Source of the DNA: Gillisia hiemivivida | GTDB taxonomy: Bacteria; Bacteroidota; Bacteroidia; Flavobacteriales; Flavobacteriaceae | Reading direction: 5' to 3' | DNA: 64,000 bases | Assembly: GCF_007997295.1 (NCBI RefSeq) | Contig: NZ_VORY01000017.1 | Location: 1-64,000 of the forward strand | Part shown: positions 1 through 64,000 of the stretch, piece after piece | Numbering within the stretch: position 1 is the first letter of the stretch | Layout of the letters: every line of letters begins with the position of its first letter | Position numbers and translations under genes: made by a program | The notes under the pieces: generated by a model | Database searches by the model: none | What the model was told of the DNA's origin: nothing | The model's input: the letters and a program-made list of their open reading frames with translations, nothing else

Positions 1-60
1 TTAAGAACTTCGTCTCTTAAAACTTACATCATATTCTCACTAATCAAGGAACTTTTTGTG
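1..60 (-). other. Probable leader of an off-window stable-RNA operon
   Basis: Read leftward, this segment follows two strong promoters and carries a GTTCCTTGA-like word. That resembles the GTTCATTGA antitermination-type leader found ahead of flavobacterial rRNA genes. No rRNA sequence is inside the window, so this is an inference from position and motif only; the leader of another highly expressed operon would look similar. Confidence 0.3.
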
Positions 61-76
61 CCGCTAAACGCGGCTG

Positions 77-109
77 CAAATATACCAACTTTAAATTCAT
101 TCCGGCAAA
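77..109 (-). promoter_or_regulatory. Leftward TAnnTTTG promoter (proximal)
   Basis: On the minus strand TATATTTG (77-84) is preceded by TTTG (106-109) with 21 bases between, matching the Bacteroidota -7/-33 promoter. A short GC-rich hairpin (GCCGC/GCGGC) follows immediately downstream. The transcript would leave the window on the left. Confidence 0.55.
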
Positions 110-220
110 CTTATTTTAAACTTTTTTAAAGTTAATTTCTAACTCTAAAAACGCTTGAATCTCCCAGTATACAATGAACTTAGCCTCCAAATCAACTACT
201 CGTTGATCGCTTAGCGGGTG

Positions 221-253
221 CAAATATACGCCCTCTTTTTTCTTTACCACAAG
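221..253 (-). promoter_or_regulatory. Leftward TAnnTTTG promoter (distal, tandem)
   Basis: A second TATATTTG on the minus strand (221-228) with CTTG (250-253) 21 bases upstream. The bases just after the -7 box are nearly the same as in the proximal promoter, and a small ATCAAC/GTTGAT palindrome follows. Tandem near-identical promoters are typical of rRNA-type operons. Confidence 0.5.
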
Positions 254-377
254 CTTTTCTAGAAGTATTTTTGAAAATAATTTTAATCTTTTCTTAATAG
301 TTTGGTACAACGGGAGTTACCGGGAAAGTTTTTTTCTTCATTTACGGGACTGAAAGGTTTTTAATATAATAAAAGGT

Positions 378-490
378 ATCAGTGATGCCCGCGCGTTAGG
401 GATTGAAGCGGTAGCTCCCAATGGAACTTTGTGGAATTGGGACTACAAGCATAAAGCCCGGCCCCGAGTTTTACGAGGGGAAACGCCCAA
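378..490. ncRNA. GC-rich structured segment, candidate RNA element
   Basis: In an AT-rich intergenic region this stretch is GC-rich and full of stems. TCCCAAT (416-422) pairs with ATTGGGA (436-442), and CCCC (462-465) pairs with GGGG (477-480). The plus strand is open for about 37 codons, but without a convincing start. I cannot name an RNA family. It lies just past the stop of the DUF4294 gene, so it could instead be that gene's 3' region. Confidence 0.3.
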
Positions 491-514
491 AGAAATATGA
501 GAAATAACCATAAA

Positions 515-1204
515 CTACCTACCTGCAGTCCATTTATTGGTAAGCTCGTGGAAATTAAAATCCAACAGACTAGGTTGCGGCTCTAATATTTTAGATTGAA
601 AAGAGCGTTGTAGGATATCTTCTATTAAATAGTCTTCTTGATTGGATTCTGGATGATACTCTTCTTTTAACGATATATCGAATAAACTGGCAGTGGAATT
701 ATACCAGAAGGCACGCCAACCACTTTTTAGTTCTTTAATAAGACTGTAGGCCGTTACTCCGGTTTGCCTATGGACAAGTTTAACCAGGATCTGACCTTCG
801 GTGTGGGTCAACTTTTTAAGTTCTGCAGAAAATTGATCATCGATATAATTCTGCACTATTTTAGTATACCTCTTTCTATCTCGTTTAGATTTAATTTGAT
901 CCAACCTAGATTCCAACTCCAACAAACGTTCTGAAGCTAATTTGGCATAAGGATATACTTTTCGAGTCTTTCTCCTTAATATAAGGTATTTCCTGCGATC
1001 CAGATCTGACTTGAATTTTAGTTTACCTAGAATAAGCACCTCATCTAAATCTATTGTTTCACGGACTAGTGTATCACCCACAACAATAAAATACTCCTTT
1101 TGTATAGTATCTTGTTCTTGAATAGTGTCTCGCTCTGGATTCTTAGTTTGACTCCATGCATTTAACAGAAGAAAAAAGAAAATATATGTTAGCTTAAATT
1201 TCAA
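515..1204 (-). CDS. DUF4294 family secreted protein
   Basis: A 229-residue protein with an N-terminal signal peptide (hydrophobic residues 5-17, then WSQ). The central basic region contains RRKYLILRRKTRKVYPYA, diagnostic of the DUF4294 family of Bacteroidota. The family has no assigned reaction; the leader predicts export to the periplasm or outer membrane. It is divergent from the M42 peptidase gene, a pairing that is common in flavobacteria. Family assignment is from recognition of the conserved core; function is unknown. Confidence 0.85.
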   Translation of the reverse strand: MKFKLTYIFFFLLLNAWSQTKNPERDTIQEQDTIQKEYFIVVGDTLVRETIDLDEVLILGKLKFKSDLDRRKYLILRRKTRKVYPYAKLASERLLELESRLDQIKSKRDRKRYTKIVQNYIDDQFSAELKKLTHTEGQILVKLVHRQTGVTAYSLIKELKSGWRAFWYNSTASLFDISLKEEYHPESNQEDYLIEDILQRSFQSKILEPQPSLLDFNFHELTNKWTAGR

Positions 1205-1403
1205 ATCGCAATCTTTTAATTTTGAATACCATTTACTAAAACCATTCCAAATTTACAATTATTGCACTTGCATAAAATTTTATTCTTATTAAATTCGTAC
1301 TAAATATTATGTATTCTAGCTCTTTTTAGCTTATACTACGAAGGATACTAGTTTCCAGAAAATTTTTAAAAACGGTAATTTAAAAGAAATAATAAAACAA
1401 ACT

Positions 1404-2492
1404 ATGACAAAGAAAGATCTGCTTGATGAAAAATCTATGGAGTTCCTTGAGAAATATCTAAACAACGCCTCCCCTACAGGTTACGAATGGGAAGGACAAA
1501 AAATTTGGATGGATTATCTAAAACCCTATGTAGATGAATTTATAACCGATACTTATGGTACAGCAGTGGCTGTTATTAATCCTAAAGCTAAATTTAAAGT
1601 TGTTATTGAAGGACATGCCGATGAGATCTCATGGTATGTTAATTACATTTCTGATGAAGGCTTTATATATGTAATAAGAAATGGAGGAAGTGATCATCAA
1701 ATAGCTCCTTCTAAAAGAGTAAATATCCACACCAAGAACGGTATTGTAAAAGGTGTTTTTGGATGGCCTGCTATACATACCAGAAATAAAGAAAAAGAGG
1801 AAACTCCCAAATTGGATAATATCACTATAGATGTTGGTTGTACTACCAAAACAGAGGTTGAAGAATTAGGAGTGCATGTTGGTTGTGTGATCACTTATCC
1901 AGACGAATTTTTTATTCTTAATGACAACAAGTTTGTATGTAGAGCATTAGATAATAGAATGGGTGGTTTCATGATTGCTCAGGTGGCAAAACTTTTAAAG
2001 GAGAATAAAAAGAAACTTCCTTTTGGACTTTACATTACTAATTCGGTTCAAGAAGAAATTGGTTTACGTGGAGCCGAAATGATCACTCAGCTTATTAAAC
2101 CAAATGTGGCAATTGTTACAGATGTAACTCACGATACCACTACCCCAATGATCGATAAGAAAACAAATGGATTTGCGAAAATTGGTGCCGGTCCAGTTAT
2201 TTCTTATGCGCCTGCTGTTCAAAATAAATTAAGAGAGCTTATAATAGATACGGCTGAAAAAAAGGATATTCCTTTTCAAAGAAGCGCGTCTTCTCGTGCC
2301 ACAGGGACAGATACTGATGCTTTTGCTTATAGCAATGGCGGAGTGCCATCGGCTCTTATTTCTTTGCCTCTACGCTATATGCATACTACCGTAGAAATGG
2401 TGCATAGAGACGATGTAGAAAATGTTATCAGATTAATCTATGAAAGTCTTCTAAATATTAAAGACGGAGATACTTTTAGTTACTTCGAATAA
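1404..2492 (+). CDS. M42 family metallopeptidase (aminopeptidase)
   Basis: A 362-residue cytosolic di-zinc aminopeptidase of the M42 (glutamyl aminopeptidase / TET) family, which trims short peptides. Expected metal ligands and catalytic residues are visible: H71 and D73 in GHADE, D183 in ALDNRMGG, the E217-E218 pair in QEEIGLRG, D240 in TDVTHD and H327 in MHTTVEM. Length is normal for the family and there is no signal peptide. The start is the first ATG, and a clear terminator hairpin follows the stop. Confidence 0.92.
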   Translation: MTKKDLLDEKSMEFLEKYLNNASPTGYEWEGQKIWMDYLKPYVDEFITDTYGTAVAVINPKAKFKVVIEGHADEISWYVNYISDEGFIYVIRNGGSDHQIAPSKRVNIHTKNGIVKGVFGWPAIHTRNKEKEETPKLDNITIDVGCTTKTEVEELGVHVGCVITYPDEFFILNDNKFVCRALDNRMGGFMIAQVAKLLKENKKKLPFGLYITNSVQEEIGLRGAEMITQLIKPNVAIVTDVTHDTTTPMIDKKTNGFAKIGAGPVISYAPAVQNKLRELIIDTAEKKDIPFQRSASSRATGTDTDAFAYSNGGVPSALISLPLRYMHTTVEMVHRDDVENVIRLIYESLLNIKDGDTFSYFE

Positions 2493-2518
2493 GAATTATT
2501 AGTTCTCTAAATCTTTTT

Positions 2519-2558
2519 AAAACGGTTGCTTCTATTATAAAGAAGCAACCGTTTTTGG
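2519..2558. terminator. Strong hairpin terminator after the M42 gene
   Basis: A perfect 15-base-pair stem (2519-2533 with 2541-2555) and a seven-base loop, with an A-run on one side and a T-run on the other. It can stop transcription of the M42 gene and works in either direction. Confidence 0.88.
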
Positions 2559-2627
2559 TTTATTGAATTTTCACATATAATTATAATCTGTTTGTTTTGA
2601 AACCGTTTATATTTAAATAAAAAATCA

Positions 2628-3719
2628 ATGACTTTAACAAAAGATGAAATTGATGATCTAATAAATGATCCTGAGGAGGCTGCAAGCATTGCAAACCTCA
2701 TCTATATCTCTGAAGCTAATCTTAGTGTGACGCGAAAAAAATGTGGTCGCGGCTATACCTATAATAGAAATGGGAAGAAGATCATGACTGGCCGGGAATT
2801 AGATAGGTATAAAAGCTTGGTTATTCCGCCAGCATGGAGAAATGTGAGAATATCCCATCTCAAAAACGGACATCTACAAGTAGTTGGTTTGGATGATAAA
2901 AGTAGAAAACAATATATGTATCATCCCACCTGGTCTGAATTACGGAATAAAACCAAATTCTTTAAAATGATCACTTTCGGAAATGCATTAACCAAAATCA
3001 GAAAAAAGGTAGATGAAGATCTAGATCAATCTATCATGAATGAACGTAAGATCTTAGCTTTGATAATTCGCTTAATGGAAGAAACACATATTAGAGTTGG
3101 AAATGAATACTATGCTAAAGAAAACAAGACTTACGGATTAAGCACACTAAGAACCCGACACGTAAAAACTTCTAAAAGCAAGATGAAATTTGAATTCGTT
3201 GGGAAAAAAGGCAAGGAACATTCAATTACAATTACCGATAAGAAACTGATAAAACTGGTAAATCAATGTGAAGATATTCCAGGCTGGGAACTATTTAAAT
3301 TTTATGATGAGCATGGAGAGAAACATTCAATTGATAGTGGAATGATAAACAATTATATTCAGGAAATTAGCGGGGATAGCTTTACAGCTAAAGATTTTAG
3401 GACATGGGCGGCTTCAAAAATATATTTTGAGACGCTGCATGAAATCGGATATAAAGAGAATGAAAAAGAAAATGCAAAAGCAATACTAGAAGCTATAGAT
3501 GCAGCAGCAGAAGGGCTTGGGAATACAAGGGCGGTTTGCAGGAGCTATTATGTACATCCATTTATAACTGAAAATTATGAAAATGGAGAGATCGTTCCCT
3601 ATTTTGAGAAAGTGAAAAATACAGATAAGAAGAATGATATATCTCTTTCCAGTTCAGAAAAGGTATTGTTAAACATGATAGGTAAATATCAAATAGAATT
3701 AAACGACATATCCCCATAA
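2628..3719 (+). CDS. DNA topoisomerase IB
   Basis: A 363-residue bacterial poxvirus-type topoisomerase IB, which relaxes supercoils through a 3'-phosphotyrosyl intermediate. The N-terminal domain (about 35-120, containing YKSLVIPPAWRNVRIS) and the catalytic domain are both present. RTWAASK and CRSYYVHP, with the nucleophile Tyr at 307 or 308, mark the active site, and the RVGNEYYAKENKTYGLSTL block is typical. The first residues are acidic and the ATG at 2628 matches the family length. A dispersed repeat follows. Confidence 0.93.
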   Translation: MTLTKDEIDDLINDPEEAASIANLIYISEANLSVTRKKCGRGYTYNRNGKKIMTGRELDRYKSLVIPPAWRNVRISHLKNGHLQVVGLDDKSRKQYMYHPTWSELRNKTKFFKMITFGNALTKIRKKVDEDLDQSIMNERKILALIIRLMEETHIRVGNEYYAKENKTYGLSTLRTRHVKTSKSKMKFEFVGKKGKEHSITITDKKLIKLVNQCEDIPGWELFKFYDEHGEKHSIDSGMINNYIQEISGDSFTAKDFRTWAASKIYFETLHEIGYKENEKENAKAILEAIDAAAEGLGNTRAVCRSYYVHPFITENYENGEIVPYFEKVKNTDKKNDISLSSSEKVLLNMIGKYQIELNDISP

Positions 3720-3732
3720 TTTTCTATATATA

Positions 3733-3875
3733 AATCAAGAACCTCGGGGCAAGCCCACGAGGGATGTCCCGATGGTTCGGGAGGAAAATACTTTTAAAAA
3801 TTCGAGGTAAGCCCGCCTGAATGAGATTCTTCTCGGGCAGGTCTCGGGGAATTAAACCCTCAATGAGGGATTAAA
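3733..3875 (+). repeat. Dispersed hairpin repeat, copy A
   Basis: A 143-base copy of a family found five times in this window (26488, 52940, 56301 and 58041 are the others), all on the plus strand. It begins AATCAAGAACCTCGG and ends AATGAGGGATTAAA. It folds as CCTCG..CGAGG around GGGC/GCCC, then TCCCGA-TGGT-TCGGGA, a variable GCCCG..CGGGC arm, and CCCTC-AAT-GAGGG at the end. Confidence 0.9.
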
Positions 3876-3876
3876 A

Positions 3877-3884
3877 TATATTTG
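3877..3884 (+). promoter_or_regulatory. -7 promoter box before the GH16 gene
   Basis: A perfect TATATTTG starting two bases after the end of dispersed repeat copy A and 47 bases upstream of the GH16 start. The -33 region would fall inside the repeat's final hairpin, and no clear TTTG is seen there. Confidence 0.5.
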
Positions 3885-3930
3885 GCTGGCATACTTTTAG
3901 CAAGTTGAACTATTCAAAATCAAGTCTGGC

Positions 3931-4689
3931 ATGTCAAAATATTTATATTTTATTATATTAATTTCTACTACTATGATCTCCCAGAACAGAAATTTAGAAT
4001 GGACAGAAGAGTTTAATGGAAAAAAGATAAATACCGATATTTGGAATTTCAAGAAAGGCTTGGGCCATAATAACGAAGAACAATATTATACCTCCAGAGC
4101 TAAGAACATTCGAATTGAGGAAGGAATGCTAATTATTGAAGCAAGAAAAGAAAAATTTAAAGGATCTAAATATACTTCTGCTAGAATAAATACAATCGGC
4201 AACAAACTTTTTAAATATGGTAGAATTGAAATAAGAGCAAAATTATCTGAAGGAAAGGGAACATGGCCAGCAATTTGGATGTTAGGAGAGAACAGGCAAC
4301 GAGATGGTTACCCTGCATCCGGTGAAATAGATATAATGGAACATGTAGGAAAATCTCCAACCGAGATTCATGGAGCTATTCACTATCCAGAATTAGATAA
4401 TAAGAAATTGAATTCTTCAGTAAGTAGTTTTGAAATACCTTCTTCTAAAGACGGTTTTCATAGGTATGCTATTGAATGGGACCAAAAAAGTATCAATTAT
4501 TTTATAGATGAACAGCTGTTTCACTGCTTTACTATTGAAGATGCCGAGAGAGAAGGGCGAGAGAATATCTTTAAAAAACCATTTTATCTTATTATAAATT
4601 TAGCTCTTGGAGGAAATTGGGCCGGAGAAATAGACGATTCCATTTTTCCAGCCCGTTTTTATGTAGATTATGTAAGGTATTATCAGTAG
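3931..4689 (+). CDS. Glycoside hydrolase family 16 (beta-glucanase / laminarinase-like)
   Basis: A 252-residue secreted enzyme with a short signal peptide (residues 1-17). The GH16 catalytic signature GEIDIMEH gives nucleophile E132 and acid/base E137. PAIWMLG before it and the GGNWAGE block near the C-terminus fit beta-1,3(4)-glucanases that cut laminarin-type glucans. There is no carbohydrate-binding module, lipobox or sorting domain, so the protein is probably periplasmic or released. It stands alone rather than in a polysaccharide-utilisation locus, and converges on purC with a 14-base gap. Confidence 0.88.
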   Translation: MSKYLYFIILISTTMISQNRNLEWTEEFNGKKINTDIWNFKKGLGHNNEEQYYTSRAKNIRIEEGMLIIEARKEKFKGSKYTSARINTIGNKLFKYGRIEIRAKLSEGKGTWPAIWMLGENRQRDGYPASGEIDIMEHVGKSPTEIHGAIHYPELDNKKLNSSVSSFEIPSSKDGFHRYAIEWDQKSINYFIDEQLFHCFTIEDAEREGRENIFKKPFYLIINLALGGNWAGEIDDSIFPARFYVDYVRYYQ

Positions 4690-4703
4690 ATAAACTTTGA
4701 AAC

Positions 4704-5663
4704 CTATGTATTTCTATGTTTTAAGTAGTCCAAAACGTTGCTTTCTATGCGAGCTTCTATATTAGAAAGATCTGCTTTCTCGAATGGGAATCCTGTGATC
4801 TTTTCATAGAGTTCTATATACCTTTCTGAAACTGTATCTATATAAGCATCACTCATTTCTGGAACTGACTGACCTTCTAAGCCTTGAAAGTTATTTTGAA
4901 TAAGCCATTGTCTCACAAATTCTTTAGATAATTGTTTCTGGATCTCTCCGTTTTTCTGAAGCTCTTCATATCCTTCAGCATAAAAATAACGGGAAGAATC
5001 TGGGGTATGAATTTCATCTATCAAAACAATTTCTCCATCTGCAGTTTTCCCGAATTCGTATTTAGTATCTACAAGAATTAGGCCTCTGGAAGCAGCAATT
5101 TCACTTCCTCTTTGAAATAGTTTGTTAGTATAATCCTCAAGAAACTTATAATCTTCTTTAGAAACAATGTGTCGCTTTAGAATATCTTCTTTTGAAATGT
5201 CCTCATCATGATCGCCCATTTCAGCTTTCGTTGCTGGAGTTATAATAGGATCTGGGAATTTGTCGTTCTCCTTCATTCCATCTGGCATAGAAACTCCGCA
5301 TAGTATACGTTTTCCTGCTTTATATTCTCTTGCTGCATGGCCAGATAAATAACCGCGTATTACCATTTCTACCTTAAAAGGCTCACATTTTTTTCCCACC
5401 GCCACATTAGGATCTGGAGTTGCTTCCAACCAATTAGGAACTATATCTTGAGTTGCAGCCATCATTTGTGTTGCAATCTGATTTAAGATCTGACCTTTAT
5501 AAGGAATACCCTTAGGCATTACCACATCAAAAGCAGAAAGCCTATCTGTTGCAACCATAACCAAAAGGTCATTTTCTAAATGATATACTTCTCTAACCTT
5601 TCCTTTATAAACTTTTTGCTGTCCTGGAAAATTGAAATTGGTATCTATTATAGTATTCTTCAT
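4704..5663 (-). CDS. purC: Phosphoribosylaminoimidazole-succinocarboxamide synthase
   Basis: A 319-residue SAICAR synthetase, which joins CAIR and aspartate with ATP in de novo purine synthesis. The first motif reads [48 protein letters not shown] and [13 protein letters not shown] are all present. Length fits the longer subtype (about 300 residues) rather than the 240-residue E. coli type. It lies in a leftward pair with the PhoH gene, 66 bases apart, possibly co-transcribed. Confidence 0.96.
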
Positions 5664-5729
5664 GAAAATTATAAAATCTCAACAAAGAGATCGTTTTATT
5701 ATTCTATTGAATTAAATTGAATTCTGAAA

Positions 5730-6686
5730 TTAATTTTCAGCGTGTTCTATTTTCTTGTATGCTGCAATGATGCTTTTAACCAGCTTGTGTCTTACAACAT
5801 CTTTATCATCTAAATAGACCATTCCAATACCTTTGGTATCTTTAAGTACAAGTAATGCTTCTTTTAAACCAGAAACTGTCCTCCTTGGTAAATCTATTTG
5901 CCCTGGATCGCCCGTGATCATAAATTTTGCGCTTTTCCCCATCCTAGTGAGAAACATCTTCATTTGAGCATGAGTGGTATTTTGCCCTTCGTCCAAGATC
6001 ACAAAGGCGTTATCTAAAGTTCTCCCACGCATAAATGCTAAAGGAGCAATTTGAATAATTCCTTTTTCTATAAAAACCTCCAATTTTTCATGCGGAATCA
6101 TATCTCTAAGCGCATCATAAAGAGGTTGCATATAAGGATCTAGTTTCTCTTTAAGATCTCCCGGTAGAAATCCTAGGTTTTCCCCTGCTTCAACAGCAGG
6201 TCTGGTTAGAATAATACGTTTTACCTGCTTCTCCTTAAGTGCCTTTACGGCAAGTGCCACGCCCACGTAAGTTTTTCCTGTACCTGCGGGACCAATAGCA
6301 AAGACCATATCATTCTTCATGGCGAGTTCTACCAACTTTCGTTGATTGGCAGTTTGAGCTTTTATTAGCTTACCTCCCACTCCATGTACTAAAGTTTGTC
6401 CGCTCTCTGAAGAGGATGAATACTCATCTCTTCCATTACTGGAAAGAACGCGTTCAATCACATTTTCATCTAGGGCGTTGTACTTAACAAAATGATCCAT
6501 TAACATTGTAAATCGCCTATCAAACTCCTCTAGCATGTCTTCATCGCCATAAACCATGATCTTGTTACCACGAGCAACGATCTTTAATTTTGGATAATAC
6601 TTTTTGAGAAGTTCAATGTGTTCATTTTGTTGTCCAAAGAAATCTCTTGGACTAATTTCGGAAAGTTCGATAATGAGTTCGTTCAA
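5730..6686 (-). CDS. PhoH family ATPase
   Basis: A 318-residue PhoH-like protein with an N-terminal region of about 110 residues followed by the P-loop NTPase domain. Walker A is GPAGTGKT and Walker B is FVILDEGQN. The LTRPAVEAGENLGFLPGDL block is diagnostic. These proteins are RNA-associated ATPases with roles in RNA processing or ribosome maturation; the exact substrate is not known. It lies upstream of purC on the same strand. Confidence 0.93.
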   Translation of the reverse strand: MNELIIELSEISPRDFFGQQNEHIELLKKYYPKLKIVARGNKIMVYGDEDMLEEFDRRFTMLMDHFVKYNALDENVIERVLSSNGRDEYSSSSESGQTLVHGVGGKLIKAQTANQRKLVELAMKNDMVFAIGPAGTGKTYVGVALAVKALKEKQVKRIILTRPAVEAGENLGFLPGDLKEKLDPYMQPLYDALRDMIPHEKLEVFIEKGIIQIAPLAFMRGRTLDNAFVILDEGQNTTHAQMKMFLTRMGKSAKFMITGDPGQIDLPRRTVSGLKEALLVLKDTKGIGMVYLDDKDVVRHKLVKSIIAAYKKIEHAEN

Positions 6687-6885
6687 AAGCAGTAGGTTTA
6701 AAGTTAGATTTTTAAATCATTTATAGTTTTTACTGGAGTAACAATGTAAGATTTTACTTGATGAAATTTGTCTATTTTTATATAAATTTAATCAGGATTT
6801 GGATGAAATAAATTTATCTTCGCCTGTATTACAAACTTACAATAAATAACAAGCTTCACCTTTAAAAAAATATCAACAATTGCCT

Positions 6886-7719
6886 ATGGCTATCATTACT
6901 TTAACGACAGATTTTGGGGAAAAAGATCACTTCGCTGGAGCCGTTAAAGGTACTATCTATTCAGAAATGGATGATGTACGTATTGTTGATATTTCGCATT
7001 CTATCTCGCCTTTTCATATTACAGAGGCTTCCTATATTATAAAAAATGCCTACAGATGTTTCCCTAAGGGAAGTATTCATATAATCGGGATCGATTCAGA
7101 ATTAACTCCGGAAAATAAGCACCTTGCTATATTACTGGACGATCATTATTTTATATGTGCAAACAATGGTATTCTTTCTTTGATCGCTTCAGAAATCAAG
7201 CCTGAAAAGATCGTAGAGATCAATATCCATAACACGGTAGAAACCAATTTTCCAGTTCTGGATGTTTTTGTGAGAGTAGCTTGTCATATCGCTCGCGGAG
7301 GCACCTTGGAAGTAATTGGAAAGTCTATAGAAAAAATTAAATATTTAAAAGAGATAGAGCCTTATATAAATTCTGATAAAAATCAGATTGTTGGCCATGT
7401 GCTTTATATAGATAATTATGGGAATGTTGTAACCAATATTACACGGAAGATATTTGAAAATGTTGGGAAAGGCAGAAAATTTAAGATTATGGCACGAACG
7501 GCAAAATTTTCTAATATTTATACCACCTATAGTGATGCTATAGATTTTAAACAGGAGAAAGATAAACGCGAAGAAGACGGAAAAAAATTGGCCATCTTCA
7601 ATTCTGCTGGATATATAGAACTTGCCATTTATAAAAGTAATCCTAGCACTGTAGGAAGTGCCTCTACCCTATTTGGACTAGAGCTTAGGGACACGGTAAC
7701 CATAAAATTTGAATCTTAG
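6886..7719 (+). CDS. SAM hydroxide adenosyltransferase family protein
   Basis: A protein of about 277 residues of the family that splits S-adenosylmethionine with water or halide (DUF62 / SAM hydrolase / fluorinase fold). The start LTTDFGEKDHFAGAVKG is the family signature, and IDNYGNVVTNI marks the C-terminal domain. The frame extends six bases upstream to a TTG at 6880, but the ATG at 6886 gives the usual MAIITLTTDFG start. The next gene begins on the base after its stop, so the two are co-transcribed, probably together with gldF-gldG. Confidence 0.88.
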   Translation: MAIITLTTDFGEKDHFAGAVKGTIYSEMDDVRIVDISHSISPFHITEASYIIKNAYRCFPKGSIHIIGIDSELTPENKHLAILLDDHYFICANNGILSLIASEIKPEKIVEINIHNTVETNFPVLDVFVRVACHIARGGTLEVIGKSIEKIKYLKEIEPYINSDKNQIVGHVLYIDNYGNVVTNITRKIFENVGKGRKFKIMARTAKFSNIYTTYSDAIDFKQEKDKREEDGKKLAIFNSAGYIELAIYKSNPSTVGSASTLFGLELRDTVTIKFES

Positions 7720-8016
7720 ATGTTTATACGAATAGTAAAAATGGGCTTTCAGCCAGAAAAAGTTGAAACCTTTTTAAGCGATTTTAAATCTATAAAAACC
7801 AAAGTGAGAGGTTTTGAAGGTTGTCTTTTTTTAGAACTTTACAGAGATAAAAGCAATACAAATCAGTTTTTTACGTATAGTTATTGGGAAAATGAACAAG
7901 CTCTAGAGAATTATCGAAATTCAGATCTTTTTAAAGTAGTCTGGAAAAACACCAAACAATATTTCAATCAGAAACCAGAAGCCTGGAGTGTAGACAAATT
8001 AGTGAGTCTAGACTAA
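7720..8016 (+). CDS. Antibiotic biosynthesis monooxygenase (ABM) family protein
   Basis: A 98-residue single-domain dimeric alpha-beta barrel protein of the ABM superfamily. The pattern of an N-terminal strand (FIRIVKMGF), KVRGFEGCLFLELYRD and YSYWENEQALENYRNSDLF is typical. Members include small cofactor-free monooxygenases and heme or stress proteins; the substrate cannot be told from sequence. It starts directly after the preceding stop and lies 27 bases before gldF. Confidence 0.82.
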   Translation: MFIRIVKMGFQPEKVETFLSDFKSIKTKVRGFEGCLFLELYRDKSNTNQFFTYSYWENEQALENYRNSDLFKVVWKNTKQYFNQKPEAWSVDKLVSLD

Positions 8017-8043
8017 GAATATAGGTTAGAAAAATAAGCAGCA

Positions 8044-8781
8044 TTGATAGCCATCCTCAACAAAGAAATACGATCCTTTTTTTCGGCTCCAACCGGCTAT
8101 TTAGTAGTTGGAATGTTTTTGACGCTTTGTAGTCTATTTCTGTTTGTTTTTACTGGCTCTTATAATATTTTAGATAACGGATTTGCAGATCTTAAACCAT
8201 TTTTTGATCTCGCACCCTGGATCTTTCTTTTCTTGATCCCTGCCATCACCATGAAAAGTTTTGCTGAAGAAAAGAAGCAAGGCACCATGGAACTATTGCT
8301 TACCAAACCTATTGGCACCTGGAATCTAGTAACTGGGAAATTTTTTGGAGCTTTTATAGTGACCTGTATTGCCATTCTTCCTTCTCTATTATATGTTTTT
8401 ACAATTTATAAGCTTGGTGATCCATCTGGAAACTTAGACATTGGCGCTACTTTAGGCTCTTATTTTGGGCTTTTGCTATTAGCTGCAACTTATACCGCCA
8501 TAGGTGTATTTGCTTCAGCTTTTACTAGTAACCAGATCACAGCTTTTATAGTCGCTGTTTTTCTATGCTTCCTATTATTCTTTGCTTTTGAAGGAGTTGC
8601 CGACTTTAAAATATTTGGAGATTCCACTTATGGGATAGAGTATTTAGGAATGAGTTATCATTATAAAAGCATGAGTCGTGGGGTAATAGACACTAGAGAT
8701 ATCATCTATTTTATCAGTCTAATACTCCTGTTTATCTCATTCAGCTATTTCAAGATCTATTCAACAAAAACTAACACCTAG
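8044..8781 (+). CDS. gldF: Gliding motility ABC transporter permease GldF
   Basis: A 245-residue ABC-2 type permease with about six membrane segments. The N-terminus MIAILNKEIRSFFSAPTGYL and the cytoplasmic loop FAEEKKQGTMELLLTKPI match GldF. With GldG and the ATPase GldA it forms the Gld ABC transporter linked to gliding in Flavobacterium. The best start is a TTG at 8044, since no ATG gives the conserved N-terminus. gldG follows after three bases. gldA is not in the window. Confidence 0.92.
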   Translation: MIAILNKEIRSFFSAPTGYLVVGMFLTLCSLFLFVFTGSYNILDNGFADLKPFFDLAPWIFLFLIPAITMKSFAEEKKQGTMELLLTKPIGTWNLVTGKFFGAFIVTCIAILPSLLYVFTIYKLGDPSGNLDIGATLGSYFGLLLLAATYTAIGVFASAFTSNQITAFIVAVFLCFLLFFAFEGVADFKIFGDSTYGIEYLGMSYHYKSMSRGVIDTRDIIYFISLILLFISFSYFKIYSTKTNT

Positions 8782-8784
8782 CTC

Positions 8785-10458
8785 TTGAAGAATTTGACAA
8801 AATATAAGTGGATTTTTATAGTGATCTTAGGATTGCTATTTGTGAATATCATTGCCTCCAAAGTCCATTCCAGGTTCGACCTTACTAAGGATCATAGGTA
8901 CACCCTATCTCCTGCTGCTAAAACTATTATAGCTAAAATTGAATCGCCTATAATAATCGATGTTTTCTTAAAAGGAGCTTTTCCACCTGAATTCAGAAGA
9001 TTACAAAATGAAACCAAGCAATTTCTAGAGGAAATGGCTGCTTATAATTCCAATGTAAAATTCAACTTTATAGATCCATTGGCAGAAGGTGATGATGCGA
9101 ATGCTGTGGCTCAGGAATTTTACGAATTAGGAATGACGCCTGCACGTATTAGTGTGATGGAAAATGGAAAAGCAAGCGAATCTATTATTTTCCCCTGGGC
9201 AATAGCTAATTTTAATAACAAGACTGTAAAGATCCCATTGCTTAAAAATAAGTTGGGAACAACAGATGAGGAACGCGTAAATAATTCGGTTCAGCAAATG
9301 GAATATTCCTTTGCAGATGCCATAGGGCAATTGGTAGAGCCCAAAAAGAAAAAGATCGCCATTATGCGCGGAAATGGAGAGTTGGGAGATGCTTATATCG
9401 CCGATTTCATTAAAACTATTAGACAGTATTATTTTGTTGCACCATTTACTTTAGATTCTGTTGGCAATTATCCTAACAAAACTCTGGAAGATCTAAAAGA
9501 ATTCGATCTTATAATTGAAGCTAAACCCACACAAGCGTATTCCGAAAAAGAGAAGCTGGTCTTAGATCAATACCTTATGAGTGGAGGGAAATCCCTATGG
9601 TTGGTAGAGCAAACTGCTATGGAAAACGATAGTTTGTTCAATCCGCGTGGAAGTGCTTTTGCATTGCCAAGAGATCTCAATTTAAATGACTTCTTCTTCT
9701 CTTACGGCTTACGCATTAATCCTGCCTTGGTGAACGATATTTATTCGGCGCCCATCGTTCTGGCGAGTGGAAATGGAAATGACACTCAGTTTTCTCCTTA
9801 TCCCTGGTTCTACAGTCCGCTAACTACTTCTCCAAACGCACATCCAATAATCAATAATATAGAAGCGGTAAAATTTGAATGGGCCAATCCTATAGATATT
9901 TTAGGAAACGACATTGAAAAGACCGTACTCCTTTCTAGTTCTCCTCAATCCAAAATAGAAGGAACTCCACGAGAAATAAGTTTAAAATTATTGAATACTC
10001 CACCAGATCTTTCCACTTATACCGCAGGGGAATTACCATTGGCTGTATTATTGGAAGGAGAATTCAAATCTGTTTACAAGAACAGGGTAAAGCCTTTTGA
10101 TCTGAATGAGGCTATAGATAATGGAAAACAAACCAAAATGATAGTCATCTCAGATGGTGATGTTATAAAAAATCAGCTTCAGAAAGGGCAGCCTTTAGAG
10201 TTAGGCTTCGATCGATTTACAGGAAACACCTACGGAAATAAGGAGTTTTTGCTGAATTCTGTAAACTATCTTTTAGACGATTCAGGATTAATAGATATTA
10301 GATCTAAAGAAATAAACATCGCTTTTTTAGATTCTGAAAAGACAGCTCAAGAGCGTGAAAAATGGCAAGTTATAAATCTTGTGATTCCGTTACTATTGTT
10401 AGGAATTGGTGCTTTTGTCTTTACCTACTTCAGAAAAAAACGCTATTTAAAAAATTAG
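8785..10458 (+). CDS. gldG: Gliding motility ABC transporter component GldG
   Basis: A 557-residue protein with one N-terminal membrane segment (about 8-24), a large periplasmic part with a GATase-like fold and a C-terminal membrane anchor (about 528-548). RFDLTKDHRYTLSPAAK is the characteristic GldG start after the first helix. It pairs with GldF. The start is a TTG at 8785, three bases after the gldF stop, implying translational coupling. Two TTG starts in a row suggest modest expression. Confidence 0.93.
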   Translation: MKNLTKYKWIFIVILGLLFVNIIASKVHSRFDLTKDHRYTLSPAAKTIIAKIESPIIIDVFLKGAFPPEFRRLQNETKQFLEEMAAYNSNVKFNFIDPLAEGDDANAVAQEFYELGMTPARISVMENGKASESIIFPWAIANFNNKTVKIPLLKNKLGTTDEERVNNSVQQMEYSFADAIGQLVEPKKKKIAIMRGNGELGDAYIADFIKTIRQYYFVAPFTLDSVGNYPNKTLEDLKEFDLIIEAKPTQAYSEKEKLVLDQYLMSGGKSLWLVEQTAMENDSLFNPRGSAFALPRDLNLNDFFFSYGLRINPALVNDIYSAPIVLASGNGNDTQFSPYPWFYSPLTTSPNAHPIINNIEAVKFEWANPIDILGNDIEKTVLLSSSPQSKIEGTPREISLKLLNTPPDLSTYTAGELPLAVLLEGEFKSVYKNRVKPFDLNEAIDNGKQTKMIVISDGDVIKNQLQKGQPLELGFDRFTGNTYGNKEFLLNSVNYLLDDSGLIDIRSKEINIAFLDSEKTAQEREKWQVINLVIPLLLLGIGAFVFTYFRKKRYLKN

Positions 10459-10615
10459 ACTTTTGGTTCATAACTATTAGTCAAGATTAAATATTAACAA
10501 AATTCTATACAATATTTTCAAGAAGCCTTTAATTTCAAGGAGTTGACATAAATAATTTCATTTTTTCTGTTAATAAAATATCACCTATTACACTTCAGTT
10601 TTTAAAGGATTAAGA

Positions 10616-10623
10616 TATATTTG
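10616..10623 (+). promoter_or_regulatory. dnaN promoter -7 box
   Basis: TATATTTG on the plus strand, 26 bases before the dnaN ATG, a perfect match to the Bacteroidota -7 consensus. No strong -33 TTTG is obvious upstream. Confidence 0.55.
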
Positions 10624-10648
10624 TATTGATTAAATAACCGTTAGATCC

Positions 10649-11767
10649 ATGAAATTTATAGTATCCAGTACGTATTTATTAAAACAGCTTCAAATATTAG
10701 GAGGCGTTATTAACAATAATAACACCCTTCCTATTTTAGATAACTTTTTATTCCAATTAAAAAAGGACGAATTAACGGTATCTGCTTCCGATCTAGAGAC
10801 TACTATGTCTTCAAAATTGAAAGTAGAATCAGATTCTGAAGGTTCTATCGCTGTTCCTGCAAGATTGTTATTGGAAACCTTGAAAACGTTCCCAGAACAA
10901 CCACTTACTTTTGTAGTAGAAGATAACAACACCATAGAATTAAGCTCCAACCACGGGAAATATGCCTTGGCGTATGCAAATGGGGAAGAATTCCCAAATG
11001 CTGTGGAATTGAGTGATCCAAGCAGTACTATTATTCAAGGAGATGTACTAGCTATGGCAATTAGCAAGACCATTTTCGCTTCTGGAAACGATGATCTTAG
11101 ACCTGTAATGAGCGGAGTGTTCTTTCAATTCTCTACAGAAGGTTTAACTTTTGTAGCTACAGATGCTCACAAATTGGTGAAATATTCCAGAGAAGATGTA
11201 ACGGCTTCTCAGGCAGCAGAATTCATTATGCCTAAAAAACCTTTGAATCTTTTAAAAGGAATTTTAGCAGGAAGCGAAACCGATGTACTTATTGAATACA
11301 ATGAGTCTAATGCAAAATTCATTTTTGAAGACACTCAATTGATCTGTAGATTGATCGATGGGAAGTATCCAAACTACGAAGCGGTTATTCCAAAAGAGAA
11401 CCCGAATAAATTGGTGATAGATAGAAGTCAGTTCTTGAGCTCTGTAAGAAGGGTATCAATTTTCTCAAATAAAACTACTCACCAGGTTCGTTTAAAGATC
11501 GCTGGTGCCGAGTTAAATATTTCAGCAGAAGATATAGATTACAGCAACAAGGCTGAAGAACGTTTAACTTGTTCTTATCAAGGTGACGATATGCAAATTG
11601 GGTTTAACTCTCGTTTTTTAACCGAGATGTTGAATAACCTAAATGCAAATGAAGTTCAGTTAGAAATGAGTTTACCAAACCGTGCCGGGATCTTAACTCC
11701 GGTAGATGGATTGGACGAAGGTGAAAAGATCACTATGCTTGTTATGCCGGTAATGTTGAATAGTTAG
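10649..11767 (+). CDS. dnaN: DNA polymerase III beta subunit (sliding clamp)
   Basis: A 372-residue beta clamp with three repeated clamp domains (about 1-120, 130-245 and 250-372). MKFIVSSTYLLKQLQ, the NTLPILDNF block, DLETTM, LIDGKYPNYEAVIP and the C-terminal LVMPVMLN are all typical. It forms the ring that tethers the replicative polymerase. In this genome it is not next to dnaA within the window. A TATATTTG promoter precedes it and a hairpin terminator follows. Confidence 0.97.
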   Translation: MKFIVSSTYLLKQLQILGGVINNNNTLPILDNFLFQLKKDELTVSASDLETTMSSKLKVESDSEGSIAVPARLLLETLKTFPEQPLTFVVEDNNTIELSSNHGKYALAYANGEEFPNAVELSDPSSTIIQGDVLAMAISKTIFASGNDDLRPVMSGVFFQFSTEGLTFVATDAHKLVKYSREDVTASQAAEFIMPKKPLNLLKGILAGSETDVLIEYNESNAKFIFEDTQLICRLIDGKYPNYEAVIPKENPNKLVIDRSQFLSSVRRVSIFSNKTTHQVRLKIAGAELNISAEDIDYSNKAEERLTCSYQGDDMQIGFNSRFLTEMLNNLNANEVQLEMSLPNRAGILTPVDGLDEGEKITMLVMPVMLNS

Positions 11768-11804
11768 AGGAGTGAAGAGTGAGGAGTGATAAAAAAAGTA
11801 AATT

Positions 11805-11840
11805 AAAAAAAAGTCTGCCTTTGTGGCGGGCTTTTTTTTA
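11805..11840 (+). terminator. dnaN terminator
   Basis: AGTCTGCC pairs with GGCGGGCT (two G-U pairs) around a short loop. An A-run precedes the stem and eight Ts follow it. This is a rho-independent stop for dnaN. Confidence 0.75.
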
Positions 11841-11864
11841 ATTTAAATGTGAACTTTTTCTTTT

Positions 11865-12312
11865 CGTCATGCTGTCCCGAAGCTTCGAGAGTTTCAGTAT
11901 CTCAGTAATTTCAGATGAGATCCTGCAATGAATTACCATTGACGTATTTTTCGTTGCCCCAAATAAGAGACCCTGAAACTAGTTCAGGGCGACGATACTG
12001 TTTTAACTGCCGTCATGCTGAACTCGTTTCAGCATCTTTCAAACGTCAATTTACTACGCTAGATAATTTTTTTTATCATGGGTCTACCATTTGACGTATT
12101 TTTCGTTGCCCCAAATAAGAGACCCTGAAACTAGTTCAGGGCGACGATACTGTTTTAACTACCGTCATGCTGTCCCGAAGCATCGGGAGTTTCAGCATCT
12201 TTCAAACGTCAATTTACTACGCTAGATAATTTTTTTTATCATGGGTCTACCATTTGACGTATTTTTCGTTGCCCGAAATAAGAGACCCAGAAACTGGTTA
12301 CCATTGGCGTAA
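11865..12312. repeat. Tandem palindromic repeat array after dnaN
   Basis: Two near-identical units at 11941-12092 and 12093-12255 are flanked by partial copies (11865-11940 and 12256-12312). The units match base for base except for one substitution and an exchanged hairpin: GCTGAACTCGTTTCAGC in the first, GCTGTCCCGAAGCATCGGGA followed by GTTTCAGC in the second. The GTCATGCTGAAC..TTCAGCATCT motif is a common flavobacterial dispersed repeat. No convincing gene is present. Confidence 0.85.
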
Positions 12313-12389
12313 TTCCAAGAATCTGAAATATACTCCCTTTGGTCGGTATTGATTTTTTTAATATTTGAGATTGTTCATTTTTTTGTTTG

Positions 12390-12662
12390 TCCAAATCCCG
12401 ATAGCAATCGGGAGAAACAAAAGAAAAGGACACTTTTTTGTAGGTGTTTCCAATTACGCTGCCGCATAATTGGAATCGTACTTCCCCGGCTAAATTTTCT
12501 CCAAGCCCGCCTGAACGGAACGGGCAGGGCTTCGAAAATTTTACGCCAGGGAAGTACTACACTTGCAAAAAAGAAGTTTTTAAAAAAATAAATCAGCTAG
12601 AAACAATCATACGTCAAAAACCTACGCTAGATAATTTTTTTATCATGGGTCTCAGTATGACG
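12390..12662. repeat. Cluster of long imperfect palindromes
   Basis: Successive stems are TCCCGAT/ATCGGGA (12396-12413), CCAATTA/TAATTGG (12450-12473) and an 80-base imperfect palindrome. The arms of the last (12478-12499 and 12534-12557) begin GTACTTCCC and end GGGAAGTAC, with an inner GCCCG/CGGGC stem. At 12611-12661 a partial copy of the upstream array unit returns. Open frames here have no protein-like character. Together with the array this explains the whole 947-base gap. Confidence 0.7.
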
Positions 12663-12714
12663 CTTTTCTACTTTTAGAAATTGTTCTTTTAAGTTTAATA
12701 TAATTCTGAAAAAA

Positions 12715-13053
12715 TTACTTTATAAACTCAATAGAAAGTGGATAGTTAGGTATTTCCCCATTGCTAACCTTAATAGCATTTAAGATCGGGAAAAGGATAG
12801 CTACGATACCAATACCAATTAACAGAAATATACCTAATCCAAATAATAGGATCAATGGAATACAGAAAATGGAATAAATAAATATACTGATCTGAAAATT
12901 AAGGATCATTTTGCCATGGGCATCCATCCCAAAGACTTTATCTTTTTGGGTGAGCCAAATTACTAAAGGCACTATAAAACCACCTATCAATGTAACCAGG
13001 TCCAGTAACTGACTTAAATGTGTTAATACTAATAATTGATTGTCTTCTCTCAT
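12715..13053 (-). CDS. DUF4870 domain membrane protein
   Basis: A 112-residue integral membrane protein of the DUF4870 / Tic20-like family. Three hydrophobic segments are visible (about 18-34, 54-76 and 77-92). The LTHLSQLLDLVTLIGGFIVPLVIW start and the MDAHGKMILNFQISI block are diagnostic. Its function is unknown. It is divergent from mnmE, with 104 bases between the starts. Confidence 0.88.
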   Translation of the reverse strand: MREDNQLLVLTHLSQLLDLVTLIGGFIVPLVIWLTQKDKVFGMDAHGKMILNFQISIFIYSIFCIPLILLFGLGIFLLIGIGIVAILFPILNAIKVSNGEIPNYPLSIEFIK

Positions 13054-13145
13054 GATGTTTGTTTGATTGATGAATATATCCTATAAGTAGTGAATTTAAG
13101 AAATATGTTACAAGCTTAGGATTAAACAAGCTCTCATTTCTTTAC

Positions 13146-13153
13146 TATCTTTG
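13146..13153 (+). promoter_or_regulatory. mnmE promoter -7 box
   Basis: TATCTTTG fits TAnnTTTG and ends only four bases before the mnmE ATG at 13158. If it is used, transcription would begin at or within a few bases of the start codon, so the message would be leaderless or nearly so. Confidence 0.5.
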
Positions 13154-13157
13154 CCGC

Positions 13158-14648
13158 ATGATTTTAAACGATACCATAGTAGCTTTGGCTACCCCATCTG
13201 GTTCAGGGGCAATTGCAGTGATACGTGTTTCTGGTCCAGAAGCAATAAATATAGTTTCCCCACTTTTCGTGGCAAAGTCTAAAAAAGAATTAAAAAAGCA
13301 GCCTACACATACGCTTCATTTAGGAAATATCATTGACGGAGCACGTATTATAGATGAAGTCTTGGTATCTATATTTCATGGGCCTAAGAGTTATACGGGA
13401 GAACATACAATTGAGATCTCTTGTCACGGAAGTCAATATATCCAACAAGAGATCATTCAGTTATTAATTCGGAATGGGAGTCGCTCTGCGGAAGCAGGGG
13501 AATTTACTTTAAGAGCTTTCCTGAATGGAAAAATGGATCTTAGTCAGGCTGAAGCTGTTGCAGATCTTATTTCTTCTGAAAATTCTGCGTCTCACCAAAT
13601 GGCAATGCAGCAAATGCGTGGTGGCTTTTCTAATGAAATTCAGAAGCTGCGTCAGGAACTTTTAAATTTTGCTTCTCTAATAGAACTGGAGCTCGATTTT
13701 GCTGAAGAGGATGTGGAATTCGCTAACAGAGATGAGTTTCAGAATTTAGTAACTCGTATCCAACAAGTGCTTAAAAAACTGATCGATTCCTTTGCAGTTG
13801 GAAATGTGCTAAAAAACGGAATTCCTGTTGCTATTGTTGGGGAGCCGAATGTGGGTAAATCTACCTTGCTGAACGCACTGCTAAATGAAGAGCGCGCCAT
13901 CGTTTCAGAAATTGCAGGAACTACTCGTGATACTATTGAAGATGAAATAAGTATTGGCGGAATAGGTTTCAGATTTATAGATACCGCAGGAATCCGTGAA
14001 ACTCAGGATATAATTGAAGGCCTTGGAATAAAAAAGACCTTCGAAAAGATAAGTCAGTCGCAGGTGGTAATTTATCTGCTAAGTGCAGATAAGCTCGGTC
14101 ATGCTGAACTTGTTTCAGCATCTCAAGAATCAGAGACCCCAAAATCTCCCGATGCCTCGGGACAGGGTGACGTTGCTTTTACAAAAAATATCCAAGTAGA
14201 ACTCCGAAAGATCCATAATCAGTTTCCACAAAAGCCATTGCTTATTATTGTAAATAAAGTGGATACGCTAGAACCAAAAGAGTTAGAAAATTTACAACAA
14301 GAATTAGAAGTCATCTCTCGAGGAGTTGAGAAATCTCAATACCTACTGCTATCTGCTAAAACGGGAATGGGCGTAGAAGAACTACAGCAAAAATTATTGC
14401 AATTCGTGAATACTGGCGAGTTAAGGAACAATAATACTATTGTGACCAATAGCAGGCATTATAATGCGTTGCTTAGCGCTTTAGAAGAGATCAACAAGGT
14501 ACAACAAGGATTAAATGATAATCTTTCTGGAGACCTTATGGCAATAGATATCCGCCAGGCTTTATATCATTTTGGAGAGATCACCGGAGAAATCACCAAC
14601 GATGACCTACTAGGAAATATCTTTGCTAACTTCTGTATTGGCAAGTAA
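13158..14648 (+). CDS. mnmE: tRNA modification GTPase MnmE with in-frame repeat insertion
   Basis: A 496-residue MnmE, which with MnmG modifies U34 of certain tRNAs. The N-terminal folate-binding domain (about 1-120), the inserted G domain and the C-terminal FCIGK are all present. G motifs: GEPNVGKST, DTAGIRET and NKVD. Residues about 314-339, starting GHAELVSAS, lie between the DTAG and NKVD motifs. They are encoded by a copy of the dispersed repeat seen upstream at 11865-12312, and the protein is about 25 residues longer than the usual 455-475. The frame stays open through the insertion, so the gene is probably functional. Confidence 0.95.
   Translation: MILNDTIVALATPSGSGAIAVIRVSGPEAINIVSPLFVAKSKKELKKQPTHTLHLGNIIDGARIIDEVLVSIFHGPKSYTGEHTIEISCHGSQYIQQEIIQLLIRNGSRSAEAGEFTLRAFLNGKMDLSQAEAVADLISSENSASHQMAMQQMRGGFSNEIQKLRQELLNFASLIELELDFAEEDVEFANRDEFQNLVTRIQQVLKKLIDSFAVGNVLKNGIPVAIVGEPNVGKSTLLNALLNEERAIVSEIAGTTRDTIEDEISIGGIGFRFIDTAGIRETQDIIEGLGIKKTFEKISQSQVVIYLLSADKLGHAELVSASQESETPKSPDASGQGDVAFTKNIQVELRKIHNQFPQKPLLIIVNKVDTLEPKELENLQQELEVISRGVEKSQYLLLSAKTGMGVEELQQKLLQFVNTGELRNNNTIVTNSRHYNALLSALEEINKVQQGLNDNLSGDLMAIDIRQALYHFGEITGEITNDDLLGNIFANFCIGK
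14097..14173 (+). repeat. Dispersed palindromic repeat inside mnmE
   Basis: This 77-base segment carries GTCATGCTGAACTTG, TTCAGCATCT, AGAGACCC, TCCCGATGCCTCGGGA and CAGGGTGACG in the same order as the intergenic array units near 12 kb. It is translated in frame in mnmE and reads GHAELVSAS at its start. Confidence 0.88.
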
Positions 14649-14979
14649 ACAGTAAATCTTACTTGTATTCATTTGATATCAAATGACATCATATTCTTTT
14701 AAACAGGGGCTTCACAGCCTCTTCACTATTTAATTAGTTTTCTCATATTAATCTATTGTGCACCCCGTTATTAAATTTTACATACAAGAGTTACAAAGTG
14801 CATTCTAATTCCAGGCCATTCCATTAAGAAACTAAGTTTGAAATAGTAAAATACCACATAGCAGCTGGTTGATTACTTATTTCCTTTGTTTAAATCAGGT
14901 TTTTCCGCTGGAAAATAGAAATATTGAGAAATTAGTTTTAGTATATTTACAGAAATCCCTTAATAATTCATTTTATTCT
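14649..14979. other. Intergenic region between mnmE and the usp gene
   Basis: AT-rich, with no recognisable gene or terminator hairpin. The only signal is TATATTTA (14942-14949), close to the TAnnTTTG -7 consensus and 31 bases before the universal stress protein start. The frame is open upstream of that start to 14869, but those residues do not resemble a Usp N-terminus. Confidence 0.5.
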
Positions 14980-15825
14980 ATGGAAAAGAAAATTCTTATT
15001 CCTACCAATTTCACCAAACATGCATGGAATACCTTGGTGTATGCTTTAAATCTTTACAAAAACATTCCCTGTACTTTTTTTATTCTGAATGTTTATGAAG
15101 CTCCAGCAAGAATCTCACTAAGTAAAAACAATAACACCGAACTGGAAGCAGCAAAGGCTGAATCGGAAAAAGGATTACAGAAGATTCTTCAAGGTTTAAA
15201 TTTCAGACAAGAAAACGAGAAGCATCAGTTTGAAACAATATCGCGAAATAAAGATCTCGATGAAGCCATGCAGGAATGTATAGATACGCACAATATAGAT
15301 TTGATCTTAATGGTTTCCCGGGGCGAAAATGTTTCGATAAACGCCTCTTTTGAGAATGAAATTTCAGAAGTGACGGAAAAGGTAGAAAATTGTCCCTTTT
15401 TAGTTCTACCCGAACTAATGCAAGAATTACCAGAATCCAACAGAGAAATAGTTTTTCCAACCACTTTTAAATTTGCGTTTAAAAATAAAGATGTTGTAGC
15501 GCTTATAGATATGACTATTTATTTAAATGCCAGCATCAGGGTCTTGTATATTGATACCGATGGCAGGCCGCTCACTACAGAGCAGGAACAAAACAGAGAA
15601 ACGCTGAAAACCCATTTTGCTGAAGTTGATTTCAGCTTTCATAAACTCACGCAAACTACGGCTACTATGGGTGTTCATTTATTTATTGAAAGTAGGGCAA
15701 GTAATTTTCTGGCACTTTATAAACGAAAGCAGGGGTTTTTCCGCAAACTCTTTCCAAAGCGAATTAAAGAAGACATCGATTTTAATCCAAAGGTGCCGGT
15801 ATTGATTTTAAAGGAATTGGAATAG
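14980..15825 (+). CDS. Universal stress protein family protein (two Usp domains)
   Basis: A 281-residue protein with two tandem Usp-like halves (about 1-140 and 150-281). MEKKILIPTNFTKHAWNTL is the typical first strand and helix. The ATG at 14980 was chosen over an upstream start at 14869 because it begins exactly at the conserved strand and has a -7-like box just ahead. The canonical ATP-binding GxxGx9GS motif is not obvious, so this may be a non-ATP-binding member. The role in stress survival is inferred from the family. Confidence 0.82.
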   Translation: MEKKILIPTNFTKHAWNTLVYALNLYKNIPCTFFILNVYEAPARISLSKNNNTELEAAKAESEKGLQKILQGLNFRQENEKHQFETISRNKDLDEAMQECIDTHNIDLILMVSRGENVSINASFENEISEVTEKVENCPFLVLPELMQELPESNREIVFPTTFKFAFKNKDVVALIDMTIYLNASIRVLYIDTDGRPLTTEQEQNRETLKTHFAEVDFSFHKLTQTTATMGVHLFIESRASNFLALYKRKQGFFRKLFPKRIKEDIDFNPKVPVLILKELE

Positions 15826-16143
15826 GTATTGAGTCGTAAAAATGAAATTTGAAGCCGCTAAGCTTGAAGAATATATATCCCTGGTTACATAGAAATAGCT
15901 TCTAAAATCTTTTTTTAGCTGAAGTGGTTAGAGTTGAGATATTTTTTTAGCTTTACTAGCTGATGTATCTTGCTTATTCGAGTTTCCCCTACATTTCGCG
16001 ATTTCCAAGAATTTTTAAAATTTCATCATAAACTTAATTATCCATTAGATATATCATGAGTTCCTTAATTTAAACCGAGGTAATTATTTGGTTTTAATTA
16101 TTAATTAAGGTTCATTAATCAATCCAACGCGAAGGTTTCAAAG
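15826..16143. other. Intergenic region upstream of the Nudix-helicase module
   Basis: Low-GC sequence without a gene. The notable item is the AT-rich inverted repeat at 16063-16110 close to the Nudix start, listed separately. No tRNA or attachment site was recognised. Confidence 0.5.
16063..16110. promoter_or_regulatory. Inverted repeat ahead of the Nudix gene, possible operator
   Basis: CCTTAATT (16063-16070) pairs with AATTAAGG (16103-16110), and TAAACC (16071-16076) is mirrored by GGTTTT (16090-16095). It ends 33 bases before the Nudix ATG, where a repressor site or 5' hairpin would sit. No regulator gene is next to it. Confidence 0.3.
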
Positions 16144-16557
16144 ATGAATTTACTTTCAAAATTAAATATCCTTAAAGTTTCATGTGCAATTATTGAGATG
16201 GAGGGTAAAATTCTTTGTGCGCAACGAAGTGAAATTATGAAACTTCCATTAAAATGGGAATTTCCCGGTGGTAAAAAAGAAAAGAATGAAAGCTATAAAG
16301 AATGTCTTAAAAGAGAAATTAAAGAAGAATTAGATCTTGAGATTGAAATAGTGGAAAGACTTCCATCATTTACTTATAGGTTTTTAAACAAGGAGAGAAT
16401 CAAATTAATCCCATTTAGATGCAAAGCACTATCCCGGGATATCAATCTAACCGAACATCAAGAAATTAAATGGCTTGGTAAGGAACAACTTAAAAAATTA
16501 GATTGGGCTGAGGCAGATATACCTATTGTTAATTATTATATACAAAATTATAAATGA
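16144..16557 (+). CDS. Nudix hydrolase, MutT-like NTP pyrophosphatase
   Basis: A 137-residue (deoxy)nucleoside triphosphate pyrophosphohydrolase. The Nudix box GGKKEKNESYKECLKREIKE continues into EL, giving the full GX5EX7REUXEE pattern. The N-terminal CAIIEMEGKILCAQRS and the WEFPGG lead-in are MutT-like. It overlaps the next gene by four bases (ATGA), so the two are translated together. In this context it may clean or degrade nucleotides for the helicase/PLD protein, but that role is inference. Confidence 0.9.
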   Translation: MNLLSKLNILKVSCAIIEMEGKILCAQRSEIMKLPLKWEFPGGKKEKNESYKECLKREIKEELDLEIEIVERLPSFTYRFLNKERIKLIPFRCKALSRDINLTEHQEIKWLGKEQLKKLDWAEADIPIVNYYIQNYK

Positions 16558-19500
16558 GTTTTGAAACAGGTCTCTACGAGCAATTAATAAATAATATTGT
16601 ATCAAGTAATTTAAATAAAATTGATTCCGAGAAATTTCATATTAGTGAAACATTTCTAGATAAAGAGGAGGCAGCGCAATATTTAAGCATGTACTTAACG
16701 GGAATTATTAAGTATGCGCTTAATGACATTAAATCTCCCGATAAGATATTAAAGCAGATTGAACTAGCGAATAAAATAATTAACCTACTAACAGAAGAAC
16801 TTGGGGATGTTGAATTCTCAAACAATTTAATAGTAAACGAAGGTAGAATTTTACAAGCTATATTTTCCAAACTTGACTTCCCGTATTCCAATCTAAATGA
16901 TCGTTTAAAAGAAATCACACCATATACCCGATTAAGTCAAAGTGAATTATTTACTGGAAACAATGTTGGAATTTCTTTGGAAAGCGAATTAAGAAAAGAA
17001 ATATTATCTGCTGATGAAATATATTGGTTAGTTTCTTTTATAAAATATTCTGGAATAAGAATTTTCAAAAAAGAATTAGAAGAATTTACAAATAGCGGAA
17101 AGAAATTAAACATCATTACTACATCTTATATGGGTGCAACGGATGTTAAAGCAATTGAATACCTTTCTACTCTACCTAATACAAGCATTAAGGTTTCATA
17201 TAATTCTGAGCATGAAAGGCTACATGCCAAAGCATATTTATTTATTAGAAACTCAGGGTTTAATACTGGATATATTGGTTCATCAAATTTATCAAGGTCA
17301 GCATTAACAAATGGACTAGAATGGAACCTAAAGGTAACCTCTCAAGAAATTAGTCATATTATTGAAAAGTTTCAAAAAACCTTTGAGACCTATTGGGAAG
17401 ATCCAGAATTCGAATATTACACCCAAGGCTTGGATAAATTAAAATTAAGTAAAGCACTTAAAAGACAAAGTAACTTTGGAACAAATCAAATCACAAGTTT
17501 CTTTGATTTAAAACCTTACCCCTATCAAGAGGAAATATTATCTAAACTGCAATCTGAAAGAGTTATTCATAATAGAAATAAAAATTTATTGGTTGCAGCT
17601 ACTGGAACTGGAAAAACAGTTGTCTCTGCTTTTGATTTTAAAAGATTCAACAAAGAGAATCCTAATTCTAAATTTTTATTTATTGCTCACAGAAAAGAAA
17701 TATTAGTACAAGCCCAAAGAACTTTCCAACATGTTTTGAAGAATGCAAACTTTGGGGAATTATGGGTAGATGGAATTGAGCCGGTAACTTATAATCAGCT
17801 TTTCGCCTCTGTTCAAACCATGAAAAGCAGAATGAGTAATTTAAATTTAGATAAAGATTTTTATGATTATATAATAATTGATGAAGTTCATCATATTAAA
17901 GCCAATAGTTATAGACCCATTTTAAAGACTTTTGAACCTAAAATACTTCTTGGATTAACAGCAACCCCTGAAAGAATGGATGGCGGGGATATCACTGAAG
18001 ATTTTCATAACAAAATTGCTGCTGAAATTCGCCTTCCCGAAGCACTAAATCGGAAGTTGCTTTCGCCATTCCAATACTTTGCCCTTTCCGATACTGTAGA
18101 TTTAACTAATATAAAATGGAATGGAAAATATGATATATCTGAGTTAACCAAGATTTACACGGAAAGTGACCGTAGAGTTGCTGATATAATAAAAAATTGC
18201 GAAGAATATTTGACGGATATAAGGGATGTACAGGCCTTGGGATTTTGTGTTAGTCAGGAACATGCAAAATATATGGCAGAAAAATTTGTGTCAGCAGGAT
18301 TAAAGGCAGAGTATTTAGTTAGCAACAATAGTTCTTCTCGAGAAGCCATTCGAAATAAACTTTCTAATAAAGAAATCAACTATCTATTCGTTGTAGATAT
18401 ATTTAATGAAGGAGTAGATATCCCAGATATAGACACAGTTTTATTTTTAAGACCAACCGAAAGTCTTACAGTGTTTTTACAGCAATTAGGCCGCGGGTTG
18501 AGGCTTGCAGAGAATAAGGATTGCTTGACTGTATTAGATTTTGTGGGTAATGCTCGTCCAGAATATGATTTCGAGCATAAGTTTAGAGCCTTAGTAGGGA
18601 AAACTCATACGTCCATTATAAAGGAAATTGAAGATGAATTTCCTCACCTGCCTTTAGGTTGTTCTATTGTCCTAGAGAAAAAAGCTAAAGAAATCATCAT
18701 TAGAAATATAAAAGAAGCGACTGAATTTAGAAGACCTCAGTTACTTCAAAAGATTAAGAACTTTAAACATGTAACTACCCTTCCTTTAACCTTATTTAAT
18801 TTTTTAGAATTTCATAATCTAGATATCAGACAGGTTTACAGAAAAGGAAGCTGGAAAAGATTGTGCGCAGACGCAGGCGAAATAAAAGATTTTAAAGACC
18901 CACAAGAAAAAGAAATTACCAGCTGTTTGCAGAAAAAATTAATTCACTGTAATTCAATTAGTTATTTATCATTTCTTTTAAAATTAATTAAGGAGAATTT
19001 TAAGGATACTATTTATTCTAAAGAAGAAGAAATTATGCTTCTTATGTTTCATTACGATATATGGCAAGAATCTGGTTTGAAACTCAGATTTAAAACCATT
19101 CAAGAAAGCTTACAAACATTACGTAATAATGAAACTATGCTTCAAGAGATGGTTGAATTTGTAAAGCACTTAATCGATAAAATAGAATTTATAGAAAAGG
19201 ACATTGATTTAAAATTTCCTTATCCACTTAAAATACACAGCAAATATAACAGAGAGCAAATTTTAGTTAGTTTAGGTTTGAGCACTTTTGAGAAGCAATC
19301 TTCTAATCGAGAAGGTGTTGCACTTCAAAAAGATCTCAATCTTGAAGCGCTTTTTATAACCCTAAAGAAAACTGAAAAAGACTACTCTCCGACTACGATG
19401 TATGAAGATTATGCATTAAGTAACCAGCTTATACACTGGCAATCGCAAAATAGTACCGCACCATTATCTCCAAAAGGAGCATCTTATATAAATCATAAAG

Positions 19501-19697
19501 TAGATGGTAAAAAAATTTTTATTTTTATAAGGGAACAAAATAGTGATGAATACGGATTCACAATGTCATATACATTTTTAGGAGAAGCAGATTTTATAAA
19601 ATCAAAAGGAGAAAAACCTATGAATATAGAATGGAAATTAAATGAACCAATGCCTTCCTTTCTTTTAAAAGAAAGTCAGAAATTGGCAGTTGGATAA
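16554..19697 (+). CDS. PLD-domain SF2 helicase with DUF3427
   Basis: A 1047-residue multidomain protein. The N-terminal phospholipase-D-like nuclease domain has HAKAYLF (H224, K226) followed by GSSNLS. Next is an SF2 helicase core: Walker A ATGTGKT (about 349-355), motif II DEVH (443-446), motif III-like LTATPERMDG and motif VI QQLGRGLR (about 643-650). The remaining 330 residues fit DUF3427. Proteins of this architecture are suspected to act on DNA in defence or repair. The reading frame is complete. It overlaps the Nudix gene by ATGA, and no methyltransferase or restriction subunit is adjacent. Confidence 0.88.
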   Translation: MSFETGLYEQLINNIVSSNLNKIDSEKFHISETFLDKEEAAQYLSMYLTGIIKYALNDIKSPDKILKQIELANKIINLLTEELGDVEFSNNLIVNEGRILQAIFSKLDFPYSNLNDRLKEITPYTRLSQSELFTGNNVGISLESELRKEILSADEIYWLVSFIKYSGIRIFKKELEEFTNSGKKLNIITTSYMGATDVKAIEYLSTLPNTSIKVSYNSEHERLHAKAYLFIRNSGFNTGYIGSSNLSRSALTNGLEWNLKVTSQEISHIIEKFQKTFETYWEDPEFEYYTQGLDKLKLSKALKRQSNFGTNQITSFFDLKPYPYQEEILSKLQSERVIHNRNKNLLVAATGTGKTVVSAFDFKRFNKENPNSKFLFIAHRKEILVQAQRTFQHVLKNANFGELWVDGIEPVTYNQLFASVQTMKSRMSNLNLDKDFYDYIIIDEVHHIKANSYRPILKTFEPKILLGLTATPERMDGGDITEDFHNKIAAEIRLPEALNRKLLSPFQYFALSDTVDLTNIKWNGKYDISELTKIYTESDRRVADIIKNCEEYLTDIRDVQALGFCVSQEHAKYMAEKFVSAGLKAEYLVSNNSSSREAIRNKLSNKEINYLFVVDIFNEGVDIPDIDTVLFLRPTESLTVFLQQLGRGLRLAENKDCLTVLDFVGNARPEYDFEHKFRALVGKTHTSIIKEIEDEFPHLPLGCSIVLEKKAKEIIIRNIKEATEFRRPQLLQKIKNFKHVTTLPLTLFNFLEFHNLDIRQVYRKGSWKRLCADAGEIKDFKDPQEKEITSCLQKKLIHCNSISYLSFLLKLIKENFKDTIYSKEEEIMLLMFHYDIWQESGLKLRFKTIQESLQTLRNNETMLQEMVEFVKHLIDKIEFIEKDIDLKFPYPLKIHSKYNREQILVSLGLSTFEKQSSNREGVALQKDLNLEALFITLKKTEKDYSPTTMYEDYALSNQLIHWQSQNSTAPLSPKGASYINHKVDGKKIFIFIREQNSDEYGFTMSYTFLGEADFIKSKGEKPMNIEWKLNEPMPSFLLKESQKLAVG

Positions 19698-19734
19698 TTT
19701 CCATTAGTTAAGATAATCCTTTATTCAAAAGAAC

Positions 19735-19920
19735 GATAGTGGAAAAATTATGGTGGAAAACCTGCGTATAATTTCATCCAAATCCAAAACACCTAAACCA
19801 ATAAGGTTATTAGGTGGTATAATTTCAATTTTATCTCTGAAATCTTTTAGCACTCCTAAATATTCCTGAAGGCCTAATAGTTTAATGCTGAAGAATCTTA
19901 CAATAACAATAAGGGAGCAA
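19735..19920 (-). pseudogene. Possible C-terminal gene remnant
   Basis: On the minus strand a frame without a start runs into the 3' end of the porin gene in another register. It stays open for about 60 codons to a TGA at 19735-19737 and reads LQEYLGVLKDFRDKIEIIPP and then LIGLGVLDLDEIIRRF, which looks protein-like. I recognise no family. It could be chance. Confidence 0.22.
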
Positions 19921-21052
19921 TAAAGCCAAGCCTTACTTCATTTCTGTTATAATTAGCTGCACCAAAATTTTCTATAGCATAATTGGTATGATCATAATAC
20001 CTGCCGATATAAGCGAAGAAAAACCGGACATCAATATTTTTAAATGGACTGTAATATACGGTAGGCACCATTCCATAGCTCGTTCTAAGGTGGTTTCGGT
20101 CGCTTGTGAAGTCACTATAGGCGCTGCTGGTCATAAGACTTAATAATCCTGTAAACTTTGGACTGATACGGTATTCTGCTCTTAACCAGTTTTCTATATA
20201 TCCCGAATCTTCAGCCACTGTATCGCTACCGAGAATATTTGTAACAATACCCTTCGTATCGATCTCTTCGTAGCTGTAATTAAAGTCATACATCAAAGTC
20301 AGGTTACGGTTTTGATATTTGTTACCTAAAGTAAAAAAATAGGTGCCTCTTTTTTTTACCTGATTGGAATAACTCAAGCTATAAATGGTTTGAAATTTTT
20401 CATTGAAAAAGCTTCCTCGCCAGTTTCCAACAAGTGCCACCGGCCAGTCAGGTTCTTGGATATTTTCTGCAACTACATCCCGATAAAGGTCGTCATAAAG
20501 CATGGTACGCGAGTTTAGCACCTGGAATCCGAATTTGTGATGTTTTGAATTTTGGTAAGTAATTCCGACTCCGGTAACAAAAGCCAGGGCATTGCTTTGA
20601 ATATCATTATATTCCAGAACATCCATAGCCTTGAACTCGTATTCATAACCCCCGTAAAACGCATAGGTCTTTCCCAGTACAATATTAAGGGACGGACTGG
20701 CTTTAATGTCTATATAAGCCAATTCAATATTACTGCCCAGTCGATCCAAGGATTGCACATCGCCGCCTTTATTAAAGCGGTTTCTAAAATTAAAGTCCAC
20801 CCTTTCGTGTAGTTTTGCAGAAATTCCTAGGGCTGTGAACCCATTTTCAAACTGTAAGCCGTTGTAATAAAGATCACTGCCCCTAAAGGTATATGCCTGA
20901 AACTCCATTCGCATATCGAATGTGATATTTATATTTTTTAAGAGCTTTTCCTTTTCTATGGAGATAACTGGCTCAGCCAGACTGTCGTTTACCTGCGAGG
21001 ATCCCATTAGAGGAGTTAATAAAAACAGGCCTATAAAAAATGACTTTATCAT
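19898..21052 (-). CDS. Outer-membrane porin, OprP/OprO-like
   Basis: A 384-residue protein with a signal peptide (residues 1-19, ending GSSQ) and an all-beta pattern of alternating hydrophobic and aromatic strands. It resembles the phosphate-selective porin O/P family: an N-terminal first strand (ITFDMRMEFQAYTFRG), RFNKGGDVQSLDRLGSNIE and a NRNEVRLGFIAPLLLL end. The substrate cannot be inferred, as no phosphate transport gene is nearby. It has its own transcription unit, flanked by remnant sequence on both sides. Confidence 0.7.
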   Translation of the reverse strand: MIKSFFIGLFLLTPLMGSSQVNDSLAEPVISIEKEKLLKNINITFDMRMEFQAYTFRGSDLYYNGLQFENGFTALGISAKLHERVDFNFRNRFNKGGDVQSLDRLGSNIELAYIDIKASPSLNIVLGKTYAFYGGYEYEFKAMDVLEYNDIQSNALAFVTGVGITYQNSKHHKFGFQVLNSRTMLYDDLYRDVVAENIQEPDWPVALVGNWRGSFFNEKFQTIYSLSYSNQVKKRGTYFFTLGNKYQNRNLTLMYDFNYSYEEIDTKGIVTNILGSDTVAEDSGYIENWLRAEYRISPKFTGLLSLMTSSAYSDFTSDRNHLRTSYGMVPTVYYSPFKNIDVRFFFAYIGRYYDHTNYAIENFGAANYNRNEVRLGFIAPLLLL

Positions 21053-21545
21053 AAAATAATAGCTATTTACGATTAAAATTTTAGCATCATTGTGGGCAGA
21101 AGTGTCAGCATTCTTAGATGCGTTTGGTTAAATAGTAAAACCTTAATTCTGAAGCACCCATTTAAATTTACTAAATTTTATTGAAATTAGAGTAAGCCAA
21201 ATAATCGCTTCTTCATTTTTCTGAAGGCTTTTGTTTCCTTTTTTCGATCTGGTATCTAATGTTTAGGGCAATTTTTTTTAGACATAACATCTCAGGTTAT
21301 GAGTTCTAGTTTAGAAATATTCTGTTGAAAGTCTATTACAAACCCTAGTTCCTCAATCTTTTCTTTGAGTTTCTTGATCTCGTCTTTCTTACTCATCCCA
21401 GGCTTCTATAGTTCTAAAGTACTGTGATTTTTGAGCCAGCAATCATAGGATGATCTGGAAACTTGATGTTTACAGGAAGTATGAATAATGGAGATATGTG
21501 CCGCGGTTTAACTTCGTAAAATTTTCGATTTCCTGCCAGCCAATT
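21053..21545. other. Intergenic region with degraded ORF fragments
   Basis: No intact gene. The minus strand holds a short coiled-coil-like ORF and neighbouring broken frames (21292-21480, listed separately). The remainder is AT-rich without clear signals. Confidence 0.5.
21292..21480 (-). pseudogene. Possible transposase (OrfA-type) remnant
   Basis: The minus strand encodes MSKKDEIKKLKEKIEELG and ends after 34 residues (21292-21396). The same frame upstream reads VSRSSYDCWLKNHSTLEL before a stop. A helix-turn-helix-like stretch followed by a lysine/glutamate coiled coil resembles the first ORF of IS3-type elements. There is no second ORF and no terminal repeats are seen. The assignment is tentative. 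Confidence 0.25.
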
Positions 21546-22817
21546 TTAGAAAAAGAACGTGCTCCCGGCTCCATCAAAACGCGGATTGACCACATTATTG
21601 AAAATAGACCCAAACCTGTAACGGATCCCAAAACTAGTATAAAATGAATAATTTGAATCGAGCTGTCTCCTTCTGGTTAAAAGATCTTCATTAGAAATAT
21701 CTCCTTTAGCTATATTCAACTGGTCCCGTTGCAGCGCATAATAACCGCTAAAGTTAAGCGACAGACCCTTGTAAAGACGGAGATCTGCATAACCAGAAAA
21801 TGTGAGCCTGTTCTTGGAAACATCATGAAAATAATGGCCGTAGGATGCTGAACCGCTTAGTTGCCCCCACTTTTTATTTAAACTTATATCCAGGGAAAGG
21901 TTGTGCTTAAACCTCAATTCTTCGGTTTCTAAATAAATGGTTTCTTCGATATAATCGAAATAGGATGGTCCTACTTTATACATCAAACCAACATAATTGC
22001 TGTTAGATTCTGAATAAGGAAAGAAATTATATTCTATTGCAGGAGAAAGAGTCCAGGAGGATCTATAATTGCTAAAATCTGATCTAAGAACTTCGATATA
22101 ACCTCCGGCAGACCAATGATCACCAAGTGACCATACAGTAGTATTGTTTGCCCGGTAATTTTCGTTTGAAAATTCAAAGGCATCTTCCCCTTCCCCAAAA
22201 CGATTTTTATTCACACTGTAGTTAAGAGATGTTGTAGTTTTAAACTTTTCAGTAATTCTGGATGCTGAAAATCCTGTGCTGAAACTGTTCCTAAAGTAAT
22301 TCTTATCCCCATTAAGATAACCGTTAAGTCGCGCATTAAATACCCAAAGATTCCACGGATCTTCTTGTTCTTCTTCTGTTCCTTTTCCTGCTTCTCCCTC
22401 TTCTTCCTTGAAAGTTATTTGTAAATTTTTTCCTTGCTCTGTTCGGGCAAGATACTTTACAAGACCCAATTTTAGGGTCTGCACCATTTGTTGTCTTTCT
22501 TCGTCATCGGTAGCGGTTGCCTGCCTTACGAAAGAAAGTGTATCATTTACCCCAGTGAAAACTTCCCTTCCTGTAAACTGTAAGGTATATTCAAGGCCTC
22601 CACTTCCCGTTACCTGAGCATTCGATAAAATAAAAACATTAGACTGGAAACGGTCATTTACATAATCTACAAAGGGAATTTCACGTTTTATAAAATCTTG
22701 ATCACAATAAGATTGACAGTCCAGAAAAACGCGGATCTTTTTATTATTGCTTTCTACCTGTGAAAAAGAGTATGACAGAGAAAATAAGGCAAAAGCCAGG
22801 ATGATATATTGTTTCAT
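21546..22817 (-). CDS. Outer-membrane beta-barrel protein (DUF481-like C-terminus)
   Basis: A 423-residue protein with a signal peptide (1-19). An N-terminal periplasmic domain (about 25-130, starting IRVFLDCQSYCDQDFIKREI) is followed by an acidic linker (EEEGEAGKGTEEEQEDPW). The beta-barrel is about 155-423, with aromatic-rich strands and a phenylalanine C-terminus typical of outer-membrane insertion. I do not recognise a named family; DUF481 is the nearest match for the barrel. It is separate from the porin gene, about 500 bases away on the same strand. Confidence 0.65.
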   Translation of the reverse strand: MKQYIILAFALFSLSYSFSQVESNNKKIRVFLDCQSYCDQDFIKREIPFVDYVNDRFQSNVFILSNAQVTGSGGLEYTLQFTGREVFTGVNDTLSFVRQATATDDEERQQMVQTLKLGLVKYLARTEQGKNLQITFKEEEGEAGKGTEEEQEDPWNLWVFNARLNGYLNGDKNYFRNSFSTGFSASRITEKFKTTTSLNYSVNKNRFGEGEDAFEFSNENYRANNTTVWSLGDHWSAGGYIEVLRSDFSNYRSSWTLSPAIEYNFFPYSESNSNYVGLMYKVGPSYFDYIEETIYLETEELRFKHNLSLDISLNKKWGQLSGSASYGHYFHDVSKNRLTFSGYADLRLYKGLSLNFSGYYALQRDQLNIAKGDISNEDLLTRRRQLDSNYSFYTSFGIRYRFGSIFNNVVNPRFDGAGSTFFF

Positions 22818-23443
22818 TAATAATTTTGAGGGAAGTGATAAATTTTTATTTTTATACGAGTAAATATATCAAAAATGCATTAAAACCATCGATTGTATTG
22901 AAATTTATAATAAATCTTCAAAAATGGGATCTGCTGCTTAGAGTTTGATCTCTTAAAGCTTTTATTTCCTTACTTCGCGCCATATTAAAACCCAAAAAGT
23001 GATAGGAAGAGGATTGCACTTTAACTGGGTTGAATTTTTGATCTCCTGAATTCATGTTAGGATTATGATCGAGAGCTATGATTATGAGGAAAATTATGGA
23101 CTTATTGTGTGAAATACTTACCGATAGAGAGCATTTCAAGAAATCTGCTGACTTCCCTGAAGATTTTTTTGGAGATTTTAATAGTCTTGGATTAATGAAA
23201 ACCTTATGAGAAAGAGTCTTCGGTAGCCGGTTGCTGTCTAACGTCGTCTAAGGTTTTACTGCGTTGATTACATGTGAGTATGGATGTTTGAAATATTTTC
23301 TTTGCTCTATGATATTAGAGATTATTGAAATTTAAGTTTCTGATGTTATTATCTCTTTTATTGTTTCGAGAAATAAAGGCAATATAAAAAAGCCCTGATT
23401 AGAACAGGGCTTCTTTTCATTCATAGCAATTGTCTCTTGGAAA
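22818..23443. other. Intergenic region with a possible 41-codon remnant
   Basis: No convincing gene. On the plus strand 23084-23209 reads MRKIMDLLCEILTDREHFKK and onward for 41 codons; it is open but unrecognised and may be a fragment. The right part holds the terminator of the spondin lipoprotein gene. Confidence 0.45.
23384..23415 (-). terminator. Terminator of the spondin lipoprotein gene
   Basis: AAGCCCTG (23390-23397) pairs with CAGGGCTT (23405-23412) around a seven-base loop. In the minus direction a T-run follows the stem, so it ends the leftward gene that stops at 23444. Confidence 0.8.
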
Positions 23444-24211
23444 TTATTCTATCGGACTTATTACAACGCTCATTATGGTTGAAACATTTGGATAAGTAAA
23501 TCCATCATCAACAAGATGTACTACTCCATTCTCAGTTGGTCCTGTATTTGGAGCTGGCTGTCTCGGTTTTTGGAATTCCCCTACTCCCGGCTCGGCATTT
23601 ACCTCAGTACCGGCATCCCATAATTTAAAATGTGACGTAATGTCTCCACTTATTGGCTCCTTATTGGAGTCAAATAGAGCTATCCCTTCTGGGTCCGGAG
23701 AAATAAATAAATCGTTGGACTGCACGAACATAGTGGCAAGGTTTAGGAAATCATTATGTTTTGCAGTAATAGTAAATTCGTAAGAGTCCCCAGGAAAGAT
23801 TGGCCCTTTTGCGTTATCCCCAACTGGTATAGCAAAAATTCCCAAGGAACGAACCTTAGGATCATTTTTTAAGCTCATCGTCAACAATTCCGGAAAACCG
23901 TCCTCAGCAAGATTTTCCAAACCTTCTCCAGCTTCAACGCCTACCATAAATAGAGGGGCGCTATTCTTTTTTTGTACTACAAAGGTCCCAGGTGAAAGGA
24001 TATTAACATATTCTTCTGTTCCTCCAAGGTTGGTAATCGTTACCTTAAATTCAGTAAACGCATTATTCTCGTTGGGTTTAGCTTTGGATTTAGCCTTGGA
24101 ATTAGCTTCGCTCATGGTGCTGCTTTCTAATGCATCTTCTAAAACTGCGGTGTCTTTGCTGCAACTAAAAAAAAGAGTGCAAATAAAAAAAATGCTTAAT
24201 AACTTTTTCAT
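23444..24211 (-). CDS. Spondin-domain lipoprotein
   Basis: A 255-residue protein with a lipoprotein signal (lipobox FFSC, Cys at about 17). A short lysine-rich linker is followed by a spondin_N-like domain from about residue 50. Recognisable marks are FKVTITNLGG, NILSPGTFVV, LENLAEDGFPELL, FVQSNDLF and KLWDAGTEVNAEPG. In animals this domain is extracellular and matrix-related; in marine bacteria such lipoproteins are exported to the envelope with unknown partners. It is monocistronic with its own terminator. Confidence 0.85.
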   Translation of the reverse strand: MKKLLSIFFICTLFFSCSKDTAVLEDALESSTMSEANSKAKSKAKPNENNAFTEFKVTITNLGGTEEYVNILSPGTFVVQKKNSAPLFMVGVEAGEGLENLAEDGFPELLTMSLKNDPKVRSLGIFAIPVGDNAKGPIFPGDSYEFTITAKHNDFLNLATMFVQSNDLFISPDPEGIALFDSNKEPISGDITSHFKLWDAGTEVNAEPGVGEFQKPRQPAPNTGPTENGVVHLVDDGFTYPNVSTIMSVVISPIE

Positions 24212-25060
24212 AATTTATTTTTTAATGGTTAATAACATCCTTAATTTACGAATCAAATGCCTCATTATAATGGCTTTAGCATCAATTTAGCACCACTTTA
24301 ATATTACTTTAGCATAAAAGCTTTATCACAATCCAACAAAGATCTAACCGAGAGGAAAAATATTTGACTGTTACATTTATAACTTTTAAAGTTCTGTTTT
24401 TAACTTAAAAAAACATTGAGCCTTGCAAACAAATATTTTAAAATAAAGTATGAAGTAAATTTTGCCGAGCTATTAACAATAAATCTGGATGATGATCCTA
24501 CTAAAGTCTTTTGTTGTGAAGACGTGACCAAAGGATATGTAAAAGCTTCTAACAAGGATCATGAACTTATAAATATAGTAGGCCTTTTTTTAGAACTTCC
24601 CTTTTCTATAATATTGCGATGATGGCTATGGCTGTCACTAATTGTAACAGCTTTATACGAATACTTAACTTTTTTCTGAAGATGCCATGAGTTCTAACTT
24701 ATGTAAAAGCATAGGCTAATATGAATAAAAAAAGTGGCTATATGTGAATATATTTCTGCATCAGTTACAAAAACAGGAATTTCTAATTGGTTTTTTGTTT
24801 CATGCGTTAGAATACACAGTATTTCTGTTCGCAAAAAAAGATACATTTTTATTGTTTTTTTGGTGCGTTTTGTTAAGAAAAAATAAATGTGCTGTTTGTG
24901 CGGTAGACTTTTTTAGTTCGGATTTTTTTCAGCTTGTAGATAACGGACTTGATTAAAGAAAGTATCGTAGAGTTGGTTCTACTCCCGTCTATTGGTATTA
25001 TTGGCTTTGTTCTTTTTTAATTGATTTCTAAAATATCACTTTTTTCACAATTACCCGGTA
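24212..25060. other. Long poor intergenic region
   Basis: About 850 very AT-rich bases. A plus-strand frame at 24416-24622 (68 residues, TTG start, reads YFKIKYEVNFAELLTINLDD) is the only one with mildly protein-like content, but it lacks a promoter or a known family. A frame at 24744-24956 is rich in Phe/Leu and probably spurious. I see no RNA gene or mobile element. Confidence 0.4.
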
Positions 25061-25477
25061 TTAATCTAAGTCTCCTTTATCTTTTAAGAAGTCAAATATT
25101 ATTTTATCAACTGCGGAAACTGAATTAATATCGGCATAGTTCAGCCATTTTATTTCCTCAATTTCATTATTCGCTTTTAGAGTTCCATTAAAGTCTGCCG
25201 AATAACAAGTCATTTTAACTATAATTCCATCTTTCATTCCATCAGATTGAGCTTTGAAAGTACCCAAGTATTTATAGGAGTCTGGAATGATCTCCACACT
25301 CAGTTCTTCTCGTATCTCCCTGATCAAAGTTTGTTCATCGGTCTCACCTACTTCTCTTTTCCCTCCCGGGAAATAATAGTTGTTCTTCCCTTTAGATCGA
25401 GTGCTTAAAACTTGACCACTTTTAATCTTTATCAGGGCTATTTTATCAATTTCCATGTTCATAGCTATATTTTTCAA
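25061..25477 (-). CDS. Nudix hydrolase
   Basis: A 138-residue Nudix protein with the box GGKREVGETDEQTLIREIRE followed by EL, i.e. GX5EX7REUXEE. The lead-in KGKNNYYFPGG and trailing EIEEIKWLNYADI fit ADP-ribose or NTP-type Nudix enzymes. The true start may be the Met at codon 7 (25459), which gives MEIDKIALIKI. It is a single gene and not closely similar to the Nudix gene at 16144. Confidence 0.87.
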   Translation of the reverse strand: MKNIAMNMEIDKIALIKIKSGQVLSTRSKGKNNYYFPGGKREVGETDEQTLIREIREELSVEIIPDSYKYLGTFKAQSDGMKDGIIVKMTCYSADFNGTLKANNEIEEIKWLNYADINSVSAVDKIIFDFLKDKGDLD

Positions 25478-25939
25478 CTACCTATCTACAACAAATTATA
25501 TAGTAACAAATATAATTTTTAAGATGGCTAATTCCCTGATACACCCTGTAGTTTATTTTCAATATACAGAATCAGCTCTATATTATTTGTGTTAAATAAT
25601 ACGAGTTTTTCTTCCTTTAGTATTTTACACTTTAAAATACTAAATGCTTCTTCTTAACAAGAAAAGAGAAATCACTAATACAAGAGCTTAACAAAGCGGA
25701 AATTACAGCAGAAATCCTTACCTTTGCATTTAATTAAAGGAAATGCTGATTTTTGTGAGACTTTCTTAGTCCTTTTGTAACTCAAAATCCATTTAAGCAC
25801 TTAGATTGGCTGTCCAAAGAATAATTATTGGCTTGAAGAGTAATCATGTTCAAAAAAATTTCTTTTCCTCCTTTTTTTATTATATGTTTAATTATTAAAC
25901 CTTTAGGCTACATAAATTGTAACCATAGAAATAGCAAAT
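25478..25939. other. Intergenic region with a plus-strand promoter
   Basis: No gene. TACCTTTG at 25719-25726 on the plus strand fits the -7 consensus and would start a transcript with a leader of about 200 bases before the small gene at 25940, or a separate small RNA. Confidence 0.45.
25719..25726 (+). promoter_or_regulatory. -7 promoter box, long leader
   Basis: TACCTTTG matches TAnnTTTG. The nearest downstream coding start is 214 bases away, at 25940. Confidence 0.4.
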
Positions 25940-26149
25940 ATGGGAAGACCTTCCACTAAACCAAAAGATTTAAGAGACGGATTTTATATAGAAGTTCGAA
26001 ATAAAAATCAAAGAACGGCCATAAAAATCCGTAGAGATACTAAAGAGCAACTTATACTTGCTATAGAAGAGTATCGTAAAAACAAAGAAGTTACGGTTCT
26101 TGGAGAATCCAAGAAAGGTAAAATGATTGAAATTCCTGGGGTAAGCTAG
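25940..26149 (+). CDS. Small conserved flavobacterial protein
   Basis: A 69-residue protein with a charged, well-structured sequence: MGRPSTKPKDLRDGFYIEVR, then KIRRDTKEQLILAIEEYRKN and VTVLGESKKGK. The GRPxxKPK start is AT-hook-like and may touch DNA or RNA. I recognise this as a recurrent hypothetical protein of Flavobacteriaceae, without known function. It has a good ATG and no close partner gene. Confidence 0.75.
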   Translation: MGRPSTKPKDLRDGFYIEVRNKNQRTAIKIRRDTKEQLILAIEEYRKNKEVTVLGESKKGKMIEIPGVS

Positions 26150-26662
26150 AAGTTATTATTCATTTTTGGAGGTGTACATTCAAATATACACATACAATAA
26201 AGGAAGTGCCTTAAAGCGAATTCTTTATTTTTAGACCAAATTGAATCTATACCAAGCAAGATCAAAAAACCTATAGCTTTTCTAGCTTCTGCTTTTTGTA
26301 AATCAGCTCCGTCCCTGTAAGTTGCGGTTTCATCTTAAAACTGGAATCTCACGACCAAATAAATTTTGCTGATAAAAATAGCATTATATCAATTTCTGGT
26401 ACTTAAAAAACAGCTTACAATTAAAAGATCATATTTGATTTAAAAATGATCACGAAGCGGGATGATGGATTTATACTTAAAGGTGCAAATCAAGAACCTC
26501 GAAGCAAGCCCGCCCGAACGGTACGGGCGGGCCTACGAGGTATGTCCCGATGGTTCGGGAGGAAAATACTTTTAAAAATTCGAGGCAGGCCCGCCTGAAT
26601 GTTTCGGGCAGGCCTCGGGGAATTAAACCCTCAATGAGGGATTAAAGATCCTATCATTTAAT
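26150..26662. other. Intergenic region containing dispersed repeat copy B
   Basis: Between converging genes. The left 340 bases show no coding signal. Repeat copy B occupies 26488-26646. Confidence 0.6.
26488..26646 (+). repeat. Dispersed hairpin repeat, copy B
   Basis: The longest copy (159 bases). The first module carries an extra hairpin, GCCCGCCCG (26508-26516) with CGGGCGGGC (26524-26532), absent from other copies. The TCCCGA-TGGT-TCGGGA core and the AATGAGGGATTAAA end are unchanged. Confidence 0.9.
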
Positions 26663-27268
26663 CTAAGGTCCCATTTGCAATTTAGGATCTACTGTGAATG
26701 TTCTCGGTATCTCTTCATTGATCCTGAAGACAACACTATAATTTTCTATTCCTACAACCTTTTTGTTTTTAATTTTTGCGGTTACCACTCCTTTCTTACC
26801 TTCTTCTATATAAATATCTTCCATGATCTCTGCACCCGCATCTTCTTTTCTAAAGATAGCTAATACGTCTATGGTCAAACTACTGTTTTCATCTTGAGGC
26901 ACTGCACTCCACTGAATTTTTTTATTCTTATAAACTTTAGTTAAAAAGTTCTTTGAATAACCAGACCGATTCTCTGTAGTATCTCCCACATTTACAAAAA
27001 GCACTTTAGAGTCTAAATTACTATTATTTATACCATCTGTATCTATCACTAAAACTACTTGTACATCTTTTCGCTCCACTTCTATGGTATTATTTTTTAC
27101 AGTAATAGCCAGGTTATAATCGTTCACATTGTTCAATACGAGATCTTTAGATATCTCTAAAGAATTTTGTGATTTTGGTTTCTCATGTTTGAAGGAGATC
27201 AAAACGAGAAGAATTGTTAAAAAACTGGCAGTTCTAATTGTCCTTTTTAATAATGTAGTTGTTTTCAT
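26663..27268 (-). CDS. Hypothetical secreted or anchored protein
   Basis: A 201-residue protein with an N-terminal signal or anchor segment (about 13-26) and a beta-rich rest. No recognised domain; the segment DVQVVLVIDTDGINNSN and a possible Ig-like pattern are visible. It is encoded 49 bases downstream of the TPR-adenylate cyclase gene on the same strand, so the two may share a transcript. That would fit a periplasmic partner of the cyclase sensor region, but this is speculation. Confidence 0.7.
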   Translation of the reverse strand: MKTTTLLKRTIRTASFLTILLVLISFKHEKPKSQNSLEISKDLVLNNVNDYNLAITVKNNTIEVERKDVQVVLVIDTDGINNSNLDSKVLFVNVGDTTENRSGYSKNFLTKVYKNKKIQWSAVPQDENSSLTIDVLAIFRKEDAGAEIMEDIYIEEGKKGVVTAKIKNKKVVGIENYSVVFRINEEIPRTFTVDPKLQMGP

Positions 27269-27317
27269 AATATTTGATTTTTGTTGGTTTTATTTTTATA
27301 AACAGCTATTAAAATTA

Positions 27318-29165
27318 TTAACTCATTGCAGTGGGTATTCCATTAGTACTTTTTGTACTAAGATCCTTGACACACTCTACAAAATACATGGGAACCATCC
27401 CCTTATTCTTTACTTCTATCTTACCTCGTTCTATACAAGAAAAATCACCTTTAACCAATTGATAAGTGTTTTCTGAAATATTTATCTTCCCACTCTCAGA
27501 GCATGATTCCATTCGAGAGGCCATATTTACTGTATCTCCCCAAATATCGTAAGCAAATTTTTTGCTACCCACCACTCCAGCGATCAATGAGCCACTATTA
27601 ATACCAATTCTAATTTCAAATTGAGCATCAAGTCCTTGGTGGTCTCTTTTTGATTTTTCTACAAAATCTAAAATTTCCAGCGCTGCATACATGATCTTTA
27701 TAGCATGATCTTTAATAGGGAATGGTACTCCTGCTGCACACATATAGGAATCGCCAATTGTTTTTATCTTTTCCAGACCATGCTTTTCAATAATTTTATC
27801 GAATTTGGTAAAATAGAAATCTACACTCTTAACCAGTTCTTCTGGAGAGAGGCTTTCAGCATATTGGGTGAACCCTTCAAAATCTGTAAATAAAACACTT
27901 ACCTCCTTAAATTTTTTGGCTTTTACTTTCCCGGTCTCCATAAGCTCTAATGCTGTTCCCTCCGGAAGAATATTTCGCAACAAACGTTCAGATCTATTTT
28001 TCTCTTTTTCTATGATCAAATTAGTACGTCTTATAAAATTGTTTCGCCTATACAATCCAAATACTAGAAGCATTAATAAGAATAATGCTACTAAAACCCC
28101 AATCACAATATTTTGTTGATTTTTTTTCTGCTGACTCAGTAGATCTACTTCGGTTTGTTTTTGTGAAATTTCAAAATTGGTACGCAAATTTGCCATCTCG
28201 CTTATAGACTCTAAATTCCTTACACTATCACGGTACGTGATAAAATCTTTATAATATTGAAAGGATTTTGCGGTATAGCCTATTTCTTCATATAGTTCTG
28301 AAAGTTTTGCGTAGGCAGCGGCTATATAATTCTTAAACCCATATTTCTTTGAGATCTCTAAACTTCTCCTAGCGTATTCAAAAGCTTTTTCTGTGTCTCC
28401 TTTTTCAGAATATACATTAGAAAGAGAAACAAGGAATTCTGCTATGGCATTATGTGCATTCAACTCTTGAAGTAGAACGATAGCAGTGTTTAAATTCTCT
28501 TCAGCCAGATCATCATTACCCAAACCAGCATTAATTCTACCAAGATTTCCTAAGCTATAGGCTCTTCCTAAAGGATAGTCTGCTTTTTCAAAAATAAGCT
28601 CGGCTTCTTTGGTGAAAATCTCAGCTTTCTCTAAATTCCCTAATCGTAGGTATTCGTCTCCTGCATTGAAAAGAGCGCTACCAAGCGGAATTGAATCCTT
28701 CCCTTTGCGCAACTCATCTATTCCTTTATTATAATATAGATCGGCATTAGCAGTATTTCCACTTAGGGAGTATACATTACCTATTTCTATATTGGTGTAT
28801 GCAATTGCCTTGTTATCCCTAATTTTATTTGCATAATTCAGACTCTTGAAATACGCTTTTAAAGCTTCTTTAAAATCACCTTGTAAACGCAAGCCATTAC
28901 CTAGTTGATGATAACCTGAGTATATCATTTCATCATCTCCAAGAGCCTTTGCATTTGTTATTAATAATAAAGAATATTTAGTTACACTATCAGGATCTAC
29001 TTCATTATCTGCAATATTGGAGAGCATTTCCAAATCTGTCTGATTCTCTGAATTAGAGTAATAGACGCTTTTTAAACTATCCGATAACTCTGGATTTTGG
29101 GCGAAACTGTGCCAGTAACAAAACAAAACTGTTGTAAGAACCAAAAAGTAATGTTGTCTTCTCAT
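27318..29165 (-). CDS. TPR-containing class III adenylate/guanylate cyclase
   Basis: A 615-residue protein with a signal peptide (MRRQHYFLVLTTVLFCYWHS) and periplasmic TPR repeats (about 60-330). A coiled segment and one membrane helix (about 352-372) are followed by a cytoplasmic class III cyclase domain. The domain begins VSVLFTDFEGFTQYAE and includes KTIGDSYMCAAG and IRIGINSGSLIAGVVG. It would make cyclic nucleotide in response to an envelope signal. The frame is open to 29246, but the Met at 29165 starts the signal peptide and is preferred. Confidence 0.9.
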   Translation of the reverse strand: MRRQHYFLVLTTVLFCYWHSFAQNPELSDSLKSVYYSNSENQTDLEMLSNIADNEVDPDSVTKYSLLLITNAKALGDDEMIYSGYHQLGNGLRLQGDFKEALKAYFKSLNYANKIRDNKAIAYTNIEIGNVYSLSGNTANADLYYNKGIDELRKGKDSIPLGSALFNAGDEYLRLGNLEKAEIFTKEAELIFEKADYPLGRAYSLGNLGRINAGLGNDDLAEENLNTAIVLLQELNAHNAIAEFLVSLSNVYSEKGDTEKAFEYARRSLEISKKYGFKNYIAAAYAKLSELYEEIGYTAKSFQYYKDFITYRDSVRNLESISEMANLRTNFEISQKQTEVDLLSQQKKNQQNIVIGVLVALFLLMLLVFGLYRRNNFIRRTNLIIEKEKNRSERLLRNILPEGTALELMETGKVKAKKFKEVSVLFTDFEGFTQYAESLSPEELVKSVDFYFTKFDKIIEKHGLEKIKTIGDSYMCAAGVPFPIKDHAIKIMYAALEILDFVEKSKRDHQGLDAQFEIRIGINSGSLIAGVVGSKKFAYDIWGDTVNMASRMESCSESGKINISENTYQLVKGDFSCIERGKIEVKNKGMVPMYFVECVKDLSTKSTNGIPTAMS

Positions 29166-29788
29166 CTTTAACAAATAAATTGTTTCCAGTAGATTGATCG
29201 CTTCTTTAGCATTTAATAATACATTCAAAATTCTAAGAAGTAGCATGTTTTATTTTATGCTTATAATGCTAATATATTATCATTAAAAATGTGGGGATGA
29301 GTTCTCAAAATTTCTTAGGGTATTTTAAATAGGTCGTTCATTTTTAACTTTCAGCCATAAATGGAAATTATAAAATATCTCAACCCTATCAAACATACTG
29401 ACTCTCAAGGTAGTGAAGTTATAAATATGAAAAAAGAGATTTTCGGTAAACAGCTTTAAAACACTTCTAAATGCACGCTTGTTACTAATAAAATTTAAAA
29501 TTTTAATATTTCTGAACTATTTTTATTACATGTTTTGATAGATAACATCAGTGGAACTGACACTTATAATATGAATTAAATTAAATTATAAAGCAGTTAT
29601 TGTGGTAATTTAGTTACATTAGAAGTAGATATTCATGTGTTTTAGAAGATATTTGAACAACCCTATAGTTTAAATTCATTTTCAAGAGCTCTTAATTAGG
29701 TCTTTTACGAACCACATATTGTTTATACTATTTCAATTTCATATCTTGTTTATAAAAAAATTGGGACGCATAACAAAAGATTCGGTTA
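29166..29788. other. Intergenic region between divergent genes
   Basis: AT-rich, between the leftward cyclase gene and the rightward HD gene. I see no gene, repeat or clear TAnnTTTG box. Confidence 0.5.
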
Positions 29789-30379
29789 ATGGATAAGTTT
29801 CTTCCTATTTATAATAAAGTGATTTCCAATTTGGAGCATAATTTACCTCCTTGGTTACATTATCACTGTTTAGAACATACACAACGTGTGTTAGAAAAGG
29901 TTATTTATATAGCAAAAAAGGAAAACGTAGGAGAACATGATCTATTTCTATTGAAAATTGCTGCGCTCTATCATGATATCGGATTTATTGTAGATAGAGA
30001 AAACCATGAAGAATTAAGCTGCATAATTGCTTCAAAGGAATTGATGGAATTTGAACTGAAAGCAGATGAAATTGACCAGATCTGTGAGATGATGAAAGCT
30101 ACTAAGATCCCTCAAAATCCCAACTCTCATCTTGCTGCCATTCTTGCCGATGCCGATTTGGAATATCTTGGTACAGATGTTTTCTTGGAATGGAGTGAGA
30201 AATTATACAAGGAACTATTGTATTATCAGCCAGACCTAAGTGAGGATAAATGGAATGAAATTCAATATAATTTTATTTCTAATCATCATTACCACACTTC
30301 TTATTGCAAGCAAAACCGTGAGCCAAAAAAATTAAAAAATTTAAAGTTGTTAAAAAAAAAACTGGAAGGAATTAAGTAA
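29789..30379 (+). CDS. HD domain phosphohydrolase
   Basis: A 196-residue HD-superfamily metal phosphohydrolase. The ligands are H in HCLEHTQRV, HD in ALYHDIGF, H in NHEELS and D in ILADADLEYLG. The C-terminal YNFISNHHYHTSY is shared with the HD pseudogene at 54812-55407, showing that the two are paralogues. The substrate is unknown (a nucleotide is likely). A terminator follows. Confidence 0.85.
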   Translation: MDKFLPIYNKVISNLEHNLPPWLHYHCLEHTQRVLEKVIYIAKKENVGEHDLFLLKIAALYHDIGFIVDRENHEELSCIIASKELMEFELKADEIDQICEMMKATKIPQNPNSHLAAILADADLEYLGTDVFLEWSEKLYKELLYYQPDLSEDKWNEIQYNFISNHHYHTSYCKQNREPKKLKNLKLLKKKLEGIK

Positions 30380-30432
30380 AACACTCTTTTCCTTTTCTAA
30401 AGATTTCCTCTAGGTTTCTAACTCACTTATAT

Positions 30433-30468
30433 AAAAAATGCAGCACTATCGTACTGCATTTTTTATTT
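30433..30468. terminator. Bidirectional terminator between HD and CDGSH genes
   Basis: AAAAAATGCAG (30433-30443) pairs with CTGCATTTTTT (30454-30464) around a ten-base loop. It serves the converging genes on both sides. Confidence 0.82.
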
Positions 30469-30485
30469 AACTCTTTAAATGAGTA

Positions 30486-30707
30486 TTATTTCTTTGGTGG
30501 CAAAGCAAATGCAACGGCTTCATGCTCAAAATGGTTTCTGTGTGCACCATCGCAAAAAGGCTTGTTCTGTGAAAGCCCACATCTACAAAGAGAGATAACA
30601 TCTCTACCTGCAAGGTCATACACATTTCCTTCTTTATCTACTATTTCAAAATCTCCTGTAACCTTAAGAGATCCGTTATTGTTTACTTTAAGTGTTGTTT
30701 TAGACAT
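30486..30707 (-). CDS. CDGSH iron-sulfur domain protein
   Basis: A 73-residue protein with the [2Fe-2S] ligand motif CRCGLSQNKPFCDGAH (three Cys, one His). The N-terminal half is a short beta segment. CDGSH proteins are small redox or cluster-transfer proteins; the exact role here is unknown. It is a separate unit from the operon that ends at 30822. Confidence 0.92.
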   Translation of the reverse strand: MSKTTLKVNNNGSLKVTGDFEIVDKEGNVYDLAGRDVISLCRCGLSQNKPFCDGAHRNHFEHEAVAFALPPKK

Positions 30708-30821
30708 AATGTTTATTTAGGTTGATTAAAACTCTAGAGGATTCTATAGTCCCTATTAAAAAATCAAAGAAAACGAAAATAGATTAGATTTTTACATCTA
30801 GCTTCTTAAATCTTGAATTCA

Positions 30822-32570
30822 TTAATAACTTCTCAATTTTGGCTCCAGCCATAGAACTCCTATACTTATTAAAAATACTAAATAAAAATATAAAAGGGTA
30901 ATAGGAATAGAATTGGTGTTTTTCGTATTTGTTGCGCCTGCCGAGTTAGAAATCCGATGATTTTGCTGAATCCTCTCATAAGAATTCAAAGTCTCCCAAT
31001 CTTCTATGTTATAAACATAATAGTTGTACACACCAGTGCTATCCTGTTGCAAACTTAATTTCTGCCATCCAGATTGCTTAGGATACGTAGTCCCAGTCCA
31101 AAGCTTTGGGATATCAAACTCTTGGCGCAATGCCATCTCTGTTTTTTCTGAATTTAAAACAATCGGTGCTTTTTCTATAGTTCGCACTCGAAATTGAAAA
31201 GGTTCATTTGGGAAACCCATTTTTGATTGTGAAGACCACTCGGTTGAAGCGACAGCACTTTTGCTGAGTGCATTGATTATTTTTGTCCATAGTTGCTGAT
31301 ATGCACTTGTATTTCCATCCAATAGCAGTTCAAAAGTGTTTTCTAAAATACTACTCCCAACCTTCCCCTGCCCTATTCTTTTGTAGGCAGATAGAATTTG
31401 ATTTCCAGGTTTCAGAATTGGTTCAAGTGTCAAGCTTTGTTTAAAAGTGAATGGATATTTAGTGACTTGCAAATTTCCATTTAGCATGGTTTCCTTGCTA
31501 TTATCTTGAGTGTAATCAAATGAAGCTAAACCAGAGCTTGATCCGAATAGGGAAACATCTGGTTGAATAAAAAAGCCTAAGCCATAATCCCTCACCGATT
31601 TTTCTATTGCATTCTTTTGTGAAGTCGAAAGTGTTTTGAAAGAGTTAAAATCTATTATTAAAAGGTCATAACTTTCGAGTAGTTTTTCTGAAATGTTTCC
31701 TATAGTTGACCGTTCTGCATTAAAATATTCATATTTATACTTCCCCTTGGTAACTTGACTTCTAACAATCACTTTATGATCCATTTCTGCCAAAAAGTTT
31801 TTCAAATACTTCGTTTCAAAAGTTGGAAACCCGTTGATCATCAAGATATTTAAAGCCTCTTTTTCGGCTACTTTTAACGGAATTGGATTAGAAGATATTA
31901 AGTTACCCAAAGAATCTTTTTCAGTGATTCTAAAAATAAAATTTCCGGCAGATTTTAAATCGGTATTTAGCGAAAATTGTTGTTCAGTTTTCTTTAATAA
32001 TATAACAGAATCAAGAACTTGTCTGCCTGCACCTTCTAAGACCAACCTATTTCCTTGAGTTGGATTTGAATATAAACCCTTAAAAAGGGTCTTATCTCCT
32101 ACTGCCTGTTCTAAATCGTAATTGAATTTTATAATTCCGCTGAGAGGCTCCCCTTCCAAATACTTTACAGATTTCCCCTCTAATTTCCATAGATCGTAAC
32201 TCTTAATCCCATGTCCAAGGATGAAGACTGAATCTGTGCCAATCAATTCTTTTATAATTGGAGTATCCAAAGTATAATTTAAAACCTTGATATTCTCGTG
32301 TTCTTTTTTAAGACTATCTAAAGAAGTTTGAGTGTAGTTTTCAGTTAATAAGATAAGATTACCCGAATTTTCAGTATTTAGAAGTGCTGGTCTTAAAGCG
32401 ATCATAGCTAACGATAAAATGGCCAAGAAGGCCACCACAACTTTAATATAAAAACGAATACTTGAAAATTGAGAGCTTTCTTTCCAAATAAATACCACAA
32501 ATAAAACAGCTGCTCCCAAAAGAACAGGCCAGCTCCATGTATCATTTAAAAAAGTAAATCTATCTATCAT
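30822..32570 (-). CDS. Membrane protein with GATase-like periplasmic domain
   Basis: A 582-residue protein with two N-terminal membrane helices (about 14-30 and 40-62), a large extracytoplasmic region and one C-terminal helix (about 556-574). The middle (about 240-360, LNILMINGFPTFETKYL and DLLIIDFNSF) looks like a class I glutamine-amidotransferase fold without a clear catalytic Cys. It is the last gene of the MoxR operon and overlaps the DUF4175 stop by 11 bases. The family is common next to BatA genes; its function is unknown. Confidence 0.75.
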   Translation of the reverse strand: MIDRFTFLNDTWSWPVLLGAAVLFVVFIWKESSQFSSIRFYIKVVVAFLAILSLAMIALRPALLNTENSGNLILLTENYTQTSLDSLKKEHENIKVLNYTLDTPIIKELIGTDSVFILGHGIKSYDLWKLEGKSVKYLEGEPLSGIIKFNYDLEQAVGDKTLFKGLYSNPTQGNRLVLEGAGRQVLDSVILLKKTEQQFSLNTDLKSAGNFIFRITEKDSLGNLISSNPIPLKVAEKEALNILMINGFPTFETKYLKNFLAEMDHKVIVRSQVTKGKYKYEYFNAERSTIGNISEKLLESYDLLIIDFNSFKTLSTSQKNAIEKSVRDYGLGFFIQPDVSLFGSSSGLASFDYTQDNSKETMLNGNLQVTKYPFTFKQSLTLEPILKPGNQILSAYKRIGQGKVGSSILENTFELLLDGNTSAYQQLWTKIINALSKSAVASTEWSSQSKMGFPNEPFQFRVRTIEKAPIVLNSEKTEMALRQEFDIPKLWTGTTYPKQSGWQKLSLQQDSTGVYNYYVYNIEDWETLNSYERIQQNHRISNSAGATNTKNTNSIPITLLYFYLVFLISIGVLWLEPKLRSY

Positions 32571-34758
32571 GCAGTTCCAATTCTTTTAGAAATATTTTGT
32601 TGATCTCACTTTCAAAACTCTTGTTCTTTGCAGGATTAGGGCTTGGTCTAGGCAAGGCAGATAATAATCCTTTTTGAACTTCATCAAAGATTGCTGATCT
32701 ATCTTTAAAATCTTCTGCCAGCCATTTTAATTGTTGTAATGTTTTTAGATATTTCCCAGGCTCTTCAATGGCTTTCCCAGCCAATTCGTTTCCAGCTTTT
32801 TTAAAAAGTTGACGATCCTCATTCGTAATCTTATTTTTCTCTATTATCAACACTTCCAATCTCCGGATACTTTGTTTGATAAAGGGATATTTTTCTTCTA
32901 ATCCAATCTCCTCGCTTTTTCTAAAGCTTAAGACATCTTCCAGTTTTCCAGTCAAACGTTTATCTTCTTTTATAGGTGGCGGATCAAAACCTATTCTATG
33001 CACATAAATTCTTGCGCTATTTTTAATTTCTTGGAGAAGTTTTAGAGCTCTATGCTGAAAAGGCAAAGATTTTTTAGGTTCATACAACCTCAAATGAAGT
33101 TCTGCATCCCACATTTCTGTCATCGCCTGCCTCAATTTACTTTTTAGAGAATTGCTGAAAAGTGTGGATTTCTCGGGATCATCGTGATTATGCACATATT
33201 CCTCTAAAGGAGTTTTGCTTTCCTCTTCTTTATTTTCAACAAGATTATGCTCGTTATTGCCATCATGGTCATGAGAATATTCTGCCAATGGATCCTCTTT
33301 TTCGCTATTCTCTGCTGTTTCTTCAGGCTCGATCGTAGAACCAGCTTCGGTTTCATCTCCCATAAACTCCCCATATTTTATCCGAAGTGCTTTCTGATCG
33401 AAACCAAGTGCATTGCTCTTAGCCTTGAATTCCTTTTTAGATAAGGAGCTGCGTTGCTTGATCAATTTTTCGGTATCGATAATCAGTTGCCGCTGACTTC
33501 TAAAATAAGCTGGCATTAAGTCGGCTCCCAAGGTGCCTTCCACTGCGAAATCGTAGGTTGTGGTATCTTTAATTACCGCAAAATAGGTTTCGCTTCTCGT
33601 TCGATTAGGCGTAGGCTCTTTAAGATCGGTTGCTTCTACATAAAAGTATAACTCATCCCCGGCTTCCATTTCTAGTTCATCAAGATCGATGGTTTTTGTA
33701 AGATCCAGTTTCCGGCCACCTTTTTTTAGCACTCCATCAAACTCCATTTTTTGTTCCCTGAATTTCACCGATTCTCCACTTCCTTTACTTACCGTTGCTA
33801 TAATGTAAGCTTCCGAAATTCCATAATCATCAGTAATCGAGGTATTAAAACTAAGCACTTTGCGCTCCTCCAATTCGAAAGCTGAAAATTGATCTATTCC
33901 TTGAATTTCCACTACGGGCTCTTCATCCTTAATCATTTTTATAGCATACAAATTAGAAACATAAACTCCTTCCAAAGTATCTTCAAATCTAAAATTATAG
34001 AAACCGGAAGAATTCAGTTTTAGTGAATAAGTATAAGAAGCTTCTCTAGATACCATCTTGTAAATAGCTCCCGTTGTTTCTATAACTGGATTTTTGATTG
34101 ATCCATCAAAAGAAAGTTTCCATGAAATTCGGGAACCTTCCAAGGCTTTAATATCCATTTTTGAGGTGATTCCCGTAGGGATTCCGGTATATGTTGGATA
34201 AGTGATGCTTACAAATTGTTCTTTTATCTTTGGGGCTTTAGTTTGCCCTGTAGTAGAATCTACCTTTTGAAAGACGATCTCTGTTCCTTCTGAAGGTTTA
34301 TAAGGAATATTGTTCTTAGACATACAATTGAAATAAAAAAATAGAATTCCCAAAGCAATCATTACGAAACTACTAATCCCGGACTGCTTCAGCCGATTAG
34401 GTGTTTTTATTGTATCTATCTTTTCTTCTAATTGCTTCCCTACCTTTTGTTGCTGAAGTTGCGCTAAGCCGGATAATTTTTCAGAAGAAAGCAAAAGCAA
34501 TCCTGAGCTATATTCCGCAGATTCCATTTGATGGTCTATATAACTACTTACTTTCTCTAAGCTGAGCTGCCAAGGTTTCTTCAGAAATGATTGGATAGAA
34601 AAGATCACAAAAAATATTAGAATGCTACCTAGGTAGTTTTCACTTAGAAAATAGATTAATATAGATGCTCCTATTGTAAATATTAAGATCTCTAACCAAA
34701 GCAATAATTGCCAACGTTTTCTGAAACTGATTAATATGTTTTTCCCAGCACTGCTCAT
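32560..34758 (-). CDS. DUF4175 family membrane protein
   Basis: A 732-residue protein with N-terminal membrane helices (about 15-60 and 127-145). A long periplasmic region includes beta domains (about 180-400), an acidic low-complexity stretch (about 460-520) and a helical C-terminus. The pattern matches DUF4175 proteins of the Bacteroidota MoxR/BatA operons. It overlaps the BatA gene by four bases (ATGA). Its function is unknown; a role in envelope assembly is inferred from context. Confidence 0.8.
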   Translation of the reverse strand: MSSAGKNILISFRKRWQLLLWLEILIFTIGASILIYFLSENYLGSILIFFVIFSIQSFLKKPWQLSLEKVSSYIDHQMESAEYSSGLLLLSSEKLSGLAQLQQQKVGKQLEEKIDTIKTPNRLKQSGISSFVMIALGILFFYFNCMSKNNIPYKPSEGTEIVFQKVDSTTGQTKAPKIKEQFVSITYPTYTGIPTGITSKMDIKALEGSRISWKLSFDGSIKNPVIETTGAIYKMVSREASYTYSLKLNSSGFYNFRFEDTLEGVYVSNLYAIKMIKDEEPVVEIQGIDQFSAFELEERKVLSFNTSITDDYGISEAYIIATVSKGSGESVKFREQKMEFDGVLKKGGRKLDLTKTIDLDELEMEAGDELYFYVEATDLKEPTPNRTRSETYFAVIKDTTTYDFAVEGTLGADLMPAYFRSQRQLIIDTEKLIKQRSSLSKKEFKAKSNALGFDQKALRIKYGEFMGDETEAGSTIEPEETAENSEKEDPLAEYSHDHDGNNEHNLVENKEEESKTPLEEYVHNHDDPEKSTLFSNSLKSKLRQAMTEMWDAELHLRLYEPKKSLPFQHRALKLLQEIKNSARIYVHRIGFDPPPIKEDKRLTGKLEDVLSFRKSEEIGLEEKYPFIKQSIRRLEVLIIEKNKITNEDRQLFKKAGNELAGKAIEEPGKYLKTLQQLKWLAEDFKDRSAIFDEVQKGLLSALPRPSPNPAKNKSFESEINKIFLKELELHDR

Positions 34759-36053
34759 TGTTTTCTATATCTGGCAAAAATTCGTTCGGTGATTATTAAG
34801 AAAACTAACAACAGCCAAAGCCACTTTGAAATACTAAGCAATCTTGGTTGGACATTTTCAGACACTATTTCGGTAAATTGAGTAGATAACTCCTTCTTGT
34901 CTCTAGTCCGTTTGTCTAAAGTTTGAACTTTACTTTCCAGATCCTTATTGAGATCCAAAAACTTCAGCAATTGTTCAGGAAAGTTTTCAGCTAGAATAAT
35001 TTCAGTAGTTAAAAGCTTAGTAAGGTGAAAAGTTTGTTTTGAGCTACTAGGTTCAATCAAGGAATTTGCGAGACTATCGGGAAAATATAGTAAGGATCGC
35101 TGAGATGTGTTAAAACGAGGAGCTTCGCTAAGCCAAACAAGAGAATGATAGGAACTAAAATCTATGCCTGTGGTATCTTGAACTGCAAGCACCTCTAAAG
35201 GTTGCTCTAAATATTTGGAAATAGCCTTAAAAGAAGATTCCAAAAAGATCTTCGATGCTTCGAATTCCTCATCATAATAGATCAAAACAACTATGGAATC
35301 TTTTGCTTTTAATGGATGCCATACTTGTTCTTTGTTTGCAAGAAAGAGCAAACTGTCCTTATTTTTATTTAGCTGAAGCAAATCGCTATTTAAGGGAAGA
35401 ATTTCTTCATTAAAACTTATTTTCTTTTGATCGCTTACTAATTCTAACACTACTACCTCATCGCCCTTTCTTACAACTTCCAGGATCTCATTTGCTTGAA
35501 CTTCAGAATCCAAAACGATCCATTCTATATCTCGATTCATTAGAGGTCTTTTCCCTTTAAAACCCTGCAAATATCCATTTGTAAATACCACAATACTATC
35601 TGATCGTAAAACCTCCATTTCATTTGCTAGTTGCCAATAGTTAGGAATCGGAAATTCTGTATTTCCCTCTTTGTAAGTATCTAAATCAGGAAAACCCGTT
35701 TGTAATAATCGGATTGAAGAATTTTGCTGCAAGCTATCCACCAATGAATTAAGGCTCTCATTTTTCAACAAAGAGGGTTCAATTAGATAAGTAATGGGAA
35801 TATTTTCACTATCTCTTTTAATATGTGGTTCTGCTAGAATAAAAACCAAGACCGTTATCATAAGCAGTCTTAAAAGCAATAATAATAGTTCGTTAAGCTT
35901 GATGGAGTTGGTTTGCTTAACATCTGAATTTTCTAAAAATTTGACACTTCCAACCTTGATCGTTCTTCCTTCCTTATTACTCCAAAGATGAATAGCCACC
36001 GGAACAACCAGTCCTAATAAAGCCCAGAGATATGAAGGATTCAGGAAACTCAT
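34755..36053 (-). CDS. BatA domain-containing membrane protein
   Basis: A 432-residue protein beginning MSFLNPSYLWALLGLVVPVA, the BatA N-terminal signature (first helix), with a second helix near 50-70 and a last one near 410-425. The extracytoplasmic part lacks a clear MIDAS motif, so it is not a canonical VWA protein. It is in the middle of the operon, with one base before it (to DUF58) and a four-base overlap after it. Confidence 0.85.
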   Translation of the reverse strand: MSFLNPSYLWALLGLVVPVAIHLWSNKEGRTIKVGSVKFLENSDVKQTNSIKLNELLLLLLRLLMITVLVFILAEPHIKRDSENIPITYLIEPSLLKNESLNSLVDSLQQNSSIRLLQTGFPDLDTYKEGNTEFPIPNYWQLANEMEVLRSDSIVVFTNGYLQGFKGKRPLMNRDIEWIVLDSEVQANEILEVVRKGDEVVVLELVSDQKKISFNEEILPLNSDLLQLNKNKDSLLFLANKEQVWHPLKAKDSIVVLIYYDEEFEASKIFLESSFKAISKYLEQPLEVLAVQDTTGIDFSSYHSLVWLSEAPRFNTSQRSLLYFPDSLANSLIEPSSSKQTFHLTKLLTTEIILAENFPEQLLKFLDLNKDLESKVQTLDKRTRDKKELSTQFTEIVSENVQPRLLSISKWLWLLLVFLIITERIFARYRKQ

Positions 36054-36054
36054 A

Positions 36055-36951
36055 CTAGATTAGTCTATTTCTAATTTTTAGAAAGGATTGTAAAGCTTCT
36101 CCTATTGGATCTTCCAGGTTAAAAAGATGATAACTAATACCATTTGCCAGCAAAGTATCTTTAGTAGCTTTCATCATGTTTTCCAGCGATTTCAGATAGT
36201 GTTTTTTTGCTTCTTTGGCATCTACTTTTATACGGTTTCCAGATTCCAGATCTTCAAAGGACACTGTTCCTTTATAATCGAATTCCAGTTCCTTCTTTCC
36301 CATGATCTGCATTACAATTACTTCATTCCTCGAAGTTTTTAACTGCTTAATAAAATTGGTGATTTCCAAATTATCTTCGTAAAAATCTGTTATAAAAAAA
36401 ATGAGCTGCTTATGACTTCTATCATGCAATTTGTTGAGCGCCGTTTGATCTTCTGGCCAATGCCCTTCACTTTTAATATTAATAAGCTCTAAAAGGATCC
36501 TGTTATAATGCTGCTTCTGAATTTTTGGATACAGATTTTGTAGGTGCTTATTATTCAAAGTAAACAAACCCACAGCATCGCCTTGATTTTGGGAAAGATA
36601 TGCCAGTGATGCTACAAGTACCCGAACATGATCCATTTTAGACAATCCGTTCTCTGTATGCAACATAGATTTGCTGGTATCCAAAATAAATTTTACTGAA
36701 ATATTGGTCTCTATTTCAGATTGCTTAATATAGTAACGTCCAGATCTCGCCAGCATTTTCCAATCCAACAACCTCAAATCGTCGCCTGGCTCATAACTTC
36801 TATACTGACTAAATTCCATGCCCGGACCTACTCGTCTGCTATGGTTTAAACCAGAGAGATAACCATCTACTACCACACGAGCTATTAAAGCCAATCCCGA
36901 AACAGAATTGATGATTTCGGGTTTTAATAACTGGTGATAATCCTGTTTCAC
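36055..36951 (-). CDS. DUF58 domain-containing protein
   Basis: A 298-residue DUF58 protein. SYEPGDDLRLLDWKMLARSG and YYIKQSEIETN are the family signature. VKFILDTSKSMLH resembles a VWA MIDAS (DxSxS), so a metal-dependent adhesion fold is likely. DUF58 proteins work with MoxR ATPases. The gene starts on the base before the MoxR stop region, without a gap. Confidence 0.92.
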   Translation of the reverse strand: MKQDYHQLLKPEIINSVSGLALIARVVVDGYLSGLNHSRRVGPGMEFSQYRSYEPGDDLRLLDWKMLARSGRYYIKQSEIETNISVKFILDTSKSMLHTENGLSKMDHVRVLVASLAYLSQNQGDAVGLFTLNNKHLQNLYPKIQKQHYNRILLELINIKSEGHWPEDQTALNKLHDRSHKQLIFFITDFYEDNLEITNFIKQLKTSRNEVIVMQIMGKKELEFDYKGTVSFEDLESGNRIKVDAKEAKKHYLKSLENMMKATKDTLLANGISYHLFNLEDPIGEALQSFLKIRNRLI

Positions 36952-37965
36952 TTAATTCTTAGACTTTAAATTCGTGCTAGCGCTTTTCAGTAATTCTTTG
37001 GTGACCTCATCTGCTGTAATTCCTTCTGCCTCTGCTCTGAAATTCACTATTATTCGATGTCTAAGAACAGGTAAAGCAACATGCTTTAAGTCTTCTAAAG
37101 TAACCGATAATCTTCCGTTAATAAGTGCACGCGCTTTTGCAGTAAGGATCATAGCTTGACCTGCTCTGGGTCCTGCGCCCCAATTCACCCATTCCTTTAC
37201 ATAAGTATTATCTGTGGTTTCAGGACGGGTTGCTCTGGTAACTTGGCTCACAAATTGAATAAGATCATCACTTATAGGCACTTCCCTCACTAAATGCTGT
37301 AATCTCTGGATCTCTTCTCCAGAAATCACTTTATTTAGTTTTTCCTTTTTAGTGCCTGTAGTTTTCTTTAAAATAGCCATTTCTTCTACCTCATTTGGAT
37401 ACCCAATTTTTATATAAAAAAGGAAACGATCCTGTTGAGCTTCCGGCAATGGGAAAGTGCCAGATTGTTCTATTGGGTTTTGAGTAGCCAGAATAAAAAA
37501 TGGTCTATCCAACTCATACGCTTTTCCAGAATAGGTAACTTCAAATTCCTGCATTGCTTCTAGGAGCGCTGCCTGAGTTTTAGGAGGAGTTCTATTGATC
37601 TCATCTGCAAGAATGATATTGGCGAAAATAGGACCTTTGTTGAATTTAAAAAATTTCTTTCCTGTACTATGATCTTCCTCTAATATCTCTGTCCCTATAA
37701 TATCTGATGGCATTAAATCTGGGGTAAATTGAATTCTTCTAAAATCCAGATCTATCGCCTGTGCGAGCGTACGAATCATCAAGGTTTTCGCCAAGCCCGG
37801 TACTCCTTCTAAAAGGGCATGGCCACCTGCCAAAAATGTAATAAGCAATTGCTCTACAGTTTCTTCCTGGCCTATAATCACCTTTCCGATTTCTGCCTTT
37901 AGATCCTTCAATTTTTCGGAAAGATCTTTCACTTCTTGCTCTATCTGTACCAAATCTTTTTCCAT
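36952..37965 (-). CDS. MoxR family AAA+ ATPase
   Basis: A 337-residue MoxR chaperone ATPase: Walker A GVPGLAKT, Walker B region LADEINRTPPKTQAALLEAM, sensor segment ILATQNPIEQSGTFPLPEAQ and the C-terminal lid. It probably remodels partner complexes with the VWA-like DUF58/BatA proteins. The Met at 37965 (MEKDLVQIEQ) is preferred; an upstream in-frame Met at 37992 would overlap the DUF4159 gene by 17 bases. Confidence 0.93.
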   Translation of the reverse strand: MEKDLVQIEQEVKDLSEKLKDLKAEIGKVIIGQEETVEQLLITFLAGGHALLEGVPGLAKTLMIRTLAQAIDLDFRRIQFTPDLMPSDIIGTEILEEDHSTGKKFFKFNKGPIFANIILADEINRTPPKTQAALLEAMQEFEVTYSGKAYELDRPFFILATQNPIEQSGTFPLPEAQQDRFLFYIKIGYPNEVEEMAILKKTTGTKKEKLNKVISGEEIQRLQHLVREVPISDDLIQFVSQVTRATRPETTDNTYVKEWVNWGAGPRAGQAMILTAKARALINGRLSVTLEDLKHVALPVLRHRIIVNFRAEAEGITADEVTKELLKSASTNLKSKN

Positions 37966-37975
37966 AAAGTATGTA

Positions 37976-38596
37976 TTAGGAGGTAAGTGCATACATCACT
38001 ATGTTCACTCCAAAGCGAGTATTATCTATTTTATACCAGCGTTTATTTCTAAAATCATAATCCCATTCGCAGCCATAATCTTTATTACTATAGAGCACAC
38101 CAATTCTTCCATTTATCTCTATAGCCTTTAAATATTCATGTACCAGATCGTCTCCCCAACCATTTAACTCTTGAGAGGTGGTAGGTGGACCATCTTCAAA
38201 TTCAAAAAAGATATTATACAGTTCATGATCGTTCGAAATCTTTATTAATTCCTGTGGTCCAAAAATATCTTCCATTTGGCGCTCAAAAGATTTTGCGAAA
38301 AGTCCATCTATATCATGGTTGCAATCGTCTGCAAATACAAAACCTCCATTTCTAATGTATTTTTCGAAATTTTCTCGTTCCTTTTTAGTGAATTGCACCA
38401 ACTTATGACCCGAGATATAACAAAAAGGACATTTAAAAAGCTCATCACTACTTAAAGGGATTATATTTTCCTGAATATCAACCTCTAAGGTGGTGTATTC
38501 TACTAAAGAATTCAGCAAATTAGAAGGCATACGCTGGTCTACATCCCAGTCTCCGGATTCGTATTGTAGTCTGGTGAAGAAAAATTTACTACTCAA
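37976..38596 (-). CDS. DUF4159 domain-containing protein
   Basis: A 206-residue DUF4159 protein with the features FFFTRLQYESGDWDVDQRMP and FVFADDCNHDIDG, and a YGCEWDYDFRN block near the end. The fold is GATase-like. It is the first gene of the six-gene MoxR/BatA operon. There is no obvious signal peptide. Its function is unknown; it acts together with MoxR in Bacteroidota by context. Confidence 0.88.
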   Translation of the reverse strand: MSSKFFFTRLQYESGDWDVDQRMPSNLLNSLVEYTTLEVDIQENIIPLSSDELFKCPFCYISGHKLVQFTKKERENFEKYIRNGGFVFADDCNHDIDGLFAKSFERQMEDIFGPQELIKISNDHELYNIFFEFEDGPPTTSQELNGWGDDLVHEYLKAIEINGRIGVLYSNKDYGCEWDYDFRNKRWYKIDNTRFGVNIVMYALTS

Positions 38597-38697
38597 GGTG
38601 ATGTGTGATAATTATTAAAGTAAAACTATAATAAAAGTAACTAGCTCTTAGCTTTAAGACGCTTAAAAATCCAATTAGTTTAAAATGAAATAAAAGA

Positions 38698-38737
38698 AAA
38701 ACTGGTTGTCTTGAAAAGTTCAAAAACAACCAGTTTT
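38698..38737 (-). terminator. Terminator of the TldD/PmbA operon
   Basis: AAAACTGGTTGT-type arms at 38698-38709 pair with 38726-38737 (12 base pairs) around a 16-base loop. In the minus direction a T-rich tract follows. It ends the leftward pair of peptidase genes. Confidence 0.78.
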
Positions 38738-38755
38738 AATAATTATTAATTTTTT

Positions 38756-40069
38756 CTAAACCGCATCAGATAAACTAGTGAAAGTAAAATCTCTTACCTT
38801 CATATAAGGGATCAAATTTCCATCTACCCTCACTTGTTTTCCTAGAGTTTCTAAATTATTCAGCATAATAATAGGGCTCTCATTAAATCTGAAATTCTTT
38901 ACCGGATACTTGATTTTTCCGTTTTCAATATAAAAAGTTCCGTCTCTGGTAAGTCCTGTAAATAGTAGAGTTTGTGGATCCACGCTTCTAATATACCATA
39001 GCCTGGTAACTAAAATTCCTTTTTTAGTATCTCTAATAAGGTCCTCTAAACTCGCTGTTCCGCCTTCCATAATAATATTGGAAGGATAAGGCACTGCATC
39101 AACTCCTTTCTGCTCTGCCCAATAACGGCTATACGCAAGATTTTTTACAACTCCATTCTCAATCCATTTAGTCTTCTTTAATGCTTGCCCATCTCCATTC
39201 CAGGTAGCAGTGGGCACATCGGGATGCAAAGGGTCAGAATAGATATTCACGCGTTCATCTACAATCTTATCTCCTAATTTGGTGCCACCTTCTTTAGACA
39301 TAAAACTTCTACCTTCATCTGCAGTTCGCGCATCTAAGGCACTAGCCATATTTCCTAACAGATCTGAAGCTGCTGCCGGTTCGAGTATTACGGTATATTT
39401 CCCAGGCTCTATAGCTTTGGCTTCCATAGACATGATAGCTTTCTCTATAGCTACGTTAGAAGCTGCTGCTGCATCGAATTTAGACACATCATTATAATCC
39501 CTAGATACCCACCCGGAACCAGTGCCGTCGTTGGTACGCATGGTAACGGTAAAATCCATACTTGTTGATTTATTATAAGCAAATAAACCTTTTGAGTTGA
39601 GGATCGCATTAAATCCTGCTGAATCATTTAAAAATCCTGCAGCGGTGACATCTTTTGCTGCCGCCGGAGTGATGCTTTTATTAGCTACTTCTGCCCTGAA
39701 TTCTGGAGTGATCTTCGCAGTTGCTTCTACAAAACTCACAGGTTCATCATAGGTTTGTGGTCCCATAGGTGCCATAAATTCTGGATTCTCCGGGGAGAGT
39801 TGAGCTAATTCTTCAGCTCTTCTCACTACTTTTTCCAAAGATTCATCATCAAATTCATCTATAGTTGCAGTTCCAGATTTCTTTCCGAAGCTAGACTGCA
39901 CTACTAAGGTTTGATTGGATCTATGTCCAGAGGTAGAAACTGTATTTCTTGCGTAACGGATGTTTCCGCTTTCACTACCTCCCATGTTTATTTCGCAAAC
40001 ATCGGCCTTAGAAAAGCTTAACGCCTTTTCCATAATCTTCCGAGCTTCTTCTTTTGTATATATTGCCAT
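38756..40069 (-). CDS. pmbA: TldD/PmbA family protein (PmbA/TldE-like)
   Basis: A 437-residue protein of the U62/M103 family. Sequence features include MGGSESGNIRYARNTVSTSG and GMTR-like LLFTGLTRDGTFYIENG. It lacks the HExxxH zinc site, so it should be the non-metal TldE-like half of a TldD/TldE heterodimer. That complex unwinds and degrades or trims peptides. It follows the TldD gene by 32 bases on the same strand and shares its terminator. Confidence 0.85.
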   Translation of the reverse strand: MAIYTKEEARKIMEKALSFSKADVCEINMGGSESGNIRYARNTVSTSGHRSNQTLVVQSSFGKKSGTATIDEFDDESLEKVVRRAEELAQLSPENPEFMAPMGPQTYDEPVSFVEATAKITPEFRAEVANKSITPAAAKDVTAAGFLNDSAGFNAILNSKGLFAYNKSTSMDFTVTMRTNDGTGSGWVSRDYNDVSKFDAAAASNVAIEKAIMSMEAKAIEPGKYTVILEPAAASDLLGNMASALDARTADEGRSFMSKEGGTKLGDKIVDERVNIYSDPLHPDVPTATWNGDGQALKKTKWIENGVVKNLAYSRYWAEQKGVDAVPYPSNIIMEGGTASLEDLIRDTKKGILVTRLWYIRSVDPQTLLFTGLTRDGTFYIENGKIKYPVKNFRFNESPIIMLNNLETLGKQVRVDGNLIPYMKVRDFTFTSLSDAV

Positions 40070-40101
40070 AATGTTGTTATTCTTTAGAGTAAAATAAAAG
40101 A

Positions 40102-41742
40102 TTAAATACTTCTACCAGTGTTTATCACATTAACGTCGTTAAATCTTGATGTAGAACTACCATGAGATACCGCACTTACTTGTGAAGGTTGACCTTTCCC
40201 ATCGAAAAATGAACCGAAAATGCGATAATCACTCTCATCACATATCTTAGTACAAGAATTCCAGAATTCCTGAGTATTAGATTGATATGCAACATCATCT
40301 AACATTCCTACAATCTCTCCATTTTTGATCTCGTAGAAAACTGTTCCTCCAAACTGGAAGTTGTAACGCTGCTGGTCTATGGAATAAGAACCTCTCCCGG
40401 CGATATAAATCCCCTTTTCTACATCCTTGATCATATCAGTAATAGAGTACTTTTCTTTTCCAGCCTCTAAAGAAACATTTGGCATACGTTGAAATTGCAC
40501 ATCATTCCAGGATTGCGCATAACAACATCCATGAGATTCATTTTGATCTATCATATGAACCTGATCACGAATAGCTTGATAATTTTTAAGTACACCATTT
40601 CTTACCAGATCCCACTCTTTTGTTTTCACACCTTCATCATCGTATCCTACATTTCCAAGAGATCCCGGCATTGTTTTATCTGCAACCAAGTTTACAATAT
40701 CACTACCATATTTAAAGTCGCCAGATTTCCATTTATCTAAAGTGGCAAAACTGGTTCCTGCATAATTGGCTTCATAGCCAAGTACACGATCCAACTCTAA
40801 AGGATGGCCAACAGACTCATGAATAGTTAATCCTAAGTGATTAGGTTCTAAAACGAGGTCATATTTTCCGGCATTTACAGATTTTGCAGTAAGCATTTCT
40901 TTTGCCTGTTTAGCTGCCAGCGTAGCATCTTCTACTATATCGTAACTATTTCTATATAATTTAAGACCCGCAGGGCCTTCTATTTTTTCTGAAGCAAGAC
41001 CATCCATATATTCGTATCCCATTCCCATTGGTGCACTCATAGCCTGGCGCGATTTAAATTTTCCGGCAGTTGGGTCTATTGCCGTTACGTCAAAGGTTGG
41101 CCAAATACGGTGAATATCCTGGTCTATATAAGAACCTTCTGTAGAAGCGAAGTATTTTTGCTCATTCACCATAAAAAGGGCAGAATTTACATAGTTTGCT
41201 CCATTATCCATTGCCGCAGCATTCGCGTCTAGCAATAGTTCCACTTTTTCTGAAACAGGTACATCCTTGAAATCTTTTTTAATGGGGGTTTTCCACGAAA
41301 CTTCTCCATAAGATTCTACAGGAGCAAGAATTACGGGATCTCTCTGAATTTTAGAATTGGCTTTGGCAATTGCTACCGCTTGTTGAGTTGCTATTTTAAT
41401 ACCATCTTCGGTCACACTATTAGTGGAGGCAAAACCCCAAGTACCATTAGCGATTACACGAATACCAATCCCAAAAGATTCGGTATTAACTACATTTTGC
41501 ACCTTATCTTCTCTGGTAAACACATATTGATTTAGATATCTGCCGATTCTTGCATCAGCATAGGTTGCTCCTAGAGACCTAGCAGCGTTAAGTGCAGTGT
41601 CTGCCATCATCTTCTTTGTGGCGAGATCCATTCCTGGATCTAACAAGGCTTCTACCGGAATTGAATTTCCCAAGAATAGCGAAGGCATCATTAATGCTCC
41701 TGTTCCTAATCCTGTTAATTGAACAAACTTTCTTCTTTCCAT
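40102..41742 (-). CDS. tldD: TldD-type metallopeptidase with Tat-like leader
   Basis: A 546-residue TldD homologue. The zinc site HESVGHPLE (HExxxH) is intact, and LVLEPNHLGLTIHES and CCYAQSW are typical. The N-terminus ERRKFVQLTGLGTGALMMPS is a twin-arginine-like signal, so the protein may be exported, unlike the cytosolic E. coli TldD. With the PmbA-like gene downstream it would form a heterodimeric peptidase. No RiPP precursor gene is seen next to it. Confidence 0.88.
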   Translation of the reverse strand: MERRKFVQLTGLGTGALMMPSLFLGNSIPVEALLDPGMDLATKKMMADTALNAARSLGATYADARIGRYLNQYVFTREDKVQNVVNTESFGIGIRVIANGTWGFASTNSVTEDGIKIATQQAVAIAKANSKIQRDPVILAPVESYGEVSWKTPIKKDFKDVPVSEKVELLLDANAAAMDNGANYVNSALFMVNEQKYFASTEGSYIDQDIHRIWPTFDVTAIDPTAGKFKSRQAMSAPMGMGYEYMDGLASEKIEGPAGLKLYRNSYDIVEDATLAAKQAKEMLTAKSVNAGKYDLVLEPNHLGLTIHESVGHPLELDRVLGYEANYAGTSFATLDKWKSGDFKYGSDIVNLVADKTMPGSLGNVGYDDEGVKTKEWDLVRNGVLKNYQAIRDQVHMIDQNESHGCCYAQSWNDVQFQRMPNVSLEAGKEKYSITDMIKDVEKGIYIAGRGSYSIDQQRYNFQFGGTVFYEIKNGEIVGMLDDVAYQSNTQEFWNSCTKICDESDYRIFGSFFDGKGQPSQVSAVSHGSSTSRFNDVNVINTGRSI

Positions 41743-42298
41743 TTAATTTTGGATTTTCTGATTGATAATTTAAATTCCCTTTTAACCAAAACTATAGGTG
41801 TTCCCCCTGATGGAAAATTGATGAAAACACACAAAATTTAAGATACAGAACCCAAATAGATTATGACATTCGAGTTATTTTAAAAAAGAATATCTTTTTA
41901 TGATCCCTAATTTAATAAAAATTTAAGAATAATTACAATTTGATTATGAGAAGATTGAAAAATGCAAAAAAATGTTGTTACCACCTTAATTATTGATTAT
42001 TCTCAAAATGTACGGATTTTTTAGTAACGTTTAATGAACTACCTCGAGGCAGAGCTATCAAGGTATCAGAAACAAGATCGCTGCGCTACAAGAGCCAAGA
42101 AACAAGACTTTTTTTGTCTTGGCTCTTGGTTCTTAAATCTTGATAGTATTCTTGATTGTATCGATGCTACACCCGAAGCATAGCCTCGGGTAATTCTATT
42201 GATTAAGATAAAATTGAGTTAGATTTAAATTTAAAATATGAAATCTTCTTCTTTAGAGAAAAAATATTCTAAAAAGACTTACTTATAATGATCGTTCT
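41743..42298. repeat. Intergenic region with degenerate palindromic repeat
   Basis: At 42040-42195 there are nested stems: CTATCAAG/CTTGATAG (42055-42062 with 42139-42146), CAAGAGCCAAGA/TCTTGGCTCTTG (42089-42100 with 42117-42128) and ACCCGA/TCGGGT (42171-42191). The left part is AT-rich with no gene. Words such as AACAAGATCGCTGCGCT recur in related form near 60715. Confidence 0.6.
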
Positions 42299-44152
42299 TC
42301 AATTAGCGTCCTGACCTTTTATACTATTTAAAATGGGAATTAAAGTCCAAATGTTTTCTGAGGTTCCATCCTCAGAAGTGATCGTTATAGTTTGATATTC
42401 CTTACCAATTGAGTTAAGATTCAATAATGATCCAGACTCAATGGAACTTTTAGCTCCATAAGGAATATCGAAATATACTTTAACTTGCGAAAGGTCTGTA
42501 TTACCAGCAAATTTTATATAGATCTCATTGTTATCCCAGTTAACAACAGCTCCTGAAATTTCGCTATCTGCCTTTACATTATAAATACCAGAATTCCCTA
42601 ATGGAATTCCATCTGCTTTAGGATCTCCTAAAACAGCGATATCTTTAACATCCATTGAATAATTTCTAAGTTGAATAGCGTTTACATAGAATTCTGAAGT
42701 TTCATTATCATTATCTGAAAACAGTAGAAAGCCTTGATCTTGTCCTCCAGCAAAAACGTTATATACAGACCATCTTCCTCCAGATATTTCATTCTCCCCA
42801 ATGAATATTCCGTTAATGTATTTTTTAATTGCTTTCTCTGTAACTACTATCCCTAACCTATACCAGGTTTCAGGTTTTAGCGGATTGTGATATTCGTTGC
42901 TTACTCCTATTCCGCCAGAATCTATAAATAATTCGGCGTCGTTATCATTATCTGGGTTTGTTTGATATAAACTTATGTAGGTATCACTGCTTTCTTTTGG
43001 AATATAAATATCCATTATTAGAGAATAGTTATAATGTAGATTTGCCTCTAGACCTGAAGTAAAATTAGTAAAAACGAACAATCCGTTATTAGGATCGAAA
43101 GCCGGGATTTTAGCTACGGGAGCTTCCTTCCCATTTATAGATTTAATATTGAAAGAAGTAGTAGTTCCAAATTGTACTGACTGATGTGCATATTCTTTAT
43201 TATAATTTAAAGGACGAAGCTGGCTACCCACACCTGTACTATATAAATTCCCTTTATCGAAATTCCAGTTTCCAGTAGTTGCTATTATAGGTTTGGTATC
43301 TAAGTCTAATCCTTCGCAAATAGATTTTAATGCAGAAGTTGCAATATCAGATTCTACACCGTCTACCCCGGCATTTTTCAATTTCTTGATCTCCCCAATA
43401 TTATTAGAGGTAAACACCCAAACCTTTGCATTATTCTCATGAACTTTAGCCAGAAAAGTTTTAAATTTTTCATTGGTTTCATCTAAAGCAAACGTATAAT
43501 AAGTCTCAAAGATCACACAACCTAAAGCTACCATTTCTTGATACCAACTGTCATCATTCACATTTTCCGGCAATCCTCCAAAGTAGATGAATGAAGAATT
43601 TGGACAGTAACTTTTAAATTTCTTAGCCTCTTCTATGGAAGCTACAGCCGGGAGCATTCTCTTAGGATCCACATTAGAGTTTTGAAGCACCCTACACATG
43701 AGTTCATGGTCCGTTTTCTTAGTATCCAGATAAAGATAAGCATCATATTTTTCGGCTAAAATCAGAGCCTCTTCCAAAGTTGCTATTTTGGTATTGGTAA
43801 ACTGATCTCCTTTCCAACTACCAAAATCCAGTTGTAATAATTCATTATAAGTGGAAGAAACAACATAACCCTGTCCGCTACTTGCCCTAAACATAGTTGG
43901 CTGATCATGATACAAGACATATACATCATCTGAAGTTATATTAATATCGATCTCACAATATTTAACTCCTCTTTTAAATGCTTCTTCTATACTTAAAAGT
44001 GTGTTTTCAGGGTATATATCTGAATAACCTCTATGCCCAATCACTTGAAAATCGCAATCGGAATAATTGTAAGTGGGAATAGACTCTTGAGAGAATAATA
44101 ATGGTATTCCAAGGAGAATATAAATTAAAGCTAACAGTCCCTTAGGGATCAT
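42299..44152 (-). CDS. Secreted glycerophosphodiester phosphodiesterase with LamG-like domain
   Basis: A 617-residue protein with a signal peptide (1-22). The N-terminal GDPD domain (about 35-280) has IGHRGYSDIYPENTLLSI, EIDINITSDDVYVLYHDQP and GVDGVESDIA. These carry the catalytic His pair and acidic metal ligands. A concanavalin/LamG-like domain (about 300-500) and an Ig-like end (about 520-610, ITITSEDGTSENIWTL) suggest cell-surface binding. It is at the end of the leftward synthase/phosphorelay cluster, 187 bases after the GT2 gene; co-transcription is uncertain. Confidence 0.85.
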   Translation of the reverse strand: MIPKGLLALIYILLGIPLLFSQESIPTYNYSDCDFQVIGHRGYSDIYPENTLLSIEEAFKRGVKYCEIDINITSDDVYVLYHDQPTMFRASSGQGYVVSSTYNELLQLDFGSWKGDQFTNTKIATLEEALILAEKYDAYLYLDTKKTDHELMCRVLQNSNVDPKRMLPAVASIEEAKKFKSYCPNSSFIYFGGLPENVNDDSWYQEMVALGCVIFETYYTFALDETNEKFKTFLAKVHENNAKVWVFTSNNIGEIKKLKNAGVDGVESDIATSALKSICEGLDLDTKPIIATTGNWNFDKGNLYSTGVGSQLRPLNYNKEYAHQSVQFGTTTSFNIKSINGKEAPVAKIPAFDPNNGLFVFTNFTSGLEANLHYNYSLIMDIYIPKESSDTYISLYQTNPDNDNDAELFIDSGGIGVSNEYHNPLKPETWYRLGIVVTEKAIKKYINGIFIGENEISGGRWSVYNVFAGGQDQGFLLFSDNDNETSEFYVNAIQLRNYSMDVKDIAVLGDPKADGIPLGNSGIYNVKADSEISGAVVNWDNNEIYIKFAGNTDLSQVKVYFDIPYGAKSSIESGSLLNLNSIGKEYQTITITSEDGTSENIWTLIPILNSIKGQDAN

Positions 44153-44339
44153 AATTACTAATTTTGAACAATAATAATTTTATTAATCTAAATATGATCA
44201 TAAGTTGAATTTAATCAGACAAAAGATCTATTTAATCGATTAAATGCATATTTGTTTTAAATCATAACAAATGGAAGAAAGAATGAATTCTTGTTTTAAA
44301 CTATAGCTTACTAGCTTATAAATTATTGAAGAAATAAAA

Positions 44340-45776
44340 TTAGTCCTTTTGTTTTTTGCCAGAATTTGATAATCCTGCCCTACTCATTACACCCCAACTA
44401 TTTTTCCCTCTTAGAAGATCAAAATTACCCATAACCGCAGACCACATAATGACCGGATGATATATTATTGGCTCCAACATCGCAGTACCTATAAGCCTAA
44501 AAATATAGCTTGGCTTTTTATACTGTTGAAAAGAATATTCTTCGAAAAACAAAGCAGTCACAGAAAATAATATTGCAAAACTATATACCGCTAAAAAGAA
44601 AGACAAAAATACCTGCCAACTTACTTGTCCTAATATAAAGAGAATAATAAAAAATAAAATTCCTGTAAATTCTATAAGAGGTGCAAGCCATTCAAAAAAG
44701 AACCAAAATGGAGTGCTTAACATCCCTAGTATTTTATACTTTGGATTAAACATCATTTTTTTATGGATCCATAAAGTTTCTGCAGTTCCTCTAGTCCACC
44801 TGTTTCTTTGGCGTTTAAGAATTTCCCAGGTTTGCGGCACTTCTGTCCAGCATAAAGGATCTGGCACAAAGCCAACGGTGTATGGTACATTACGCTCTTG
44901 CATCATTCGGCGCATTCTTACCAATAATTCCATATCTTCTCCAACTGTGTTGGTATCATAACCGCCAGCTTCAATTACAATTTGCTTATCGAACATGCCA
45001 AAAGCGCCAGAGATAAGTAACAAACCATCTACTCTAGACCAAGCCATTCTTCCCATTAAAAATGCTCTGAAATATTCTAAGACTTGTACTCTTGCAACAA
45101 AAGAATCTGGTAATTTAACTTCTATAATTCTACCATCCTCTATAACGCAAGAATTTGCGACTCTAATAACTCCGCCAGAAGCAATCACTTTATTCCCGTT
45201 ATTTAAAAATGGCTTAATCAGTTTAAGCATTGCATCATTTTCTAAAATACAATCTACATCTATACAGCAAATCACACTATTTTGGCAAATATTAATCCCC
45301 GTATTTAAGGCATCAGCTTTACCGCCATTTTCTTTATCTACAACCGTAAGATTTTTAAATGCTTTATTCTTGGACTTATAAATACCTTTAATATCCTTTG
45401 TTTTCACGAAGTTGTGATAAAGAATATCTTTTTTTTCAAGTTCATATTCTGCGAAAAGTAATTCCATGGAATTATCGCTGCTCCCATCATTTATAATTAC
45501 AATTTCGAAAGAAGGGTAATTAATAGTTAATAAGGAACGAACATTTTCAACAATATTTAAACCCTCGTTAAAAGCAGGTGCTAAAATGGAAATGGCTGGG
45601 AGATTTAGAGACTGAAGCAGGGCTATATCATCTTCAAAGTTATTCCTGCGCTTATAATCTCTAATTTCTATAATAGAATAGATTGCGGTAAATAAATAGC
45701 CACTAATAATAATTGACCCATAAATCAAAAAAAACCAACTTGCTATTTCAGTGAACTGACTTAAAACTGAACCCAT
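44340..45776 (-). CDS. Membrane glycosyltransferase family 2 (polysaccharide synthase-like)
   Basis: A 478-residue processive-type GT2. There is one N-terminal membrane helix (about 13-33), a catalytic domain and three C-terminal helices. Motifs: IINDGSSDNS, CIDVDCI (DxD), GAFGMFD, GEDMELLVR and RQRNRWTRG (QxxRW). This is the layout of PgaC/hyaluronan/cellulose-type synthases that make and export a beta-linked glycan. The next gene upstream (HEAT protein) ends one base before its start. Confidence 0.9.
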   Translation of the reverse strand: MGSVLSQFTEIASWFFLIYGSIIISGYLFTAIYSIIEIRDYKRRNNFEDDIALLQSLNLPAISILAPAFNEGLNIVENVRSLLTINYPSFEIVIINDGSSDNSMELLFAEYELEKKDILYHNFVKTKDIKGIYKSKNKAFKNLTVVDKENGGKADALNTGINICQNSVICCIDVDCILENDAMLKLIKPFLNNGNKVIASGGVIRVANSCVIEDGRIIEVKLPDSFVARVQVLEYFRAFLMGRMAWSRVDGLLLISGAFGMFDKQIVIEAGGYDTNTVGEDMELLVRMRRMMQERNVPYTVGFVPDPLCWTEVPQTWEILKRQRNRWTRGTAETLWIHKKMMFNPKYKILGMLSTPFWFFFEWLAPLIEFTGILFFIILFILGQVSWQVFLSFFLAVYSFAILFSVTALFFEEYSFQQYKKPSYIFRLIGTAMLEPIIYHPVIMWSAVMGNFDLLRGKNSWGVMSRAGLSNSGKKQKD

Positions 45777-46850
45777 TTATATTTCGAATCTCTTCTCTAG
45801 CATGAACTGCGAATATATGAGTTCTTTTTTTTCTGGAAGAAAGCCTAGTTCAATATTATGATATTTTATTCTCAATTCCCAATCTGTGGTAGCTAATTGG
45901 TCCCCTATCTTCTTTAAATCCTCATAATTGCCTAGTTGTTCTACGGAATTTAAGATCTCTAATTTTATTATTCTGCTATTACCCTTAAAGTTAGGGATTA
46001 TCAATTCTAGCAGTGCAATATGTTCCAAATTAGTAAGGGAAGAAATTGCCTCGCGCTTTAAAGTGTCGTTTTTAGATTTAAGAAAGGGAATCAATTCTGG
46101 AATGTTTTCGAATTGATTATACCTCGCAATCATTCTAATCGAAAATTCCACCACACTAGTAAGATCATGATATAACCATTGTGAAAAATCTGGCGCGGGA
46201 CCTTTATAAAAATTCTTCAATGCGTTTTCTATATAAATTTGCTGCCATGTGGTTAAAGGCCTCACTGTTTTATCCAGAAACTTTAAAGGTTGTTCTTCTG
46301 CCAGCTTAAGAAAATATAGTTGAGATTGTTGTCTAACCTCATTTCGAGACTCGTTGAGATAAGCTTCAATTCTATGGTTGGGAACTTCAATACAAAGCTC
46401 AGATAATGCGTTTATTGCTCTAGCAGTAGTAAACCAGCGCCCATCCTCTAGATCTAACAAGGTGAATTCTACCAGACCTAATTTATTGAATAATGTTTCT
46501 AAATCTTTTGCAGATTCTCCCTTAAGATTCTCATGAAAATGGAGTATTTCTTTTATAGTAACCTTGATTTCTAAAGAAGTCCTTAAATGATTCTCTTTAA
46601 AATTTTTAATCTCTAATTCCTTATCAAAGTCTTCATCAAACAAATAGGAATTCAAAAAATCTATTAATAATGATTGTTGCTTTCTCTTTTTTTCATTTCT
46701 GTAGATCTTAAAAATCCTAATCCAAATAATAGAAATAAAAAAGATGATGGCTAAAGACAGAAAAAAAAGCGCGAAAACTATATTCAATTTCATAATCCAC
46801 GGCAATGAATCCAGGTCCAAATGAAAATTGAATGTATCAAAATTAACCAT
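45777..46850 (-). CDS. HEAT-repeat membrane-anchored protein
   Basis: A 357-residue protein with one N-terminal membrane helix (about 22-45) and a long helical cytoplasmic region with HEAT-like repeats (about 90-340, e.g. LKREAISSLTNLEHIALLEL). No enzymatic motif. It lies directly against the GT2 gene, so it is probably a scaffold or regulator of the synthase. The response regulators lie just upstream. The partnership is inferred from gene order. Confidence 0.75.
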   Translation of the reverse strand: MVNFDTFNFHLDLDSLPWIMKLNIVFALFFLSLAIIFFISIIWIRIFKIYRNEKKRKQQSLLIDFLNSYLFDEDFDKELEIKNFKENHLRTSLEIKVTIKEILHFHENLKGESAKDLETLFNKLGLVEFTLLDLEDGRWFTTARAINALSELCIEVPNHRIEAYLNESRNEVRQQSQLYFLKLAEEQPLKFLDKTVRPLTTWQQIYIENALKNFYKGPAPDFSQWLYHDLTSVVEFSIRMIARYNQFENIPELIPFLKSKNDTLKREAISSLTNLEHIALLELIIPNFKGNSRIIKLEILNSVEQLGNYEDLKKIGDQLATTDWELRIKYHNIELGFLPEKKELIYSQFMLEKRFEI

Positions 46851-46917
46851 AAAAAAGTGATTGATTATAAGTAGGGTAATCTAAAAAAAACATCAATTAA
46901 TAGTTCTTAGTAAGCTC

Positions 46918-47280
46918 TTAATTTTTATTCAATAAACGTCTTACTCTCAAAGATAACTCATTTGGGCTAAAAGGTTTTGTTATAAAATCGTCTACTCCCA
47001 TATTGAAAGCATCCATGATTATATTTTCCTGGGTTGAAGTAGATAATACGATTATAGGGGTGTTGGGAGTGTTTTTCTTGATGTAACTTATTAATTCATT
47101 TCCAGTTACAAATGGCAACATAAGATCTGTCAATATCAAATCGAATTCATTATCTTTTAATAACTTCATCGCTTCTCTACCATCGTGTGCTACCATCACA
47201 TTATTGCCATCTTTAGTAAGTTTAAACTCTAAAGATTTAATTACCATTGGGTTATCTTCTATCACCAAAATTTTCTTCAT
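46918..47280 (-). CDS. Single-domain response regulator
   Basis: A 120-residue receiver protein with phosphoacceptor D52 (LILTDLMLP), acidic pocket ED at 8-9 and the conserved Lys in FITKPFSP. There is no output domain, so it must act by protein contact, perhaps on the HEAT/GT2 pair. It overlaps the receiver-HPt gene by one base and lies 67 bases before the HEAT gene. Confidence 0.9.
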   Translation of the reverse strand: MKKILVIEDNPMVIKSLEFKLTKDGNNVMVAHDGREAMKLLKDNEFDLILTDLMLPFVTGNELISYIKKNTPNTPIIVLSTSTQENIIMDAFNMGVDDFITKPFSPNELSLRVRRLLNKN

Positions 47281-48035
47281 TATCTCAAGTTTAATTCGGG
47301 AAAGTCGCTGATTAATTGCTTATTGATGTTTGCAAATTCTAAATTGAGCTCTTCTATAAGTTTAGGTACATCCTTTTCATCAACTGCAGAATCTAATAAG
47401 CGGCAAATTCCTTTACCTTTCTCATTCTCGATCATATCAAAGGATGGTTTTATTCCATGTGCTATTTCCCGTATTCTAAGATAATCTTTTTGAGTTAAAC
47501 CTTCATTTAAATTTTTTAATTCAGTATTTACTGAGGCACTAAAAACCTTTAATAATTCCATTATAAACTCTTCATCTCCCCCAGAGAGGTCATTTAAATA
47601 ATTTAAAGAATAATAATCGTTTTTCTCTGGAGCTATTTCTATAGATTTCTCTAAAGTTTTCGTGATCTGTAAGATTGTAGTGGCAGCTACAAAAGGTTTC
47701 TTAATGATCCCTTCTGCATATGCTAAGACTCTTCTTTCTTGAACAATAGGAATTTCACCAGTGGTTATTATAACAGGTAAGGCTAGGCCTAGTTCTTTTT
47801 TAATATAATCTGCTATTTGATAACCACTAATTGGAGTAGAATTTTCTTCTATTATCAGAAGATCTGCAGTACTGTTATCATTTAGCCATAGAATTACTTC
47901 TAATCCATCTTCGCAAATAACGACTCGCCATTCTTGCTCAAGAGAGATTTGAATAAAATTTTCTCGTTCTAATAAATTGCTTTCTACTAATATAACAGTT
48001 GCATACTCCCTTTGGGAGGATTGTAGGTTTTTCAT
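47280..48035 (-). CDS. Degenerate receiver-HPt protein
   Basis: A 251-residue protein. The N-terminal receiver (about 12-125) has lost its phosphoacceptor: the aligned position is E63 in LLIIEENSTPISG. The Lys in IIKKPFVAA is kept. The C-terminal half (about 140-245) is an HPt helix bundle with H193 in EIAHGIKPSFDM. It may act as a phosphate shuttle with a fixed-state pseudo-receiver. It starts 41 bases after the HPt gene and its stop overlaps the response regulator start. Confidence 0.8.
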   Translation of the reverse strand: MKNLQSSQREYATVILVESNLLERENFIQISLEQEWRVVICEDGLEVILWLNDNSTADLLIIEENSTPISGYQIADYIKKELGLALPVIITTGEIPIVQERRVLAYAEGIIKKPFVAATTILQITKTLEKSIEIAPEKNDYYSLNYLNDLSGGDEEFIMELLKVFSASVNTELKNLNEGLTQKDYLRIREIAHGIKPSFDMIENEKGKGICRLLDSAVDEKDVPKLIEELNLEFANINKQLISDFPELNLR

Positions 48036-48076
48036 AGGGCGGGCGATTTGGGGCTTAAATTACCTTGTCCAGATTT

Positions 48077-48469
48077 TTAAATTAATTCTAATACTATCTG
48101 TATTTCTTTTTTAATATCATTATTTCGGGATAAAAGTACAGATTTATCATGAGTATCTATGTGCTCAAGGCTTAAAGATAAGTCTTTTAACACATAAAAG
48201 CAGCAATTTAACGAAGACCCCTTAAGGGCGTGTGCTACTTTTCTTACATCTTCTATTTCTTCAGCTTCAATTGCTAAATCCAATTTATTTTGAATATCTA
48301 TTAAATTAGCTTTCACCATTTCCATTAATTCAGCATAAGCTTCCTCATCACCTTCAAGTTTATCCATTAACTCTTGTTTGTCAAAATGAAGACTATTGGT
48401 AGCGATGGGAGCTGTTTCAATTTCTTTTTTTTTTAGATGATGAAATAAGATATTTTCTAAGAATATCAC
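48077..48469 (-). CDS. HPt domain, probably the C-terminal part of the hybrid kinase
   Basis: A 130-residue frame with an HPt domain starting near residue 27 (FDKQELMDKLEGDEEAYAEL). The active His is H80 in KVAHALKGSSLN. Its first 18 codons overlap the end of the kinase gene in another frame. A run of ten As (minus strand, 48425-48434) lies in the overlap. Losing one A from the message would join the kinase SSSKKK directly to EIETAPIATN and the HPt domain. So it may be translated separately from the ATG at 48469 or as a slippage fusion. Confidence 0.8.
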   Translation of the reverse strand: MIFLENILFHHLKKKEIETAPIATNSLHFDKQELMDKLEGDEEAYAELMEMVKANLIDIQNKLDLAIEAEEIEDVRKVAHALKGSSLNCCFYVLKDLSLSLEHIDTHDKSVLLSRNNDIKKEIQIVLELI

Positions 48470-51400
48470 TTATAGTATTAAACACAACTGGCTTAGTAAC
48501 ATAATCATCCATCCCAAATTCCTGACAACGCTCTTTTTCTCCTTTAACTGTCCTAGCCGTTAAGGCAATAATTGGCAAATGCTGCCCTTCCTTTTCTAAT
48601 TCTCGAATTTCTGCTGTTGCTTCAAAACCACTTAAAATTGGCATTTGAACATCCATAAAAATAAGATCTATTTTTTCCGACTTAAACATATCTACTGCTT
48701 CTTGACCATCATTTGCTTCTAAAATATTACAATTTGGCAGCGCTTTTTTAATGATCGTTTTAGCAAGAAATTTATTTACAGGATTATCTTCTGCAATAAG
48801 AATATTAAAAACAATGTCAGTTTCTTCAATTCTATGTACTACATCATTAAAAGTGGTTTCATTTTGAGGAGCCTTAATGTTTTTCAACATATTAAATAAT
48901 TGATCTATTTGAATAGGCTTGGTGATATTGAACTGAACTTTTAGGTCACGACAAGCTTGATGGATCTTTTCGTCATCTGCAGAACTATGTAAAAGGATGA
49001 GAGGTAGATCTTCTGAAGAAAAATTTAATTTTTTTCTTATATGCCCAATCAATTCTAAACCATTCATATATGGCATATTAAAGTCTACAATGGCTAGATC
49101 AAAATCATTAGTATTCTCTAAGGCTTGAAGTGCTTCAATACCATTGGCCACCAAATGAGATTCTATATTCCCTATAGCAAGCATTTCTTTGAGAATCACC
49201 CTATTATTTAGATTATCGTCTATTACAAGTACTTTATTTATTTTTTTAGAATTTTCTTGCAGCGAGTTATCTCCTTCTTCTGTTTTAAATTTAATTTGAA
49301 ACGAAAATTCACTTCCAACCTCTAATTCACTGCTCAATTCCAGTTTACTATCCATTAGTCCAAGCAGTTTATTACTAATAGTGAGGCCTAAACCTGTTCC
49401 TCCATATTTTCTAGTAGTAGATGAATCTTCTTGATCAAAGGCGTTGAAGATCTTTTTTAGATTATTTGGAGCAATCCCGATACCTGTATCACGGATAATA
49501 AAAGTATAGATCATTTCATCTTCACTTCCTGTAACGGGCACAGCATCAATCTTAAGTTCTACTTCCCCTTTTTCGGTGAATTTTACGGCATTTCCTAAAA
49601 GGTTGGTAATTACCTGTCTTATTCTTACCCCATCAGTATAAATAAATCTATTGATATCTGAAGAAATATTTAGAAGTACCTCCAGATCTTTTTCGTGAGC
49701 CTGATGTTTTATAATGTCTATTGTTTGACCACAAAGATCTAATAGATCGGTTTTTTCAATACTAATTTCTAATTTACCAGCTTCAATTTTAGAAAAATCC
49801 AAAATATCATTTATTAGATCCAGTAAAGAATTAGCTGAATTATAAACAGTACTCATGTATTGTTTTTGACTAGGATTGAGTTCGGTTTTCATTAACAGGT
49901 CTGTAAATCCTATTACACCATTTAATGGAGTTCTAATTTCGTGGCTCATATTGGCCAAAAACTCAGATTTGGATTTGTTCGCCATCTCTGCTTTCAACTT
50001 TGCATCGACTAACGAATTCTCCATTTTCTTTCTTTGGGTAATATCTTGGATCGTAGAAAGGATGATTTTCTTTCCAGCAGCATCCTTCAATTTCACGCCA
50101 GAAATTAAAACAGGGAACGAAGCACCTCCTTTTTTAAGAAATACAGTTTCGCAGGCTTCTTTAGTTCCCTCCTTTAGAAATTTTTCTAGTTTTTCTTGAT
50201 TTTTCGTAAAACTCTCTTGTGCAACTAAATCCTTGAAATTATGAGATGTAAATTCCTCAAGGTCATATCCAACAGATTTTAAAAGTGCCTTATTAGCATT
50301 CAAGAATTTTCCAGAATCTACTTCAATGACTCCAATTCCAATAGGAGAAAGTTCGTATAAGGATCTAAATCTAGCTTCATTTTCAAGGATCAGTGCTTCG
50401 GCTAATTTTCGTTCGGTAATATCGCTTTGGGTTCCAGTCATTCTATGTGGATTACCAGAAGCGTCCCGCTCTATTATCTTTCCTCTATCTAAGATCCACT
50501 TGTAGGATCCATTTTTACAACGAACTCTTTTTTCTATATTATATTCTTTTGCTCTACCTTCAAAATAGTCCTTCAATGCCAAATCTGAGCCTTCTCTATC
50601 ATCTGGATGAATTCTATTATCCCATTCGTTAATATCTGTTAAAGATTCTTCGGTGTTAAAGCCTAACATAATTTTTGCCTGATCAGACATATATTGTTTC
50701 CCCTCTGGAATATCCCAGTCCCAAAATCCATCTCCAGATCCTTCTAAGGCGAAATGCAATCGTTGTTCACTTTCCTTTAGATCGTCTTCTATATTTTTAA
50801 CCAAAGAGATATCTGTAGCAATACCTAAAAAACCAATAAGCTCTCCTGAATTATCTTTTACAGCTGTTGTAACCAGCTGTACTGGGAACTTACTCCCATC
50901 CTTCCTTATATAGGTCCATTCATGAGAATCAAATTTGTCATGTTTGGCATTAAAAGTAAGTACCTCGAAACCATTTAAACCTTCTTTTTTCTCCAAAGCA
51001 AGATCCCCGGCCCTCTTAGATAATTCTTTATCATCATGAAAAAATAACACCTCTTTCTTATCTACCACCTCATTTGAGGAATAGCCCAATAAATTCTCTG
51101 CCCCTTTATTAAATTTTTTGATGATCCCATTTAGATCTGTTTCAATTATAGAAACCTGTGTAGTGGCATCCATTAATGTTTCTAGATCATTTAAACTGGT
51201 TTTTAAATCTTCCTTAACTTTAACACTATCTGTAATATCATTTATCTGGGCAATAAAATATAGCGGAGCTCCATCTTGATCTCGCAGCAAGGAAACACTA
51301 ATTAAACCATAAACAATATTTCCATTCTTATGGATATATCTCTTTTCAGTCTTATAAGTTTTAATTTTATCTGAGAACAATTGCTGAAGGCTTTGTAAAT

Positions 51401-52808
51401 CTAGATTTTTTTCTTCAGGATGAGTGAATTCAGTAAAACCCTTCTTAAGAAATTCTTTTTGGGTATATCCTAGCAATTTTGAAAGTATCTTGTTTACTTT
51501 AAGCCATTTCCCATCCAAAGATATCATCGCCATTCCATTAGGAGAAAATTCGAATGCACTTTTAAACTGCAATGCATTTTCTGAAGCTTGTTTCTCCAAT
51601 AATTTTCGAGAGGTAATATCCTCTACTTGAGTTACAATAAGGTCTGTGCTTTCAGAATTTGTTCGAATAATTGAAGTGTTTACATCACACCAGAGAATTT
51701 CCTTGCTTTTGTTATAAAATCTTAATTCTAGTTTATAATTATCTATTTCTCCAGTTAACAACTTTTCTCTGTAGGAATTTCCTAACTCCAGATCATCTGG
51801 ATGAATATGTTGCCTAAATGTTAATTTTGAAATTGCCTCAGCATCAGATTTTTCGAATCCGAAAATCTTATAGGATGCCGGATTAGCCATTAGAATCTTG
51901 TTTTTCGTGTTTACCAAAATTATCCCAATAGGAGAACTCTGGAATACTTGCGCAAACCTATCTTTGTTTATTTGAAATTCTATCTCTCGCTTTCTATCCT
52001 TATCTATATCTTGAAAAGCGCCGTAAATCCTTATACACTTACCATTTTTCATTTCGGGCTTTCCAAAAGCCCTCACCCAAATCTCATTTCCTTTTGCTGT
52101 GACCACTTCCAATTCTGTATCAAATGGAATTCCCTCGGTTACCGCCGTGTTAAATAATTCAGTAATAAGATCTCTACTCTTACCTTCTTTATAAAAATTG
52201 ATCCCAGTTTCTAAGTTCGGTTTGAAATCTTCAGGAACTTCATGAATATCTTTAGTAACCTTTGTCCAGATCATAGTCTCTTTTTCAAGATCCATTTCCC
52301 AACCTCCAGTTCTGGTAAGTTCATTTACTTCTTCAAAAATTTCCGTGAGTTTAATTAAATAATTATTTTCATCTAAATAGAGTTTGTTTTTTTCATTCTC
52401 TTTGGTAACATCTGTAAAAATTATTAAGATCTTAGGTGTAGCATCATTATCTACATTAATAAGCTTCGATCTTCCCTCTAAAAGAACAGTTTGCTGATCC
52501 TTCTTTTTGAATCTAAAGGATGATTCAAAATTGATATTAGAATTTGTGTTTTCCTTTAAAAGATGGAAAGTATTTATTGCTTCTGTATCTGCTGTTACCT
52601 CTTCTAACTCCTGAAAACTGCTTTTTTCAGCATGCTTATAACCCAGAGATTTCCAAAAAGAATCGCTTATCCATAAATTTTTGGGGTCGTCTATACTTCC
52701 ATACCAAATACCATTAACGACATTTTCACTAATCCATTGAAATATCGTGGGATCGTTCTTGAGAAGATCGTAAAATTCTAATTGAAAATTCGGATGGGGT
52801 ATCTGCAT
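48417..52808 (-). CDS. Multi-PAS hybrid sensor histidine kinase
   Basis: A 1463-residue cytoplasmic hybrid kinase without membrane helices. About seven PAS/PAC modules (roughly 20-140, 160-275, 280-400, 410-530, 540-660, 680-800 and 810-920) precede HisKA, with H956 in NMSHEIRTPLNG. The ATPase domain (about 1050-1170, GTGLGL) follows, then two receivers with D1242 (IVDFNMP) and D1386 (FMDVQMP). The protein ends in SSSKKKRN right at an A10 run that overlaps the HPt gene. It heads the leftward phosphorelay/synthase cluster and may sense redox or light-type signals through PAS. Confidence 0.93.
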   Translation of the reverse strand: MQIPHPNFQLEFYDLLKNDPTIFQWISENVVNGIWYGSIDDPKNLWISDSFWKSLGYKHAEKSSFQELEEVTADTEAINTFHLLKENTNSNINFESSFRFKKKDQQTVLLEGRSKLINVDNDATPKILIIFTDVTKENEKNKLYLDENNYLIKLTEIFEEVNELTRTGGWEMDLEKETMIWTKVTKDIHEVPEDFKPNLETGINFYKEGKSRDLITELFNTAVTEGIPFDTELEVVTAKGNEIWVRAFGKPEMKNGKCIRIYGAFQDIDKDRKREIEFQINKDRFAQVFQSSPIGIILVNTKNKILMANPASYKIFGFEKSDAEAISKLTFRQHIHPDDLELGNSYREKLLTGEIDNYKLELRFYNKSKEILWCDVNTSIIRTNSESTDLIVTQVEDITSRKLLEKQASENALQFKSAFEFSPNGMAMISLDGKWLKVNKILSKLLGYTQKEFLKKGFTEFTHPEEKNLDLQSLQQLFSDKIKTYKTEKRYIHKNGNIVYGLISVSLLRDQDGAPLYFIAQINDITDSVKVKEDLKTSLNDLETLMDATTQVSIIETDLNGIIKKFNKGAENLLGYSSNEVVDKKEVLFFHDDKELSKRAGDLALEKKEGLNGFEVLTFNAKHDKFDSHEWTYIRKDGSKFPVQLVTTAVKDNSGELIGFLGIATDISLVKNIEDDLKESEQRLHFALEGSGDGFWDWDIPEGKQYMSDQAKIMLGFNTEESLTDINEWDNRIHPDDREGSDLALKDYFEGRAKEYNIEKRVRCKNGSYKWILDRGKIIERDASGNPHRMTGTQSDITERKLAEALILENEARFRSLYELSPIGIGVIEVDSGKFLNANKALLKSVGYDLEEFTSHNFKDLVAQESFTKNQEKLEKFLKEGTKEACETVFLKKGGASFPVLISGVKLKDAAGKKIILSTIQDITQRKKMENSLVDAKLKAEMANKSKSEFLANMSHEIRTPLNGVIGFTDLLMKTELNPSQKQYMSTVYNSANSLLDLINDILDFSKIEAGKLEISIEKTDLLDLCGQTIDIIKHQAHEKDLEVLLNISSDINRFIYTDGVRIRQVITNLLGNAVKFTEKGEVELKIDAVPVTGSEDEMIYTFIIRDTGIGIAPNNLKKIFNAFDQEDSSTTRKYGGTGLGLTISNKLLGLMDSKLELSSELEVGSEFSFQIKFKTEEGDNSLQENSKKINKVLVIDDNLNNRVILKEMLAIGNIESHLVANGIEALQALENTNDFDLAIVDFNMPYMNGLELIGHIRKKLNFSSEDLPLILLHSSADDEKIHQACRDLKVQFNITKPIQIDQLFNMLKNIKAPQNETTFNDVVHRIEETDIVFNILIAEDNPVNKFLAKTIIKKALPNCNILEANDGQEAVDMFKSEKIDLIFMDVQMPILSGFEATAEIRELEKEGQHLPIIALTARTVKGEKERCQEFGMDDYVTKPVVFNTISDILRKYLISSSKKKRN

Positions 52809-52939
52809 TAGGGTTGTATTATAAGCTTATTTATAAATTTTTAAAGGTCCGAAAAAAAGTATTAACCTTCAAGGGTCGATCATTTCAAACTTTTATGTTC
52901 ATACTTTTTCAAAGGAACAATTGAAAAATAAAATTGACC

Positions 52940-53052
52940 AATCAAGAACCTTGGGGCAAGCCCACGAGATATGTCCCGATGATTCGGGAGGAAAACCCTT
53001 TCAAAAGTTCGAGGCAAGCCTCGGGGAATTAAACCCTCAATGAGGGATAAAA
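52940..53052 (+). repeat. Dispersed hairpin repeat, copy C
   Basis: A 113-base copy lacking the variable GCCCG..CGGGC arm: GAGGCAAGCCTC closes directly. The core is TCCCGA-TGAT-TCGGGA. It has more substitutions than other copies (CTTGG for CTCGG, CCCTTTC for TACTTTT). Confidence 0.88.
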
Positions 53053-53133
53053 TCGGTTTCAAGGGAGAAATCAATATAGCAAAAAAATACAAACCTTTAC
53101 TACCTCATTAAAATTCGTTTCTAAGAAAATAGA

Positions 53134-53141
53134 TATCTTTG
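53134..53141 (+). promoter_or_regulatory. -7 promoter box for the membrane-protein pair
   Basis: TATCTTTG fits TAnnTTTG and is 42 bases before the start at 53184. Confidence 0.5.
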
Positions 53142-53183
53142 TTTTAATGAGATATTCCAGGAAATCCAAGAGTTGTAATTAAT

Positions 53184-53741
53184 ATGATAAAATTATATAG
53201 AAGGACCTCTAGGCTTATTCTGGTACTATTACAAATTGCATTTGTTACCGCTATTTTTTATGATGTTCTAAATGAATTTTCAGTATTAGTATTTATTGGA
53301 GTTATTGGTTTTCTTGCCTTATTTAGTTTGGTTAAAATGGCTCATGAATCTCATGAAAAACCTACAAAAAGTTACATCCTAATCTTATTTGTAACACTAG
53401 GAGCCCTATTTACCTTTATAATAAATTTGAAATTTGAAACTGGACCTGTTATCGCGGCTGCATTTATAGGAACTCTTGCCACCTTGACACCAACTTTTTT
53501 CAGAAACAAAGAAAATAAAATAATCAAAGAGATCCCACCTGCAGTTTATTGTGGGACATTTGTAGGGATGACCTCTGCAGGTATTGGTGCTGCATATTGG
53601 TTTATAATTCTATCCGGCTTTATTGCGGGAATTTTATACGTGCTTGCAACAAATACTTTTGTTGGGGTTGGAGGTAAATTAGGAACTATCGCATTTGGAG
53701 GCGTTGCATCTGTCTTTCTATTAAGTCTAATAATACGCTAA
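53184..53741 (+). CDS. Hypothetical membrane protein (paralogue 1)
   Basis: A 185-residue integral membrane protein with about six helices. The C-terminal half (GTFVGMTS to the GGKLGTIAFG block) is similar to the C-terminal half of the next gene (GASFVGMVS, GGALGTTAS), which shows duplication. There are no catalytic motifs, and the family is unknown to me. Two bases separate it from its partner, so the products probably form one complex, perhaps a channel or transporter. Confidence 0.78.
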   Translation: MIKLYRRTSRLILVLLQIAFVTAIFYDVLNEFSVLVFIGVIGFLALFSLVKMAHESHEKPTKSYILILFVTLGALFTFIINLKFETGPVIAAAFIGTLATLTPTFFRNKENKIIKEIPPAVYCGTFVGMTSAGIGAAYWFIILSGFIAGILYVLATNTFVGVGGKLGTIAFGGVASVFLLSLIIR

Positions 53742-53743
53742 TA

Positions 53744-54154
53744 ATGGAAACTGCAATAATCTTAATAACATCTATACTCGGAGTTGTTTTGACCTTTTAT
53801 GTTAGCACTAAAATGGAGCATGGAGAGGTGAGAGCTTCTGCAGGTCTATCCTTAACAGTAGGCATATTCTTTTATTTATTTCCAGCAATACTTTCTCCTT
53901 ATCTCATTCACAATATACCATTGGCCTTTATGGGAGCATCATTTGTTGGTATGGTTTCAGAAAAAATAATTCATAATTATTGGGTACTTGCTCTTGCAGG
54001 AATTATGTATTCTATTCTATATTTAAATACAGGAAGTTATTTTGAAGGATTTGGGGGAGCTTTAGGAACTACCGCTTCCATTAGCGTAATTGTAATAATG
54101 GGAATTGGCCTTCTTCAGAAAAGATTCAAAAAAATTATAGGGGCAAGTAAGTGA
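53744..54154 (+). CDS. Hypothetical membrane protein (paralogue 2)
   Basis: A 136-residue membrane protein with about four or five helices, shorter than its upstream paralogue because it lacks the first two helices. The shared motif is a FVGM segment followed by GILY/SILY and a glycine-rich FEGFGGALGT. It ends in a basic tail (QKRFKKIIGASK). It probably acts with the product of 53184-53741; function unknown. Confidence 0.75.
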   Translation: METAIILITSILGVVLTFYVSTKMEHGEVRASAGLSLTVGIFFYLFPAILSPYLIHNIPLAFMGASFVGMVSEKIIHNYWVLALAGIMYSILYLNTGSYFEGFGGALGTTASISVIVIMGIGLLQKRFKKIIGASK

Positions 54155-54172
54155 TATTTAAAAAAGTTAGTA

Positions 54173-54801
54173 ATGAGTATTGAAAAAGCATATGATTTAT
54201 GGTCTTACAGTTATGATGACATGCAAAATAAAACTCGGGATCTTGAAAAATTAGTAGGAAAAGAAATGTTTGAGGACACCTATTATGAAAACAATTTAGA
54301 ATTAGGTTGTGGTACCGGTAAGAATACCCAGTGGTTAATTGAAAAGTGTAATTCTCTGATCGCTTTAGATTTTTCTGAAGAAATGATGAATATAGCAAAG
54401 CAAAAACAACTCATGATAAAGTAACTTTTAAACAACAAGACCTCACACAAGATTGGAGACAAGTTGCCAACAGTTTCGATCTAATAACTTGTAGTTTGGT
54501 TTTGGAACATATAGAAGATCTTAATGCTATTTTTGAAAAAGCTTCTAAAGTTTTAAAAAAGGAGGGACAGTTTTATATTTGTGAACTTCATCCCTTTAAA
54601 CAATATTCTGGAAATAAGGCTAGTTTTAATGATGGCAATGCTAAACAGGACTTAGAAGTATATACGCATCATATCACCGATTATACTGGTGCTGCCTTTA
54701 AAAATGGTTTTAAGCTGTTGCATTTAAAGGAAGATTTTGATGAAGATAATAAAGAAGGTATTCCTAGATTGGTGAATTTTGTATTCAAAAAAAATATCTG
54801 A
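54173..54801 (+). pseudogene. Class I SAM-dependent methyltransferase, frameshifted
   Basis: The first part (54173-54424) gives motif I LELGCGTGKNTQWL and ALDFSEEM, then stops. The second part, in the next frame (about 54400-54801), continues KTTHDKVTFKQQDLTQDW, SLVLEHIEDL and a normal C-terminus NFVFKKNI. Together they make a standard 209-residue methyltransferase. One base appears to be missing near 54396-54400. This is either a real inactivating mutation or a sequence error. The substrate is unknown. Confidence 0.85.
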
Positions 54802-54811
54802 ATAGAGAAAT

Positions 54812-55407
54812 TTACTTTCTAGAGAACAAGCTTTGTTCTAATAACAACAAATTATTCATTTTAAGTTTCTCCAAAACGCTTATCCCGAAGCTAGTATGGT
54901 ATTTATGAGTGCTTAGGAAATCTATATTTAGGGTTTTCCAATCTTCATCTGAAAGTTCATACCCAAAAAGTAGCTCCACTCTTTTCTAAGTAAAGAAATC
55001 TTTTGGAAGTAATTAGCTGCAGAAAGGTGCGCAAAATCTGCATCACAAATAATTTTCTCTAGAAGGCTTTCGGGTTGCTGCGGCATTCTCGTTGCCGAGA
55101 TGCATTTTAATACAGATGGAAGGTAATCGTTATTGTAATTTCTCTGTACTAAAAATTCTTCAGCAATATGCATACTTATCTCTTCATGCCCTTTATAAAT
55201 TTGCGAATATCCTGTATCGTGAAAAAGTGCTGAAATTGCTAATATTTCCTTTTCTTCAGCAATTATGCTTTCTGCTTCTGCAATTAATAATACATTTTTA
55301 TAGACTTCTAACGTATGCTGTAAATCATGAAACTGATAATTAGAACATATACTATTGGAAAGTATCGTTTCGCAATATATTCTAGTTTCATTGATTATTT
55401 TAGACAT
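54812..55407 (-). pseudogene. HD domain phosphohydrolase, frameshifted near its C-terminus
   Basis: The frame from 55407 carries the HD motifs (H in QFHDLQHTLEV, HD in ALFHDTGY, H in HEEISMH, D in ICDADFAHL). It runs out of register after LLRKEW and stops at 54928. In the neighbouring frame the expected ELSDEDWKTL and FLSTHKYHTSFG follow, ending at 54812. These match the C-terminus of the paralogue at 29789 (LSEDKWNEI, YHTSY). One base seems to be missing near 54980. Confidence 0.85.
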
Positions 55408-55424
55408 CGCAGTATTAAATTTTG

Positions 55425-55973
55425 CTAAAATTTATAGGTAAATCCCAGTAGATATTCTCCATTTCCAGAACTCATAGTTAATTCCATATGCTCTTGCTGA
55501 TAAGGCGTGGTAAACAAATAAGTACTGCCAATTCCAACTGCCGCTCCAGCTAATATATCCCAGCCATCATGTTTTTGTGCGTTAATCCTACTGAATGCAG
55601 TAAACCCCGCGGCAGCATACATGGGAATACTGTATTTAAACCCATATCTTCTATGAATAAACGAAGCTCCTTGGAAAGTTGTAGAAGTATGGCCAGATGG
55701 AAAAGCATTATCTCCATTATTGTTAGGTCTTGGTTTATTCAAAGCTACTTTTAAACCGTAGGTTACTGCAGTATTGGTTAATAATGCCTTAGTAAATTGC
55801 CAGGATCCTTCTTTGTCTTTAAGGACTAAGGTTGTTCCTAATGCTACTGCAGGAACTGCAAATAGAAAAACATCACCTGCAGATTCAATGGATTTATTCT
55901 GAGCATTTATATTAGAAAACCAAAGCAATAAAAAAATTGTGCATAGGTAAACTGCATTATTCGATTTCAACAT
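55425..55973 (-). CDS. PAP2 family phosphatase
   Basis: A 182-residue protein with a signal peptide or first helix (1-24). The PAP2 motifs are KPRP (about 83-86), PSGHTSTTF and SRINAQKHDGWDILAG, which supply the acid-phosphatase His/Arg residues. It is probably a lipid-phosphate phosphatase of the envelope. The C-terminal beta strand pattern and final FTYKF suggest association with the outer membrane, seen in some Bacteroidota members. It lies 17 bases upstream of the HD gene on the same strand. Confidence 0.88.
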   Translation of the reverse strand: MLKSNNAVYLCTIFLLLWFSNINAQNKSIESAGDVFLFAVPAVALGTTLVLKDKEGSWQFTKALLTNTAVTYGLKVALNKPRPNNNGDNAFPSGHTSTTFQGASFIHRRYGFKYSIPMYAAAGFTAFSRINAQKHDGWDILAGAAVGIGSTYLFTTPYQQEHMELTMSSGNGEYLLGFTYKF

Positions 55974-56608
55974 TGTAACACAAATTAATTAAAGATAAAA
56001 GTCGGGGAATTCGCGCTACCCCGGCTCAAAACTAAAAAAGCTATTTTATTAAACACTAATCCTTTTCATTAGTTTTGTCTTTTTAACATTTTTTATATTC
56101 TTATTTATCACGACTTCCATTTTCTAAAAAGTATACAGAGTACTTTATCTCAATCATTTTAAATTCCACATCCCATTAGCCTGCATAAAATATTGCTAAA
56201 GCAGAGACATAAAGACAAGAAGAACTTATATCGTTACCACAGATTGCAGTAGCTTCGAACTCATTTAATTTTTTACGCATGGTAAAAATTTTTAATCAAA
56301 AATCAAGAACCTCGGGGCGAGCCCACAAGCTATGTCCCGAGGTTTCGGGAGGAAAATACTTTTAAAAATTCGAGGCAAGCCCGCCTGAATGAAATTCTTT
56401 TCGGGCAGGCCTCGGGGAATTAAACCCTCAATGAGGGATTAAATTTTAAAACTAAAGAAAATATGAAGTTTTGGTATAAAAATCAACTTAAATATCTTTC
56501 TTAAAGTTAGAATTTAATTTCTTCACTAATACCTCACTTTAGATTCAGTTTAGATTTATTCCATACATTTGTTAACAATTCTAGAGAAAACCATCCAATC
56601 TATATTTA
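55974..56608. other. Divergent intergenic region with repeat copy D
   Basis: Between the leftward PAP2 gene and rightward GT2 gene. The repeat copy occupies 56301-56443. The rest is AT-rich without an evident gene or RNA. Confidence 0.6.
56301..56443 (+). repeat. Dispersed hairpin repeat, copy D
   Basis: A 143-base copy very close to copy A, including the variable arm with CGGGCAGGCCTCGGGG. The core is TCCCGA-GGTT-TCGGGA. It has the same orientation as all other copies. Confidence 0.9.
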
Positions 56609-57322
56609 ATGCCTGAAGCACTTACTGTAATTGTACCTCTTTATAACGAAGAGGAGAACCTGAAACGTGTAGAAAAAGAACTTTCTGAGTACATAAAAAT
56701 CGCACATGTTCCTACACAAGTCTTATTTGTAAATGATGGTTCTAGGGATAATAGCCAAAAAATAATTGAGGATATTTGTAACTCTAATCCGGATTTCAAA
56801 TTTATTAGTTTCGTAAAAAATTGTGGATTAAGCGCTGCAATTAAAGCCGGATTTGATCATGTTGAAACTTCTTTAACTGGTTATATAGATTCCGATCTTC
56901 AAACAGATCCGATGGACTTCAACCTTTTACTAGACAATCTTGAAGGTTATGATTTAGTCACGGGTTATCGTAATAACAGAAAAGACTCTTTTGTGAAAAA
57001 CATGTCTTCTACTATCGCAAATGGGATTCGTAGAACCTTTACAAATGATGGTATGGATGATACCGGTTGTCCTTTAAAAGTTATCAAAACCGATTATGCC
57101 AAACGTATTCCTATGTTTAGAGGATTACACCGATTTTTACCGGCTATGATCTTGCTTCAGCATGGAAAGATAAAACAAGTACCTATAAAGCATTTTCCAA
57201 GAATGGCCGGAACCGCTCATTTTGGAGTTTGGAATAGATTATTGGGCCCCTTAATGGATTGCTTCGCTTATGTTTGGATGAAGAAGAAATATATTAATTA
57301 TACGGTAGGTAAAAAAGGATGA
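56609..57322 (+). CDS. Glycosyltransferase family 2 (dolichyl-phosphate-mannose-synthase/ArnC-like)
   Basis: A 237-residue GT2 without the C-terminal membrane helices seen in ArnC. Motifs: VIVPLYNEEENLKRVEKELS, FVNDGSRDNS, YIDSDLQTDP (DxD-type) and TGYRNNRKD. It would load a sugar onto undecaprenyl phosphate. It overlaps the LAB_N gene by four bases (ATGA), so the two products should work on the same lipid-linked sugar. Confidence 0.9.
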   Translation: MPEALTVIVPLYNEEENLKRVEKELSEYIKIAHVPTQVLFVNDGSRDNSQKIIEDICNSNPDFKFISFVKNCGLSAAIKAGFDHVETSLTGYIDSDLQTDPMDFNLLLDNLEGYDLVTGYRNNRKDSFVKNMSSTIANGIRRTFTNDGMDDTGCPLKVIKTDYAKRIPMFRGLHRFLPAMILLQHGKIKQVPIKHFPRMAGTAHFGVWNRLLGPLMDCFAYVWMKKKYINYTVGKKG

Positions 57323-57969
57323 GCACTTGGCTAGTTTATACTGTTGGTTTTTTAGCTCAGTTACTTTTTTCTGGACGATCTGTATTTCAATGGATCTTAT
57401 CTGAAAAAAGTAAAAAAGTATTAACCCCTTCCCTATTTTGGAAAATGAGTCTGGTAGCTTCTTTCTTGATGTTCTTCTATGGATATTTAAGAAGTGATTT
57501 TGCTATAATGTTAGGACAGACGCTTACCTACTTCATTTATATTCGTAACCTCCAGCTACAAGGAGAATGGATTAAATTTCATAAGTATCTAAGAATTTTA
57601 CTTTGGATATTCCCTGTTTTAATTGTTATTCTTGGATATAATAACAACATCTACGATGTAGACAGATTATTTAAAAACGAAGCCATCCCTTTTTGGCTAT
57701 TAATGTTAGGCATTGTATCTCAAGTAGTATTCACTCTAAGATTCATTTACCAATGGATCTATTCAGAAAAACAAAAAAAATCAATTTTACCATTAGGATT
57801 TTGGCTGCTTAGCTTTGCAGGATCCTCCTTGATTATAATCTATTCTGTATTTAGAGTAGATCCTGTTCTCTTTGCAGGGCATGCATTTGGAATTGTTATG
57901 TATGCCCGTAATATGGTAATCTTACGTAGGCAGATAAGATCTGAGAACTGGAAGAAAAATGCCTTTTGA
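57319..57969 (+). CDS. LAB_N (lipid-A-disaccharide synthase N-terminal-like) membrane protein
   Basis: A 216-residue membrane protein with two tandem LAB_N units. The first (about 1-75) carries LLFSGRSVFQWILSEKSKK and the second (about 125-205) carries VVFTLRFIYQWIYSEKQKK. About six helices are predicted. Such proteins accompany GT2 and glycosyltransferase genes for lipid A or lipid-carrier modification. No third gene (ArnT-like) follows; repeat copy E lies directly downstream. Confidence 0.88.
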   Translation: MSTWLVYTVGFLAQLLFSGRSVFQWILSEKSKKVLTPSLFWKMSLVASFLMFFYGYLRSDFAIMLGQTLTYFIYIRNLQLQGEWIKFHKYLRILLWIFPVLIVILGYNNNIYDVDRLFKNEAIPFWLLMLGIVSQVVFTLRFIYQWIYSEKQKKSILPLGFWLLSFAGSSLIIIYSVFRVDPVLFAGHAFGIVMYARNMVILRRQIRSENWKKNAF

Positions 57970-58040
57970 ACAGAATTAGAAAAATTCAAAACAGAATTTG
58001 AGGAAAAGGGTCTCGTTTTTATTGAAAGAAAAAAGTCTCC

Positions 58041-58152
58041 AATCAAGAACCTCGGGGCAAGCCCACGAGGTATGACTTGGAAAATACTTTTAAAAATTCG
58101 AGGCATCCCGAATCATCGGGACGGGGAATTAAACCCTCAATGAGGGATTAAA
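58041..58152 (+). repeat. Dispersed hairpin repeat, copy E
   Basis: A 112-base copy. The first TCCCGA/TCGGGA hairpin is missing (only a TATGACTTGG joint). The variable arm is replaced by TCCCGA-ATCA-TCGGGA. The ends are as in other copies. Confidence 0.9.
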
Positions 58153-58234
58153 TGACTCTCTGAGCTATCTATTGGAGACTTTTACCCATAAGATCGAAAA
58201 AGACAAATGGGTGATTTATTATTAATTCAGAAAA

Positions 58235-59110
58235 TTATTCTGCGTTTCTCTCTACATATTTAATTATTTGAAGGGCGATGTTCTTACCTGTTGCTTTTTC
58301 TATCCCTTCTAATCCTGGAGATGAATTCACCTCCAAAATAAGTGGCCCTCTGGCAGATTGTAACATATCTACACCAGCTACTCCCAGTCCCATTACGCGA
58401 GCGGCTTTAAGAGCTGCGTTTTCTTCTTCATCTGTAAGTTCTATGATCTCTGCAGATCCTCCTCTGTGTAAATTAGATCTAAATTCTCCTTCTTTTCCTT
58501 GTCTTTTCATAGCTCCAACTACTACTCCATCTACTACAAAAGCACGAAGATCGGCTCCTTTTGCTTCCTTAATAAATTCCTGAACGATCACTCTTGCTTG
58601 TAAACCATTAAAAGCTTCTAAGATAGATTCAGCCGAATTACGGTTATCTGCTAAAACAACACCCAAACCTTGTGTTCCTTCTAATAATTTGATCACCAAA
58701 GGTGCTCCACCAACTTTATCTATTACACTACTCACATCTTTAGAGTAGTTACTAAAAACAGTTTTAGGAAGGCCTAAACTTGCTCTGGAAAGTATTTGTA
58801 AACTTCTTAATTTATCTCTGGATCTCACTAAGGCCTGAGATTCTGTAGCTGTAAAAACTTTCATCATCTCAAACTGTCTTACTACTGCAGTTCCAAAAAA
58901 GGTCACCGAAGCACCAATCCTAGGAATTACACCATCTATATCTGTAAGTTCTTTCCCTTTGTAAATTACAATAGGCTTTTTCTTTTCTATAACAAGATCA
59001 CACTTTGTATGATCTACAACCATCATCTCATGCCCTTTCTTTTCTCCAACTTCAACAAGTCTTCTTGTAGAATATAAATTTGGATTTGCAGACAGTATTA
59101 CTAATTTCAT
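58235..59110 (-). CDS. rimK: RimK-type ribosomal protein S6 L-glutamate ligase
   Basis: A 291-residue ATP-grasp ligase of the RimK family, which adds glutamates to the C-terminus of ribosomal protein S6 or related targets. Features: [54 protein letters not shown] and [14 protein letters not shown]. The length is normal. It is monocistronic, with a terminator-like tract and another leftward gene upstream. Confidence 0.93.
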
Positions 59111-59250
59111 TATCTAAATTTTAAATTGGTTTGGATCATTGGGAAGGTGAATTACATTGAAATAAAGCTTCCTGCAGAAAGGTGTTTTTACAAGTCTATA
59201 AATTACAGTGCAAATAAAACAAAACTGAAATTATTAAAGTTAAATTTTCG

Positions 59251-59279
59251 ATAAAAAAAACCTGCATTTTATAGCAGGC
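59251..59279 (-). terminator. Terminator of the lipocalin-like gene
   Basis: CCTGC (59261-59265) pairs with GCAGG (59274-59278). In the minus direction eight Ts follow the stem, 30 bases after the lipoprotein stop. Confidence 0.72.
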
Positions 59280-59307
59280 TCAAATTTTCCCATCAATGTA
59301 TTTCCAT

Positions 59308-59730
59308 CTAATTCCTTTTAGCGTACACCTCTGTAAAGTTGGTATTGTACTTAATAGAGAATTTTCTAAAACTATCTAGGAAAGTAATTGTAAGATTTTG
59401 ATTGGAACTACTTCCATTAGGAGTCAATCTAAATTGATTATCCCCAAGGTTTTCCCAGGTTCCATTCACGATTACTGCAACAACACATCTAGTAGATCCT
59501 TCTCCCGCAAAAGTTGTTTTTGTGTATGTTTTGGTATTTGTGAAATTGTAAGTAATTTGATCGTTACAAGAGATGTTTTCAATCACATCGTTGTTTTGGA
59601 TATAATAATCTAGATCCCAAGTCCCAAATAAGCTGGTAGTTTCAATTGGTGGAGCAGAATCATCGTCACCAGAACAAGAGGTGAAAAATAAAACAGGAAA
59701 TGCGAGAAGTATTAAAAGTGTTTTTTTCAT
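59308..59730 (-). CDS. Lipocalin-like lipoprotein
   Basis: A 140-residue lipoprotein with the lipobox FTSC (Cys at 19) and an acidic linker (SGDDDSAPP). A beta-barrel of the Bacteroidota lipocalin-like family follows, starting LFGTWDLDYYI, then NGTWENLGDNQFRLT near 90. The single barrel should bind a small hydrophobic ligand or act as a surface scaffold. It ends at a terminator and has no operon partner. Confidence 0.82.
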   Translation of the reverse strand: MKKTLLILLAFPVLFFTSCSGDDDSAPPIETTSLFGTWDLDYYIQNNDVIENISCNDQITYNFTNTKTYTKTTFAGEGSTRCVVAVIVNGTWENLGDNQFRLTPNGSSSNQNLTITFLDSFRKFSIKYNTNFTEVYAKRN

Positions 59731-59936
59731 AGTAACAAATATTATTTATTGCTGGGTATTAAATCTTTCTAAAATAATATCGCTAATTTATTTTAATCAA
59801 ATGAATTAGCAACAGTTTATCTTATTAATTGATATACAATTCACAGGCAATTTTATTATATTCAAAAGTCATTCCTAATTCAAGAATTTTACTTTCCTTC
59901 TTTTTTAATACTTTTGATCTTAAGTAAAACCGGTTC

Positions 59937-60512
59937 ATGTCCCATCAACACTTCAAGATATATAAACCTTATGGCTACCTCAGCCAATTCATCCACAATC
60001 ATAAAACTCGTAGAAATAAAAGCTTATTGGGAGAACTCGGCGAATTTCCCGAAGGTATTATGGCCATTGGAAGATTAGATGAAGATTCTGAAGGATTATT
60101 ATTTCTCACCACAGATGGAAAAATGAGTGAGACGGTAAGAAGTTCGAATATTGAAAAGGAATATTATGTGCAATTAGATGGTATTATAACAGAGGAAGCA
60201 ATTGAGCAATTAAAATCTGGAGTTAGTATTGGTTTTAACGGCAAAAAATACCTCACAGCTCCTTGCAAGGCTGAAATTTTAGATGCAACTCCTTTATTTC
60301 CAGAACGATCTAAAAAGATAAGGGATGAAAGACATGGGCCAACAAGCTGGGCTTCGATAACCTTAACTGAAGGAAAGTTTAGACAGGTTAAAAAAATGAC
60401 CACCGCAGTGGGTTTTCCAACCCTAAGATTGGTGAGATACCGAATTGCCAATGAATATTTAACTGGAATGCACTCTGGCGAGATATTTGAAGTTAAAAGC
60501 TTCAAGCTTTAA
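59937..60512 (+). CDS. RsuA/RluE-type rRNA pseudouridine synthase
   Basis: A 191-residue pseudouridine synthase without an S4 domain, as in RluE (23S U2457). Features: FKIYKPYGYLSQF, GRLDEDSEGLLFLTTDG with the catalytic Asp, EKEYYVQLDG and EGKFRQVKKMTTAVGFPTLR. It probably modifies 23S rRNA. The ATG at 59937 agrees with the family start. Confidence 0.92.
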   Translation: MSHQHFKIYKPYGYLSQFIHNHKTRRNKSLLGELGEFPEGIMAIGRLDEDSEGLLFLTTDGKMSETVRSSNIEKEYYVQLDGIITEEAIEQLKSGVSIGFNGKKYLTAPCKAEILDATPLFPERSKKIRDERHGPTSWASITLTEGKFRQVKKMTTAVGFPTLRLVRYRIANEYLTGMHSGEIFEVKSFKL

Positions 60513-60874
60513 AGCTTAATAATTAAGACCAATTACTAATTGTTAATCATTAGTGTCCGGTATATATTTTAAAGAATGAATTGAACCAATTATTTACAAG
60601 AGTTCACCGCTTGCTATTTGTTTTTGATTCTACATTCTAAAATTTAAGGTTAAAATAAAGTATCGATAAATATTGTTGAAATTTATACTGTTTATCAGTA
60701 AATTAATAACAGGTATCAAGTCTTGTTTCTTTCAGCGCAGCGGTCCTTTGTCCTTAACCTGACATTACTATTTATTAAGACAAGCTTAAATGAGATAGGC
60801 TAATTAATTGAAATACTTTTATTTAGTATCTTCCCGCTTGTCTTCTTTTTAAGATCATAAATTGAATAAAAATT
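60513..60874. other. Intergenic region with degenerate repeat
   Basis: No gene. Around 60711-60760 the words TATCAAGTCTTGTTTCTTTC and AGCGCAGCGGTC resemble, in inverted form, the element at 42056-42085. Confidence 0.45.
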
Positions 60875-63136
60875 ATGAAAAAAACATTTTTAAATTATCA
60901 AAAATCACTTGGCTTTATAGCTATTGCTGCAATTGGAATCTCTCCTATGATGCAAGTTAAAGCCCAAGAGAATTCAAAAAATAAAATGGAAACTAAAGAA
61001 ATTAAAAATTCAGAGAACATCTTGTTATCTAAATGGACCGGGCCTTACGATGGGGTTCCTGCATTTGATAAAATGGAACTTTCCCAATTGCAACCAGCTA
61101 TAGAAATGGGTATGGAAATGCATTTAAAGGAAATTCAGAAAATTGCAAACAATACCGCTCCAGCTACCTTCGAGAACACCATAGTTGCAATGGAAAGAGC
61201 GGGTAAAGAATTAGATAGAGCCTTTACTTACTATGGAATTTGGAGCAGCAATGTTTCTTCACCTGAATTTAGAGAAATACAAAAAGAATTATCTCCAAAG
61301 ATTTCAGAATATTCCTCTAAGATCTCACAAAACAAGAAATTATTCGAACGTATAAAGACGGTTTATGATAATTCTCTGAAAACTCCTTTGGAAGATGATC
61401 AACAACGTGTTGTGCAGCTTATCTACGAGAATTTTGCTATGGAAGGTGCAAACTTAGATAAAAATGCCAAAGAGCGATATGCAGCGATCAATAAAGACTT
61501 ATCTAAACTTTATACTAGTTTTTCCAATAATGTACTGCATGATGAAGAAAGCTATGTTACCTACCTAGAAAAAGGTCAATTAGATGGATTACCAGATTCT
61601 TTTGTAAAAGCCGCTGCCAAAGCAGCTAAAGACAGAGGTGAGGAAGGGAAATATGCCATTACAAACACCCGTTCTTCTATGGACCCTTTCTTAACTTATT
61701 CTGATGAGAGAGAGCTGCGTGAGAAAGTATGGGAAACCTATTATTCTAGAGGAGATAATAATGATGAATATGATAACAACGAGCTGATATCCCAAATCTT
61801 AAAACTTCGAAATGAGCGTGTTAAGTTGATGGGATATGAAAATTTTGCCGAGTGGCGTTTACAGAACAGGATGGCAAAGAATCCAGAAAATGCCATGAAG
61901 CTAATGAATGCTGTTTGGCCGGCTGCCCTTGCCAGAGTAGAACAAGAAGTGGAAGATATGCAAGCCATTGCAGAAATAGAGGGCTTAGATATCACCATAA
62001 AACCTTGGGATTATAGATATTTTGCTGAAAAAGTTAGAAAAGATAAATACGATCTAGACTCTGATGAAGTAAAACAGTATTTACAATTAGATAATCTTAC
62101 GCAAGCATTATTCTTTACTGCGGGGGAATTATTCAATTTTAATTTTAGCCCTGTAGCCAAAGGTAGTGTTCCGGTATTTCATGAAGATGTGAAAGTATGG
62201 GAAGTAACCGATAAAACTTCTGGAGACCATATTGGCCTTTGGTATTTAGATCCTTATGCTCGTCCAGGAAAACGATCCGGGGCATGGGCAACAACCTACA
62301 GGAGCTATACCACTTTTGATGGTAAAGAAACTGTTCTTGCCTCAAACAACTCTAATTTTGTAAAGCCAGCACCGGGTGAACCTGCACTTATCTCTTGGGA
62401 TGATGCCACTACTTTTTTCCATGAATTCGGACATGCTTTACACTTTTTATCTGCTAATGTGAAATATCCAACTTTAAATGGCGGAGTTCGTGATTATACA
62501 GAATTTCAATCGCAGTTATTGGAAAGATGGCTTTCTACAGATAAAGTGATCAATCAATTCTTGTTACATCATGAAACAGGAGAACCTATCCCTGCAGCCT
62601 TAGTGCAAAAGATCAAAAATGCCTCTACTTTTAATCAAGGTTTTGAAACTACAGAATTTTTAGCTTCAGCATTAATGGATATGAAATATCATACTATTGA
62701 TCCTGAAAATATAAATCCGAAGAATTTCGAGAAAAAAGCTCTGAAGGAATTAAATATGCCTGAAGAAATTGTAATGCGTCACCGTTCTCCACAGTTTGGA
62801 CATGTTTTTTCTGGTGAAGGTTATGCAACCGGATATTACGGATATTTATGGGCAGATGTTTTAACCGCTGATGCTGCCGAAGCTTTTGCAGATTCTCCTG
62901 GAGGTTTTTACGATAAGGATATGGCAGCCAAATTAGTGAAATATCTATTTGCTCCAAGAAACTCTATGGATCCTGCAGAAGCATATAGATTGTTTAGGGG
63001 AAGAGATGCTAGTATAGATGCTTTAATGAGAGATAGAGGATTTCCTGTCCCAGAAAAAAATATGGAAAAGGATGCTGAAGACAAAAATGAAGATTTATTG
63101 GAAGAGATGAAAGAAGATAAAAAGGATAATAATTAG
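60875..63136 (+). CDS. M3 family metallopeptidase (Dcp-like peptidase)
   Basis: A 753-residue M3 oligopeptidase / dipeptidyl carboxypeptidase. The zinc site is HEFGHALH (H516, E517, H520). Helical regions and GYYGYLWADVLTADAAEAF are typical. The N-terminal 30 residues form a signal peptide (ending VKAQ), so it acts in the periplasm, perhaps on peptides cut by other proteases. An acidic/lysine-rich tail (about 730-753) is extra. A hairpin terminator follows. Confidence 0.94.
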   Translation: MKKTFLNYQKSLGFIAIAAIGISPMMQVKAQENSKNKMETKEIKNSENILLSKWTGPYDGVPAFDKMELSQLQPAIEMGMEMHLKEIQKIANNTAPATFENTIVAMERAGKELDRAFTYYGIWSSNVSSPEFREIQKELSPKISEYSSKISQNKKLFERIKTVYDNSLKTPLEDDQQRVVQLIYENFAMEGANLDKNAKERYAAINKDLSKLYTSFSNNVLHDEESYVTYLEKGQLDGLPDSFVKAAAKAAKDRGEEGKYAITNTRSSMDPFLTYSDERELREKVWETYYSRGDNNDEYDNNELISQILKLRNERVKLMGYENFAEWRLQNRMAKNPENAMKLMNAVWPAALARVEQEVEDMQAIAEIEGLDITIKPWDYRYFAEKVRKDKYDLDSDEVKQYLQLDNLTQALFFTAGELFNFNFSPVAKGSVPVFHEDVKVWEVTDKTSGDHIGLWYLDPYARPGKRSGAWATTYRSYTTFDGKETVLASNNSNFVKPAPGEPALISWDDATTFFHEFGHALHFLSANVKYPTLNGGVRDYTEFQSQLLERWLSTDKVINQFLLHHETGEPIPAALVQKIKNASTFNQGFETTEFLASALMDMKYHTIDPENINPKNFEKKALKELNMPEEIVMRHRSPQFGHVFSGEGYATGYYGYLWADVLTADAAEAFADSPGGFYDKDMAAKLVKYLFAPRNSMDPAEAYRLFRGRDASIDALMRDRGFPVPEKNMEKDAEDKNEDLLEEMKEDKKDNN

Positions 63137-63158
63137 GAAGTTATTTTTCTGAAAATAT

Positions 63159-63192
63159 AAAACCCGGACCTTTACAAGTCCGGGTTTTTTTA
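63159..63192. terminator. Terminator after the M3 peptidase gene
   Basis: AAAACCCGGAC (63159-63169) pairs with GTCCGGGTTTT (63178-63188), an eight-base loop and a T-run. It also faces the leftward lipoprotein gene at 63212. Confidence 0.87.
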
Positions 63193-63211
63193 ATATTCGA
63201 AAAGCTCTTAA

Positions 63212-63427
63212 TTAGTTAACAGCAGTTTCAGTAACATTTTCTTCTACCTCCATAGCATCTACATCTGTAGAATCCATAACTTCTTCTGAAGGAGTTTCAA
63301 TAACTTCTACAGGAGCTTCTACTTCTTCGATTACTTCAACTTCAGTTTGTTCAGCTGATTCATCTTTACAAGAGGTAAAACTTAAAACTAATGCAATTGC
63401 TGCAAGAGTTAAAAATGATTTTTTCAT
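63212..63427 (-). CDS. Small acidic lipoprotein
   Basis: A 71-residue protein with a lipoprotein signal (lipobox FTSC, Cys at 20) and a mature part almost entirely Glu/Val/Thr/Pro. It is intrinsically disordered and strongly acidic. No domain is recognised. Such short lipoproteins are common in flavobacteria; a surface or periplasmic role cannot be specified. Confidence 0.72.
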   Translation of the reverse strand: MKKSFLTLAAIALVLSFTSCKDESAEQTEVEVIEEVEAPVEVIETPSEEVMDSTDVDAMEVEENVTETAVN

Positions 63428-63626
63428 TTTAAAATTTATTAATTGATTTATGCGTCAAAAGTAAACCATTTTAGAATACAAAAATAAAAATAATTTGTTT
63501 TTGATAAAAATAATTTAACAACATTAAAGCGCTGTCCTTCAGCTAACTATAAAGCATGATTTTAAACCTTAATAAGAAAAAGTATTCGCGGTATTGCTTA
63601 GGAATTGTAGTGCTTCGCAAATTAAA

Positions 63627-63839
63627 TCAATTAATTAAGTGTGTTTCCCTATGATGCAATAAAAGTTGTTTTAGACTTTCCAAATAGTTCAATAACACTT
63701 TAGAATTTATTTTAGGATGTTCCATAAATGGTAAAGTAGCGGTGTCTTCTTCCAGAAATTTATAAATTTCTGGATACTTTGTTTCAATCTCCAAAGTAAT
63801 TGTTGTGATCTCGTTTAAAATCCTAGTAATCCGCTCCAT
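63627..63839 (-). CDS. Conserved small flavobacterial protein
   Basis: A 70-residue, mostly helical protein: MERITRILNEITTITLEIET and LLNYLESLKQLLLHHRETH. No known domain. It follows the partial gene at the right edge by 19 bases and is probably in the same operon. Similar small proteins occur in Flavobacteriaceae without assigned function. Confidence 0.65.
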   Translation of the reverse strand: MERITRILNEITTITLEIETKYPEIYKFLEEDTATLPFMEHPKINSKVLLNYLESLKQLLLHHRETHLIN

Positions 63840-63858
63840 ATCCTTTAATTTTATATGC

Positions 63859-64000
63859 TTACATAGTTCTCATGAACCATCTCTTTAAATAGGGTAATTC
63901 TTTAATAGCTGCCTGGGCAGCTTCCAATGTTATTTCATCATGCACTTCTGCCATTTCTATAAATTTTACTTCTAATTTATGCAATGTTAAAGATGGATCT
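63859..64000 (-). CDS. Partial gene at the right edge, conserved small protein
   Basis: The last 47 codons of a leftward gene whose start lies off the window. The sequence reads DPSLTLHKLEVKFIEMAEVH and ITLEAAQAAIKELPYLKRWF and ends in MRTM. It is helical and charged, without a recognised domain. Its closeness to the next gene suggests a two-gene unit. Confidence 0.55.
   Translation of the reverse strand, partial: DPSLTLHKLEVKFIEMAEVHDEITLEAAQAAIKELPYLKRWFMRTM

Follow-up and report, generated by a model that had tools for sequence, protein, structure and literature searches.

Short hairpin repeats oriented with replication in Gillisia are probably a non-autonomous family of an IS200-type insertion sequence

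Why should a handful of short repeats, dispersed among genes that point in every direction, all read on the same strand? The question was raised by a stretch of 64,000 nt of Gillisia DNA (here called the window), for which a preliminary description had listed five hairpin repeats with fixed ends and had offered a non-autonomous mobile element, a structured RNA and a replication-oriented signal as explanations. All five copies are indeed present on the plus strand (Table 1), the 11-nt left word having five exact matches in the window, one per copy, and the right end word GATTAAA being replaced in copy 3 by GATAAAA. Their differing lengths bear out the variation of the internal hairpin modules. 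The ends are fixed in the sense that the end words are there, but the last 5 to 6 nt (ATTAAA) are target DNA and not part of the element. Each copy is flanked by ORFs of 100 aa or more, and the neighboring genes are codirectional at 3733 and 26488, divergent at 52940 and 56301 and convergent at 58041, so that the uniform orientation holds despite mixed surroundings; five like orientations taken alone would be weak evidence.

Table 1. Repeat copies in the window and landmarks of copy 1
Feature	Position	Strand	Length	Sequence or target	Remark
Copy 1	3733..3875	+	143 nt incl. target		two inserted hairpin modules
Copy 1 under the IS608-like rule	3734-3870	+		target TTAAA, 3871-3875	
Copy 2	26488..26646	+	159 nt incl. 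target	target TTAAA, 26642-26646	three inserted hairpin modules
Copy 3	52940..53052	+	113 nt incl. target	target TAAAA, 53048-53052	
Copy 4	56301..56443	+	143 nt incl. target	target TTAAA, 56439-56443	
Copy 5	58041..58152	+	112 nt incl. target	target TTAAA, 58148-58152	
Hairpin H1, copy 1	3742..3762	+		CCTCG GGG CAAG CCC A CGAGG	right-end hairpin of the putative active (bottom) strand
Right-end guide tetranucleotide, copy 1	3763-3766			GATG; family consensus TATG	directly after H1
Terminal hairpin, copy 1	3857..3869	+		CCCTCAATGAGGG	adjoins target

The element carries no gene and measures about 100 to 160 nt. Its 101-nt core consists, in order, of AATCAAGAACC, hairpin H1 (CCTCG-GGG-CAAG-CCC-A-CGAGG), a variable A/T-rich stretch, hairpin H3 (CGAGG-CAAG-CCTCG), GGGAATTAAA, a CCCTC-AAT-GAGGG hairpin and ATTAAA. 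Some copies are longer through palindromic modules, and relatives contain 43-nt forms, apparently the result of deletion between two CCTCGGGG repeats. When covariation was examined across 55 sequences, three pairs of the inner H1 stem showed two-sided change, in 6, 15 and 7 of them, and the other two stems showed none; the bulged A and the CAAG loop of H1 were constant in at least 90% of sequences. Elsewhere in the window, a second repeat block (11865-12641; families D6-D9) has units about 150 to 160 nt apart with hairpins and contains CGTCATGCTG...CAGCATCT palindromes; Tandem Repeats Finder reported no array there. Palindromes resembling the hairpin modules (GCCCGCCTGAACGG..GGGC and TCCCGATGnnTCGGGA) also occur outside the copies, at 12505-12530, 12173-12188 and 14147-14162; perhaps the modules are mobile or REP-like palindromes in their own right.

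A covariance model located at least 146 copies in the host genome at E<=0.01, a lower bound, as only 150 candidates were scored, and a genome-wide search for the joined end words returned 18 matches against 0 for a reversed-pattern control. With the host counted, matches at E<=0.001 were obtained in 11 of 16 genomes of the genus and 17 of 100 genomes of the family; at this threshold five of the 16 genus genomes, three of them one-contig assemblies, contained no copy and one contained a single copy. The 27-nt right end was found exactly in 56 stretches of named records, including those of Salegentibacter, Gillisia, Aquimarina, Galbibacter and Maribacter, and had no exact match among viral contigs. 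Copy midpoints fell inside an ORF in 0 of 37 cases in the host, 0 of 15 in genome G108 and 1 of 15 in genome G021, compared with 78 to 81% of random points. No published description of the family was found in the open-access literature searched.

Comparison with relatives suggests that the repeats have moved. Copy 56301 has clean empty sites in genomes G113 and G106, and copy 58041 has one in G113; at copy 52940, G106 has a site without the element, whose left flank aligns only loosely. The empty sites read flank-ATTAAA-flank, with no element and no target duplication; this evidence comes from the 4 of 10 printed alignments that were readable, the others being diverged or cut, and for copies 3733 and 26488 no orthologous locus was present among the relatives' loci fetched. 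Insertion thus takes place just 5' of ATTAAA. The junction is ambiguous by one A, and the guide rule discussed below favors TTAAA as the target and ATCAAG...GAGGGA as the element. In the complete genome G021, which has 20 copies, near-identical copies stand in different flanks, the 15 that were compared differing by 1.9 nt on average. Together with an insertion sequence (IS) that has the same ends, these observations sustain the earlier suggestion of a non-autonomous mobile element, for which a lack of empty sites would have been an objection.

That IS came to light through a covariance-model match to the end of an IS200-type element in G102, a genome identified through an identical 1,200-nt stretch as Gillisia limnaea, a member of the host's genus. 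The IS has tnpA as its only gene and shares both end hairpins and the junction with the repeats. G102 yielded seven tnpA matches of equal score, and the four loci that were read share the left hairpin, the right hairpin and the ATTAAA junction in differing flanks, each starting with AGTAAATAATCCTCGGGGCAAGCCCACGAGGCATT and ending with CGAGGCAAGCCTCGGGGAATTAAACCCAATAGAG followed by ATTAAA, with tnpA on the strand opposite to the element's plus strand. The parent TnpA matches the NCBIfam IS200/IS605 transposase model NF033573 (E=6.8e-34) and eight PDB entries, the ISHp608 transposase among them, and has relatives at E<=1e-15 in 20 of 299 family genomes. Visual inspection of twelve other tnpA loci with 53 to 81% identity showed both ends of the family type in 11 and only the right end in one, L357. 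At E<=10, the model matched 16 of 23 tnpA loci of 46 to 81% identity, several weakly and one (L379) away from the gene, and 0 of 7 loci of 31 to 37% identity.

Nothing in the host itself matches the parent TnpA at E<=1e-15. Its three Y1 matches comprise one RAYT and two IS200-type genes with other ends, and these genes were rejected as parents, as were two G108 Y1 genes beside copies that by eye have ends of their own. An origin from a group II intron, a Helitron or IS91 was no longer considered once the tnpA parent appeared. Also in G108, L226 (G108:C1:4060934-4061293) is an IS200-type tnpA with two in-frame stops, situated between element copies 0.7 kb apart. Ten carriers (G021, G003, G029, G073, G075, G080, G104, G105, G106 and G113) gave no PF01797 hit, and the simplest reading is that the parent was lost after amplification. 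It is conceivable, though unlikely, that an unrecognized enzyme moves the elements in Y1-less hosts such as G021, with its near-identical copies, and that paired guide and cleavage changes have retargeted the family several times (TTAA, TTAT, TTAC).

The ends were examined against the guide rule of IS608, which includes the pair G4:C4. In that system, according to the accessible text of PMC5934647 and PMC6006769, guides 5' of the hairpins pair with cleavage tetranucleotides, the pairs A16:T-3 and A17:T-4 being among them. We took G1:C2 and G2:C1 from the accessible text of PMC5934647 and added G4:C4 as a third pair; the alignment was reduced from 92 to 86 rows by removal of six weak or doubtful ones and to 85 by removal of one gapped row. 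All three pairs held at 64 of 85 left ends and 43 of 85 right ends (at least one was missing from 21 and 42, respectively). These counts exceeded every one of 2000 guide shuffles, whose maxima were 49 and 34, but the shuffles are not strict probabilities, because the register was fixed post hoc, with the cleavage site shifted by 1 nt and the left guide placed 3 nt away from its hairpin, and the rows are kin. When the ends were crossed, all pairs held in 9 and 5 of 84 rows. G3:C3, a pair outside the rule, is uninformative, because it too forms in most rows (76 and 72 of 85).

The right guide lies directly 5' of the hairpin foot, and the left guide is separated from the H3 stem by CCC. On the bottom strand, the Gillisia type has guide/cleavage combinations of CATA/TGAT (right) and AATT/TTAA (left); most of the G021 copies listed have AATG/TTAC (right) and AATA/TTAT (left), and most G080 and G094 copies have AATG/TTAC at the left. 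Copy 1 of the window lacks one of the three pairs. Among 12 full-length IS, the varying pairs held in 12, 11 and 12 cases, many with identical letters; their ends were typed by hand, and a pattern check recovered 11 of 12 left ends (not that of L358) and, being too strict, 3 of 12 right ends. The three-pair rule superseded our initial candidate guide, the ATTAAA repeat beside the terminal hairpin.

Orientation was compared with third-position GC skew corrected for gene strand in G021, a single contig. All 20 stretches carry the sign of their region, which is negative between 3.2 Mb and 1.0 Mb (running across position 0) and positive between 1.2 and 3.0 Mb; 19 of 20 copies follow the skew, lying on the plus strand in the negative region and on the minus strand in the positive region. 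In G108, also one contig, region bounds were set by eye (32 of 40 stretches had the sign of their region, 6 the opposite sign and 2 zero); 70 of 87 placed copies agreed with the skew and 17 were reversed, with four more between the scored regions, and of the best-scoring 40 copies, 34 of the 38 placed agreed. Raw GC skew did not fit orientation in this genome; the third-position skew of plus and minus genes did. In the host, 80 of the 146 copies were considered, and 60 of 71 agreed on six contigs, the window's contig among them. A further contig, C50 (nine copies, four plus and five minus), was excluded because both skew and orientation switch along it; when it was treated as one contig with pooled skew, agreement was 65 of 80. 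Skew on contig C49 is weak (-0.014). Same-strand neighboring copies numbered 71 of 111 in the host, a value not above every shuffle (mean, 55.3; maximum, 74). Across the scored genomes, 5 to 20% of placed copies were reversed, and orientation is nonrandom genome-wide; random orientation would have done away with the strand bias.

The G-rich strand is usually the leading strand in bacteria, and in G021 it bears about 62% of the coding length (20 stretches summed). If it leads, the bottom strand of the element, the putative active strand with the target at its 5' side, lies on the lagging-strand template, as in IS608. The dnaA gene of G021 (G021:C1:3286636-3287121) lies near the skew switch that we took as the terminus, and an origin at that switch would flip the assignment; in G108, dnaA is near neither switch and is therefore a poor marker here.

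We conclude, with a probability of roughly 0.93, that the repeats are a non-autonomous PATE (single-strand MITE) family of an IS200-type IS of the IS200/IS605 family: they are numerous, share their ends with tnpA-bearing IS, insert at TTAAA without duplication and are oriented with skew, and their guides and cleavage sites change together. We suggest that a Y1 HUH transposase (TnpA) acts in trans, and that such an enzyme moved the host copies, recognizing the end hairpins of the bottom strand while that strand is single stranded on the lagging-strand template. Cleavage would occur where the target (bottom-strand 5'-TTTAA) and the right-end tetranucleotide pair with the guides near the hairpins, and the freed strand, a putative circular intermediate made by TnpA, would be pasted on the 3' side of another TTTAA. 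IS200/IS605 elements insert into single-stranded DNA at replication forks, and movement of the repeats through such DNA by an IS200-type TnpA is the proposed reason why copies share a direction. The mobile and replication-oriented readings would then both be right and go back to one cause: orientation does follow replication, but as a consequence of the place of insertion and not as a signal.

A host signal of the KOPS or Chi type, kept in orientation by selection, would also account for the tracking of skew in three genomes, but it sits poorly with genus members that have one copy or none, with element-free sites in relatives, with ends common to IS and with the reversed minority, and we consider it highly improbable. 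A structured regulatory RNA or UTR element, to which H1 covariation and intergenic position might point, fares no better: copies in the window are all plus amid ++, --, divergent and convergent neighbors, orientation tracks skew, Rfam gave no match for the window at gathering thresholds, and the covarying hairpins are shared with tnpA-bearing IS, so that an RNA function is not needed to explain them. Slightly less improbable, though still very doubtful, are REP- or BIME-like repeats mobilized by a host RAYT (TnpA-REP). In the accessible text of PMC6006769, REP elements are intergenic hairpins that occur in many copies and are associated with Y1 HUH enzymes via RAYT; our copies are likewise numerous intergenic palindromes linked to Y1 HUH enzymes, and the host has one RAYT (L077; NF047646, E=1.5e-30). 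At that locus (G000:C49, 1405-1959), however, the model has no match at E<=1, copies do not flank the gene, and the palindromes nearby are of another type, CGCGGATTACAAATCCGCG. The element also differs from REP sequences in being two-ended, in inserting precisely and in having no link to the host RAYT locus; its ends are those of an IS200-type IS, and G106, with its 24 copies, gave no Y1 hit.

The PATE family proposed here resembles IS608 and other IS200-type elements in its subterminal hairpins, a target on the 5' side of the left end (active strand), absence of target duplication, guide/cleavage pairing and an apparent lagging-strand-template bias. H1 carries a bulged T on the bottom strand, as does the IS608 hairpin. 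Unlike IS200-type IS, it has no gene, measures about 100 to 160 nt and has extra hairpin modules, and its left guide lies 3 nt away from the foot of H3, whereas that of IS608 is directly beside its hairpin; its target is TTTAA, with TTTAC or TTTAT types in some relatives. The accessible part of PMC3119063 describes PATEs of Haloquadratum walsbyi as too short to encode a transposase and free of inverted terminal repeats and of target duplication, with near-terminal palindromes that resemble IS605-type ends; shorter ends-only forms also occur. Our family matches them in having no transposase gene, no inverted terminal repeats, near-terminal palindromes related to IS605-type ends, no target duplication and ends-only forms; unlike them, it is bacterial and has a tnpA-only parent, and the orientation and guide co-change measured here do not appear in that part of the PATE account. 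For an IS605 family, the accessible text of PMC7290912 reports a single PATE-like sequence and an absence of strand preference, with 10 of 22 tnpA genes located on the leading strand; strand bias is therefore not universal.

Our reading explains a strikingly strand-biased repeat family of the Flavobacteriaceae and adds to the PATEs a bacterial family that is compact, is present in many copies and has an identified parent. It makes available many natural guide/cleavage pairs on which the base-pairing code of IS608 can be tested, and the orientation of the copies may also serve to mark replication direction in draft genomes.
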